Part shown: positions 1 to 64,000 of the stretch, in pieces
How positions within the stretch are numbered: position 1 is the stretch's first letter
Layout of the letters: every line of letters begins with the position of its first letter
Assembly: GCA_947172415.1 (NCBI GenBank)
Contig: OX359191.1
Span: 124,001-188,000, forward strand
Reading direction: 5' to 3'
From: Chondrosia reniformis
Lineage: Eukaryota > Porifera > Demospongiae > Chondrillida > Chondrillidae
Length of the DNA: 64,000 bases
The notes under the pieces: generated by a model
Seen by the model: only the letters and a program-made list of their open reading frames with translations
Databases searched by the model: none
Told to the model about the DNA's origin: nothing
Made by a program: the position numbers and the translations under genes

Positions 1-1048
1 TTAAAATGGCAACCAGTGATCACCTCCTCCTCTAATGGGGTTCTCTTGGAACTGTCAGCTAACTCAGTACAGTACCTTGCGAGAGACAGATGTAGTGAAA
101 TGAAGCGGTGTACTTACAAGGTTGGGCTCAGGCTGTCTTGTGCCATGACTTGGTGAGACAGTCTCTGCCGAGCTCTTCTGAGAAGGAGAAGATTGTAGAG
201 AGGCCTTCCTTGCAAGTGCCTTGTCCTTCATCCTCTGTCGGCTTGAGACCAGCTCACCTTTGCTTCCTCTCCGCAGCACTACCTTCCTGCGCCACTGGTC
301 ATGTGACTTTAGTAACATCATCCTCTCCTGCTTTGACAGATTCTCAGACAAAGTGCTGATATCAGCTTTGGGTCTTGTGTTGTTATGGTGATGGTTGCCA
401 TGGTGATGATGTCGCTGTCTCTGTGTGTACTCCATAATGACATTGGTGCCGGGGGCTGACAGTTTGCTCTCATTGCTCCCCAGGGTACTCCGGCTGTCCG
501 ACCGTCTGTTATTGTTGGAGGTGCCACCAGAACCAGTATTTGATGAGGTCGCGTGACTACTGAACTGGCTGGAACGAGACTTTGAGCCCATTTTGAACAC
601 GTTGCTGCAAATGGCTTTCTCCCCAATCTCATAATTTTGACGTACTTTAGCATGAATGGCTATTAGGAGCTGTTTGTCCTTTTCTCTGATCCACTCTTCT
701 CTACTTCCCTCTCCATCACTGGCTACCAACTTTTCTAATAAGCAAGCATACAAGGTCTATTGTCACCGAGTGACACGGAATCTCAAGATAGTCACAACAA
801 TTCTTGTGTAAATACCTTCTATAATGATCTCCCAAATTGAGTTCTTACTATTCTCCAACAACTCTGAGACTGAAGAATCTAAAATGAGAAAGTTACACTA
901 GAGAGGTGGTCACACTAGAAAGGTGATCTACACTTACGTTTGTCGATACAGATGTCATGTAGCCTCAGGAAGATGTCGTCGTAGGGAGATTCCTCCAGAG
1001 CAGCCAAAGACGGTTCAAATTCACATTTCCTAATAATGTAGTCGATTT
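1..1048 (-). CDS. uncharacterised protein, 3' four exons (5' end not resolved)
   Basis: Four exons can be chained on the minus strand: 1048-938, 878-816, 734-118 and 51-1. They have GT donors and AG acceptors, and reading phases match at all three junctions. The stop TAA occupies positions 3-1. The chain encodes about 279 residues. The N-terminal part is acidic and helical (it begins IDYIIRKCEFEP). The large exon continues with a charged helix, then a Ser/Asn-rich low-complexity stretch, a His-rich run near TQRQRHHHHGNHHH, and a basic helical segment around KQERMMLLKSHDQWRRKV. The C-terminus ends DHWLPF. I do not recognise the family. The first segment loosely recalls small helical ARL2-binding (BART-like) domains, which is only an impression. 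A possible upstream exon with a good donor lies near 1467-1540, but its phase does not join to 1048, so the start codon is unknown. The gene is divergent from ITFG2. Confidence 0.6.
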
Positions 1049-1973
1049 CTGAGAGAAACAACTTGTTGAGTTTTCCAAACTACAGAAATTTCACGATAAA
1101 TACAAGCAATATACACTATAGAATATACAGTATTCAATATACACTATTTAGTATATATATACACTCTACACTAAAGATATATAACAGTATTCAAACTGGT
1201 CAACTGTACCAAAGAAATAATGTATTTTATATAAATATTGTAAAACGTACAGATTGTATAATCTTTGGATATATTCGTTTCAAAAGCTCTTTAATAGAAA
1301 GGAAATAAGTTATTTAATCCTTTAAGCGTTTAAAAACTTGAAAAGACTATTTTTCCTGTATATTGTCAACAGTCAACGACAAATCTTTTTTAAATCTTAA
1401 CAATTAACTAGCTCCTGTCGATAAAGCGATATTTATTCCTGGGACTGTGTCGCGCTAACTTTACCTTTCCCTGATGGCGTACTCGGACCCCACTACTCGG
1501 AGATGGAAAAGCTTCAATTTTGGACCAACTCTTCTTCATTTTTGTTTGGGGTCAATGTCATGAATATAATTAATCCTGACCTCGTCTATACTTACGGAAG
1601 TATAGAAGATCTATCTTGTATGGCTTCACCATGTACAAACAAACGTAGCTAGAATAATAAGTGGCACTTCTATCAAGTCTCAAAAATTATTTTAAATGAT
1701 AATTCATCTAATGGTAATGCAGCAATATAAATTATGTCTAGGTACGTTCCTGGATTAGGAAGGTCTACTCATCATCGCTTACCTTCATAACTGTGTCTTT
1801 ACTATAAATTAATTGCGATCTTGACTTGAGCGCTCTCTCATCCGATCAACAACTATCGCTAGCTACGAACGTACATATAAAGATAACAATGGTAGCTCTC
1901 TTACATAACGTTACATAACAAGTCTATGAATGTCGTTAGCTCGTTCTACAACTCGGGGAATTCCCATTCAAGC
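1049..1973. promoter_or_regulatory. probable bidirectional promoter region and 5' intron sequence
   Basis: This stretch separates the divergent gene at 1-1048 (-) from ITFG2, which starts at 1974 (+). The part at 1060-1460 is very AT-rich and looks intronic. A GC-richer block at about 1440-1540 contains a minus-strand donor-like GTAAAG and may hold the first exon of the minus-strand gene. No TATA box placed convincingly for ITFG2 was seen. Confidence 0.3.
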
Positions 1974-4900
1974 ATGAAAGGAATAGCCTTTGTTGATCGT
2001 CTATTCTTCACTTTTAGCGGAAATCTGTTTCCAGGCGCTCTTGTGCTCGGAGATGTGGACAACGATAACGTTAGTGTACCACTTCAGTTGAACCAGTAAA
2101 TTGGGGGCCTTTGTTGTGCAATGTTTGTGTGCTATAGTAGCGCCCGGGGCCCAAACTGGACCCGGTGCCCGGTGCCCGGGGTCCAAACTGGACCAAACAT
2201 GGCTTCACTCTCCCTCTCATTGTTCAGGTGGTGGAGCTGATAGCGGGGAGCGTGACGGGACAGCTCTTTGTGTACAAGGGAAGTGCCAGAGGAGGGAGGC
2301 CGTGGAGACAGACATCTGGACTGGACACAGTGAGTGAGACGAGTAGTGGAACCATCTAGTTCTGTAGAAGTGATACAGCTTTTAGATATATCTTTTATGT
2401 ACTAACTATTACAATAATTGAACATGTATATATTTCAGTGCAGTCACAGATATTGCACCTTCTACAGGTAGTGGCACTAGTGTGTGGAGATGTGATGAAC
2501 ACAGGAAAGGTTGGTGGATGCTGGTTGACATGACAAGGAAGGCGTACTAGACTGACTGGAGAGGTGTGACTAGTCTTTCTTGTGTCTCTCGCTTTAGAAT
2601 ATCGTAGTTTGTGTGAATGTCAAAGGAAAGTGTTTCTTTATAGATTTCTCAGTCAACAAGGTAACCTCAATGTCCACTGTGTGTACGAACCTTCTCTCTT
2701 TAAGTTTGAGATTCCCATAATAGGCTGAGGGCAAGTCTGACAGTGAAGTAGAGCCATTCTACCATCAGGAGCTGCCATTGAACATCAACTCATTTTTACT
2801 AACAGAATTTAGTTAGTTTGAATCTTAATAAATAAAATGTAACTTGGGGGTGTGGCTAGGGGCGTGTCAGTTTGATCCTCCCTTCTCACATATGGTTGAC
2901 TCCATGTATCTCCACTCTCCCTGTGCAGTACCACAGAGAGGTCACTTTCTGGTTGCTGCTCAGACAGACAGAATATTTAGGATATTCAAATGGCAGTCTT
3001 CAGTGAGCCACTTTAGTATACACTGCTGAGGCACATTAAACTACCAAATCCCCCTCCCCTCCCCCCAGGGGGCCCCCACAGAAGGACATCTTGTGGAAGT
3101 GTTTCAAGAAAGACTCGATGGACAGGTTTGTTTGAAAGGTTTCAATGCTAATAATGTCAGTCTGTCTGCTGGTCCCACAGATCGGTTCTCTGTCAACCAT
3201 AAAATCACCAAATGACACAATTTCCCTCATTGTGTCCCAACCTGGAGGAACATTTGTCACTGTAAGTGCATCAGAGAGCGCAGACATGAAACAGGTCGAA
3301 GAAGCAAAGAGGTAATCCCTTTAATTAGACAAGCAGTGTGTATGTTACCATGGAAACCTCTTGTCCACCTTAGCAAGGAGGCAAATTTAGCATTTCGCTC
3401 ATCTCCCCCAAGGACTAAGCCCCTCCCCCACAGCTCCTTAACAACTGAAATTGTTGGGGGACTTGTCATTGATCAAGAGGATTACAAGGATGCTGAGGTG
3501 GTTGCCATGGCCACACTTGATGGTTAGTGGTATCCACCTATTTTATGATTGCACAATAAATTGCTAATGCTTTCTGTTATGATAGGAACTGTCTTACTAT
3601 TGCGCAATGGCGAGAAGGTTTGGGAATTAATTGTGAACCATAACCTGTTTGCCATAGGAAAGATGCGACTTGAAGTGAGCGCCATCTTGGACCAGATTAA
3701 TTAAGACTGTTTATATCGTTAATGTAAAATGATTGGAAAAATTTGTTAAAATTACAGGTTGAAAATATTTAAAATTGTCCTTAAAAAGGTAATCTTTGGG
3801 TTAAAAATTGTTTTTAGCTCTTTGTCTCTAACTTATTGCTAATTGCCAGTGTTTTCAGGAACAATGGAAAACAGTAAAATGTACACTTCCCGAGACACAT
3901 ACTGTAGTTGGCTGATTATCGTCACGAGATGGATGAATCGGTTGTCACAGCCCTCACTCTGAAATTCAATAAAACCCATTTTAAGTGCAATAGAATTGAT
4001 AATGTAGCTATCACTTGACATACCTGGATAGTGGTGCGCTCATGTTGGTCCTCAATGCAACCATATCCGGAGGCTAACAGCTACAAGGAGAAAGGAGTTA
4101 ATGTCACTGATTCATGTAACTCATTTTAGAAGTTTAAGGATTCTATTTAAAAGTAACCATTACCACAAAGTGTTCAATAAAAGTGCTCAGTGAAGTGGTC
4201 AGCGTTTGCTTACCATTCTCCTCATCATTACTGTTCCATTGAAGAGGTGTTCCTTAACCTCCACTAGTTTGGAGTAGAAGGAGGAGGAGAGATTGAGGCT
4301 TCTCTGCTCCTCCTCCAGCAGTGCCCTTCCGGTGTGGAGAGCAAACCTTGTAAGGTTGTGGTAGTACTCCACTAACTCTCTATTGATAGCGTCAAAGTCA
4401 ATATTTGAGCTCTGGGGGTAGAAAGGCACAAAAGTTGTTCAACAAACTGTCAACTCTACAATCCTTTACATTGTGGTAGTGCTAGTCGCCTAACTTTACA
4501 ATACAAGTTTTCTAATATCGTCTAACTCTACAAGTATTATCTGTTCTAAGTGGAAGGGTTTGGTACTCAAGTGCTTACCCCAGTTGATTTGGACTTTGGT
4601 GTTAATCCAGTGTCAATGAAGTTGCACTCGTTAGGGACCTGTGTTGGAGAGAGGGAAGCAGTTTAGTAAATCACACTGCATATAGCCATTTCCAATAACT
4701 ATGATATCTCAGTAGTCGATTTACTGCATCTGGTTCTGTAGACTTACTGTTGGAAAGACTTCCTTGGCTTCACTGTGAAGGTTCTGTGCCAGTCTATCGA
4801 CTGCATAGAAGTTGTGTCTCATTTCACTAAGTTCTGTTGAATCGATATTCTTCATCTCCTCTGGTTTGGAACAGGGAGGAGCTTCAACAGGATGGACAAA

Positions 4901-7841
4901 CGGACAGCTGGATACAATAGCTGATAGCGACACCACTCCGATCAGCACCAGCTGAGCCAGGTTGATTCCTACTAGTAATGCCATCGGTTCCTTTGATTCT
5001 AATAGCTTTTAATAATAACTGTATACTTCCAAATTCAGCAACTTTTCACTTGGACTGGTTTAGTTTGACATATCTACTGCTGGCTGCTGTTTTATATGGT
5101 TAGCTTTACCTGTACTGCATTCCCAATGGCTATTAGAACTAGCTTTTGCAAGAAGGGTTTTCCCCTATACAAATAGCTAGATAGCTTCATAGATATTTAT
5201 AGTAACAATTATTTTTTTCCATCTAGTTTGATGTACAATTGAGTAGGCCCTAAATCTGCAAGTCTAGTATTAATACATCACTTCTCAATTGTTCTACCAT
5301 CTCTGCCTATTCTCTATTTCCGGGTAAATCACTCTACCAAAATTCTTTTATCCATTCAATGACACCACAACTTAATTTCACAATGTGTAACAGTGAAACA
5401 TCTTCTGTCAATTAAATTAAAAGCTATTGCTTTGTAATGTGAAGCTGTATTATATTATATATTTAGGTGACTCCTATACAATATGGTGCGTGATTAAGAA
5501 GGAATGCTGTATAGTTATTCTAAAACCACCTTCCAACCATCTCCTTTGTAAATGAGGTTTTCACTTTACACTTTTTAAAACGTAAAATTATGACACAGAT
5601 ATATATTTTTGAATATGGAATATTTTGGTAATTTTATTAGCTATATTAATTATATATCCTCAAAAGTTGATCAAAGAGTGGCATATGATATAATGTATAT
5701 GGTAGCAAAAGTATTTGGAGTATCCATTTATCAATCTGACCCATTTCATAACTTTGAGTGACCCACGTATGTAATGTTTTGATATTCACTGTTATTAGTG
5801 CAACACTCTGAGATTGTATATCTTGTTGTAGCATGTGAATGTGACATTTCCAAACTGTTGCACCAAATGAGTAAAGTAAAACTTGGCAAAATATTTATAA
5901 TTTCCCACTTTGTTTGTTTTGTTTGGTATTTGCAAGTCAACAGGATGTACTGTTGTGCCATGGATGTGCCATCTGACCACTAATGTTAGTGTAAAGTGTT
6001 GCAATTTAATAGAATGCAGTTTGGCGGCTTCTCAGGGGAAATCCCCATTAGTCCCTGTAAAGAAACTATGTGGAGTATTGACTAGGGATAGGGGATAATT
6101 TTAATAGTCAGTTCCTTTAGCCCATGACATATACTGTAGATACAAATACTCTACTTGTAGTATATGTTGACTGGAACTACTTAACCTATATACATCAGCT
6201 AAATAGTTGAGATAATGGTCTTAATAGGAGAAACATAAAATTAGTGTATATACAAAGTTTCCTATATAAACCTTTTACTCTGAAGTAGCTGGTATACATG
6301 AAAAATCTAAGATACCATTTTCCTACATGCTATGCCTATTCTGTAAAAGAGCCTATAGGGGAACTAAACCTGAAGAGAGCTTTGGATGAAGATACAGGAG
6401 TCTTTTCTTCCTTCTTTTCCCTTCTTTCATCTTCTTCTCCACTGGGTCAGACAGCCGTTTCTGGGAATTCCACCCTTCATCAGTGATCCTGATACACAGC
6501 ATGTAAGAAAAATGGTATATGGAATATTCATGAATAATTATGTATATCATAGTGCAGTGTGTCTCTACAGTGTCAACATGTTTGCATAGTGAGAGGTCCT
6601 TCAGAACCCCAAACTGACATCTGCTGGTATATAAGAGACAATACCTCACTCACACTCAGTTGACAGGAGCTGAAGGTTGTTATGAGTGTAGCTCTCTCTC
6701 TCATCTGCAGTGTGCTGGTGGAGATGTGATAGTGGTGAGTGCCTGGGATGGGATCACATACATCATTGACCACACTCAGACTGTCGCCAGACACCACTTT
6801 CATGAAGACATTTGTGCCTTTACAGTCGGTGAGTTGCCACACACTGGAACAGTAGACCCATTTCGATTGCCCTAATTGTATATACACATTCCTAATATGA
6901 ATAATCATATTCCTAGGACAGGGTTGACATCATGTGAGGCAAAGTACTTTAAATAGACAATTTTCTACTGTAGAAATTTGGATGAGGATACAGTTTATAC
7001 TAATCTTCCTCCTCCCTTTTCCACTTGGCCAAGGGGTGTAGTAAGGTCTTAAGTGTGGTAATTTCTCAAGCTAAATAGGCGATTATATTATATTTTCATG
7101 GGAATATTTAAACTAGTAACACATAATTGCAGTACTGGTTGTTGGGCCTATAAATCAGATTGTCTCATATGATGATCCTTCAAGTTCTACTACTATAGTG
7201 GTGACGTTTAACAATAAAACAGTATCTGAACTTTAAATTTAGTTGCAATATCATTGAATGGATAAATGGATTTGATAAATTTCTGTATGCAATTTCTTTT
7301 TAGGTACATTTGGCTTGTCTGATGGTACAAACGTCCCCTGCTTAGTGTATGCTACGTTTAACAGGAAAATTCACCTCTTTTACAATGTCCAGATATCCTC
7401 TTTGAACACAGAGAATGCTTTAGACCTTCTCTCCAAGAAAAAGGTGAGATTGTGCAATGTTGAGGAAGAATTGCCCATCTTAAAATGCCGTTTGTATGAA
7501 TGATTCCATTTTATTATCAGTTCAATTATTTTCATGTCAGAATGCCTTGTTTGATTGATAGCTTAATCTCCTACAAAACCACTTAATCACTTCATATAAG
7601 GAAGCCATCTTTATCATATAATACTTATTTATGACAAGTGGTTTCAGTTCTAGTTTATGAAAATTTTGGGAGCCACAAGTGATGACATCATTGTAAACAC
7701 AAGCAACCACCAGGGATTTCCCCTTGCCACATTGTAGTTCGTATTCATTCCATTGTAGGAATTTGCAGAAGATTTTGAGTTTCAAAGCCAGTTTGGTAAA
7801 ATGGATGGTTAGTTCCAATTTACACCCACCACACACACACA

Positions 7842-7894
<53 letters not shown>

Positions 7895-8223
7895 AAATTT
7901 AATACTATTGGGTGGTCTCTACTATAGTTGTACACTTGTAATGCTAACACATCTCAGACTATGATAGATACAATAGTAACATCTCTGAAAGTGACACACA
8001 GTCAAGTGCTGTCAGATGTTAAGTGTAATTATTCCAGTTTCTAAATGTATTTGGTCTGAAATAGACTGACTCATACATTCCCCAACCAACATACATCAGA
8101 CTAACATCACATAGTCCTATCTCATTGTCTTTTCCAATTTTCACAGCTCATGAGAAGAAGAGCTTTATAAATTGGCTGTTATACGGATATCCTTGTCAGC
8201 AAGATCATTTACATGACAATTGA
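1974..8223 (+). CDS. ITFG2: ITFG2, KICSTOR complex FG-GAP/WD-like subunit
   Basis: Fourteen exons: 1974-2069, 2228-2329, 2444-2509, 2598-2660, 2724-2811, 2929-3002, 3069-3125, 3181-3311, 3374-3522, 3586-3674, 6711-6828, 7304-7443, 7759-7807 and 8147-8223. All phases agree and give 432 residues; the human protein has 447. Diagnostic blocks are FSGNLFPGALVLGDVDND near the N-terminus, LVAAQTDRIFRIFKW, SAWDGITYIIDH and PCLVYATFNRKIHLFYNVQ; each lines up with the human protein as I remember it. In vertebrates ITFG2 is a subunit of KICSTOR, which anchors GATOR1 at lysosomes to restrain mTORC1 when amino acids are scarce. Repeated GDVDND and AxWDG-type motifs indicate a beta-propeller. Intron 10 (3675-6710) is far longer than the others and contains a complete gene on the other strand. 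Exon 8 uses the donor at 3312 because this keeps phase with exon 9. Confidence 0.9.
2125..2200. repeat. short GC-rich direct repeat in ITFG2 intron 1
   Basis: The intron contains a local GC-rich patch in which CCCGGGGCCCAAACTGGACC is repeated in slightly altered form (CCCGGGGTCCAAACTGGACC) with GGTGCCC units between. The composition contrasts sharply with the flanking AT-rich sequence. No function is assigned. Confidence 0.5.
3839..4984 (-). CDS. secreted four-helix cytokine-like protein (LIF/IL-6-class resemblance), nested in ITFG2 intron 10
   Basis: Five exons on the minus strand: 4984-4748, 4638-4579, 4411-4214, 4080-4024 and 3958-3839. They have consensus splice sites and encode 223 residues. 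Every intron is phase 0. Residues 1-26 form a signal peptide (MALLVGINLAQLVLIGVVSL, then SAIVSS). The mature part shows two Cys before a first amphipathic helix (SCPF...PPC, then DSTELSEMRHNFYAVDRLAQ). A linker holds one Cys (PNEC). Two long helices share exon 3 (INRELVEYYHNLTRFALHTG, and FYSKLVEVKEHLFNGTVMMR). A Cys follows in YGC, and a final helix starts with a Cys (EGCDNRFIHLVTIISQLQYV). Three N-glycosylation sequons (NLT, NLS, NGT) lie in exon 3. This order of helices and cysteines, and all phase-0 introns, recall class I long-chain cytokines, LIF most closely; that is inference. Other secreted helical bundles remain possible. Confidence 0.6.
5088..5099 (-). promoter_or_regulatory. TATA box candidate for the nested cytokine-like gene
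   Basis: The minus strand reads CCATATAAAACA here, about 107 bp upstream of the proposed start codon at 4984. This position suits a TATA box with a short 5' UTR. It supports the nested gene having its own promoter inside the ITFG2 intron, which is an inference from sequence only. Confidence 0.4.
5100..6297. other. noncoding part of ITFG2 intron 10
   Basis: AT-rich sequence upstream of the nested gene and inside the long intron. No exon with ITFG2 similarity was found here; ITFG2 coding sequence resumes at 6711 in the correct phase. Short open frames in several frames look like chance. Confidence 0.5.
6298..6495 (+). mobile_element. dispersed repeat family A, fullest copy
   Basis: About 200 bp that begins AAAAATCTAAGATACCATTT and includes GCCTATAGGGGAACTAAACC, GAGCTTTGGATGAAGATACA, a pyrimidine-rich TTCTT tract, CCACTGGGTCAGACAGC and ATCAGTGATCCTG. 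Related copies, all in the same orientation, lie at about 13465, 31204, 40305, 54645, 56272 and 60830, with a fragment at 42380. It encodes nothing obvious. The family could be a SINE or a MITE; no clear terminal inverted repeats or tRNA-like box A/B were identified. Confidence 0.7.
7829..7893. repeat. (CA)n microsatellite in ITFG2 intron 12
   Basis: An almost pure CA dinucleotide run, with one AAAC interruption, lies between exons 12 and 13 of ITFG2. Confidence 0.95.
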
Positions 8224-8284
8224 TTATAGAGTTGTGACAATTTCTATTCTGATTTCACGAATTTGGTTTTAGTTTGGGAAAGTG

Positions 8285-8298
8285 TTTACACGTGTAAA
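8285..8298. promoter_or_regulatory. perfect 14-bp palindrome with CACGTG core just before the SNRNP70 ATG
   Basis: TTTACACGTGTAAA is a perfect palindrome ending one base before the SNRNP70 start codon at 8300. The CACGTG core is the canonical bHLH-type E-box, and TGTAAA flanks it on both sides. Because the ITFG2 stop is only 62 bp upstream, this may be a compact promoter element or a 5' UTR element. Function is inferred only from the motif. Confidence 0.4.
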
Positions 8299-8299
8299 G

Positions 8300-11200
8300 A
8301 TGACTGGTTACTTGCCTCCCAATTTGCTCGTATTCTTTGCCCCCCGCCCGCCTCTCAAGTACGTCTCACCGCTAGACCACCTGCCCTGGGATTCACACTG
8401 CAAGGACTATACGGGAATCAGTCGACACTTGACCGAATTTGAGGTAACGAGACGCGCGCATGTAATGAACGTAGGCTATACGATGAGATAACGTTTGTTT
8501 AGCTATTGTAGGATGTGTGTACTCCTGCACTTCTTTATACTTCTTGAAACGTTAACTGTTGTACAGTTTTATTAATGTACGCCATTTTGTTGATTTACAC
8601 TTAAATACTGACGTGTCTATGACCTGTTTCTGATCCTTGCTTGAAGGACCCCAAGGATACTCCTCTGCCAAAGAGAGGAGAGACCAAGGAAGAACGGAAG
8701 GTTCGGAAGGTAGGAGCTCAACACTCATTCATGTACTGGGTGGGCGGGGACTACTGTGTGTTCTCTCTGTTACCATAGCGACAGGAGAAACTGGAGGCCA
8801 ACGCTGCCAAGTTGGAGGAGAGACTTGGACAGTGTAAGTGCTACAAAGATGCACCTCCTGTGACATGTGGTGATGTACTCTATATGCTGTCTGGGGGGGT
8901 TGAACACTCCTCAGCTGCCTTCTGTACCGACTGTTTTAACTTCTATCACTTCAGGGGACCCTAACAGCGACCATAATGCTACCGGAGATGCCTTCAAGAC
9001 ACTGTTTGTAGGAAGATTGGTTAGTGGGACCAAATGGACCTACCCATCAATCCATCTACCTACCCATCAATCCATCTACCTACCCATCAATCCATCTATC
9101 TACCCATCAATCCATCTACCTACCCATCAATCCATCCATCCACCGTTTCACCTTTCCTCCAGAATTACTCAACCACTAAGACGACCCTCCTCAAAGAGTT
9201 TGAGTCGTATGGTCCAGTGAAGAGCGTTCACCTGGTTACTAACTCAAAGACCGGCAAGTCCAAAGGATATGCATTTGTGGAGTTTGAGTCGGAAAGAGAC
9301 ATGCACTGTAAGAAGTAGCTATTATGTGCAGTCGATTGATATGTTCTGAAATAGGTGCTCAATATTGTGCAATCCTTGGGGCTTATGATGTAACACCCTG
9401 TATTACTTTTTCTCCAGACTGGCCTTACGTTACCATGACTACATACTTGTCTAAGCACTGTTTCCATGGTAATGATGGAAGGTAGTTACAAATGGTAAAG
9501 GAGTCCATATAATCAAAGAAGTGTATATTAATTTCAATTTAGTGTATATTTATATGTATACCCACACCAGTGTATGTACATAATTGAAATATTGTGTGGT
9601 TTTAAATTTAACGAGTTCAATAGCAGACTTCAAACATTCAAAGGGTCTCACTTCCGATTACAAGTGGTTTCTTTTAAATCATAATTAATGGGGGTTTGGA
9701 AATTTAAGGGGACAAACTAGGTAGTTCAGTATGTAATGGCTCATTTTCCTTCAAGGGTAAGCCCCTCTCCCTTATAAGAAACCCTTCTATTGTTAGATGT
9801 AGTTTTACCAGGTCAGGTCTTGTGTGTGTCATTGCATTGAGTTCCCATATATCAGTGAAGGGACTCCTGGGGAGTGGAGCAGGCCAGTCAGAGTTACTTC
9901 CACTATCATTGAACTACACTTGTGCTATGATAAATGTATATATACTTATGTAGATATGGTTATGGCCTAAGGGGGTGTGGTAAGGCCCTAAGGGGTGTGT
10001 TAACGCCCTCAAGGGGTGTGGTAAGGTCCTCAAAGGGTGTGGTAAGGTCCTCAAAGGGTGTGGTAAGGCCCTCAAGGGGTGTGGTAAGGCCCTCAAGGGG
10101 TGTGGTAAGGCCCTCAAGGGGTGTGGTAAGGCCCTCAAGGGGTGTGGTAAGGCCCTCAAGGGGTGTGGTAAGGCCCTCAAGGGGTGTGGTAACTCAATGT
10201 TTATGTTGTTGTGTTAAGAAGTGGGCGTGGTCCCTTAAGACTGCCCTTCAACTATTCAACAACTGCTGTCCTGTAAGTATGCAAAACTACTAGTGAGAGC
10301 ATTTTTGGTGAAGTATCACTTAGCACTCATGTGTAAGTTGTATGGTAAGACTTGTGGTTAGCGAGGTGATTCTTATCTCCAACATGTGGTGTAAGTTGTA
10401 TGGTAAGACTTGTGGTTAGCAAGGTGATCCTTATCTCCAACATGTGGTATATACTAATGTATTGCATATGTATTATACCAGCTGCCTATAAATACGCTGA
10501 TGGTCGCAAGATTGACGACAAAAGAGTTGTTGTGGACATTGAAAGAGGGAGAACCATCAAAGGATGGAAACCGAGATCTTTAGGTGAGTGTGCCACCTCC
10601 CACTAGTATAATGTACAGATTATGTGTAATCTAACTCCTTTTGCATTTTTAATAAATGTCCATATGTTTGTGTGATTATGAAATAGGTGGGGGTTTGGGT
10701 GGTACTAGGAGAGGAGCACCTAATCAGTGTATCAGATACTCGGGCAGAGTGGACGACAGGTACATGCATTCATTACACACTCTCCTCTCGCATGAGAATA
10801 CTAGATAGAGCAGCTCCTATACGTGTGTGCACTATACAGTATACAGTATACATACGTGTACACTATGTAGTATATATATATTGCATGAGTCATCTTGCCA
10901 GTAATTGATATGATAAAGACTACATTGAACTACATTGAAAGGTATATCTTCCATTCTTTTGAACATGTAAAGAAATAGGTTCAGTTTAGTCTTAAGAATT
11001 GGAAGATGAGCTTCTTCAAAGAGTACCCTTGTATCACATGATAGGCATTGTCATTGAGTATATCACATCACTCAACTGTGTACATGAATGTCTAACTGAT
11101 GTCACATGTACCAAATTTGTTTTCGTGTCCAGCAGCAGGGAGAATGGAGACAGAGATAGAGAGAGGGATAGGGAAAGGGATAGAGATCGCGACAGAGAGA

Positions 11201-11379
11201 GGGACAGAGACAGGAGAGGAGAGAGATTTGAGAGGGATCGCTACAGGGAGAGGGAGAGAGGAGGCTATGATGGCTACAAGGGGAGGGACAGAGGGAGGCC
11301 CCACGGAGGAGAGAGAAGGGACAGGCCCAGAGACAGATCTAGGAGCAGGGAGAGAGGAGATAACAGAAGGAGAAGATAA
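8300..11379 (+). CDS. SNRNP70: U1 small nuclear ribonucleoprotein 70 kDa (U1-70K)
   Basis: Eight exons: 8300-8443, 8647-8709, 8779-8833, 8955-9019, 9163-9307, 10482-10583, 10687-10759 and 11133-11379. They give 297 residues in continuous phase. The N-terminus ([20 protein letters not shown]) matches the U1 snRNP-core-binding tail. A charged helix follows, then one RRM with RNP2 LFVGRL and RNP1 KGYAFVEF, and then the family signature VERGRT-like [19 protein letters not shown] with GLGGTRRG. The last exon is an RD/RE/RS-rich tail that is much shorter than in human U1-70K (437 residues). The protein binds stem-loop I of U1 snRNA and acts in 5' splice-site recognition in the nucleus. The start codon is fixed by the conserved N-terminus. 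The gene begins 76 bp after the ITFG2 stop on the same strand. Confidence 0.93.
9036..9152. repeat. 20-bp minisatellite in SNRNP70 intron 4
   Basis: About five to six copies of TACCCATCAATCCATCTACC fill most of the short intron 4, between the donor at 9020 and the acceptor at 9162. Confidence 0.9.
9966..10196. repeat. 21-bp minisatellite in SNRNP70 intron 5
   Basis: About eleven head-to-tail units containing AAGGCCCTCAAGGGGTGTGG, with early units varying (AAGGTCCTCAAAGGG). It lies in the longest SNRNP70 intron. The open frames it creates on both strands are repeat artefacts. Confidence 0.9.
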
Positions 11380-13090
11380 CTTTAATTTGTTTACTTTCAT
11401 AAAACTGCATTTTCACAGTAGTACAGATTACATGAAATTGTAAAATCAGATAATTTGAGGTTAGGCATTCAGTTGTGGTTGAGAAGCTGATAACCTGCAT
11501 GGCCTGCAAGTAACAAATGGTTCAATCTCTTAGAAATGGCAGATGATGCTAAATGTACAACATTTAAGAACTTCTCTGTCACAATGTACGTACGTACATT
11601 TACTACTTGAGGACACAAAAAAGATGCAGTTAATATACACAATTGATTACTTGGAAAAAAGCCATCGATACGTGCATGATTCTAGATTTGGGCCTAAACT
11701 AAAACTGGAGACTGTACGTATACCATGTTCTCCCCCTTGGGTAGGTAGGACAGGTAGATATGTCTATAGTTTGGGCCTTAGTCTATTGAATTTATAGCTA
11801 ACTTTCAATTTGTTGCTATGGTAACCATATATTGGTTAGCTTGGGATCTTCACTCAAGAATGCACACAGCCAGGCAATCAGCAGTGAAGTCATCAAGCCT
11901 TTCAAGCCAGCATGTGCTACTCTATGTATTGAATTAGATGTTAATTGAATGGTGGGTAATTAGGAGGGAGTTTTAGATGTAATCAAAAAAACTTTTGGAA
12001 GTGCTCTGAAGGACTTCAAGGAGGGCATATTAGTACATGTATGCTGATAGGAGAATAACTTTGTAGTAACGTCACTTCCATCACTACTATATGGTTAGTT
12101 GCAGTTACATTACATTATGATAAATTCCATAGCAACTAAAACCACTTATTTGTACAAAATTAAGGATTCATCAGTTGCATGATATACTACCTCGAACATA
12201 TACAAGATGACACAATATATATGCTATAGTACACACATGTTTGATATACATAATACTATAGATCATACACACACATATAGCTATACATACACACATATAG
12301 ATCACTGGAACCCATGCCAGACCAGCCAAGTCTACAATCATTGGTTGCCAATTTAATGGGACTTTCTAAGAATTGGGGCACTGTCATGCTCCAGTAGAAT
12401 AAGGATTTCTTCTAATATTTTTTGAAAGGTTCATCTTTCAAAGATAATTATTAACTTTTTACCATAGGCATTGCACAGGCCAAGTGCAATTAACTCCTTC
12501 ACACACACAATATTGTTAGATGTGAGATTATAAAATTATGACTCAAAAATCAAAAAATCTCGAAATCATTGTCAAGAGGAAAGACAATCTAGAGAGGAAA
12601 GACAAGCTAGAGAGGAAAAAACAAGGCGACTAGCCAAAAGGAAGAAAGACGGAAGAAGTAAAGAGAGTGGCGACCGCGACCGAAGTAGAGCAGAAAGGCA
12701 AGCAAAGATACGGGTAAGGAAGCTTCGAGGTACTCAAATAGGTAAAAAAAATCGTCGAATTCCATAGTATAAAGAACTAACCGTGTGAGAAAATTTTAAA
12801 CGTCGTAATGGAAAAGAGATTTGGTGGTTCGAGATTACAGCGATTTTGAAGAAACTCGATTCAATGTTCAAAGTATTATCTATAGAGGTTAGAAAGAAAT
12901 CCATAAAAGAGTCAGTGCATGATGCACCTTTTTAGAGCGCGCTGTACCAAAAAATCCACATCGAAAACAGCATGCAGGGGAGTGTTTTATTGTTGTGGCT
13001 TCACTTGCAGTATAAAAGAGATGATTTTCATCTAATTTTCACTTGAAAATTACTTTTTCTGAGCAGTAATTTATCAGAAGAGAGCTCTAA
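11380..13090. other. intergenic region between SNRNP70 and the collagen-like gene
   Basis: AT-rich DNA with no supported gene. At about 12529-12765 a plus-strand frame without ATG is open for some 78 codons and reads as an Arg/Glu/Lys-rich segment (EERQSREERQAREEKTRRL, then KESGDRDRSRAERQAK). It could be a remnant of an RS-type exon or transposon, or a by-product of purine-rich DNA. Confidence 0.4.
13009..13020 (+). promoter_or_regulatory. TATA box of the CUB-collagen gene
   Basis: CAGTATAAAAGAG lies about 80 bp upstream of the ATG at 13091. TATAAAA is a full consensus TATA box at a suitable distance for a short 5' UTR, consistent with a strongly or tissue-specifically expressed secreted matrix protein. 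Confidence 0.5.
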
Positions 13091-14994
13091 ATGAGGAAAA
13101 CCACTTTACTACTCTTGTTCCTTTGCTCCACAATGATATCCTTGGGAGCCGGATTAAGAGGTGAAAGAGAAGAAACCACAGGACCTTTGAGGAGAGCAAG
13201 AGGTCCCAAGGGAGCTTCGGATCCGCCTGGTTCACATGGGAGGGACAGTCCCCAAGTGAAGGGCTCATGCGCTGTTTCTGCTCCAACTTACCCAGGCCGC
13301 AGCTGCGCCCTCAAGGACTGTCATCCACCTTTTGAGATACCACCCAAGTTAGAGACATCAGTATTAGTATATATATATATATGATTTCTCTAGAAAACAT
13401 GCACAGTGTGAATATATATATGCCATGACATAGCTATAAGTATTGTATAAATAGTGTACGAATAATCATTTTCCTACATGCTATGTGCCTGTTCTGTAAT
13501 GAATTAAAAAAAGCCTATAGCTACCTGGAGAGAACTTTGGATGAAGATACAGATGTCTTCTCTTTCTTCTTTTGCTCCACTGGGCCAGAGAGTTGTTTCT
13601 GGGAAAATGTGTATATGCATGTAAAATATGTAATGCTTATATAGACATGTGCATATTTAATTACTTGCATAGTGACTTTCATTTGAATTTGATGATATAT
13701 AGTACATACAGCTGTTTTTCAACATCTGAAGAAAACAGTGACTGCAGCACAGTTAAAGGAGCTGGATGGACTGCAATCTCATTTTTTGACAATGATGATG
13801 ATGATGACTTTTCTGTGGCTCCAATTGATCAACCTGGACACGGGGCTTTTGATTATTTTAATGATCTCCTTTGCAAGTGGCACTTTGATAGCACCAAATA
13901 CTACTATTACTTGTTCTTGTACAAGAAGGATTTCTACATGCATCATCAAGATTATAGTGCCTGCAGCTGTAACGATCATATACAAGTAGATTTCACCACC
14001 CCTGGCAGCCGATTTGGACATTCACAATATATTTGTGGTCATGAGACATATTATGACCCAGGAGATATTAATAAATCCTGCAAAGATGGAATCTCCACTT
14101 GCCTTCCCTATCATGTTGGTAAGTTTGCTATTTATAAATATATCGTCTAAATATATGCACACTACTATATGCACACTACTCAGAAATTCAGTTAAAACAC
14201 TTATGCATTATGTATTGTGGAGTGGAGTGCTTTGAAATTTTGAAATTAATTATCTATATTCCTTAATAGATGGAATTAATGTAACGTTTAGGAGCAACTC
14301 ATTTGGAAATGCAGCCGGATTTAAACTAATCGTAATGAGAATCAAAAATAATCACCAAGGTCAGCCTGGTCGGCCTGGCCAACCTGGTCAGCCTGGTCCA
14401 CCTGGCCAACCTGGTCAGCCTGGTCCACCTGTTCTTCCGGATCTACCACGAATTTCACCACCATCAACACTTCCAGGATGTAGACGCATTCCTTTTATCA
14501 CTCCACCCAGGGGTTCACCAGGTGAGAGGGGGCCACGCAGTATGAGGTCACAGAGAAGTAACCTTGGAGTGAAAGGCTCACGTGGTCCACCTGGTCTTCC
14601 TGGACCACCAGGTCCTCCTAGTAAAAGAAGCTTGTACTGCAGAGTTGGGAGCTACTGTAGTGGAACATGTGCTATATCAACATCAACAGCACCTCTTCCA
14701 GTAAGATCCAACCATCTTATAATTACAACTGAATACACAAACAGCCATTTTGCTATATATATACAAATTATGCGGCCTTAGAAAGGTATAATTAATTCAT
14801 TATTTTTGACAATGTCCTTCACTCCATGTAATAATATTTACCAGGTTAATCTGATGGATTTAAGAGCACAGGCAAGTGGAGACATTTTGGATGACATCAC
14901 TGGTGATCTTGCTTGGGGCTTTGTCAATTCACCTGACAATGTGTTGTCACGAATTGCTAGAGCAACTCTGAAGTTATTGAGAAAAATTGACTAA
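13091..14994 (+). CDS. secreted CUB-domain, collagen-repeat protein
   Basis: Four exons, 13091-13347, 13712-14118, 14270-14700 and 14845-14994, join in phase to give 414 residues. Residues 1-20 or so are a signal peptide (MRKTTLLLLFLCSTMISLGA). A basic, Gly/Pro-bearing stretch and a Cys-containing segment (SCAV...RSCALKDC) follow. Exons 2-3 encode a CUB-like domain: several Cys, an Asp run, CKWHFDSTKYYYYLFLYKKD, DHIQVDF, YICGHETYYDPGD and VTFRSNSFGNAAGFKLIV. Then come Gly-X-Y repeats in two blocks (GQPGRPGQPGQPGPPG and GSRGPPGLPGPPGPPS) and a short C-terminal domain with CRVGSYCSGTC. It probably acts in extracellular matrix or as a secreted recognition protein. The combination suggests a short collagen-like defence or matrix protein, but I cannot name an orthologue. 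The exon 1 donor at 13348 was chosen because it restores phase into exon 2. Confidence 0.8.
13465..13607 (+). mobile_element. dispersed repeat family A copy in CUB-collagen intron 1
   Basis: Related to the copy at 6298. It has TTTTCCTACATGCTATG, GCCTATAG, GAGAACTTTGGATGAAGATA and GCTCCACTGGGCCAGAGAG in the same order and orientation. Confidence 0.65.
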
Positions 14995-15604
14995 CTATTT
15001 AGTATAAAGAGTTTGAATAGTTTATGTTCATCTTCAACATATAGGTTCACTAATCCAGCTGTACTCAACTGCATTATAACTCAATTTGCATTTCAAAAGA
15101 TTCGGATAATACAGAATATCTATGTTCAATTAAATAATCTATTCCCTATATATATAAATGTACGTATATATACATATGCATATGTAATTAAATTAATTTG
15201 CAATTGGTTTAGCATTAGCTTTAGTGTGTGTATTGTTAATGTGTAACAAATGTCTTTTCGGGTCATAGATCTAGAGTTGGGAGACAATGTGACCGGGTCA
15301 TAGGAAGTGTGTGATGCAACACACTAAGTTTAGATTGATATATATGGCCTTTGCTTCAGAGTTGAGACATGGGGTACATGTATGTACTACAACTGTATAC
15401 TAAATATAAAAATCCCACATTACATATATTACATATATTACATATAGTGTGCCAGGCAATAAACATTAAGCCTGTGTAATATACAATTATTAAGTACTTT
15501 CCATCAAAACGATAGATAACACTTATATAATTACAGTAACACTAATGTATTGCTGTAATTATATATATAATGAGAGAAAAATCTTACAATATTAAACTAA
15601 ACAT
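14995..15604. other. spacer between the CUB-collagen gene and the satellite block
   Basis: AT-rich sequence with TATA/ACATAT runs and no supported gene. A short TTACATATA repeat occurs at about 15418-15447. Confidence 0.5.
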
Positions 15605-17640
15605 ACATTATAATCTGGCATAGGAAGTTAATGTATGGTGAGAGATAGGGCAAATATGACCAATGTTGAACTTCTAAAACTCTTTGGAAATGTTTCGTAC
15701 ATGACATCAAGTATTAGCTTCACATATTACTGTTTGATGGAGTTACGACCCTTAATGTACATTAAAATGTAACATACAAGTTTAATGTATGGTGAGAGAT
15801 AGGGCAAATATGAACAAAAATTGAAACTTCTAAAACTCTTTGCAAATGTTTCATACATGTCTGTGAATGCTGACATCAAGTATTGGCTTCACATCTTGCT
15901 GCTTGATGGAGTTACGACCCTTAATGTACATTAAAATCTCCAACACAAAGTTAATGTATGGTGAGAGATAGGGCAAATATGAACAAAAATTGAAACTTCT
16001 AAAACTCTTTGCAAATGTTTCATACATGTCTGTGAATGCTGACATCAAGTATTGGCTTCACATCTTGCTGCTTGATGGAGTTACGACCCTTAATGTACAT
16101 TAAAATCTCCAACACAAAGTTAATGTATGGTGAGAGATAGGGCAAATATGAACAAAAATTGAAATTTCTAAAACTCTTTGGAAATGATTCATACATGTCT
16201 GTGAATGCTGACATCAAGTATTAGCTTCACATATTACTGTTTGATGGAGTTACGACCCTTAATGTATATACATTAAAATCTCCAACACAAAGTTAATGTA
16301 TGGTGAGAGATAGGGCAAATATGAACAAACATTGAAACTTCTAAAACTCTTTGCAAATGTTTCATACATGCCTGTGAATGCTAACATCAAGTATTAGCTT
16401 CACAACTTGCTGTTTGATGGAGTTACGACCCTTAATGTACATTAAAATCTGCCCTACAAAGTTAATGTGTGGTGAGAGATATATAGGGCAAATATGAACA
16501 AACATTAAAACTTCTTAAACTCTTTGGAAATGTTTCATACATGTCTATGAATGCTGACATCAAGTATTAGCTTCACATCTTGCTGTTTGTTGGAGTTACG
16601 GCCCTTAATGTACATTAAAATGTAACATACAAGTTTAATGTATGGTGAGAGATAGGGCAAATATGAACAAAAATTGAAACTTCTAAAACTCTTTGCAAAT
16701 GTTTCATACATGTCTGTGAATGCTGACATCAAGTATTGGCTTCACATCTTGCTGCTTGATGGAGTTACGACCCTTAATGTACATTAAAATCTCCAACACA
16801 AAGTTAATGTATGGTGAGAGATAGGGCAAATATGAACAAAAATTGAAATTTCTAAAACTCTTTGGAAATGATTCATACATGTCTGTGAATGCTGACATCA
16901 AGTATTAGCTTCATATATTACTGTTTGATGGAGTTACGACCCTTAATGTACATTAAAATCTCCAAAACAAAGTCAATGTATGGTGAGAGATAGGGCAAAT
17001 ATGAACAAAAATTGAAACTTCTAAAACTCTTTGCAAATGTTTCATACATGTCTGTGAATGCTGACATCAAGTATTGGCTTCACATCTTGCTGCTTGATGG
17101 AGTTACGACCCTTAATGTACATTAAAATCTCCAACACAAAGTTAATGTATGGTGAGAGATAGGGCAAATATGAACAAAAATTGAAACTTCTAAAACTCTT
17201 TGCAAATGTTTCATACATTTCTGTGAATGCTGACATCAAGTATTGACTTCACATCTTGCTGCTTGATGGAGTTACGACCCTTAATGTACATTAAAATCTC
17301 CAACACAAAGTTAATGTATGGTGAGAGATAGGGCAAATATGAACAAAAATTGAAAAATCTAAAACTCTTTGGAAATGATTCATACATGTCTGTGAATGCT
17401 GGCATCAAGTATTAGCTTCACATATTACTGTTTGATGGAGTTACGACCCTTAATGTACATTAAAATCTCCAAAACAAAGTTAATGTATGGTGAGAGATAG
17501 GGCAAATAGGAACAAAAATTGAAACTTCTAAAACTCTTTGCAAATGTTTCATACATGTCTGTGAATGCTGACATCAAGTATTAGCTTCATATGTTGGTGT
17601 TTGAAAGAGTTACAGCAATAAATGTGTATTAAATTTATAT
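15605..17640. repeat. ~169-bp satellite array, block 1
   Basis: About twelve head-to-tail monomers of roughly 169 bp. Each contains AATGTATGGTGAGAGATAGG, GCAAATATGAACAAAAATTG, TTCATACATGTCTGTGAATG, GCTGACATCAAGTATTGGCT and GGAGTTACGACCCTTAATGT. Two monomer subtypes partly alternate (GCAAATGTTTCATACATG and GGAAATGATTCATACATG). Each monomer creates the same 65-codon minus-strand frame that runs into the next unit; this is a by-product of repetition. Confidence 0.93.
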
Positions 17641-18853
17641 ATACGATAATTGTACAATACTATAAATGGCCGACCGTGAGTAGGTACCAAATGCGATACT
17701 ATAATATATGTATATCCGAATAACTAGAGCGCTTCCAAAGATTTCTTATACACATGGATATGCACTGTATAGTACTTGATTGTTGTTGAAGCAGTATTTA
17801 TCCACATACATTATATGGATGTCGTTAAAGTGAAATTTTGCCGATCGACGGCCAACGAAACTCCAAAGAAAAACAGTTGGACCATACCGAACGCTACCAT
17901 CCACGACGCTCAGAGGCCGGGATCGGTGGTAACGCTCTGCCGAGTTGAGCTTTGGGTGTCACTTGCGTGAGAAGAACCAGTTCTTCTCGATATGGCCGAC
18001 TCATATGAATCCTAAGATATCAGATGCCAATCCCACATTACGTGGAACCCCCCCGAAATCCGGATTATTGGTGAGCACGTCTCTATGGCACCAACCGATT
18101 AGGAGACAGCTTCAGAGTCTAAGCGCTACCAACCTCTATGGGAACCGCAACCACCATAGAGATGTGTCCAGGTAGGCCTACTTTATAAGGTTTTGCGCTT
18201 CTATTTAAACAACAAAATTTCAAAAGGAAACGATTGTGGTTGGCTCTATTCCATACTTAAGAATAGGGTATTTGCGAGAAAAATGTAGTCAAATTATATC
18301 AAGTTAATTCGGGATCAGTGCATCGTTCCAAGCCATTTTAAAGGTATATCCAGTATTTGTGGTTCATCTAGTAACTGGGAAAAATGGATAGAATCCTGTA
18401 AGTGTCTTGATTGGCGGAGGAGAACTACTTTTCTGGTCCCATGTAGAAACGATTTTAGCGAGAGGTGTTCCGATATGAAGGTAAACTAGTATAACCAGCC
18501 ACACTCAATCTCAGTTGCTGTAATAGTATAATGGCTACCTGCCTCTATATAAAGACCGTCTGATAGCTGCGTTCTGGACTGTCCCTGCGTGTTTCTAGTA
18601 GTCCCATTCATGTCAAATCATTTTAGCTTGGTATGCCGATAATTTCCATAATAGTATCGCACGATATAAATGCTACACCATTAAAGGTCGTATATTAGAA
18701 ATTTAATGTACATTATGGTGCTGTAACTCTTCCAAATGAAAAGGTTTGAATCTGAAACTCTATCTCAGTATTCACAGAGATGTAAGAAAGGTTTTCATTG
18801 AGTTTTGCAAATTTTGATATCTATTCTAATTTGCCTTATCTCTCACCATACGT
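17640..18853. mobile_element. transposon-like core with satellite-monomer inverted ends, copy 1
   Basis: A non-satellite core of about 1.2 kb follows the array. Its right end (about 18700-18853) is an inverted, diverged monomer: TGCTGTAACTCTTCC mirrors the GAGTTACAGCA at its left end, and TTGCCTTATCTCTCACCATAC is the reverse complement of the monomer start. The satellite monomer therefore behaves like the terminal inverted repeat of a non-autonomous DNA element whose left end has been amplified. No transposase is evident; the internal short open frames (64 and 76 codons) resemble nothing I know. The element recurs at 20710-21923 and, truncated, at 24808-25757. Confidence 0.6.
17828..18182. 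other. ~355-bp hyperconserved segment inside the transposon-like core
   Basis: Identical by eye in all three copies (17828, 20898, 25003), although the third copy differs clearly from the others on both sides. It contains a near-perfect 20-bp hairpin, GAGAAGAACCAGTTCTTCTC, and a second stem CTCTATGG...CCATAGAG with a 12-base loop. It might be a structured RNA, a coding exon or a recently converted segment. No known RNA or protein was recognised. Confidence 0.5.
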
Positions 18854-18882
18854 AATGTATGGTGAGAGATAGGGCAAATATG
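18828..18882. repeat. long palindrome at the junction of the 3,070-bp copies
   Basis: TTGCCTTATCTCTCACCATAC and GTATGGTGAGAGATAGGGCAA face each other around a short GTAAT-type centre, forming an inverted repeat with arms of about 21-23 bases. The same structure recurs at about 21898-21952. Confidence 0.85.
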
Positions 18883-21800
18883 AACAAAAATTGAAACTTC
18901 TAAAACTCTTTGCAAATGTTTCATACATGTCTGTGAATGCTGACATCAAGTATTGGCTTCACATCTTGCTGCTTGATGGAGTTACGACCCTTAATGTACA
19001 TTAAAATCTCCAACACAAAGTTAATGTATGGTGAGAGATAGGGCAAATATGAACAAAAATTGAAACTTCTAAAACTCTTTGCAAATGTTTCATACATGTC
19101 TGTGAATGCTGACATCAAGTATTGGCTTCACATCTTGCTGCTTGATGGAGTTACGACCCTTAATGTACATTAAAATCTCCAACACAAAGTTAATGTATGG
19201 TGAGAGATAGGGCAAATATGAACAAAAATTGAAATTTCTAAAACTCTTTGGAAATGATTCATACATGTCTGTGAATGCTGACATCAAGTATTAGCTTCAC
19301 ATATTACTGTTTGATGGAGTTACGACCCTTAATGTATATACATTAAAATCTCCAACACAAAGTTAATGTATGGTGAGAGATAGGGCAAATATGAACAAAC
19401 ATTGAAACTTCTAAAACTCTTTGCAAATGTTTCATACATGCCTGTGAATGCTAACATCAAGTATTAGCTTCACAACTTGCTGTTTGATGGAGTTACGACC
19501 CTTAATGTACATTAAAATCTGCCCTACAAAGTTAATGTGTGGTGAGAGATATATAGGGCAAATATGAACAAACATTAAAACTTCTTAAACTCTTTGGAAA
19601 TGTTTCATACATGTCTGTGAATGCTGACATCAAGTATTAGCTTCACATCTTGCTGTTTGTTGGAGTTACGGCCCTTAATGTACATTAAAATGTAACATAC
19701 AAGTTTAATGTATGGTGAGAGATAGGGCAAATATGAACAAAAATTGAAACTTCTAAAACTCTTTGCAAATGTTTCATACATGTCTGTGAATGCTGACATC
19801 AAGTATTGGCTTCACATCTTGCTGCTTGATGGAGTTACGACCCTTAATGTACATTAAAATCTCCAACACAAAGTTAATGTATGGTGAGAGATAGGGCAAA
19901 TATGAACAAAAATTGAAATTTCTAAAACTCTTTGGAAATGATTCATACATGTCTGTGAATGCTGACATCAAGTATTAGCTTCATATATTACTGTTTGATG
20001 GAGTTACGACCCTTAATGTACATTAAAATCTCCAAAACAAAGTCAATGTATGGTGAGAGATAGGGCAAATATGAACAAAAATTGAAACTTCTAAAACTCT
20101 TTGCAAATGTTTCATACATGTCTGTGAATGCTGACATCAAGTATTGGCTTCACATCTTGCTGCTTGATGGAGTTACGACCCTTAATGTACATTAAAATCT
20201 CCAACACAAAGTTAATGTATGGTGAGAGATAGGGCAAATATGAACAAAAATTGAAACTTCTAAAACTCTTTGCAAATGTTTCATACATTTCTGTGAATGC
20301 TGACATCAAGTATTGACTTCACATCTTGCTGCTTGATGGAGTTACGACCCTTAATGTACATTAAAATCTCCAACACAAAGTTAATGTATGGTGAGAGATA
20401 GGGCAAATATGAACAAAAATTGAAAAATCTAAAACTCTTTGGAAATGATTCATACATGTCTGTGAATGCTGGCATCAAGTATTAGCTTCACATATTACTG
20501 TTTGATGGAGTTACGACCCTTAATGTACATTAAAATCTCCAAAACAAAGTTAATGTATGGTGAGAGATAGGGCAAATAGGAACAAAAATTGAAACTTCTA
20601 AAACTCTTTGCAAATGTTTCATACATGTCTGTGAATGCTGACATCAAGTATTAGCTTCATATGTTGGTGTTTGAAAGAGTTACAGCAATAAATGTGTATT
20701 AAATTTATATATACGATAATTGTACAATACTATAAATGGCCGACCGTGAGTAGGTACCAAATGCGATACTATAATATATGTATATCCGAATAACTAGAGC
20801 GCTTCCAAAGATTTCTTATACACATGGATATGCACTGTATAGTACTTGATTGTTGTTGAAGCAGTATTTATCCACATACATTATATGGATGTCGTTAAAG
20901 TGAAATTTTGCCGATCGACGGCCAACGAAACTCCAAAGAAAAACAGTTGGACCATACCGAACGCTACCATCCACGACGCTCAGAGGCCGGGATCGGTGGT
21001 AACGCTCTGCCGAGTTGAGCTTTGGGTGTCACTTGCGTGAGAAGAACCAGTTCTTCTCGATATGGCCGACTCATATGAATCCTAAGATATCAGATGCCAA
21101 TCCCACATTACGTGGAACCCCCCCGAAATCCGGATTATTGGTGAGCACGTCTCTATGGCACCAACCGATTAGGAGACAGCTTCAGAGTCTAAGCGCTACC
21201 AACCTCTATGGGAACCGCAACCACCATAGAGATGTGTCCAGGTAGGCCTACTTTATAAGGTTTTGCGCTTCTATTTAAACAACAAAATTTCAAAAGGAAA
21301 CGATTGTGGTTGGCTCTATTCCATACTTAAGAATAGGGTATTTGCGAGAAAAATGTAGTCAAATTATATCAAGTTAATTCGGGATCAGTGCATCGTTCCA
21401 AGCCATTTTAAAGGTATATCCAGTATTTGTGGTTCATCTAGTAACTGGGAAAAATGGATAGAATCCTGTAAGTGTCTTGATTGGCGGAGGAGAACTACTT
21501 TTCTGGTCCCATGTAGAAACGATTTTAGCGAGAGGTGTTCCGATATGAAGGTAAACTAGTATAACCAGCCACACTCAATCTCAGTTGCTGTAATAGTATA
21601 ATGGCTACCTGCCTCTATATAAAGACCGTCTGATAGCTGCGTTCTGGACTGTCCCTGCGTGTTTCTAGTAGTCCCATTCATGTCAAATCATTTTAGCTTG
21701 GTATGCCGATAATTTCCATAATAGTATCGCACGATATAAATGCTACACCATTAAAGGTCGTATATTAGAAATTTAATGTACATTGTGGTGCTGTAACTCT

Positions 21801-21923
21801 TCCAAATGAAAAGGTTTGAATCTGAAACTCTATCTCAGTATTCACAGAGATGTAAGAAAGGTTTTCATTGAGTTTTGCAAATTTTGATATCTATTCTAAT
21901 TTGCCTTATCTCTCACCATACGT
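18854..21923. repeat. 3,070-bp tandem duplication, copy 2
   Basis: Nearly identical second copy of 15784-18853. It holds satellite monomers (18854-20710) and the second transposon-like core (20710-21923). Confidence 0.9.
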
Positions 21924-22700
21924 AATGTATGGTGAGAGATAGGGCAAATATGAACAAAACTTGAAACTTCTAAAACTGAATGGAAATGTTTCATACATGT
22001 CTGTGAATGCTGACATCAAGTATTAGCTTCACATCTTACTGTTTGATGGAGTTACGACCCTTAATGTACATTGAAATCTCCCACAAAAAGTTAATGTATT
22101 GTGAGAGATATATAGGGCAAATATGAACAAAAATTGAAACTTCTAAAACTCTCTAGAAATGTTACATAAATGTCTGTCAATACTGACATCAAGTATTAGC
22201 TTCACATCTTGCTGTTTGTTGGAGTTACGACCCTTAATGTACTTTAAAATCTACCATACAAAGTTAATGTATGGTGAAGAGATAGGGCAAATATGAACAA
22301 AAATTGAAACTTCTAAAACTCTTTGGAAATCTTTAATACATGTCTGTGAATACTGAAATCAAGTATTAGCTTCACATCTTGCTGTTTGTTGGAGTTACGG
22401 CCCTTAATGTACTTTAAAATGTAACATACAAGTTTAATGTACGTACGTATGGTGAGAGATAGGGCAAATATGAACAAAAATTGAAACTTCTAAAACTCTT
22501 TGCAAATGTTTTATACATGTCTGTGAATGCTGACATCAAGTATTAGCTTCACATCTTACTGTTTGAATGAGTTACGACCCTTAATGTACATTAAAATCTC
22601 CAACACAAAGTTAATGTATGATGAGTGATAGGGCATATATGAACAAATATTTGCCCTATCTCTCACCATACATTAACTTTGTGTTGGAGATTTTAATGTA
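21924..22700. repeat. ~169-bp satellite array, block 2, ending in an inverted monomer
   Basis: Diverged monomers run head to tail. At 22640-22700 the orientation flips: TTTGCCCTATCTCTCACCATACATTAACTT and TGTACATTAAGGGTCGTAACTC are reverse complements of monomer sequence (quoted in part). The flip point is another short palindrome. Confidence 0.85.
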
Positions 22701-22704
22701 CATT

Positions 22705-23115
22705 AAGGGTCGTAACTCGTATGTAAACCCGTACCCGTACCCGTACTACGCCCGTATCATTTGCGAAGTACGCCCGCACCCGTAGTCGTACTACGCCCGT
22801 AGCTTCCAAAGTGAAGCGACTTACCAGCTTCTTTCTCATTAGCCTTTCTTGCCAAACAGGCACTCATATTGTTGCAGTATCAAAATAGGTACGTATTTCA
22901 GTACGTACGTATATGTACTTTTCAATGTAATAATTATTTACGTACGTATATTTATGTATTAACACCCACGTAGTATATTGGTAGAACGGCCGTACTTTTG
23001 AATGACTACGCCCGTACCCGTATCCGTACTACGCCTGTACTTTTTGTGAGCTACGCCCGTTGCCGTATACGTACTACACCCGTACTGACACCCGTCCGTA
23101 CTACGCAAAACGTTT
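22705..23115. repeat. CCCGTACCCGTACTACG-type minisatellite island
   Basis: Irregular repeats of ACCCGTA, GTACTACGCCCGTA and related words occur in two clusters (about 22720-22805 and 22985-23110), with ACGTACGTA palindromes between. The island is inserted between an inverted monomer on the left and direct monomers on the right. Confidence 0.75.
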
Positions 23116-23129
23116 ACTTTATTATGATT

Positions 23130-24807
23130 TGTACCGTATGGTGAGAGATAAGGCAAATATGAACAAAAATTGAAACTTCCAAAACTCTTTGCAAATGTTT
23201 CATACATGTCTGTGAATGCTGACATCAAGTATTAGCTTCACACCTTTCTGTTTGATGGAGTTACGATCCTTAATGAACATTATAATCTGCTCTACAAAGT
23301 TAATGTATGGTGAGAGATAGGGCAAATATGACCTAAAATTGAAACTTCTTAAACTCTTTGGAAATGTTTCATACATGTCTGTGAAAGCTGACATCAAGTA
23401 TTAGCTTCACATCTTCCTGTTTGATGGAGTTACGATCCTTAATGAACATTATAATCTCCAACACAAAGTTAATGTACGTATGGTGAGAGATAGGGCAAAT
23501 ATGACCAAATGTTGAAACTTCTAAAACTCTTTGGAAATACTTTATACATGTCTGTGAATGCTGACATCAAGTAGTAGCTTCACATCTTCCTGTTTGATGG
23601 AGTTACGATCCTTAATGAACATTATAATCTGCTCTACAAAGTTAATGTATGGTGAGAGATAGGGCAAATATGACCAAATGTTGAAACTTCTAAAACTCTT
23701 TGGAAATACTTCATACATGTCTGTGAAAGCTGACATCAAGTTATTGGCTTCACATCTTGTTGTTTGATGGAGTTACGATCCTTAATGAACATTATAATCT
23801 GCTCTACAAAGTTAATGTATGGTGAGAGATAGGGCAAATATGACCAAATGTCGAAACTTCTAAAACTCTTTGGAAATACTTCATACATGTCTGTGAAAGC
23901 TGACATTAAGTATTAACCTCATATCTTCCTGTTTGATGGAGTTACGATCCTTAATGTACATTATAATCTGCTCTACAAAGTTAATGTATGGTGAGAGATA
24001 GGGCAAATATGACCAAATGTTGAAACTTCTAAAACTCTTTGGAAAATGATTTATACATGTCTGTGAATGCTGGCATCAAGTAGTAGCTTCACATCTTCCT
24101 GTTTGATGGAGTTACGATCCTTAATGAACATTATAATCTGCTCTACAAAGTTAATGTATGGTGAGAGATAGGGCAAATATGACCAAATGTTGAAACTTCT
24201 AAAACTCTTTGGAAATACTTCATACATGTCTGTGAAAGCTGACATCAAGTAGTAGCTTCACATCTTCCTGTTTGATGGAGTTACGATCCTTAATGAACAT
24301 TATAATCTGCTCTACAAAGTTAATGTATGGTGAGAGATAGGGCAAATATGACCAAATGTTGAAACTTCTAAAACTCTTTGGAAATACTTCATACATGTCT
24401 GTGAAAGCTGACATCAAGTTATTGGCTTCACATCTTGTTGTTTGATGGAGTTACGATCCTTAATGTACATTATAATCTGCCCTACAAAGTTAATGTATGG
24501 TGAGAGATAGGGCAAATATGACCAAATGTTGAAACTTCTAAAACTCTTTGGAAAATGATTTATACATGTCTGTGAATGCTGGCATCAAGTAGTAGCTTCA
24601 CATCTTCCTGTTTGATGGAGTTACGATCCTTAATGAACATTATAATCTGCTCTACAAAGTTAATGTATGGTGAGAGATAGGGCAAATATGACCAAATGTT
24701 GAAACTTCTAAAACTCTTTGGAAATGTTTCATACATGTCTGTGAATACTCAAATCAAGTATTAGCTTCACATCTTCCTGTTTGTTGGAGTTACGACCCAT
24801 AATGTAT
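23130..24807. repeat. ~169-bp satellite array, block 3 (diverged subfamily)
   Basis: About ten monomers of a distinct subfamily: GACCAAATGTTGAAACTTC replaces GAACAAAAATTGAAACTTC, and ACGATCCTTAATGAACATTA replaces ACGACCCTTAATGTACATTA. Some units are nearly identical to each other, for example those starting near 23640, 24150 and 24318. Confidence 0.9.
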
Positions 24808-25757
24808 ATACATGAAATTTATATACGATAATTGTACAATATTATAAATGGCCGACCGTGAGAAGGTACCAAATGCGATACTATGTATGTATATTCGAGA
24901 AAATAGAACGCTATCAAAGATTTCTTATACACATGGAAATGCCCTGTGTAGTATTTGATTGTTGTTGAAGTAGTGTCTGTCCATATATAATATATGGATG
25001 TGGTTAAAGTGAAATTTTGCCGATCGACGGCCAACGAAACTCCAAAGAAAAACAGTTGGACCATACCGAACGCTACCATCCACGACGCTCAGAGGCCGGG
25101 ATCGGTGGTAACGCTCTGCCGAGTTGAGCTTTGGGTGTCACTTGCGTGAGAAGAACCAGTTCTTCTCGATATGGCCGACTCATATGAATCCTAAGATATC
25201 AGATGCCAATCCCACATTACGTGGAACCCCCCCGAAATCCGGATTATTGGTGAGCACGTCTCTATGGCACCAACCGATTAGGAGACAGCTTCAGAGTCTA
25301 AGCGCTACCAACCTCTATGGGAACCGCAACCACCATAGAGATGTGTCCAGGTAGGCCTACTATATAAGGTTTTTCGCCTGTATTTATATGAAGTTTTGTC
25401 CAAAGAAAACGGTTGTGGTTGGGGCATTTTTTTTATATTTCTCGTTATTTCCAGATCAGTGAATTGTTCCAAGCAAGTTTAAAGACATAGGAAGTATTAG
25501 TGGTTCATCTGAAAACTGGGGAAAGCGGATAAAATCCTGTAAATGTCTTGATGGGCCGAGGAAAACGACTTTTCTGATCCCAATTATTTTCGAGAAATCG
25601 TCAAATTATTCCACTTTAATTCCAGACCAGTGAATCGTTACAAGCAATTTTACACACGTACGCAATATTTCCAATACATCTTAAAACTGTGGCAAATGGA
25701 TAAAAGCCAGTATGCATCTTAATGGAGAGAGGAAAGAGACTTTTCTTGATGCCGAAA
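24808..25757. mobile_element. transposon-like core, diverged and truncated copy 3
   Basis: The sequence follows the core at 17640 through its left half and the hyperconserved 355 bp. It then shows a diverged copy of the GGTTCATCT...ACTTTTCTGATCCC segment and a second, still more diverged, copy of that segment at about 25625-25757. The right inverted monomer is missing. It ends about 190 bp before the OPLAH start codon. Confidence 0.65.
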
Positions 25758-25947
25758 ATTAGAGATAATGCGAGGACTGATATTTATCGCCTCTACGATA
25801 TTAATGTCTATGATCGATATTGCAACTAGGCCGTACAAGATTAGAGTGGTGTCTGTCCAAAAAAGGACAATAAATGAACGGCACCTCATAAGGGATGGAC
25901 TGGTGGCATCGATCAGTACATTAAAATTGCACAATTTTGTCTACAAA

Positions 25948-28900
25948 ATGGCTGCTCCGAAGAAAGGTTTTTGGTTTGCTATTGATCGAGGAGGAACATT
26001 TACTGATATTTACGCAGGGACTCCCAGCGGACGTGTTGTAGTGATGAAGTTGCTCTCCGAAGATCCTGCTAACTATGAAGATGCTCCGAAGGAAGGAATC
26101 AGACGAATCATGGAGCAAGTTAGGAGACTCGAGCTCTCTCGTGCAACGCTAAAGAAAATATTTAAAAATATATTTTGTACGCGTAGGAGCTAGGTATTCC
26201 TATTCCAATTCATGATCCATTGGATGCAAGCCAAATTGAGTGGATCAGAATGGGAACAACTTTAGCTACAAATGCACTTTTAGAGAGAAAAGGAGAGAAA
26301 ATTGCACTTTTAATTACTAAAGGATTTAAAGATCTTCTTCACATTGGAAATCAGTCAAGACCAGAAATATTTGATTTAGTAAGACAATATCTCAATGTCC
26401 TATACTGTATATATATACGTATATATATATTGAGTTATTTACATTATTTATATTATTTATTTATTTATTTAGATAACCTTAGTATATTGTAACTTGCACT
26501 TACTATATATATGTATGTCCTATACTGTATATATATACGTATGTCCTATACTGTATATACGTACGTATGTCCTATACTGTATGATGCAGTGTATGTATTA
26601 CAATGTGGTTGTTGACTAGTGTTTGTCTCACTAGCAAATAGTCTGTCTGGAGACACTGTACGAGTGTGTGGTGGAAGTGAGGGAGAGAGTGGTCCTAGAG
26701 AGAAAGGACTGCCAAATGGACTGGAAGGATTGCGACACTGTAGAAGTACCCACTGGTGACAAAGTACGTATCTTGTATCTATTGTGTGTGCAATTTTATA
26801 CGCATTGCGCAAGAGAGTCTGGAGATAGAAATTGAGTTTACTCTTCAGTGTAGTCATATCACTTATAAGTGAAAACCATTTAATTGGAAGCAGATTTCAT
26901 ACCACACTAAGATATAGACTTCTTCTGTATTAACAAAGTTGGTACGTTGATTAATTATCTCCTCAGCTTCATGTTTGGGAGAGATTGGATAAGAGTGAAT
27001 TGAGGAAGGATCTTCAAAGGTTGCTCGATAAGGGCATTACTAGTTTGGCCATTGTTTTTATGCATTCATACATGTATTCTGAACATGAAAAAGAGGTGGA
27101 GCTTGTTGCCAAGGAGATGGGATTCAAGCATATTTCTCTGTCATCAGAGGTGATGCCGATGGTACGGATGGTTCCAAGGGGGTTCACAGGTTAGTGTAGA
27201 CTCCTTGACTTTCAACTACATCAAACTTATCTTTGAATGTCCTTTGATCTCTATTGAACATCTGAAGATGAACCCTCTAATATATACCTTATTTAGGGAG
27301 CTACAGCTGGGGTACCATATCTTATAAGTTATTTATCTCCTTACAGCCTGTGCAGATGCGTATCTGACTCCAATCATTGGCAATTATGTTCAAAGTTTTG
27401 CTAAAGGCTTTGCTAACCCTGAAAAGTTAAATGTGCTATTTATGCAGTCTGATGGAGGGTTGACCATGATGGACAAGTTTGTTGGTTCCAGGGCTGTACT
27501 CTCTGGCCCTGCTGGAGGCGTGGTGAGTGACTTTAACTATACCAGACAAGGTGGAGCCAATGTGTTGCCATGGCAACTGTTTACATTTGTAGTCATGCAG
27601 CTTATTTTGCTTAGTGTTCATATGTACTGAATTTATATTATTCCTACACATAGGTTGGATATGCAATGACTACACATCACCATGACACTGAAAAACCTGT
27701 AATTGGATTTGACATGGGAGGTAGGAATAGATCACCTATTTGACATGGGAGGTAGGAATAGAGATCACCTATTTGACATGGGAGGTAGGAATAGATCACC
27801 TATTTGACATGGGAGGTAGGAATAGAGATCACCTATTTGACATGGGAGGTAGGAATAGAGATCACCTATTTGACAACCCATCTAGTGAGGTATCTCTTGT
27901 CACAGGGACCTCAACGGATGTATCCAGGTATGCCGGTGAGTATGAGCACGTCTTTGAGAGCACCACAGCAGGCGTGGCCATTCAGGCCGCCCAACTGGAC
28001 ATCAACACTGTGGCCGCAGGAGGAGGGTCGAGGCTGTTCTTTCGCTCGGGCATGTTTGCAGTCGGACCAGAATCTGCCGGAGCTAACCCAGGCCCCACCT
28101 GTTATGGGAAAGGTCAGTGACCTTATGTACCATCTATAGTGACCTTATGTACCATCTATAGTGACCTTATGTACCATCTATAGTGACCTTATGTACCATC
28201 TATAGTGACCTTATGTACCATCTATAGTGGCCTTATGTACCATCTATAGTGGCCTCATGTACCATCTATAGTGACCTTATGTACCATCTATAGTGACCTT
28301 ATGTACCATCTATAGGGGCCTTATGTACCATCTATAGTGACCTTATGTACCATCTATAGTGACCTTATGTACCATCTATAGTGACCTTATGTACCATCTA
28401 TAGTGGCCTTATGTACCATCTATAGTGACCTTATGTACCATCTATAGTGACCTTATGTACCATCTATAGTGACCTTATGTACCATCTATAGTGACCTTAT
28501 GTACCATCTATAGTGACCTTATGTACCATCTATAGTGGCCTTATGTACCATCTATAGTGGCCTTATGTACCATCTATAGTGACCTTATGTACCATCTATA
28601 GTGACCTTATGTACCATCTATAGTGGCCTTATGTACCATCTATAGTGGCCTTATGTACCATCTATAGTGGCCTTATGTACTGTGGCTTCCTATAAGAACA
28701 TGTATATTATAGAGAAGTCTATGCTATTCCGTATATGGAAGTGCATATTACTATGTATATATAAATGCATGTCATTCCATATATGGAAGTGCTTGTGCCA
28801 TGTGATGTGTCTAGGAGGTCCTCTGGCTGTGACTGATGCTAATCTAGTGCTGGGTAGGCTGCTTCCGGAACACTTTCCCAAGATCTTTGGGCCAAACGAA

Positions 28901-31900
28901 GACATGCCACTTGACAGAGAAGCCACCATGGCAGCCTTTGATAAGCTGACTGAAGAGGTACAAGACATTTTTGTTTATGGGATCTCTCTTACTAATGAAG
29001 CTCTAGTTAATTTGTTTTTCATGTATTTATAATTTGTTAGGTGAATGCATTCTTGGACGAGCAAGGAAGTGAGAAACTAGATCGTTATCAAGTTGCTATG
29101 GGATTCATTAGAGTTGCCAATGAGTCCATGTGTCGACCAATCAGAGCTCTTACTCAGGTACATCTGACTGAACCATAGCCAGCCAACTTCCAAGAGTGAA
29201 TTCCTTCTATTTTCTCTCCCTCTCCCTCTCCTCTCTCTCCCTCTCCCTCTCCCTCTCCCTCCCACTCCCTCTCCCTCCCTCTCCCTCTCCCTCCCACTCC
29301 CTCTCCCTCTCCCTCCCTCTCCCTCTCCTCTCTCCCTCTCCCTCCCTCTCCTCTCTCCCTCCCTCTCCTCTCTCCCTCTCCTCTCTCCCTCTCCCTCCCC
29401 CTCTCCTCTCCTCCCTCTCCCTCTCTCCCCCTCTCCCTCTCTCCCAAAGGGTAAAGGTTATGACACCTCGCATCATGTATTGGCATGTTTTGGAGGAGCT
29501 GGAGGTCAACACGCTTGTGCTGTAGCACGGTCACTTGGAATGACTACCGTTTTCATACACAGGTACAATTGTATTGCATCATACTCATGTATTGTTGCTT
29601 CACATGTCATCACTATTGCGCAACCCTTTCCTTCCTGTGAACCAAGGTATTCAGGTATCTTGTCAGCATATGGACTAGCACTGGCTGATGTGGTTCAGGA
29701 GGCACAGGAGCCATTTGCACAAAAGTTTAACAGTAAGAACTCCAATCTGACATTTAGTACTTTATTGTACTACATTGTACTATAGGTGACACTTACAAGT
29801 ACATTGATGAAAGGATTGATGCATTAACTCAAGAATGCTATAAAGAATTGGAAAGTCAAGGATATAGTCGGTAACTGTCCACCCATCCACCCATTCATCC
29901 ATCCACCCATCCACCCATCCACCCATCCACCCATTCACCCATCCACCCATCCACCCATCCACCCATTCACCCATCCACCCATCCACCCATCCACCCATCC
30001 ACCCATCCACCCATCCACCCATCCACCCATTCACCCATCCACCCATCCACCCATCCACCCACTCTGACTTATATATTTTCTCCTTTCTCCTCTTCCGTCT
30101 CTTCAGTGACTGTATATCTTCCACTCCATACCTTCACATGAGGTATGACCGCACTGACTGCTCACTAATGTGTTCCCCAGCCCTGGACCCTCAAGGCCAC
30201 GCCCCCAAGCCACACCAGGGGTGTACTCACGGTGACTTTGAGGCCTCCTTTCTACAAAAGTAGGATAATCACATTCCTCTACACTTGTTGGCCAATCACA
30301 TCCCTCTACACTTGTTGGCCAATCACATCCCTCTACACTTGTTGGCCAATCACATCCTCTACACTTGTTGGCCAATCACATCCTCTACACTTGTTGGCCA
30401 ATCACATCCTCTACACTTGTTGGCCAATCACATCCTCTACACTTGCTGGCCAATCACATCCTCTACACTTGTTGGCCAATCACATCCCTCTACACTTGTT
30501 GGCCAATCACATCCTCTACACTAGCTGGCCAATCACATCCCTCTACACTTGCTGGCCAATCACATCCTCTACACTTGCTGGCCAATCACATCCTCTACAC
30601 TTGCTGGCCAATCACATCCTCTACACTTGTTGGCCAATCACATCCTCTACACTTGCTGGCCAATCACATCCCTCTACACTTGCTGGCCAATCACATCCTC
30701 TACACTTGCTGGCCAATCACATCCTCTACACTTGCTGGCCAATCACATCCTCTACACTTGCTGGCCAATCACATTTCTTGCTTCCTTAGGTACAAGTGTG
30801 AATTTGGTTTTACCATCCCATCCCGTACCATCATTGTTGATGACATTCGTGTACGAGCGGTTGCCATAGTGATGGTCCACAGTCAGCAGCCGTTACCCAG
30901 AGCCGACCCATCCGACAGACCAGCGGTGGAGGGAGTGTGCGACTGCTACTTTGTAGATGGGTTTATGGGAACAAGCATTTACCTTTTGGACAGTTTGACC
31001 AATGGACACACTATGGAAGGGCCTGCAATTATTATTGATAAGAACAGGTAGGTATGGTATATAAATTACTGCCTGTATTAAATTTTAGATTAAATTTATA
31101 TAATTAGATAATCAACAAATTGTATATGTTTGTGGTGAGTAATATAAAATGTGTTATGAAGTATAAGCACATTTTCTTAGAGATACAGATGAGATGATAA
31201 CACATGAAAAATCTAAGATACCATTTTCCTACATGCTATGCCTATTCTGTAAAAGAGCCTATAGGGGAACTAAACCTGAAGAGAGCTTTGGATGAACAGA
31301 ATAGACTGCACAAATATTTCTCTAGACCTTTTACTTAAGGACTTTGGATGAGGATACATTGTACATTATAACATGCTATTTATACACATTTCTACAGTAC
31401 TATATTAGTAGAGCCAGGATGTACAGCCAGAATTACAGAATATGGAGACGTAAGGATTGATGTTGGAATGTCAGAGGGTCACCTCTCCAACATCGGGACC
31501 ACGCTGAACACCATTCAACTCTCCATCTTCTCTCATCGCTTTATGAGCATAGCAGAACAGATGGGAAGGTAGGATGGCAGGGGTCAGAGGTCAACAGTAA
31601 CCATGGCAACACGATACCTGTATATACTTTATTCCTTTCTGACCATTAGAGTTCTTCAAAGAACTTCAATTTCCACTAACATAAAGGTCAGTTCATCAGC
31701 CTATCAAGTAGCATGATTTTTGACCTTTGCACTTTGACCTTTAGGAGCGACTGGACTTCTCCTGTGCCCTCTTTGGAGCTGATGGTGGGCTAGTAGCAAA
31801 TGCTCCTCACGTACCAGTTCATTTGGGAGCCATGCAGGAGACAGTGCAGTATCAGAGGAGGGTACGTAATGATATTCATGAGGGTGATGTCATCCTCACA

Positions 31901-34900
31901 AACCATCCCGCAGCTGGGGGCAGCCATCTTCCTGATCTAACAATCATCACACCAGTGTTCTATCCAGGCTTTGCTGAACCAGTGTTCTATGTGGCCAACC
32001 GGGGCCACCATGCCGATATTGGAGGCATTACTCCTGGATCCATGCCTCCCCACTCCCAATACCTCTGGCAGGAGGGAATGCAGGCAAGTTGAATAGGATT
32101 AGCAAAGTGGATGAGAACTCTGAGATGGAGCCACTGTAGGTTGTACAACCTTTTGAGAGGTTTTTTTGAGAATTTTAATTTCAAATTTTAACATACTGTA
32201 AATGGCATTCTAGAGTTCAAATTAGTTTTTATTTGAATAATAGTTATGAATAATAGTGCAGCTAGTGAGTAATAAAGATAATAGTACAGCTAGTGAGTAA
32301 TAAAGATAATAGTACAGCTAGTGAGTAATAAAGATAATAGTACAGCTAGTGAGTAATAAAGATAATAGTACAGCTAGTGAGTAATAAAGATAATAGTACA
32401 GCTAGTGAGTAATAAAGATAATAGTACAGCTAGTGAGTAATAAAGATAATAGTACAGCTAGTGAGTAATATAATATCTATACACTTCCTATTGTACACAC
32501 GTGATTACATATATCAATTCTTTGATCTGTAGAGTGATCTCAGAATGCTGACTTACCTAATTTCAAGGGATTAGGGATAATCATTTGAGCATACTGTTAC
32601 TGTAATTGGGTTTATTAACTTGTGTTGTTGTGCAGGTGAAGTCATTCAAGTTGGTGGAAAGAGGCGTGTTCCAAGAGGAGGGCGTGACCCAACTGCTAAT
32701 GGAGCCAGGAAAGTACCCAGGATGTAGTGGCACTAGAAATCTCCATGACAACCTGTCTGATCTGAGGGCCCAAGTGGCAGCCAATCAAAAGGTTCCAATC
32801 CAACATCACATTATTGGACCACACCCAACGTGTGCACACAAACCTTAGTACAGTGTAACCCGGATAATCCACCACAATTCGTTTAAGCACTTTTTTGGCG
32901 GAATATTGAGTTTGGCAGATTAACCAAAATATATATGCAAATGAATTTGTTCTATACAAACTCAGGATTAGGCGGTTTGGTGTATTAAGCAGTTTGGTGT
33001 ATTAAGCGGGGGTGGATTATCTGGGTTACACTGTATGTGCTAACTTCTATGGAAACACATCCCCCAGACGGAGATTGTCGGTACAGCACACAATTTGCTA
33101 TCCCAATCACCATTAAGATTAACTGAGAAATGTCACTACTAAGCTAAGCTTGTCTTGTATTTGATGTTTCATTAAAGCAATTGATCTCACTCTGATTACA
33201 GGGTATTACCCTTGTGAAGGAGCTAATTACTGCATACGGGATGGATGTAGTGCAAGCCTACATGAAATACATTCAGGAAAATGCTGAGCTTGCAGTCAGA
33301 GAAATGTTGAAGGAAATTGCCTCTCATCCCAAGGTAGGTCCAATCCTGTCTCCTTCTACCATCACCAGTTACAGCAGCCATCTTATGACACACACTCTGT
33401 ATACGAAATGTTCTTTATACATGATGTAAATAAAATAACAATCTAACCCAACTTCTGTGTTATATTTAAATTGGTTGCATAACAACACAAAATGACTTAA
33501 TCTTATGATATGATTTTTGGGTCTTGGAGGGACCTTGTAGAATTCTTACCTCATTTCCTTTGAGGAGTGATCACCTTAGTTAGCAGACCACAAAATAATG
33601 CTTCTAGTGCAAAATTTAGTTAATTAATGATGGAATATTTAGACTGCCAATTGACCAATGGGATGGTGTTTCTATAATGATGTAACTGGATGCAGTTGTC
33701 AATTTGGCACTTGAAATGACCTTTAAATTACATTTCATTTCAACCTCTCATATATCCCTCTAGTGGTTAAATATATCTTCTGCACAGCTGCAAGCGGTGG
33801 TTAAATATATCTTCTGCACAGCTGCACACACATACCGCTTATGTTCACTATATGTACAAATATGGATCTTAATTTCTGTTGACTGTCTTGTGCTCCAGTT
33901 TGGAGAAGGTCCAATAGTTCTAGAGGCATTGGAGCATTTGGATGACTCAACACCTGTCAAGCTGAAGATATGCATTGACAAGGAAGAGGTACATCTGACA
34001 CACTAGCTAACTCAGCATTCCACTGGGTTTAATGATTGCTGAGCTCGCTGTTTATTTTATCAAATCTTTGATATGCAGTCGACTGTAATACATTCATGTA
34101 CAGTAAGTTTATTACTACTAAAAGCAATTTTATTGGGTTGGGTTAATTAGAAAATATATTTCTCTACATCTGAAGGTTGCTATCATGTATGAGGTACCAC
34201 TTGACCAGCTGATGTACATTCTTATACGTAGGGTGGAGTGCACTTTGACTTTACTGGTACCGGCCCACAGGTCCCAGAGAACCTGAATGCTCCCAGAGCC
34301 ATCACTCAGTCTGCCATACTATATTGCCTCAGGTGCATGGTGGGACACGATGTACCTCTCAATCAGGTGTGGAGTGATAAAGTTTAAACTAATGTATACA
34401 TTTTAACATGCTATATTCCAACTGTCTGTATTGTAATTGTTCTCCTAACACATATACGACCTGAAGATAAGAGTATTTTCCCATTCCTCCTCCTTCCTTT
34501 AAAGGGTTGTTTGAAGCCTGTAAAGATTACAATTCCTTCTGCATGTGTGTTGGATCCCTCAGATGATGCTGCGGTCATCGGAGGAAATGTGCTGACCTGT
34601 CAGAGAGTGGTAGACACTGTCTTCAAGGCCTTTGAAACATGTGCTGCCTCACAGGTAATGAATATCATTATAAAGGATTCAGATGTCCTTCACATGATAT
34701 GAATACACTAAGCTACAACTAGTGAATAGCTGTTCAGTGATTGACCTGTCATTGATAAATATACAATGACTGGCATTAAGCTCCTGATTCTTTGGTGGTG
34801 ATGATCTGGTACACTACCATACTGACTGACTAGTGATTTTATAATAGCTTATTTCACACCATTTGGAGCAGTATTTGTGAGTGTTACAATTCCCATTCCG

Positions 34901-37077
34901 AATTTAGGGATGTATGAACAATACAACATTTGGAAATGAGTCTTTTGGCTACTACGAGACAGTGGCAGGTGGATCTGGAGCTGTGAGTGCAACTCACTAC
35001 ATACTTCCACTCTTCATAAGCTGTCAAATATGATGTACATTGTATGAGTGAAGTCTTACAATCTAGAGTGTTACTGTTAGTGAAGTCTTATGTTACTGTT
35101 AGTAAAACTTTCAAGTCATTCTAAAATCTTTCCCTTTTAAGAATCCATTCATATGTAGTGCATTACTGTCTGTAGTTCTAAGTTCATTTACTAGATGAGT
35201 CACCTCATTTAACTAAAGATTATGTCAGTTTGTTGGTTGCACAATTAAAGAATGATAACCACAAGTGTGTCTACAAGTCATCTTGCTCGTACCTCAGGGG
35301 CCCTACTGGCATGGGAGAAGTGGAGTCCACACTCACATGACAAACACTAGAATAACAGACCCAGAGATCCTAGAGAGAAGGTACGTCATCCAATCTCAAC
35401 CATACTTCTCATGATATGAACTTGTGCTGCTCAAAATGGTCATTTGTGGATTCACATCTTTAAGCACTAGTTTCAGCTGAATGCTTTAACAACACATGCA
35501 AGTTCATATAATGATATACGTATGTATGTCACTATATAGCATATTCCTACTGTCATAGTGGATAGGTCTTAGTAAGTATTAGGAATGGTAGCACAATTGG
35601 ACTGTTTGTCCTACTGGATAGAAGCAACTGCCATACAAGTTTCACTTCTGAAAATGCTACCACTTTTGGGAGTCCTAGTGCATTTGAAAGGGTTCAATCT
35701 CTGCCAAATGTTGTATTACAAGTTGTGTAGGCCTTCATTCACTCGGTACATGAGTTCAATGTGCTCATTGTCCACCCACCTTACAGCAACCTTTGACGTC
35801 CTACAGCTGCTGCTGTAATTACATTTAAATAATAGGCAGTCTGTATTGAGTAGGTAATTGTGTTAGTATATGCCTAATTGGATACACTTACGGGACTTTT
35901 GTTAAGCAATTTTAGAGAATCCAGTTTCTGCACGTGTTCTAAATCAGAAGCTTTGCACTGCACAATTAATGGCTTTATACTGCACAATCAATGGCTTTAC
36001 ACTGCACAATCAATGGCTTTATACTGCACAATCAATGGCTTTATACTGCACAATCAATGGCTTTATACTGCACAATTAATGGCTTTATACTGCACAATCA
36101 ATGGCTTTATACTGCACAATCAATGGCTTTACACTGCACAATCAATGGCTTTATACTGCACAATCAATGGCTTTACACTGCACAATCAATGACTTTTATA
36201 CTGCACAATCAATGACTTTATACAATGGCTTTTATGCCTAATTATAGCAATGATCAAAGGGGCAGGGTTTGGGTTTTCCTTAGGACAACCTCCAATCAAT
36301 AAAATTTGATTTCTATGTAAACATTTGTGAAAAGACATTACATATTTGTTGCTTAGCAACCATTTAATGAGTGCAAAATGATGTTGTTAGGTATCCAGTA
36401 ATTCTAAAGAGTTTTCACTTGAATAAGGGAACTGGAGGAGAAGGCACATATCACGGAGGTGACGGAGTGGTGAGGGAGATTGTGTTTCGAGCTCCTCTCA
36501 TCTTCTCCATTCTTTCTGAGAGAAGAGTGTTTCAACCTTATGGACTTAGGGGCGGCATGCCAGGGGCCAGAGGGGAAAACCTCATCATTAGAACAAGTGG
36601 GCAGGTTCAGGATATAGGTGGAAAGGCTTCTATTGATGTTTTACCAGGGGTAAGTCCCTTAATTTGTACTTTAGATTTTATGATGGACTTCTATACACTC
36701 TATCCTATTGCTAAACATCATTTGTATCAGGTTTTCAGTTTCAGTTAAAATGAACTGTTTTTAGGAACAAATAAAGATATTTTATAATATTGCAATTACA
36801 AAGCTTTGTGTTAGCTAATAAACATCACACTAGCTACTGTAGGATATATAATTGTTAGCCACAACATTTCAATAACGGAATAAAGTGTAATGTTGAAAGT
36901 ATATTTTTCCTGTCAAAGGATAAATTTGTTCTCCATACCCCTGGGGGCGGGGGCTATGGCCCCAAGAACAGAGGTAGTCATGGAAACGAAGAAGATACAC
37001 TACCACCTGCCAAGATTGCTAAACACATCCAGCGGGGCAGTGTTGCTGAGTACAAGCAACTACAAGAATCAGCTTAG
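25948..37077 (+). CDS. OPLAH: 5-oxoprolinase (ATP-hydrolysing)
   Basis: Twenty-six exons: 25948-26118, 26187-26378, 26635-26763, 26967-27189, 27347-27522, 27654-27720, 27906-28112, 28815-28957, 29041-29157, 29450-29562, 29647-29732, 29786-29870, 30107-30259, 30790-31047, 31398-31568, 31650-31686, 31745-32083, 32636-32791, 33202-33333, 33899-33988, 34232-34366, 34505-34654, 34908-34982, 35298-35380, 36391-36649 and 36919-37077. All phases agree, giving 1,301 residues; the human protein has 1,288. The enzyme opens 5-oxo-L-proline to L-glutamate using ATP in the gamma-glutamyl (glutathione) cycle, in the cytosol. The N-terminal hydantoinase-A half has [32 protein letters not shown] and [14 protein letters not shown]. 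The C-terminal hydantoinase-B half has [39 protein letters not shown] and HTPGGGGYG. Intron 17 (donor at 32084) is GC-AG. The ATG at 25948 was chosen because similarity starts there; the frame is open upstream without similarity. Confidence 0.96.
26401..26580. repeat. TA-rich repeats with TCCTATACTGTATATA units in OPLAH intron 2
   Basis: GTCCTATACTGTATATA occurs four times, mixed with TATATACGTATATATAT runs and TATTTATTTATT. It is a low-complexity intronic repeat. Confidence 0.7.
27705..27872. repeat. ~30-bp minisatellite derived from the exon 6/intron 6 junction of OPLAH
   Basis: The exon end TTTGACATGGGAG plus the donor GTAGGAATAG is repeated about five times into intron 6, so several identical donor sites stand in a row. 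Only the first keeps the GFDMGG reading frame into exon 7 without extra residues. Confidence 0.9.
28113..28680. repeat. 22-bp minisatellite in OPLAH intron 7
   Basis: About 26 units of TGACCTTATGTACCATCTAT plus AG, with T(G/A)GCCTT variants. It fills most of intron 7. Confidence 0.93.
29205..29447. repeat. CT-rich simple repeat in OPLAH intron 9
   Basis: A continuous CTCCCT/CTCTCC polypyrimidine tract runs almost up to the acceptor at 29449 and may act as an oversized polypyrimidine tract for exon 10. Confidence 0.9.
29878..30062. repeat. CCATCCACCCAT repeat in OPLAH intron 12
   Basis: Tetranucleotide-based (CCAT/CCAC) satellite between exon 12 and exon 13. Confidence 0.92.
30272..30778. 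repeat. 26-27-bp minisatellite in OPLAH intron 13
   Basis: About nineteen units containing CACTTGTTGGCCAATCACAT, with T/C variation (TTGTTGG or TTGCTGG). Each unit carries a CCAAT motif, which is probably coincidental. Confidence 0.93.
31202..31300 (+). mobile_element. dispersed repeat family A copy in OPLAH intron 14
   Basis: Begins ATGAAAAATCTAAGATACCA and ends near AGAGCTTTGGATGAACAG. It is close to the first half of the copy at 6298 and lacks the pyrimidine-rich second half. Confidence 0.75.
32246..32475. repeat. 28-bp minisatellite in OPLAH intron 17
   Basis: Eight near-perfect units containing AATAGTACAGCTAGTGAGTA and TAAAGAT. It lies in the intron that has the GC donor. Confidence 0.93.
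32851..33033. mobile_element. 183-bp MITE with ~25-bp terminal inverted repeats and TA target duplication
   Basis: The left end CAGTGTAACCCGGATAATCC and the right end GGATTATCTGGGTTACACTG are inverted copies with one mismatch, extending into GGTGGATTA. The element is flanked by TA on both sides. CAGTG ends, TA duplication and the CGGATAATCC motif are typical of pogo/Tigger-like non-autonomous elements. It lies in OPLAH intron 18. Confidence 0.85.
35950..36225. repeat. 22-bp minisatellite in OPLAH intron 24
   Basis: About twelve units of CTGCACAATCAATGGCTTTA plus TA. The long plus-strand open frames here are repeat artefacts. Confidence 0.93.
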
Positions 37078-38899
37078 AGAATCACAAATATCAATTAAAA
37101 CTAGTCCTTCAATTAGGGTATTTATGCTTCTAAGACAGGCATATATGGAATTTCAATTATATTAGACTATTTGTAATATTTCTATTAAATGTGATCCACG
37201 TATTATGGTAAATTTGCTAATTGAAAACAGAGCTTCGTAGGACGTTTGGCGCGACGATTGGTGGCTCTGTATAGGGAATTCCCCTCTGTTACATTACCCC
37301 CCGCACAAGAAGCGCATTTGTATCACGTGACTCAATGAAATCATTATTTACAAATGTCTACCTTGGAAACATTCAGTTGTAGTCGTATGTTGCGGCAGAA
37401 AGAAAGTTTCTTTGACTTGAATTGACTAACTGAAATTAAGTTCACTTAAACCTGTTTCGTTAATCCGTAGGACCGTAAGAACGCGTCGAGGGTGAGTTTG
37501 AAAGGAAGGAAGCAGTTTGTTTATGTTATCGTGTGCACTGAGACTAGTTGACGCGTTCTGAAGCTCTGGAACAATTGAAATCAATATCTCCTTCTGTGGG
37601 TATTTAAAACTCCTGTGCTGGTTATTCCTTAGAATGTCAAATGCTGTCAATCCTTAATTAAAGAACGGTACGGCCTGACCGTACTTGCAACGACTCACTG
37701 GCTAAACACTCTACCCTCAGAGCTACAGAACGAAAAAAATGTTAATTTGACTGAATGGCGCCCTTGCCAGTTAAAGTTCAACTTGTTGAAACAAGATATC
37801 AGTTTTATTCTCTTTAAATTCACTATATTCGGGTCCGTAAGGACTTTTTGCTAGAAATACGCGCCGTCAGGTTCTCTTTGCGTGTATATTGGGCGTCAGT
37901 GGGTCAACGCGTTGCAGCGCGCTGCTGTTCTGTCGACACCTGAGACAGAGATAATTGATTACCCGAAATTAAGCGAGTGGATACGGTAAAGTACATTCTT
38001 CTAGCGCATAATTGGTACTTTGTGTACGACAGACTGTGCAGCGCAAGTTATGGACGACAGATAGTCGCATATTTTGTGTATTGCCGCGTTCCCATTACTA
38101 AACTAATCTCTATAATCCTCCTCGCCCCATAAAGGTATTTAGGTGCGTTTGAGCGCCTTCTAGTTTAGAGAGGCCTTGAGTTGCAATGGTGTTTGATAGG
38201 ACTGAAATTGAAGGACTGATAATGAATCTACGTAGTTCGTTTGTGTTTAATTAAGAACGCTGATTCAATTAATTGTCACTTTGCGTGATTCTGTGACACT
38301 GGTACTCTCTATGGCAGCAGCGTCCATAGGTACCATTTGGCCTGCCGAACTTGTAGAGTTTATAGTTCATTGACCTTACAAGGAAAACAGGTTGGGGCTT
38401 TGAGGTGTGAACACCATCTTGGAACCTGTTACTGTAGGAAGGAGTAGAGCTGGTTCCCAGAGAGAGAGTGTGTGCACTCTACTAACACAGAAATAACATG
38501 TCAGGTGGCTGGGTGAACTTGTAACAAGAATGTTAACATATATAGTCTGTAACTAATTCAGGGTGGGTTAAAGGGAGTTGAGAGTTTAGTGAAAGTAGGT
38601 TAATTTCAAAGTACATGCCTTAAGTGATTACAAGCTGGGTCAAGACAATTGAGTAACTTTATGGATAATTCCCTTTGTTGAAATCTCTAGTGTTTCCTGT
38701 GATGTTAGCTATTGCTTGATTTCCTTGTTTGAGCAGTAATGGTCTCATCTCACTTGCCAGGTACAGAGAGCAGTTACTATGTACAGTAGTTGTCTGGTTA
38801 GAGGTTGCTTCCAGGTGGTGTGAAAGTGTTACAATGAGGACATGAACTGTAATGAAACTTGGTTTTCATTTTTGGTTAATTAATTAGTTCACATTTGTA

Positions 38900-39165
38900 T
38901 AGGAGCAGTCTTTATAGAGAGGTAGTCTCTGTATAGGAGCAGTCTTTATAGAGGTAGTCTCTGTATAGGAGCAGTCTTTATAGAGGTAGTCTCTGTATAG
39001 GAGCAGTCTTTATAGAGGTAGTCTCTGTATAGGAGCAGTCTTTATAGGGAGGTAGTCTCTGTATAGGAACAGTCTTTATAGAGAGGTAGTCTCTGTAAAG
39101 GAGCAGTCTTTATAGAGAGGTAGTCTCTGTATAGGAGCAGTCTTTATAGGGAGGTAGTCTGCAGC
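38900..39165. repeat. ~32-34-bp minisatellite upstream of the homeobox gene
   Basis: About eight units containing GTATAGGAGCAGTCTTTATA and GAGGTAGTCTCT, with small length variation. Confidence 0.92.
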
Positions 39166-40304
39166 AGAATATTCTTTATTCTTAATGAAGTTTGTATATT
39201 TTAAAGGCAATTACAGATCGGCAACCTCCCATTTTGGAAATATTTCAATGTTAATGTGTTTGATGTGGTCTGAACTGTCTCCCCTCAATCATCAAGTTTA
39301 CAGAAGTGTCACTCCTGTTTGCTGTTGGACAGTGATGACTGCTGCTGTGTGAAGACTCTCTTCTCTCTCTGTCCCCTGCCTACAGTATACGTCCACATTA
39401 GCTGTATGTACATACGTATGTACGTACTTGTGTTTGTGTCTGAAATGGTTTCTGCATTTTAGGAATTCCATGGAATAAGGAAATTGTATAATATTAAGCA
39501 TAACTAGTCTTTAGTGTCCAGATACGCATTGAGTTGTCATGGCAACGGTACAAAGACAGAGATGATATGCACTATTACATCACATAACCAGTCACATCTT
39601 AAAATGATTTAAAGTCTGATTTGGACACTAGGCTGCACGCTTGCTGGAGAGAGAGGTTTTCATTGTGAGTGACATCTGATGTCACTGGAGTAGAATGGTA
39701 ACTCTACACCAAATGAATTATTAGATGTATTGTCAATAGTAACCTAGCTTCGGTCTACATATGTATTCTAATTGGGTAGTTGTTGTCGTATCAGTAGCAC
39801 ATGAGAAATATGGTCTGAATGTTTAAGTCCAAGTGGCCAAAGTACAGTCTATTGTACAGGAGGTTGCTATGGTGATGGTATTATCCTGTAATTAGTGTCT
39901 GGAGTAATTGAGTAGGTTGTAAAGGTAGCCTGAATGGTGCAGCTGATGATGAGTTTAATTCAATGGTTTAGATAAATATTCTATTATCTGACAAATTATA
40001 GCTATTCTCTTTGTTAACAAGCGCCCATTAAGTATTTACAACCATTGCTTCTTTGTATATAGACATATTAATCATTTTAGCTAATATGACCCTAATTCAT
40101 TTAATAACAGTTTTCTGATATTTATGGTAAACACCCTGTTTATCCAAACACTGCAAACTAGATCATTTATTAGTTTTGCAGTTGTCATGGATGTGGTAAC
40201 TATGCTAATTTGTTGCTAATAGTGTCCAGTGTATCTCTATCATATCTGTATATATGTTGGTATACAATAGACTGATGTAACTTTTTTGAAATATGCAAAA
40301 CTAA

Positions 40305-40430
40305 TCTGACGCACCATTTTTCTTACATACTAAATCTACTTAAGAGTTAAGGCCTATAGGGAACTAAACCAAGTGAGAGCTTTGGATGAGGATACAAGAG
40401 TTTTCTCCTTCTACTTCTCCACTGCTGTAC
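40305..40430 (+). mobile_element. dispersed repeat family A copy
   Basis: GGCCTATAGGGAACTAAACC, GAGAGCTTTGGATGAGGATA and a CTTCTCCACTG tail are in family order. It is similar to the copy at 56272. Confidence 0.75.
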
Positions 40431-40570
40431 ACTGTACCTCTCTATAGTATTATTATCCAGCAGTACATGATGTTATTGGTGTTTCCATTTTGGTAATTAT
40501 CTGTATCGCCAAGCTATTATGTGTGTGTTGTAGAGTATTAATAGAATACTTCTAACTGTGCTGGACTTAT

Positions 40571-40710
40571 CTTTGGAAAGGGTCATCTTTCGACTTTGGG
40601 AGCATCTAGAGATGCAGTTTTTCTGATTCTTCTTTCTGCCAGACGTTTCGACCCTGGGGGTCTTCTTCAGTGACATGCTCCCCAAAGTGGAAAGATGACC
40701 CTTTCCAAAG
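40571..40710. mobile_element. 140-bp MITE with ~35-bp terminal inverted repeats
   Basis: The left end CTTTGGAAAGGGTCATCTTT and the right end AAAGATGACCCTTTCCAAAG are perfect inverted copies. The inversion continues inward through ACTTTGGGAGCAT with slight mismatch. The centre contains GACGTTTCGACCCTGGGGGT, a word resembling tails of repeats in other invertebrates. No clear target duplication was seen. Confidence 0.85.
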
Positions 40711-42374
40711 ATTGTAGAGTATTGTTGCTATAGTGTGTTCAGTTTCAAGTATAGGTCATAACTTGTACAGGTATATATAAACTTTAGACTTTTATTTACC
40801 CAAATTTCTGCTGATGTCAGATGTCATTTTAATGAGTCCTGAGGCCTTACATTAAATACATAAGTGTACTTGGAAAGGTATCTTTAAGGATAATGTGGGC
40901 AGGGGGGTGTAGTGATTTCAATGACCCAAGTAACTTTCAATATCATAACAATGTTGTGAATTGGTGAGGCAGCCATTTTTGGAGACAGTATGGCTCTGCT
41001 GATAAATGAAAATCAATTAGGCCCCTGTGGACATTGCAAGTTTGTTTGCTCAATTAACACTTTCAAATGTAATATCAATTATCTTCCCACATAATCAATT
41101 AGTGTGCTATTCAATATCTCATTGTTTCTACAAAACATGTTTGCTGCTGAAAATCAATTTAAAATTGTAATTCATGTTAATTAAGATATTGACCTCCAGC
41201 TAAACCAAATCTCATTAATACCTCTCACGCTGTTGTGTTTAACATGAGAAGCCAGAGCTAATCAAGTCATTTATGGAAGGAAGGAACAGTATTTGGAGGG
41301 TCTCTGGGTATGATAAAAATGTGATTATGTAAAGGTTTAATTGATTGTGGTTTTCAGTGATGACTAATTACCTAATTATGTGAACTTTTGAAAACTCTCA
41401 GCAAATGCTAATTGATAAAAAGGGGCGGGGTTTAGAACTTGGTCTCTGTGGTTTTGGGAATGAGCAATGGTTGTTTCCCCAAATGGTTTGCCACATTTTA
41501 TACTTGAGGTTGTTTTTCAATTAGTGTAAGATCCTGTAACAATTTATATATATAGTTGTCAAAATAATGAATGTATTTAATTAGTGCACTTTACATTAGT
41601 AGGTAAGATGAATTGTGTAATAATGTAATAATGTATTGTAAGAGAGGGAGTTTTGCACTGAATTGAACTGTTGTATAGTAAAAGGTCTTTAAACTCTATG
41701 GTCAAGGAGGTGGAGTAAATGTTGCTCTGGGTGTTAATGAAGCAGAATGAATTCTCTATATACCAACTGACAACTTCTGCTGAGCCTGGTGATGTAATGA
41801 TATCATGTGAAATTGCTCATTTCAGTTAGGATATCCCATCTGTCCTCAAACAGTGTTGCTATGGCAACCCTTGCTCACACAAGCTGGTGAACACACTTCC
41901 CTGGAGCTGATAACTAGTTTTGGTTTGTGGTTGTGTAGCGACCTTGGCCACAATTGAAGTCTGAACAGCCTTTTTAGTAGGAAAAGCTGTCAGCTTTAAC
42001 TTGTCAGAATTGCAATTAGCTAAATTCCTTAAAGATTAACTAACATACCTTATCTCTTTCTCTTGTAGATTGCACCGAATGTTTTAGATTTAATAAATAA
42101 TCTAAAACATTCAAAAACTGGTAATCAAGCCTATAAATGAAATGATTACTGTAACAGAAAATATGGCTGACCTTGATGTATTAAGTATACATTTATCTGA
42201 CCTCTGTACCCTCTCCTCTTCCTGCAGGGTTAAATAGGTTGCTCTGAAAGTAACCTCTGAAGTGATATTTCCACTGTGTCAATCCCTTTCACAATCTATA
42301 AGCCATTTGACTGGAAAGAGATAATCTGGCGGCAATTGTTCAAGTGAGGACGCACCTTGTATGCCTTGTATATC

Positions 42375-42405
42375 TGTCATGAAAAATCTAAGATACCATT
42401 TTCTT
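42375..42405 (+). mobile_element. dispersed repeat family A fragment
   Basis: ATGAAAAATCTAAGATACCA followed by TTTTCTT matches only the first 30 bases of the family. Confidence 0.5.
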
Positions 42406-43114
42406 TATCTTGATCTTCTGTGAACCCTTGGCTCATGTACTTTATGTATATAATATTGTGTTACTCTACACTCTGAAAACATCCTTTACACAACCCTCAA
42501 TGGTTGCTCTTGGTCTGTGAGGGGGTGTGAGGTGGTGAGGTAGTTTAGGAGCAATTTCCTTTTGACAGTGAAGTAGGTAATAATATACTTTAGACACCTC
42601 TTCTGAGTGGGCGGGACTGATGGTGATCTAGTGGAGTTCTGCCTTGTGGCTTCAGTTTAGCTGCCTCTATTCTCTCATTCAAAGTCCACTGTTTACAATA
42701 CAGACAGCCAGTGGAAGGAAGAGGATGGGTTAAAGGATTGTCTAGCTAGAATGAGGTCACTTCTTGGAATAACACTACTTCAAATTTAAACAATGTGGCA
42801 CCTCTTCTGTGTTACCATTTTTATCAGGTCTAGTGTTTTCAGTTTAGTAAACTGCAAGGTTAATGGCGTCTAAGAAATTCTTTTACTTTTGAGATTCCGG
42901 GAAACATGTAGTGTAGTGTTTTCCTCATTTGTTGCATTCCATGTACACTTGAGATAATTATTTGGCTATCTAGCGACAATCAAAGCCCATTTTACTTGTT
43001 TGAAGTAAAGAGCTGACGACTACAAAGCTTTGAACTGCATGTGTAGAACAACTGAGAATACTGCATTGGATATAACGCTTCAGATCTTGGTGTTTGAAAG
43101 ATGTGACCAGTCTA

Positions 43115-43222
43115 CCTTAAAAACCTTCCTATCCCGGCAGTCTAGTTGTTACCTTTAAAACCTTCCTATCCCGGCAGTCTAGTTGCTACCTTTAAAACCT
43201 TCCTATCCCGGCAGTCTAGTTG
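43115..43222. repeat. ~38-bp repeat, three copies
   Basis: Three units containing AAAACCTTCCTATCCCGGCA followed by GTCTAGTTG. They lie in the homeobox upstream region. Confidence 0.9.
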
Positions 43223-46200
43223 TGGGTTGTTATAAAGTGTTTATGGAATAGCTACATGGTTGGGTGTGTGTGTGTCAATTGACCAATAGTGAATTCCCCT
43301 TGATACTGCATATTCTGTTATATCACCGTTAATGGCTTGTTATTAAGTGAATATTTCTACTTGGAATTTGTATTTATAATGTTAACAATTTAAAATTTCT
43401 TGTTCATTTTGTTTGTTGAGTTGTTGAATGTCTTTTTTATTTGCCTGTTTCTACCATGTCTGCAAATTGATTAGATATTGACTACTTTGCAAGCAAGTCA
43501 TCCATTTTGATGATATTCAAATGAAATTTTTTGCTTTTTGCTGTGTGAAATTAACTTAAAAAACTGTCAATTCCATCAAGCAAACGTCTTCACTTTACAT
43601 GCACTCCTCCTCAATACCTTTGTACAGTGTTGAGAGTGTTAGAGTTGTCAATACAAAAGCATTGGAAACAGTGTTTAAGTAAATTGAATAACTTCAATGA
43701 CCTAGTTTCTGTAAAATAATTACTTGCTTTTCTCAAATTAAACTTAATAAGTTACATCATGCAAAAAGGAATCTCTATGATCTCTACTGACGAATGTTTT
43801 AAGGACAAACATTACATTCAGTTGTTATCAGTTGTAGGAAATGAATAGCCTGCTTGAAATATTTGTGTCTGCTTACGAGGTGCATGAATTTGCCCAACCT
43901 TGCCTGTGTAGCATTGCGCAACCTCACCGTAGCATTGCGCAACCTGGTAGCATTTGTGTGGTTTGCAGAGCTGTTGTTCTGTCATGATCAGAATTCAATT
44001 ACCATCTGTGAATCAATTATATTTCTAATGTTACTTTCATTATGTTTTATTGAATTGTGTGTCTATTTTGTTACCATGGCAACCCCTCTAATGTTAATTA
44101 TTATTAGGACTGCTATACCAGTCCATCCACCAGCTTACAATCTGTAATTGTCAGTAAGTAGACTGGAAAGAGTGATGAGTTAGTCTGTCATAATCTCACT
44201 ATGAGGTCATACAGGGATGCTTAATTTATGCCAGACTTGATAAGTTACTGATTTATGTACAATTCCTTTGATCTCAAGTTGTAACAATTTATATGCAATT
44301 ATTTTCATTTGGTTGTGAATTTAATCTTCATTTTGTTGATTATGTCATGGGTTGTCATTGTAACTAGCCTTTCTGTTACCATGGCAACATACAGATCATG
44401 ATAATACCACCTACATGTGGGTGATGTCACTGGAAATATTTAGAAAATGATCATCCTCAGACTGTATACATCACCCAAGTGTGTAGCTATAAATCATTTT
44501 AATTAAAGGGTGTAACTCTATGTATGTTGTAGTAAAAGGGGTTGCGACAGAGGTGAATGTGCTACTGCTGAGCTAGCTAATCCTTTGTTTTCCCTAATTG
44601 TCTAGTAGGCTAGGGTGAACATGTTTTAATTAATCATTTCCCAATAATTAGATTCTAAGTTATAGAAAATAGAGGGGAGCACTTATGAAAAGGGATTTGA
44701 AGTGTTAACTGGTTATTTTGGTAAAATTTCCCTCAATTTGCTTTAAAAACTGTTTTTCTGAACGTGAGCCTACTTGTGTGTTTGGAGATTGTCTCGGATT
44801 AAGTTGTTTACAGTCTATGATCTCACAACTTGCGTGTTACGTGACTGAAGTTTAAAGACATTTTATATGTGATTAGATTTGTTGATATGCAAATTTAAGG
44901 TACGCAATTGTGGCAAATATAGTTGTAGATGGAAATTTCTGTAATTTAATTAAGTACTTTTTGATGATGCTAATTGCAACAAAGATTTTACTTCACCATT
45001 TTAATTGACTTGCAAAGATTAAAATTAGCTCAAAAGTGAGTTGTTTTCAAGGTATTTGATGTGGTCAGTTGAAATGCTACACCCAAGGCGTAAACTAAAC
45101 ACAACCCCTGTAACTCATAGGAATCTTTTGATTGCCACTTAATCCAGACTGATATGATCCTTGGTAGCCTGGTATGGACACATTGGTATGACAACAGAAA
45201 CCAGAGTCTCCAGGATGGCTGAGTATGGTTACATATCACATGTAAGGCTTAGGTTTGGCCAAGTTGTGTTTTAATGTCTACCGTCAGGTTTGTGATATCA
45301 GGAAAGTCTCTGGTAGGGGCCGCCTCTAAGGAGGAACAGCTCCCATGAGGAAAGGGAAAGTCATCTGGGAGAGCTAATTATTGGCTCCAATTTGATTCTT
45401 TCTGGTCAGAGTAGACTGCAGTTGGTCTGTAAAGTACATATCATGATTGTATTGCTAGTAATTGCTTGTGTAGTGTTGTTATAACCACCAGGTCAGCTCT
45501 GCAGGTCAAACATCCGGTTGGTTTCTGGTATGCGGAGAAGGAGTCTGTATTAGTTAAAAGTGCTATTTGAGCAAGCAGTGAAAAGTCAATGGTTAAAGGT
45601 CTTACTCACAGCCTAATTCCTGACATACCATTCCATGTGTGATTAATGACATCCAAATGATTTCAATTATAACCTCTAGCTTGTAAACTTGTACTTGTGT
45701 GTGTGACTATGCCTCACATAAGTAATGTAATTCACGTGTATAGCAGCTGTCCCTACGATGTCCTTTGACCTCTCTATACTTAATGAATGCTGTTTGTGTG
45801 TGCATTTGTACATTTTACAAGTGCCAGTCTTTTAAATCAATTAGCATATCTTTATTGGTCAAATGGTCAAATATGATATAATTAGTTTGTAGTATTTAAT
45901 GTATGTAAGTGCAAGAATGCTGTCTACAATTTGTATGTGTTTGACCTGTGCCATTTAGCATTGCTTCAGGTAAACATTCACGACTATTTAGAGTGTTGCA
46001 GTAGGTTCTGGAGAATAGGAATATAGCTTTTCTATATTGTGATTATGCAATATTTCAAGAGTGTGTTGCAACATATGGAGAGACAGTATTATTTAGTGTA
46101 GTCTTGCTATGTGCAGCTGCTGAAAAACATGAATATCTTTAGTATTGTGTTGGCTGATGACATTCATAAGCTTCACCAAAAGCCTGACTTTCATGAAGTG

Positions 46201-47260
46201 TTTTGAATTGGTGTGGTCAGGAAGTTGGGATACAAGTGGGTGGAGTCTATAAGCCCCACACTCATCTACTTCATTTCTAATAGCTGGATAGTGGCAGTGA
46301 GGGCTCCGTTGCCCAGTGACTCTTGGCCTCTTGGAGATGAGGTTTCTCCTGGAGATGTGACCTGCAACGGAAGAGCATTGTATGGCTGTGTACTTTTAGT
46401 GCTCTGAAGTAATTCAACCTGTGTGACTGATTAAGTACTTTATTGGCTCTCACTCTCTGTACAGTTCATCTTATATGAATGTGCTTGTGGGCGTACAAGT
46501 CAGATGAGTTCTTAATTAGTAATTGATTATCCCTTTCTAAGGGGAGAGAAGGTTTTCTGAAGCAAGCCCCAGGGCACCGGGTCCTGACCTTTAGAGACTC
46601 ATTGGCTATCTCCTACCACACTTAGGGACACACGTGACTAATCTAGGCCACGCCCCCTCTGATTCACTTACTTCTGGGCACTTGTTGGGATTGGGATTCC
46701 ATATTTAGAAGTACATAGTGTAGTGACATCATTAATGTGGTATTAAAATCTATTAGGGCAGTTCTTTTAAGAAGATTACAAGTAAGAGGATCACATCTTG
46801 GGAAGGTAGTTTTGTAGCTTAAACCTCCTCTAGTTGGTACATCTGTTGGTCAAAGTGGAGTTGTAGTCAGTATGTACGATGTCTTGTGTCAGGTCAGCCT
46901 TAGAGTAGCCTCTAGGGCTATGGATGGGTTACCATGGTGTTGAGAAATTATAAAATGGCTCCCTTTCAGATCTTTTAAGTATCTTTGTCTAAGAGGTATT
47001 TTGAGAAAAAGTAATTTTTTGTTTCCTTTTGAAGGCAGTTTGTTGGAAAACTATTGTTCAGTCTCCAAACAAAACTAGTCCTGTAATAAGTATAGGATAG
47101 TCGAGTAAAGCAATTGTACTGCTCTCAGCTAGACATACGTAGTAGTTGTCTGATATTACAATTCCATTTCCTTGCATTATGCAGCGTGTTGAGAGTGTCA
47201 ATTAAATCTACTGTTTCTCTTTTGCAGGAACCAGTTTACGTTCCCTCCTTTAGCTTTGGA

Positions 47261-49685
47261 ATGGAGAACAGGCCATCGCTGCCTCAAGGATACATCCCTG
47301 ATCCCGGTCTAACTGAGTTTCAGATGAAACAGATTCAACAGCACGTCATTCAGAAGGCATCAGGTAGCTCTCAAGAGGAGGAATGCAAGCCCAAGAAGAA
47401 GAAGAGAAAGATGACCACATCAGGAGAGGGCGCCAGTGAGAGCAGTTCATCAGCTGCAATGTCTGCCAGCTCTCGCAAAGCTTCCAGAATTAGAACATCT
47501 TTTTCACAGGACCAGATTCATAATTTAGAGGAGCATTTTAAAGATTGCATGTATCCAACGGCAACAGTTATTCAACAGATTTCAAACAAGCTAGGACTTG
47601 GGGAAACTACAGTACAGGTATGAGAACGAGGCAACGATTTACCATTAGGGTATTCTCTCAGAGTAGTAGTCACTAAATATACTGTTTGTTATTATTATTG
47701 CATCACTCGTGATTAGTTTGACAAGTTTGACTTGCATGCAATCTGCCATGGAGATATGGAGCCAAAAGCTGTAATATATTTAGGACAGAAAGTCTCTCAC
47801 TTCAGTGTAGTAGCACTTTAAGAAGTACATGGGTGTAGTATAGTATTGTATAAGTAGTGTCCAGAGTATCTTTACTTAGTGCTCCTTACGTTACTCATGA
47901 GTACTCTACAATACCATTTACCACATACTACAAGACTGTTGTTGTGCCTTTCACTGTAGACATGTCACTAATCTCTCTCTCAATTAGGTTTGGTTTCAGA
48001 ACAGACGTGCCAAATGGAGGAAGCCACGTAATCTCACTGGTATCCCGGGGCGACCCAGTCCCTCTCGAATGAGAAATGACCAACTCTATAAGAGGAACCC
48101 GCAGTTTATTGAGATGCAGACCCGTGCAATATTGAACCAGAACAAGCCTTCGGGTCCCACTGAGGCTGGATTGGGAGACCTGCCTGTGGAGGGGGAGGAG
48201 ATGGAGAGGAGTAGGGACAGGACCAGCCCTCCAGGTCTGGCAGCCGCTAACCCTTCCACCACCTCCTGGGTTGTCAACCAGCCCACCACTGGCACTACAC
48301 AGCCTCTGGTGTCACAGAACGGCACTCAGTTTGTCATATACCAACCTACCCCAATTATATTACCATATTCGGTGCCCTCCACTGCCCCCTCGAACAACCA
48401 GCCAAGAATGTTTATTGTGCCCGAGGGCGGAGATCGTGAGCAGTGTCAGCCAGGAGGCATCCATGTACGGGACGAGAGTGTGGTGCATCAGGAACACCTG
48501 CGGCAGAGGGGATCAAACACAAGTATTCACTCTCACACTTCAGGCAGCTTGTATGGGAGCATGGAGAGTGTCAACCTGCCTGGAGGAGATGAAGATGTGA
48601 GGCGTAGTCACGAGAGTTTGGGTCGTCGAGGGAGCTTGGATCACAACGGAAGGGACAGTCCCTCCCACGCCATAAGTGACCGTCGTCGATCCACTGATCA
48701 CCGTAGATCCTCAGAGTTTCATGGAAGCAGCGGAAGTATTCAGCTATCCAGTATACTAGAAGACCAGCCCTCCCTCTGCCAGTCCCTCCAACATGTCGGC
48801 CCCTCCACTCAGGAGCCCCAAACCATTCCGTCGGTCCCAGCAATGAAGAGGCCAATGTTTAGAAGTGAACAGAACCTTCTACAAATGGTGAAGCACCAAC
48901 AGGCCCCTCCCTCCCTCCTCCCCTCCCCGGGCCCCCTAGTGCAACCCATCACCACCACGGAGGGGACCAGATTGTTTCATTCACAGGCCAACGTCTCCAC
49001 CGAGGCTTCCACTCCTCACATGCAAGGACCACACACGCAGACTTTGGGTGGGGGCGGTGACACTGTCTATCATCACGCTACCTCCTCTGCACTGCAGCCT
49101 CCAGCCTTTTCCTCTGCTCCGTTTGCAGCTAGCAGTGGTAGTGTTGTGGAACAAGCATATCCACTCCCACCCTCTTACCCAGGTAACCACGGCAACAATG
49201 GTCTATATCCAGTGAAGCCTTATTCTACTAGCCAGTTGCCCAATCTGGAGCACGACCGGCCAACATTGCCTCCAAGAGCTCAGAGTTATAGTGGCTTCCC
49301 ATCGCAGCCCTGTCATCAGAGTATGACTAGTATTCATCAGGCAGTTCCTCCGGGATTTCCCCTTCAAGTTCCCCATGGCTCCACTGGCTCATTGACACAC
49401 TCCTCTTCTACCAGCCTGCGGTCCATTCCTGAGGTAGGTAGCTCTTCATCCATTCATATTACCACCACTGATGACCAGCAATTGCACTTTGACCCAAGCC
49501 GTAACTTTGATATTATGCTTTCCGTGCAGCACTCTCAGCAGCAGGACACCTTTGCAGCCATGAGCCAGAAAGCCACCGAATCCATCTACCAAAGGAGAGA
49601 TTCATTTCCACATCCAGATCCTTACGACGTCTCTATGAATCTGGCACAAAACACCAGAAGATACTCTACGGGACCTCCAAAATAA
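47261..49685 (+). CDS. PRD-class homeodomain transcription factor
   Basis: Two coding exons, 47261-47617 and 47988-49685, give 684 residues. The homeodomain is at roughly residues 72-131: RIRTSFSQDQIHNLEEHFKD through YPTATVIQQISNKLGL to TTVQVWFQNRRAKWRK. Residue 50 is Gln, and the intron falls between homeodomain residues 46 and 47 (VQ|VWF), a position common in PRD-class genes. No paired domain precedes it. A basic patch (KPKKKKRKM) upstream looks like a nuclear localisation signal. The long C-terminal part is rich in Ser, Pro, Gln and His, includes repeated Arg/Ser phosphorylation-like segments, and has no OAR motif that I can see. It should bind TAAT-type sites in the nucleus. Recognition-helix and N-terminal-arm residues support PRD-like membership, but no specific family could be assigned. 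The 10 kb upstream lacks genes, as expected for a regulated developmental gene. Confidence 0.88.
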
Positions 49686-50387
49686 TCTTACCTAGATAAC
49701 AGTTATTGAAGGGAACATACTGTGTCTATTGTACACACAATTTTCGTCTTTCTATCTTTTTAGTAAAGTACTGTTTAAAGCTTTATACAATGCTACCAAT
49801 CATTGACTCATTTTACCATTACCTTTCATGCACTGTACATCCAAACTGATATAATCCAGCATTCCAATTGTTGCATTTTATAAAATAATACAATATTGTC
49901 TGGTGTGATTAGCATGCATATGTAGATGTCATGCAGTAGACAGGTGTTACAGCCACTGATAAATGAAATTGTATATATACAGTGCCAAGTATGTTCGGGT
50001 ATATAAGCATAATTCACTTATAGAAACATGCACTTTAATTCGGTCTACCAACCAGTTATGTATGTAGTACAGTATTATGTACGAAGTCTGAACTCAACTG
50101 TAAATTGCCTATTGCCTCAGAGCCTAAGGAAACATAGTTTTTTCCCTTTTTTCCTTATCTCAGGCATTGTGGTTTAATGGCCGTTTTCTGAAGTTTGGTC
50201 GTTCTCTTTCTGACTTCATATTCCAACTAACGACAGTAAGCGATTATCTAGCTACCTGGTTAGGTAAAGTAGATAGCGATAGTATCTCTAAGGAAGTCTC
50301 TAACTTCTAAGTGCGTGTATTTACAATACCCACCTCGAGGAGTTATTTTAAACCTTTCGACTCTGTAGGATAGTCTCGTTCTTTCAG
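49686..50387. other. 3' end of the homeobox gene and promoter/first exon region of EIF4G2
   Basis: No coding exon could be placed. A possible noncoding EIF4G2 first exon ends at a donor near 50235 (CTAACGACAGTAAGCG). The first exon with readable coding sequence starts after the acceptor CTTTCAG at 50387. Confidence 0.4.
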
Positions 50388-53300
50388 TTCAAACTGGCAA
50401 AAAGCCAAGGAAAGACTACGTTGACAGCTAATGAAAGTGGTCCGCAGACCACACTTGGTATGAAATGGATACCTCGTTCAACTAAAGAGAGGATTGAGCC
50501 CAAGGAAGCGATATTTAGGAAAGTTAGAGGGTGAGTCTCTATACAGTAAACCTCTCTCTATAGTGGTGACCTATGGGAGTGAGACTAGGTAGTCTTTATA
50601 CAGTCAACCTCTCTATATTTGTTATAGAATTTTGAATAAGCTAACTCCTGAGAACTTTGACACACTCCTCAACAAGCTCACCATCGACATTGCCACAACC
50701 TCAGTGGATGTGCTGAAAGGCACTATACTTCTAGTGAGATCATAGCACTAAAAATGTCCACTCGACACTCAATGTTGCTACATCTCCAACAGGTCTATGA
50801 TAAGGCCATTGAGGAACACAACTATAGTTTTATGTATGCGAGGTTGTGTAAGGAACTGGACTCGCGAATACCCAATTTAGAGGTAGATTCCTTTCACACG
50901 ACCACTTTTCGCAACCTTCTTGTGAGAAAGTGCGAAGAGGAGTTTGCTAAAAGGACCAAATACCTACAAGGTATGCAGTGATTGCACAATTAGCTTTTAC
51001 TATTGCTCAATAAAAGGATGTGTTATGCAACTGTGTAGTTGACGGAAGTGGTGACTCCACATTCAGTAAAGACGAAGTTTTGCTTTCCAGCAAGGCCAAA
51101 GTGCTTGGAAATATTGTATTTGTCGGTGAGTGACTGATTGTTAAGTACATGGCACACCTCCAGTCATATTGATATCTTCATCTTATAGAAGACAGCTTTG
51201 GGTAATTTTATAATTTGTCTTTAAATATGATGTGGAATGTGTCACATAAACTCAATTGTCTTATTCTTTAGAGTGTCCCTCAACAGATATTATACAGTGT
51301 ATATGTGTATATGTGTATATGTGTATATGTGTAGTAGATAAATACATGTTGAGTGTTGTAATGTGACACAGTATCTGTTGTATTTCTACTTCTTAGGAGA
51401 GTTGTTTAAACTGGGAATGCTGCACGAGTCTGTCATGCACAATTGTATTAAACAACTTTTGGACCGGAAGAGGTCTCCTCTGGAGCTGCACCAGAACATC
51501 GAGTGTCTCTGTCAGCTACTCAGAGCCACCGGGAAGAAGCTCGACACTCCTGATGCAAAGGTAGCCGTGTCATTAGTCATGGTGGACGGCCTGTCACTAG
51601 TAGACGGCCTGTCACTGGTGGATGGCCTGCCACTGGTGGATGGCCTGCCACTGGTGGACGGTCTGTCACTGGTGGACGGTCTGTCACTGGTGGACAGCCT
51701 GTCACTGGTGGATGGTCTGCCACTGGTGGACAGCCTGTCACTGGTGGACGGCCTGCCACTGGTGGACGGTCTGTCACTGGTGGACGGCCTGTCACTGGTG
51801 GATGGCTCTCCTTTGCTGTAGGGTTGGATGGACAAGTACTTTGAGAGGATGGAGTCGCTGTCTCACTTGTCAGACCTTCCAGTTCGTTTGTGCTTCATGT
51901 TACAGGACACCATTGAGTTGAGGAAGAGACGTGTAAGTCCCAAGAGTGTTGCACTGTGAATAATCTAAGTGCTACATTACCTGGAACTGCTGATTAATAT
52001 GACGGAAATACATTATATATTTATAGTTAGACTTCTCTTTACCGTGTTCCACTACACCTTGCACTTTGTACTATGACCTTGCTCCTTGTCCATCCCTGTA
52101 GTGGTTGCTAAGGAAGGTGTACCAGACAGAAGTGGGCCCAAAACCATTACAAGAGTTAAGAAGAGAAAGACCTACTGTTAGTGGATGCACTCCTACTTGG
52201 AGGACTGGGGGAATTAGGCCCAGAAGGGAGGACTGGGGGAATTAGGCCCAGAAGGGAGGACTGGGGGAATTAGGCCCAGAAGGGAGGACTGGGGGAATTA
52301 GGCCCAGAAGGGAGGACTGGGGGAATTAGGCCCAGAAGGGAGGACTGGGAGAATTAGGCCCAGAAGGGAGGACTGGGGGAATTAGGCCCAGAAGGGAGGA
52401 CTGGGGGAATTAGGCCCAGAAGGGAGGACTGGGAGAATTAGGCCCAGAAAGTGTCATGTACTTTTTGTGTTTGATTTTAAAATAAATTAATTTATGCATA
52501 AATAGGCTTTGAAAATGTAGGTATTCAGGCCATATGACATACCATGTATCATGTGACTGACATGTGACTGACATGTGACTGACATGTGACTTGCTGTTTG
52601 GCAGGAAGCAGTAAAGAAGTCGAACAAGGAGCACAAGAGAAACTGGCAAGCTCACAAAGGGTACGTACATTACCTTTAATGTACAGTACTTCTGTAGGAA
52701 TGTACATATATACTGGCTGCCTTTAATGTCTCTCTCAATAGTCCTCAGAGATCTGCTGCTTATGTTGAACATGATGAGGGATTTGGTGGTCCAGTCGGTG
52801 GATCAAAGGGGCAACAGAGAATCACTGATCTCACCGATGATAGTGATGATCTGGTTGTCATGACAACCAACCATCAAAGTATAGTTGAAAGTTCTCAACC
52901 TCATAATCGCAGAGAAGTCAGTTCAGACAACTGGACTAGCTCAGCTGCTGCCACAAATACCCGAAGACAGGGTAATCCACCCACCCATCCATCCATCCAT
53001 CCATCCATCCATCCATCCATCTACCCATCCATTCATCCATCCATCCATCTACCCATCCATCCATCCATCTACCCATCCATCCACCCATCCACCCACCCAT
53101 CCACCCATCCATCCACCCATCCATCCATCCATCCATCCACCCATTCATCCATCCACCCATTCATCCATCCATCCATCCATCCATCCATCCATCCATCCAT
53201 CCATCCATCCATCCATCCATCCATCCATCCATCCATCCATCCATCCATCCATCCATCCATCCATCCATCCATCCACCCATTCATCCATCCATCCACCCAT

Positions 53301-56300
53301 TCATCCATCCATCCACCCATCCATCCACCCATTCATCCACTCACCCATCCACCCATCCATCCATCTATCCATCCATCCATTGCACCTCATGTCATAATCT
53401 CTCTTTCCATCAGTTAAGAAGCTTCTTCCTACAAGTAGAGATGAAGGTCTCAGTCTCCGTCCATCAACAGGAGGGAGGAAGCAAGGAGGTCCTATTGATC
53501 AACTTGTCACAACCAATGCAAGGAATGATCCCAATCCAAAACCAAAATCAAATTTTGAAATTGAAAATGATAATGGAGATGATGAACGATACCCTAAACT
53601 TCCTATGGGAGCATACCCTTCAGATCCTGGTTACCATGGTTACCCTCCTCCTCCATTTAGAGATCCTAATATACCATTTAGACCCAGAATACCAGATAGT
53701 TCACACCCATTTCCCCCCCACCCCCCACCCCCAAGAACCATGGGCCCCAGACCCCCAGGGGTGGTTTTTGATCCCAGAATGGATCCCCTCACTTCCCTAC
53801 CATCCGGTACTATACGGCCACCTTACAGACCAAATATGGAAATGAGACCAAGAATGAAATATCATGGTCCCCAGTTGCAATCTGTCCAATCTGGAATGGG
53901 AATCAACTCTAATCAGCCTCCCATACAGCCAGACAGAAATCAAGTATGAAAGATGGCAGACTAGCTCTAATTATTGCCCATCACTGTCTCTGTCTCTTCC
54001 AGCCTATTCCCATTAGGATCAGTAAGAACAAAAAACTGTCCAATTCTCCTGCAAAACAGAGGAAAAATCAGAGTTTAGAAAGCGATCGAATAGTTGAAGA
54101 CATTTTGAGTAAATTCCTCCAATCAGAAGACACGGATGCTACCATAGCAACCATCAAGGCTACCAAAACACTAAGGTACAATTATTTAACATATAATGGA
54201 ATTTATGTAGTTTTTATAGGCATGGAATAGTATAAATGTTTCCTGTATGTAGCTCCCATGATCTTTGTGTTGGACTTGTAAATAATAGTTTGGAAAGGTC
54301 AGAAAATGATCGCATCAAAGTTAGTCTGTTAATTAATCATCTAATCAAAGATGGCCTCCTGGACAAGTCACTTTTTAAATCAGTAAGCAAAATGGCTGTA
54401 TAGTGTAGCTAAGGTCTGTAGTTGCAGACACTTTATGTGTAGGCCTCCGAACTCTTATAGTCTGCAGTTGGTTGAATGGTCTAATTCACTGTACACTGCT
54501 CTAATTCTGTAGTGTATTGAAGTAGTGTTGAGCTCTGTACAGAAAGGTACAGACGGAGCCATTCAGAAGAGAACATATATTGCAGGTTTTATTGCAAGAG
54601 CTGTTGAAAAGGTGACAGTTACTGTCCATAACTTATTCATGATCTAATTTTTCTAAATGCTATGTCTACTCTGTAATAAATTAAATAGCCTATAGGGGAC
54701 TAAACCTGGTGAGCATTTGGGATGAGGATACAGGAGTCTTCTCTTTCTTCTTTTGCTCCACTGGACCAGACAGCTGTTTCTGGGAATACCACCCTTTATC
54801 AGTGACCCTGGAAGTCTTCCTGGAAGTTCCTCTTTGAACATGAACAACTTTTCCGGAATGTGCATATTGAATGAGTCACATACGTGTGCACAACTCTTTG
54901 GCCTCTTTTCAGGAGCTGATGTCTCTTGAGGAAGGAGCGCTGTGTTGCTCGCAGGGCAAGCACCATCCCACCTTCCTGGTAGTGTTGCAAGTGCTGACAG
55001 TCTTGCTGGGAAGAGAACACCTTCAGCAAATGTTTAGCAGCAGCCACTTGAACATTGGAGATGTAATTCCGCCATCTCTCAAATCATCTGAGGGAGTTGT
55101 AAAGGTCTTGGAGGAGAGGAAATTGGACTTTCTCTATCCAATAAAGAGGCTGCAGAGGGATCTAACTGGCCTCTTTAGTCAAGGAACAAGTGCAGTTGGC
55201 GTTTACAAGTGGATTAAGTCCGAGGTCAACTCATCACTGTACAAAAATCCAGACTTTATTTCTACTCTGACAACATGGTATGTAGTGTAGGTTTCTAAAG
55301 CCACCCTATTTGATCTATTATGCTAGAGCCCACACCTCTTATGTTAGAGCCTGTTTCTTTTATGCTAGAGCCCACACCTCTTATGTTAGAGCCTGTTTCT
55401 TTTATATTAGAGCCCATTCCTCTTATATTGGAGCCCATATGGATCCTCTTTATATTAGAGCCCATTCCTCTTATATTGGAGCCCATATGGATCCTCTTTA
55501 TATTAGAACCCATCCCTATTTCCTTTATTGCATACACTTAATGTACCCTTGCACTGCTGCACTATTTATAGCATTTTAAATCATGTCTGTGCCGAGAGTA
55601 CCGCTGGGAAAGGTGAACTGTCAGCTTCTGCAAAGGCAAATGAGAAAAGCTTGTTTCAGGAATACAAGGTGCTCCTTATCAATTTGTACATGTACACATA
55701 TACGTAGTGGACACATTTAGGGTATATAGTATATCAATGATATAGTGACATATAGTCCTGCTAACATGTATATATTGTAAAAGAGTGGATTGCGCAATGG
55801 TGTGATTGCTTCTTTGTAGGTTCTGATAGAAAAGTATGTTCAGGATATTAAGAACTTACAATTGACAGTGGTCTACACGACTCAAGTGTTTTGCTGTACT
55901 CGTGAATATCCTAAAGGTCGGGCCTAATTGTGTACATCACATTGCGTCTTCACTGAGTATCTAACAAGTCAATTTATTGAATACTGTAAATCCCTTATTA
56001 TTAGCATGCTTTTAAATTTAGCTATATTAGTGATTTGACATTTACCGCTAATATTAGATATATGTAGTATTACTACTAAAAAGAGTACTACTGTAATTAT
56101 TTATTACTGTAATTAACTAACAAAACTTCCATGCATTTTGTAAGTCACTAACATTAAATTCCGCTACGTAGGGGTAAAATCCAGTTTCGCTAACTTTTGG
56201 TTCTGCTTAAATAAAGGGATCTACACACTTTGCAACTTACAAAGCTACGACATGCTACATCTCCATACTTTAGAGTAAAAGGCCTATAGGGAACTAAACC

Positions 56301-56886
56301 TAGTGAGAGCTTTGGATGAGGATACAAGAGTCTTCACCTTTTATTACTTCTCTTCTCCACTGGGTCAGGCAACTGTTTTTGGGAACTCCACCTTCAACAG
56401 TGACCCTGGGAATCTTTGTCTTCTTCTTGATCTTTTGCACGTAACTCTCAACACAGACATTAGCAAGTGAGGCTTAGGTATACATACTATGTCTTGCTTT
56501 GCAGAAAAACGTGTTGGGCAGTAGTATCTCACATAACCATGGCAATAGCTGTGTCCTACTGTACTCAGTGATTTCCCTCCAGTTTTAGTATTACATTATG
56601 ACACTTACGTATATGATTGCCAGTCATTATGTGAAATTATTGACACTTCTGTCTCACTCCAGGGATGTTGTTACGGCTCTTCTCATACTATTACGAAATG
56701 GATGTGATTGAGGAAGAAGTGTTCCACACTTGGAAGGAAGACATCACCCAGGAGCATCCTGGAAAGGAGAAGGCACTCTTTCAAGTAAACCAGTGGTTAA
56801 ACCTCCTCGCTGAGGCAGTCACTTCTGAGGATGATAACGATGAAGATAATGATTCAGATTCCAATGACAACTCGAATGAAGATTAA
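50388..56886 (+). CDS. EIF4G2: eIF4G2 / DAP5 (NAT1) translation factor; 5' end uncertain
   Basis: Seventeen exons: 50388-50530, 50628-50733, 50793-50970, 51039-51125, 51397-51560, 51822-51932, 52102-52176, 52605-52660, 52742-52971, 53414-53943, 54003-54175, 54253-54382, 54513-54611, 54913-55277, 55572-55668, 55820-55916 and 56663-56886. All phases agree; 954 residues follow the first readable codon (human 907). A MIF4G domain ([52 protein letters not shown]) is followed by a proline-rich linker, an MA3 domain (exons 12-14) and a C-terminal W2 domain ending [20 protein letters not shown] plus an acidic tail. No N-terminal eIF4E/PABP region is present, the hallmark of DAP5, which supports cap-independent and alternative initiation with eIF4A and eIF3. 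The first in-frame ATG (50461) precedes the conserved KWIP; since vertebrate DAP5 starts at GUG, the true start is open. Confidence 0.92.
51565..51815. repeat. 18-bp minisatellite in EIF4G2 intron
   Basis: About thirteen units of CTGGTGGACGGCCTGTCA with variants fill the short intron between 51561 and 51821. All frames are nearly free of stops, so the intron looks coding on every strand, but the conserved MIF4G sequence resumes only at 51822. Confidence 0.93.
52192..52450. repeat. 28-bp minisatellite in EIF4G2 intron
   Basis: Nine near-identical units containing GGAGGACTGGGGGAATTAGG and CCCAGAAG lie between 52177 and the acceptor at 52604. Confidence 0.93.
52976..53387. repeat. (CATC)n simple repeat in EIF4G2 intron
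   Basis: Long CCATCCATC tract with CCAC and TTCA variants, filling almost the whole intron between 52971 and 53414. Confidence 0.95.
54645..54815 (+). mobile_element. dispersed repeat family A copy in EIF4G2 intron
   Basis: Contains GCCTATAGGGGACTAAACCT, GATGAGGATACAGGAGTCTT, TTTGCTCCACTGGACCAGAC and TATCAGTGACCCTGG in family order. It retains the second half well. Confidence 0.75.
55316..55515. repeat. ~20-24-bp minisatellite in EIF4G2 intron
   Basis: Repeated CTTATGTTAGAGCC and CTTATATTGGAGCCCATATG units in mixed order. Confidence 0.88.
56272..56415 (+). mobile_element. dispersed repeat family A copy in the last EIF4G2 intron
   Basis: GGCCTATAGGGAACTAAACC, GAGAGCTTTGGATGAGGATA, CTCCACTGGGTCAGGCAACT and CAACAGTGACCCTGGG are in family order. 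Confidence 0.78.
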
Positions 56887-57192
56887 CAATGTCATATCGG
56901 CAACTCTGTAATATACTCAATCTGACAACGCGGCCACCATTTTGTATTATTATTATGAATAAGAATGTGAATTAAACTACAATTTCTCTATAATTCATTC
57001 ATTGCTCATGAAGACCTTCAGGTTGAAAGACATACAGTATGTATAAAAGCCTGACTCGAATATATGTAATTAGGTCTCAGTCTGTAAAATCTTGTACTTC
57101 TAGCCACATTTCTCACACTTGTAAAAATCAAACTTGCACAAATCAAATTTAATAAGCTTAGTTGGTATAAGGTGACGTAGAGTTCCGTATAT

Positions 57193-60076
57193 TCACTGCT
57201 GCTTGCATTCTGCAGGAGCCTGGCCTTGCTGAGGTTCATAGTCTGGATCTTCATCTTCTTCATACTCTTCGTCTTCATCTAAATATTCTTCTTCACTCTC
57301 AATCTTTGGAAAGACAGAGAATTTATCTAAACACATTCAGTGAAGAGAGAAGCTAACTACAAACTCACATCTACTACATCTCCAGTGAAATAGAGCACTG
57401 CTTTTGGAATAAAATTATCTCTCAAAAATTCACCTCTTGCAAAGTCAAGGCTTCTCTTCTCCTGGAGATCTGAATCTTCTTCTTCTTCTTCTTCCTTCAG
57501 CTCTGTAGATGTTGTGTTACCATGACAACAAGTACTTATGGTAGATATGATCAAATTTCAAATTACCTGGCAGACTGTCAAAAAAGTGAAAAAAAGAGTC
57601 TTGATCGACTGTTTTTGTTACTGTTCGAGTTTGGCCTTTACCTAACATCAGAGAACACCATCTTAGTAATGGCTGCATTAGAGCACCAGGCTCTTATATT
57701 AGTATTTATAGTGCCTATATTAGAGCATTGGGCTCTTACTATAACTATCAGTTTTACATTTTAGAAATGCTGCTCAATTTCTCAGAAAGTGCACACCTAC
57801 CTATACCTGCCTACGTACATATGTACGTACATGACCAATGTTACTACTAAGCAATGACATACTCTTATTTTTCTGTGTCTTCCTGACAGTCTTAACAGTA
57901 ACATTTTTGTCCTTTTTCCAGTTAATCTTTGCTCTACAGAATAACAATACAACATGCAACACATTTCTACACACTGTGCCATCCTTTACAGGTTGTGCAA
58001 TAACACCAGCTTGTTGCAAAACATACCCTACAGTTGCAATAAGTTCAGGTCCTTCAAAGGTAAAAGGATCTTCTTCATCAATCTCGCATTTACTTATGTA
58101 CTTCTTTACTATAACCTGCATGACAAGGGAGAGGTAAAGGTAATTGCTTCATTGAGCTGCATAATACACTATCTTGCCTTATCAGAAAAGTAATCATTTT
58201 CTTCAAAAATAAATTCCAATTGGAAATTGAGTCCATTTTCATCAGGATAGACCAATCTAATGTCAGTCAGCTTCTCCAAAATGGGTTCATCCCAGTCCTA
58301 TAACGTTTCCATGGTAACCAATAGTAAACATAAAGGGTCACAATATAAACAAACAAAAAGTACTTTTTACTTGGAAATTAATGTAAATACACAAACCATA
58401 TGTAAACACTTTTGCACTTCAGAAGTACTACAAATGGATAGTGAAATATAATGCCAGTTGCTGTCTCACTTTTATCAGTCCTTCCAGAAGCTGTACATTG
58501 CGCATAGCTGTCAACCAGAATCCAGGAATACCTTTGATGTCCTCGCCTTTCTCCTTTACAGATTTGGAGGTCTCCCCCTCTGTAGTGGAGCCTTCCTTGT
58601 CTGTTCCATTCTTGGCCTTGTCTTCCTCCTTATCTCCGCCCTGACCTTCCTCCTGGAGGGAGAATTGAAATAGGGACTAGTGAGACAAACAGTGTTTATA
58701 CTGTCAGACAGACATTTAAAAGGCTTACACTAATTAACGACAGACATAACATCTACAAACACATTAGGAATGAAAATCTTTCTATTTCAATACTCAACCA
58801 CGCCTGAAACTTTACTAACATCAAAAGCTAAAAGAGAAGTAATGAATCTCATTAGAAGATTACTTGTCTTTTTTGACTTTATTGGTAATATTAACAGCTC
58901 ATGTAAGCTACGTATATAGAGGCTTTCCGAAGGTCCTACATAAGTTTAGGAAAGTGGTGTTTACTACATTCAATTAGTATGTTTTCTCTTTTCTATATTT
59001 AGCTACATCTATAGGAAAATGATGCTTTAAATTACTCATGTACCATCAGTTTATTAATCTCAAGTCAAAACTTCAGATTACTACGTACGTACCTTTATGA
59101 CATCGAGCTCTTTCTCCTCTTCATCATCATCATCTCTGCTCCAAACACACTCTTCTTCAGTCGGCTCATATTCACCAGTAACGATGGTGCTTCTCTTGCT
59201 GTAGAGCTCTGTAAACTTGTCAACAAAGGTCCTCTGTAGCCTGCAGACCTCCAAATTAAACTCCACCTCTGCCTTCATTATATCGACCTGATTGTTCTTC
59301 AAGGCCTTGATTCTCTTTTGAATTGATTCAGGTAGACTTTCAATGTACCCTGAGGATTTGCCAACCATAGAATCCAACTGCTTCTACATGAAGATGAAAG
59401 AACACGACAAGAGAGACAATCAATGTCGATAACACTTCACAGAGCAATCAAAATATTAAAATTTTTCATTTTCACTACTCCATCGACTACTAATCAGTTG
59501 ACTTGTGCAAAGTACCTGCACGGCAGCCATAACTTGCGGATTGGTGGCCATTTGAGAAGCAATACTCTGAATGTCTGGTAAGGGAACACAACAAGACATT
59601 GATTAAAGTCTACAAACCTGTTACCATAGCAACACACAAGTTGTGGTACAATGCTGAATCACTTATTACTTAATGGAGCCTGTTGAGAGTCTGATGTTTC
59701 CGTAGACAGCTCGTTGCCATGGCTACCACCTCCCTTCTTGGGCGATTTCCTACACAGACATACAAGTTTAAACTTTATTCAAATTTATATTGAACTTTAA
59801 AAAAACATTGAACTGCAATTCATGTAACTGACTAACTACACGCGATATGTTCCAGAAAGATAGCACTCGATCAAAAGATAGCTTCTAAACATTGTATTAT
59901 AATGTCTAAGGCTTCCTTCTCAGAATCTGCTATTGACAGTGACACAGAAGTACTGTGAGGGGGCGTTATGGGGACTATTAAATCTACATTCTCATTCTCT
60001 TTAAATTAAAGATGAATTTAAATACAGATTGAACGAATTCCAAATAGACTATAACTGACCTCTTCTTTTCCGCCAT
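57193..60076 (-). CDS. NAP1L: nucleosome assembly protein 1-like histone chaperone
   Basis: Eleven exons on the minus strand: 60076-60060, 59749-59670, 59574-59516, 59383-59093, 58652-58470, 58297-58178, 58115-58027, 57933-57863, 57641-57567, 57502-57369 and 57303-57193. All phases agree, giving 409 residues (human NAP1L1 has 391). The NAP fold includes ESIQKRIKALKNNQVDIMKA, EYEPTEEECVW, GIPGFWLTAMRNVQLLEGLI, DPFTFEGPELIATVGAKINW and DNFIPKAVLYFTGDVVD. Acidic tracts flank it, and the protein ends PAECKQQ, a CaaX farnesylation box also present in vertebrate NAP1L1. It should bind H2A-H2B and shuttle between cytoplasm and nucleus. The intron after 58178 begins with GC (AAG|GCAAG), a GC-AG intron kept because both flanking exons match the family. 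It is convergent with EIF4G2 (306 bp between stops) and divergent from RPL39. Confidence 0.95.
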
Positions 60077-60254
60077 TCGGACACGTGTTCGACGACTGAT
60101 TCCCGCCAGAGTGTCGTAACGAAAAGGACACGCAAACTTTTTCTTTGCGTTTGCTCCATTCTTTCAAATTTGTAAATTTGGTTTTGGTTTGGAATTGTGA
60201 CTAAGGATTTCAAGCCCGCGTTGTAGAAGTTCTCCATTGAAATCGTCGCTAGTC
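60077..60254. promoter_or_regulatory. bidirectional promoter of NAP1L (-) and RPL39 (+)
   Basis: Only 178 bp separate the two start codons, so both transcription starts must lie within or close to this interval. It is CpG-containing (CGGACACGTGTTCG near 60078 includes a CACGTG core) and has pyrimidine tracts suited to a ribosomal-protein transcription start. The assignment follows from the geometry. Confidence 0.6.
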
Positions 60255-60699
60255 ATGGTAAGGAAGCGTAAAGTGGAGCAAGTAAATACGTGATAGTTTC
60301 AACTAATCGTTTTATTGTGTTTCTCTTTGTGTAGCCTGCACACAAGAGGTTGTTTATAAAGAAAAAGTTGGCAAAAAAGATGCGTCAAAACCGACCAGTT
60401 CCTCATTGGATTAGAATGAGGACGGGGAACACGATAAAGTAAGCTTGTGCTAATTTGTGCCTTTCGTAATGGCATTTCATTTCTTTGTTGGGATTTTAAT
60501 GTTCATCACATCAACATCACAATGTGATTTGCCACAAATAATTATTGAATGTAGTTTGATCGGATAGTCCAATGTCTAATGTAGGTCTTGTTAGCATGTA
60601 ATGGTTTATTTCTCGCGAGTGTTGTATCTAGGTGGTTGTCATTCTTGTAGATACAATGCGAAGAGAAGACACTGGAGGAGAACAAAATTAGGATTTTAA
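60255..60699 (+). CDS. RPL39: 60S ribosomal protein L39 (eL39)
   Basis: Three exons: 60255-60257 (the ATG alone), 60335-60438 and 60651-60699. They give 51 residues, the normal eL39 length. The sequence reads [20 protein letters not shown], then [30 protein letters not shown]; the RHWRRTKLG end is diagnostic. eL39 lines the ribosome exit tunnel in the large subunit. An intron directly after the start codon is, as I recall, also found in vertebrate RPL39, so the position is probably ancestral. It shares a promoter region with NAP1L. Individual exons are too short to stand out as open frames, so the gene is easily missed. Confidence 0.96.
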
Positions 60700-60824
60700 T
60701 TGTGAAATGTATAACTTTGTTGTTAAAACAATTAAACAATTGTTAATCATTCGATTCATGTGTGTCGTTGCAGTAAAACGTTGTCGATTATAAACACGGT
60801 CTAAATTTTACTACATACTACATC

Positions 60825-60905
60825 CATTCTACTGTAGAAGGTCTATAGGGAACTTGATCTAGTGATAGTACTGGACGAGGATCGATACAAGAGTCTTCTT
60901 TTTTA
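60825..60905 (+). mobile_element. dispersed repeat family A, degraded copy
   Basis: AAGGTCTATAGGGAACTTGA and GATCGATACAAGAGTCTTC correspond to the middle of the family, with several substitutions. Confidence 0.5.
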
Positions 60906-61078
60906 TTCTGCTTCGATGGTCATGTTTTAAATTGTGAAAATGTTCTTTGGAGATGGAACATTTGGTGTAGAATGTGTACCAGTTATATAATGTGATCAGC
61001 TGATTGGATACAGTGGAATTATGCATTGCTTGCAATTTGTAAAATTTCTGAAACACAGACTATATCAGCAGATCAATT

Positions 61079-63979
61079 TTAGAGTTCATCGTGAGCTTTT
61101 CTGTAGTTCTCTTCAGCATCTTCATCAATATGACTGAGAAACAGTTGGAAACTCTGCATCACCTCATCATGAGTAAGATTATCATCCTACATATGTAGAG
61201 GGAGAATATCATCCTACATATGTAGAGGGAGAATATCATCCTATATATGTAGAGGGAGAATATCATCCATCAAAAGTTAATCATCGTCTAATCTAGTACA
61301 GAATCGTTGTATTAGTGACCTTGTTAGAATCAGCATGCTCATAGAGTCTCTTAGCTTCTTCAGCTGCCTCCTTTGACCTTCGAGGAGAGAGCAACTGCTC
61401 AATCTCTTCCTGGAGACATGGCAGATTGGGAAGGTGAGAGATGGGTGAGAGGTAGGTGTGAGGGTGAGAGATGGGTGAGAGGTAGGTGAGAGATGGGTGA
61501 GAGATGGGTGAGAGATGGTAGGTGAGAGGTGGGTGAGAGGTAGGTGAGAGGTAGGTGAGAGGTAGGTGAGAGGTGGGTGAGAGGTAGGTGAGAGATGGTA
61601 GGTGAGAGGTAGGTGAGAGATGGGTGAGAGATGGTAGGTGAGAGGTGGGTGAGAGGTAGGTGAGAGGTAGGTGAGAGGTGGGTAAGAGGTAGGTGAGAGA
61701 TGGTAGGTGAGAGGTAGGTGAGAGGTGGGTGAGAGGTAGGTGAGAGATGGTAGGTGAGAGGTAGGTGAGAGATGGGTGAGAGATGGGTGAGAGGTAGGTG
61801 AGAGATAGGTGAGAGGTAGGTGAGAGATGGGTGAGAGGTAGGTGAGAGGTAGGTGAGAGATGGGCGAGAGGGTGAGAGGTAGGTGAGAGATGGGTGAGAG
61901 GTAGGTGAGAGATGGGTGAGAGGTAGGTGAGAGATGGGTGAGAGGTAGGTGAGAGGTAGGTGAGAGATGGGTGAGAGGTAGGTGAGAGATGGGTGAGAGG
62001 TAGGTGAGAGGGTGAGAGATGGGTGAGAGGTAGGTGAGAGATGGGTGAGAGGTAGGTGAGAGATGGGTGAGAGATGGGTGAGAGGTAGGTGAGAGATGGG
62101 TGAGAGATGGGTGAGAGGTAGGTGAGAGATGGGTGAGAGGTAGGTGAGAGATGGGTGAGAGATGGGTGAGAGGTAGGTGAGAGGTAGGTGAGAGATGGGT
62201 GAGAGATGGGTGAGAGGTAGGTGAGAGATGGGTGAGAGGTAGGTGAGAGATGGGTGAGAGATGGGTGAGAGGTAGGTGAGAGATGGGTGAGAGGGTGAGA
62301 GGTAGGTGAGAGGTAGGTGAGAGGTGGGTGAGAGGTGGGTGAGAGGTAGGTGAGAGGTAGGTGAGAGGTAGGTGAGAGATGGGTGAGAGGTAGGTGAGAG
62401 ATGGGTGAGAGGTAGGTGAGAGGTGGGTGAGAGATGGGTGAGAGGTGGGTGAGAGGTAGGTGAGAGGTGGGTGAGAGGTGGGTGAGAGGTAGGTGAGAGA
62501 TGGGTGAGAGGTGGGTGAGAGGGTGAGAGATGGGTTAGAGGGTGAGAGGGTGAGAGATGGGTGAGAGATGGGTGAGAGGTAGGTGAGAGGTGGGTGAGAG
62601 GTAGGTGAGAGGTAGGTGAGAGATGGGTGAGAGATGGGTGAGAGGTAGGTGAGAGATGGGTGAGAGATGGGTGAGAGGTAGGTGAGAGATGGGTGAGAGG
62701 TAGGTGAGAGGTGGGTGAGAGGTAGGTGAGAGATGGGTGAGAGGTGGGTGAGAGGTAGGTGAGAGATGGGTGAGAGGTGGGTGAGAGATGGGTGAGAGAT
62801 GGGTGAGAGGTGGGTGAGAGATGGGTGAGAGATGGGTGAGAGGTAGGTGAGAGGTGGGTGAGAGGTAGGTGAGAGATGGGTGAGAGGTAGGTGAGAGATG
62901 GGTGAGAGGGTGCGAGATGGGTGAGAGGTAGGTGAGAGATGGGTGAGAGGTAGGTGAGAGATGGGTGAGAGGGTGCGAGATGGGTGAGAGATGGGTTAGA
63001 GGGTGAGAGATGGGTGCGAGATGGGTGAGAGGTGTGTGAGAGGGTGAGAGGGTGAGAGATGGGTGAGAGGGTGCGAGATGGGTGAGAGGTGTGTGAGAGG
63101 GTGAGAGATGGGTGCGAGATGGGTGAGAGGTGTGTGAGAGGGTGAGAGGTGTGTGAGAGGGTGAGAGATGGGTGCGAGATGGGTGAGAGGGTGAGAGATG
63201 GGTGAGAGGTGTGTGAGAGGGTGAGAGATGGGTGAGAGATGGGTGAGAGGTGTGTGAGAGGGTGAGAGATGGGTGAGAGATGGGTGAGAGGTGTGTGAGA
63301 GGGTGAGAGATGGGTGAGAGAGGGTGAGAGATGGGTGAGAGGTGTGTGAGAGGGTGAGAGATGGGTGAGAGAGGGTGAGAGATGGGTGAGAGATGGGTGA
63401 GAGGGTGAGAGATGGGTGAGAGGTAGGTGAGAGATGGGTGAAAGATGGGTGAGAGGGTGAGAGATGGGTGAGAGGGTGAGAGGGTGAGAGGTGTGTGAGA
63501 GATGGGTGAGAGATGGGTGTGTGGGCAGACACACAAATATAAGTTTATACCTTGTCAAACATTTGGTCATTATTTGTGTCATATTCTTTTTGAAAGCTCA
63601 AGAAATCCTCATTTGAAGTGTCACTGTCATCTTCACTAGTGGTAGTAAACAAATCGCGAAACACATTTCTATACTCTTCCATTGACACCAGACCATCCAA
63701 ATCTTTATCTAATTCATCTAGAAATTCCTGTAAAACAGTTAACAAATCAAAACTCATTCTAGTTTTCAGAACCTTTCCCACAAGAGGCAGCTCCACTGAC
63801 CTGGACAGTGTGATCCACCATGTGGTCGTGGTGACGAGGGAAGAGCATGGTCTTAAGTTCCTCTACGTTCAGCCCCCCACTCTCATCCTGGTCTGCAACC
63901 TTGAACCGACTATACTCCATTGAGGTTACTGAGTCAATATTTTCCCCATCCTTCATGTCTTCCTCACTAAAGCCACTCT
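61079..63979 (-). CDS. reticulocalbin/calumenin (CREC) family ER Ca2+-binding protein, 3' exons
   Basis: Four exons on the minus strand, 63979-63801, 63727-63551, 61409-61320 and 61186-61079, join in phase; the 5' end lies beyond the window. EF-hand loops are visible: DQDESGGLNVEE, DKDLDGLVSMEE, DTNNDQMFDKEE and DSNKDDNLTHDE. The protein ends RKAHDEL, so HDEL is the ER-retention signal expected of reticulocalbins and calumenins, which act in the secretory pathway lumen. The 2.1-kb intron between 63551 and 61409 is almost entirely minisatellite, while the last intron carries repeats of its own acceptor junction. The Cab45 and reticulocalbin branches cannot be told apart from this part alone. 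It is convergent with RPL39, 379 bp apart. Confidence 0.9.
61181..61268. repeat. 27-bp minisatellite copying the acceptor of the last CREC exon
   Basis: Three to four units of ATCATCCTACATATGTAGAG plus GGAGAAT. On the minus strand each unit ends in ATATGTAG|GATGAT, the acceptor and first codons of the last exon, so several equivalent acceptor sites stand in tandem. Confidence 0.9.
61437..63530. repeat. ~2.1-kb GGTGAGAGATGGGTGAGAGGTA minisatellite in CREC intron
   Basis: Units of 11 and 22 bp based on GGTGAGAGATG and GGTGAGAGGTA, with GTGTGTGAGAGG variants on the distal side. There is no stop on the minus strand for over 700 codons, so it mimics a large Ser/His/Pro/Leu/Thr protein, but it lies between two phase-compatible exons of the CREC gene. 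Every unit contains GGTGAGAG, a splice-donor-like word on the plus strand. Confidence 0.95.
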
Positions 63980-64000
63980 CTGAGGAGACAAGCCAGTAGA

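Follow-up and report, generated by a model that had tools for sequence, protein, structure and literature searches.

The minus strand of the window, by which is meant the whole 64,000-nucleotide stretch of Chondrosia reniformis DNA that was analysed, carries a five-exon gene running from 4984 to 3839 that encodes a protein of 223 amino acids, and this protein and an intronless relative encoded in the same genome form a real, apparently new, conserved family of helical proteins with signal-like N-termini. The most likely reading, which is tentative and put at somewhat less than an even chance, is that both are secreted, disulfide-braced four-helix extracellular ligands in the manner of the long-chain helical cytokines. 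On this reading the proteins would be expressed and released from the cell, would adopt an up-up-down-down topology, and would bind receptor chains of neighbouring cells and bring them together, which would drive a kinase-STAT response.

The gene structure was read directly from the DNA. The sequence-only reading had described five exons with clean splice sites, phase-0 introns, 223 residues and three sequons, and all of this was borne out; it was silent on strand, and the minus-strand location of the gene is a correction. The features are given below, with the helices as predicted in the better of two structural models (model 1, mapped via pairwise alignment).

5090..5096, minus strand: TATAAAA box, lying 112 nt before the start codon of the window gene
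4748..4984, minus strand: exon 1, 237 nt, with a hydrophobic signal-like N-terminus, Cys27, Cys38 and predicted helix A (aa 49-79)
4871..4873, minus strand: codon of Cys38, conserved, before helix A
4579..4638, minus strand: exon 2, 60 nt, AB loop with PNEC (Cys84) and GLTP, both kept in the relative
4624..4626, minus strand: codon of Cys84, conserved, in the AB loop
4214..4411, minus strand: exon 3, 198 nt, carrying all of helix B (aa 103-138) and the greater part of helix C (aa 142-168), both predicted
4024..4080, minus strand: exon 4, 57 nt, coding for the end of helix C and then the CD loop, which contains Cys173 (GCIEDQHE)
4057..4059, minus strand: codon of Cys173, conserved, directly after helix C
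3839..3958, minus strand: exon 5, 120 nt including the stop codon, with Cys188 followed by helix D as predicted (aa 190-222)
3947..3949, minus strand: codon of Cys188, conserved, at the start of helix D

All four introns start with GT and end with AG and, since the length of each exon is divisible by 3, all four are phase 0. The protein has cysteines at 27, 38, 84, 173 and 188 and sequons at N118, N139 and N157, the latter all falling in exon 3 together with the conserved blocks NLTRFAL, EEQ and FYS. A signal peptide had also been claimed and, by eye, a signal-like hydrophobic N-terminal segment is present in the sequences of both sponge proteins; secretion itself is presumed. Neither AATAAA nor ATTAAA occurs within 500 nt 3' of the stop codon, and two open frames at the neighbouring positions 3036-3527 gave no Pfam family above cut-off.

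When the genome (117,379,552 bases in 15 contigs) was searched with the spliced window protein, the relative was found at C1:1128430-1129020, with 31% identity to residues 21-213 (E 9.4e-27); by BLASTP 70 of 221 positions are identical (32%, 107 bits). It is a single uninterrupted open frame of 233 amino acids, without introns and with a hydrophobic N-terminus, and it shares with the window protein the blocks PNEC, GLTP, NLTRFAL, EEQ, FYS, CI.D.HE and LVT. The alignment of its spliced product with another locus of this genome shows that the window gene is no chance reading frame. It is thus highly improbable that the gene is an artefact of prediction in which open stretches were joined via chance splice sites, an explanation that could draw on the gene being known here from DNA alone and on the 500 nt after its stop that lack a poly(A) signal, but which is already contradicted by the related, uninterrupted frame at the second locus and by a near-identical fragment of the relative in a public contig. 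The one remaining genomic match, on C11 with an E value of 4.9, was taken as chance. The family has two members by the genome searches, which go exon by exon and which divergent family copies can escape.

The relative also has a TATAAAA sequence 111 nt before its ATG; as this heptamer occurs at 0.0164 per 100 nt in the window, about 0.03 occurrences would be expected per 200-nt upstream region. AATAAA follows the stop codon of the relative at 73 and 91 nt, and over 500 nt no A run exceeds 7. The retention of the promoter in an intronless copy suggests that the relative is not an ordinary retrocopy and points to either loss of introns via cDNA recombination or gain of introns in the window gene. 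It follows from the intronless state of the relative that the intron pattern of the window gene may not be ancestral.

The two AlphaFold2 models are both of low confidence. Model 1 (pLDDT 49.9, pTM 0.43) has cytokine topology, with four long helices, of which B and C are joined by a short link and the other neighbours (AB and CD) by long ones. The 50 Foldseek matches listed for it are all helical cytokine or hormone entries, and no match reaches E 0.001. In model 2 (pLDDT 46.5, pTM 0.31) helices B and C are fused into one helix, 72-135, which spans what B and C cover together, and there is no cytokine among the 50 matches listed. On the helical cytokine fold that had been proposed from the letters the models divide, model 1 being compatible with an up-up-down-down four-helix bundle and model 2 not. 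The disagreement of these low-confidence models, which counts against the ligand reading, favours the explanation that the family is a sponge-specific secreted helical protein (of matrix, defence or lipid-binding function) with some other bundle and that its likeness to cytokines, in model 1 and in the exon layout, is coincidence; this is a substantial possibility, although a minority one. The intronless relative speaks for it too and against the ligand reading. What tells against another bundle is that the 50 matches listed for model 1, with its long-short-long pattern of links, are all cytokine or hormone entries, and that intron phases and cysteine positions are independent of the fold search.

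Given model 1, the exons follow the helices. The introns lie after residues 79, 99, 165 and 184, so that exon 1 would carry helix A, exon 2 the AB loop, exon 3 helices B and C, exon 4 the CD loop and exon 5 helix D, with the border of exon 3 three residues inside the end of helix C. Random placement of four introns gave the same exon-helix order in 0.4% of draws, a figure judged post hoc that allows three residues of leeway; when the score was how deep the introns lie inside helices, added up, the share was 3.4%. According to PMC12327624, which cites Betts 2001 for the pattern and gives it for the short-chain interleukin-4 genes, phase-0 introns between helix A, the loop, helices B+C and helix D are a conserved trait of the four-helix cytokines. 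With the helices of model 1 the window gene has introns at all these places and one extra at the CD loop, so that it has four introns compared to three in interleukin-4 genes and, in difference from LIF and OSM, a separate CD-loop exon. Analysis of the helices themselves was less favourable to the ligand reading: hydrophobic moments were significant (p < 0.05) for helix A in the window protein only, for B in both proteins and for C in the relative only, leaving D in neither, A of the relative and C of the window protein non-significant, and conservation between the two sponge proteins had no significant helical period in any helix (p 0.30, 0.41, 0.30 and 0.18 for the four tests, range 0.18-0.41).

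Cysteine placement is a further point of likeness to LIF and OSM, as is chain length, which is similar. In the pairwise alignment the relative keeps Cys 38, 84, 173 and 188; C27 has no partner there and is close to the likely signal peptide. The cysteines of LIF are at 12, 18, 60, 131, 134 and 163, of which 60 and 163 pair. Those of OSM are reported to form the disulfides Cys6-Cys127 and Cys49-Cys167 (PMC8355150), and the N-terminus is described as tethered to helix C in LIF and OSM, a tether which the same account does not see in CNTF (PMC10022904). The four conserved sponge cysteines lie at the kinds of place used in LIF and OSM, with one ahead of helix A, one in the AB loop, one behind helix C and one where helix D starts, and pairing of 38 with 173 and of 84 with 188 is predicted. 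The LIF-like arrangement that had been noted is thus shared by both sponge proteins for these four cysteines and not for C27. The receptor motif of site 3 is another matter, as the FxxK pair (Phe and Lys three apart) reported near the start of helix D in CNTF (F152/K155) and LIF (F178/K181) (PMC10022904) is missing from the stretch around Cys188, before as well as after it, in both the window protein (QHERTTIQSEGCDNRFIHLVTII) and the relative (EHENVNVLATQIPPECNPRLFDLVTVTG).

A match to LIF helices B and C had been thought more than compositional, and this was not sustained. LIF, CNTF and IL-6 were each compared with both sponge proteins in local and global alignments, with 300 shuffles of two kinds per pair. 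For the window protein and LIF the local score gave a z of 2.4 against full shuffles (7 of 300 as high) and of 1.6 against shuffles in 12-residue blocks (26 of 300 as high), so that it was not clearly better than composition-keeping shuffles, and for the relative z was -0.7 and, with local composition kept, -0.6. With shuffle scores low and inconsistent between the two sponge proteins, sequence homology to LIF was rejected as stated. Among the highest scores were those of the window protein with CNTF (global, z 3.4 with full and 2.1 with local-composition shuffles) and of the relative with IL-6 (3.0 and 2.9), but they did not agree, since the relative gave -0.9 with CNTF and the window protein 0.3 with IL-6, both global. 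CNTF is 11% identical in the alignment and is not among the 50 matches listed for model 2. Pfam-A includes LIF_OSM, IL6 and CNTF models as well as an unpaired model. In an hmmscan against Pfam-A with E 10 as the limit, in which matches weaker than about 0.1 are mostly removed by the HMMER filters, neither protein was listed with a cytokine family; the LIF_OSM, IL6 or CNTF membership that had been envisaged thus found no match for either protein. Drosophila Unpaired (Upd) proteins are comparable as non-vertebrate JAK-STAT ligands, those of Domeless, and are reported from insects (PMC13203501); the sponge proteins, compared with them via Pfam-A only, differ in having no match. Because neither a family profile nor the FxxK motif was found, the sponge proteins should not, on their sequences, be filed as members of the LIF/IL-6 family. 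That no sequence family was found, and that LIF, CNTF and IL-6 scores reach a z of at most 3.4 and are inconsistent between the proteins, again favours another kind of bundle, and the want of a family is likewise counted against the ligand reading.

Searches for relatives elsewhere were similarly unproductive, although they depend on five-residue words in common or on strong similarity, so that distant relatives can escape. Of 294 candidate proteins sharing words with the window protein, none matched it at E 10. A two-sequence profile had a sole match, P0001, among 5458 candidates from a database of 5.77 billion proteins, and the core of the relative as query returned P0001 again as the only match among 7 candidates. 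P0001 is a 138-residue fragment in a public contig that matches 51% of the relative at 98% identity, and its last residues resemble what we take to be translated sequencing adapter; this end suggests that P0001 probably comes from a Chondrosia contig. Of the orthologues in related genomes that the sequence-only reading had proposed to look for, the protein database gave one likely Chondrosia fragment. Among viral contigs 16 pattern matches yielded 0 confirmed, phage records contained no relative, Pfam and NCBIfam gave none, and in PDB sequences the best E was 0.23 with the window protein and 0.2, for an rRNA-processing protein, with the two-sequence profile. SPMIP8, a Pfam match at E 0.061, was rejected as below its own cut-off. 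Chondrosin, a secreted protein of 199 amino acids from the same sponge, was set apart by its description, in which the length, a 21-aa signal peptide, AEA|SK cleavage and a ryanodine-receptor-like model are a misfit to the window protein (PMC7459819). No sponge helical cytokine was recognisable from the titles and abstract starts of the open-licence papers among the matches listed.

An important consideration is whether the genome holds the partners of such a ligand. A profile search for STAT_bind gave 14 exon matches, two at each of seven places on C2:2.83-3.54 Mb. These seven STAT-like loci lie within 0.72 Mb (C2:2828186-3543426), on both strands, and resemble a local expansion of STAT genes. 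A class I receptor was not found in limited exon-by-exon profile and motif searches of the genome, a kind of search that is weak for receptor and JAK genes. EpoR_lig-bind had no match. IL6Ra-bind had a single match (E 0.15, below cut-off, about 4 kb from kinase-like frames by eye) and FERM_F2 another (E 0.51, below cut-off, about 0.4 kb from a reverse-transcriptase-like frame by eye), and both were taken as chance; the single match of Jak1_Phl (E 0.28) was also below cut-off. For Tissue_fac 2 of 110 matches were above the Pfam cut-off, both of them FN3-like domains in an FN3-rich cluster at C7:7293911-7296487. A WSXWS-like motif with at least 35 open codons before it was found in none of the 17 loci scanned, including this cluster, and the GxWSxWS pattern was not in excess, with 473 occurrences compared to 617 for a backward control; several of the first places, those listed, resemble thrombospondin repeats. 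With human JAK2 kinase as query, 135 out of 590 candidates were scored and 18 kinase domains reached E 1e-20 or better; both of the two among these that were inspected by eye had a membrane-like segment upstream. At C9:6665448-6700101 five single-frame tyrosine kinase domains lie close together, with 39-41% identity to the JAK2 query. No JAK was identified with the FERM_F2 and Jak1_Phl profiles or the JAK2 kinase query. Of the class I receptors, JAK and STAT that the sequence-only reading had proposed to look for, these searches identified STAT-like loci. The receptor result favours another bundle, and with the failure to identify a JAK and the missing poly(A) signal of the window gene it is counted against the ligand reading.

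These results bear also on descent. It is unlikely that the sponge proteins are true homologues of the class I (gp130-type) helical cytokines, with an ancestral gene that predates the split of sponges from other animals. Such an origin would account for the exon plan and its phase, the LIF/OSM-like cysteines, the matches of model 1 and the STAT-like loci; it is opposed by sequence similarity that is neither significant nor consistent, by the lack of FxxK near the start of helix D and of a class I receptor found in the genome, and by the report that CRLF3 is absent from Porifera (PMC6797617). A recent survey, as far as its account of these components goes, gives JAK and STAT from sponges and no IL-6 type ligand there; that it traces IL6R from Mollusca on only and IL6 from vertebrates only is a further point against such descent (PMC13203501). 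For the secreted four-helix ligands preferred here, what survives of the proposed new helical cytokine is a real helical family, the topology of model 1, the exon plan and the cysteines, and what does not is the LIF match, Pfam membership, FxxK and a receptor. That the sponge encodes true long-chain helical cytokines is correspondingly a slim prospect. If it were true, the ligand side of cytokine-STAT signalling would stand at the animal root, before the known receptors, and such ligands would long predate the vertebrate IL-6 type. A conserved, secreted-looking, cytokine-like sponge family is a concrete ligand candidate with which the age of signalling by helical cytokines can be put directly to the test.

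The window has two other features. At 13091-14781 on the plus strand a signal-peptide-like start (13091) is followed in open frames by a collagen-like stretch with PGQPGPPGQ repeats, possibly one secreted collagen-like gene. At 61433-63519 there is a G-rich tandem array of about 195 copies of the 11-base unit GGTGAGAGATG, and GC skew is 0.62 over 60001-64000.
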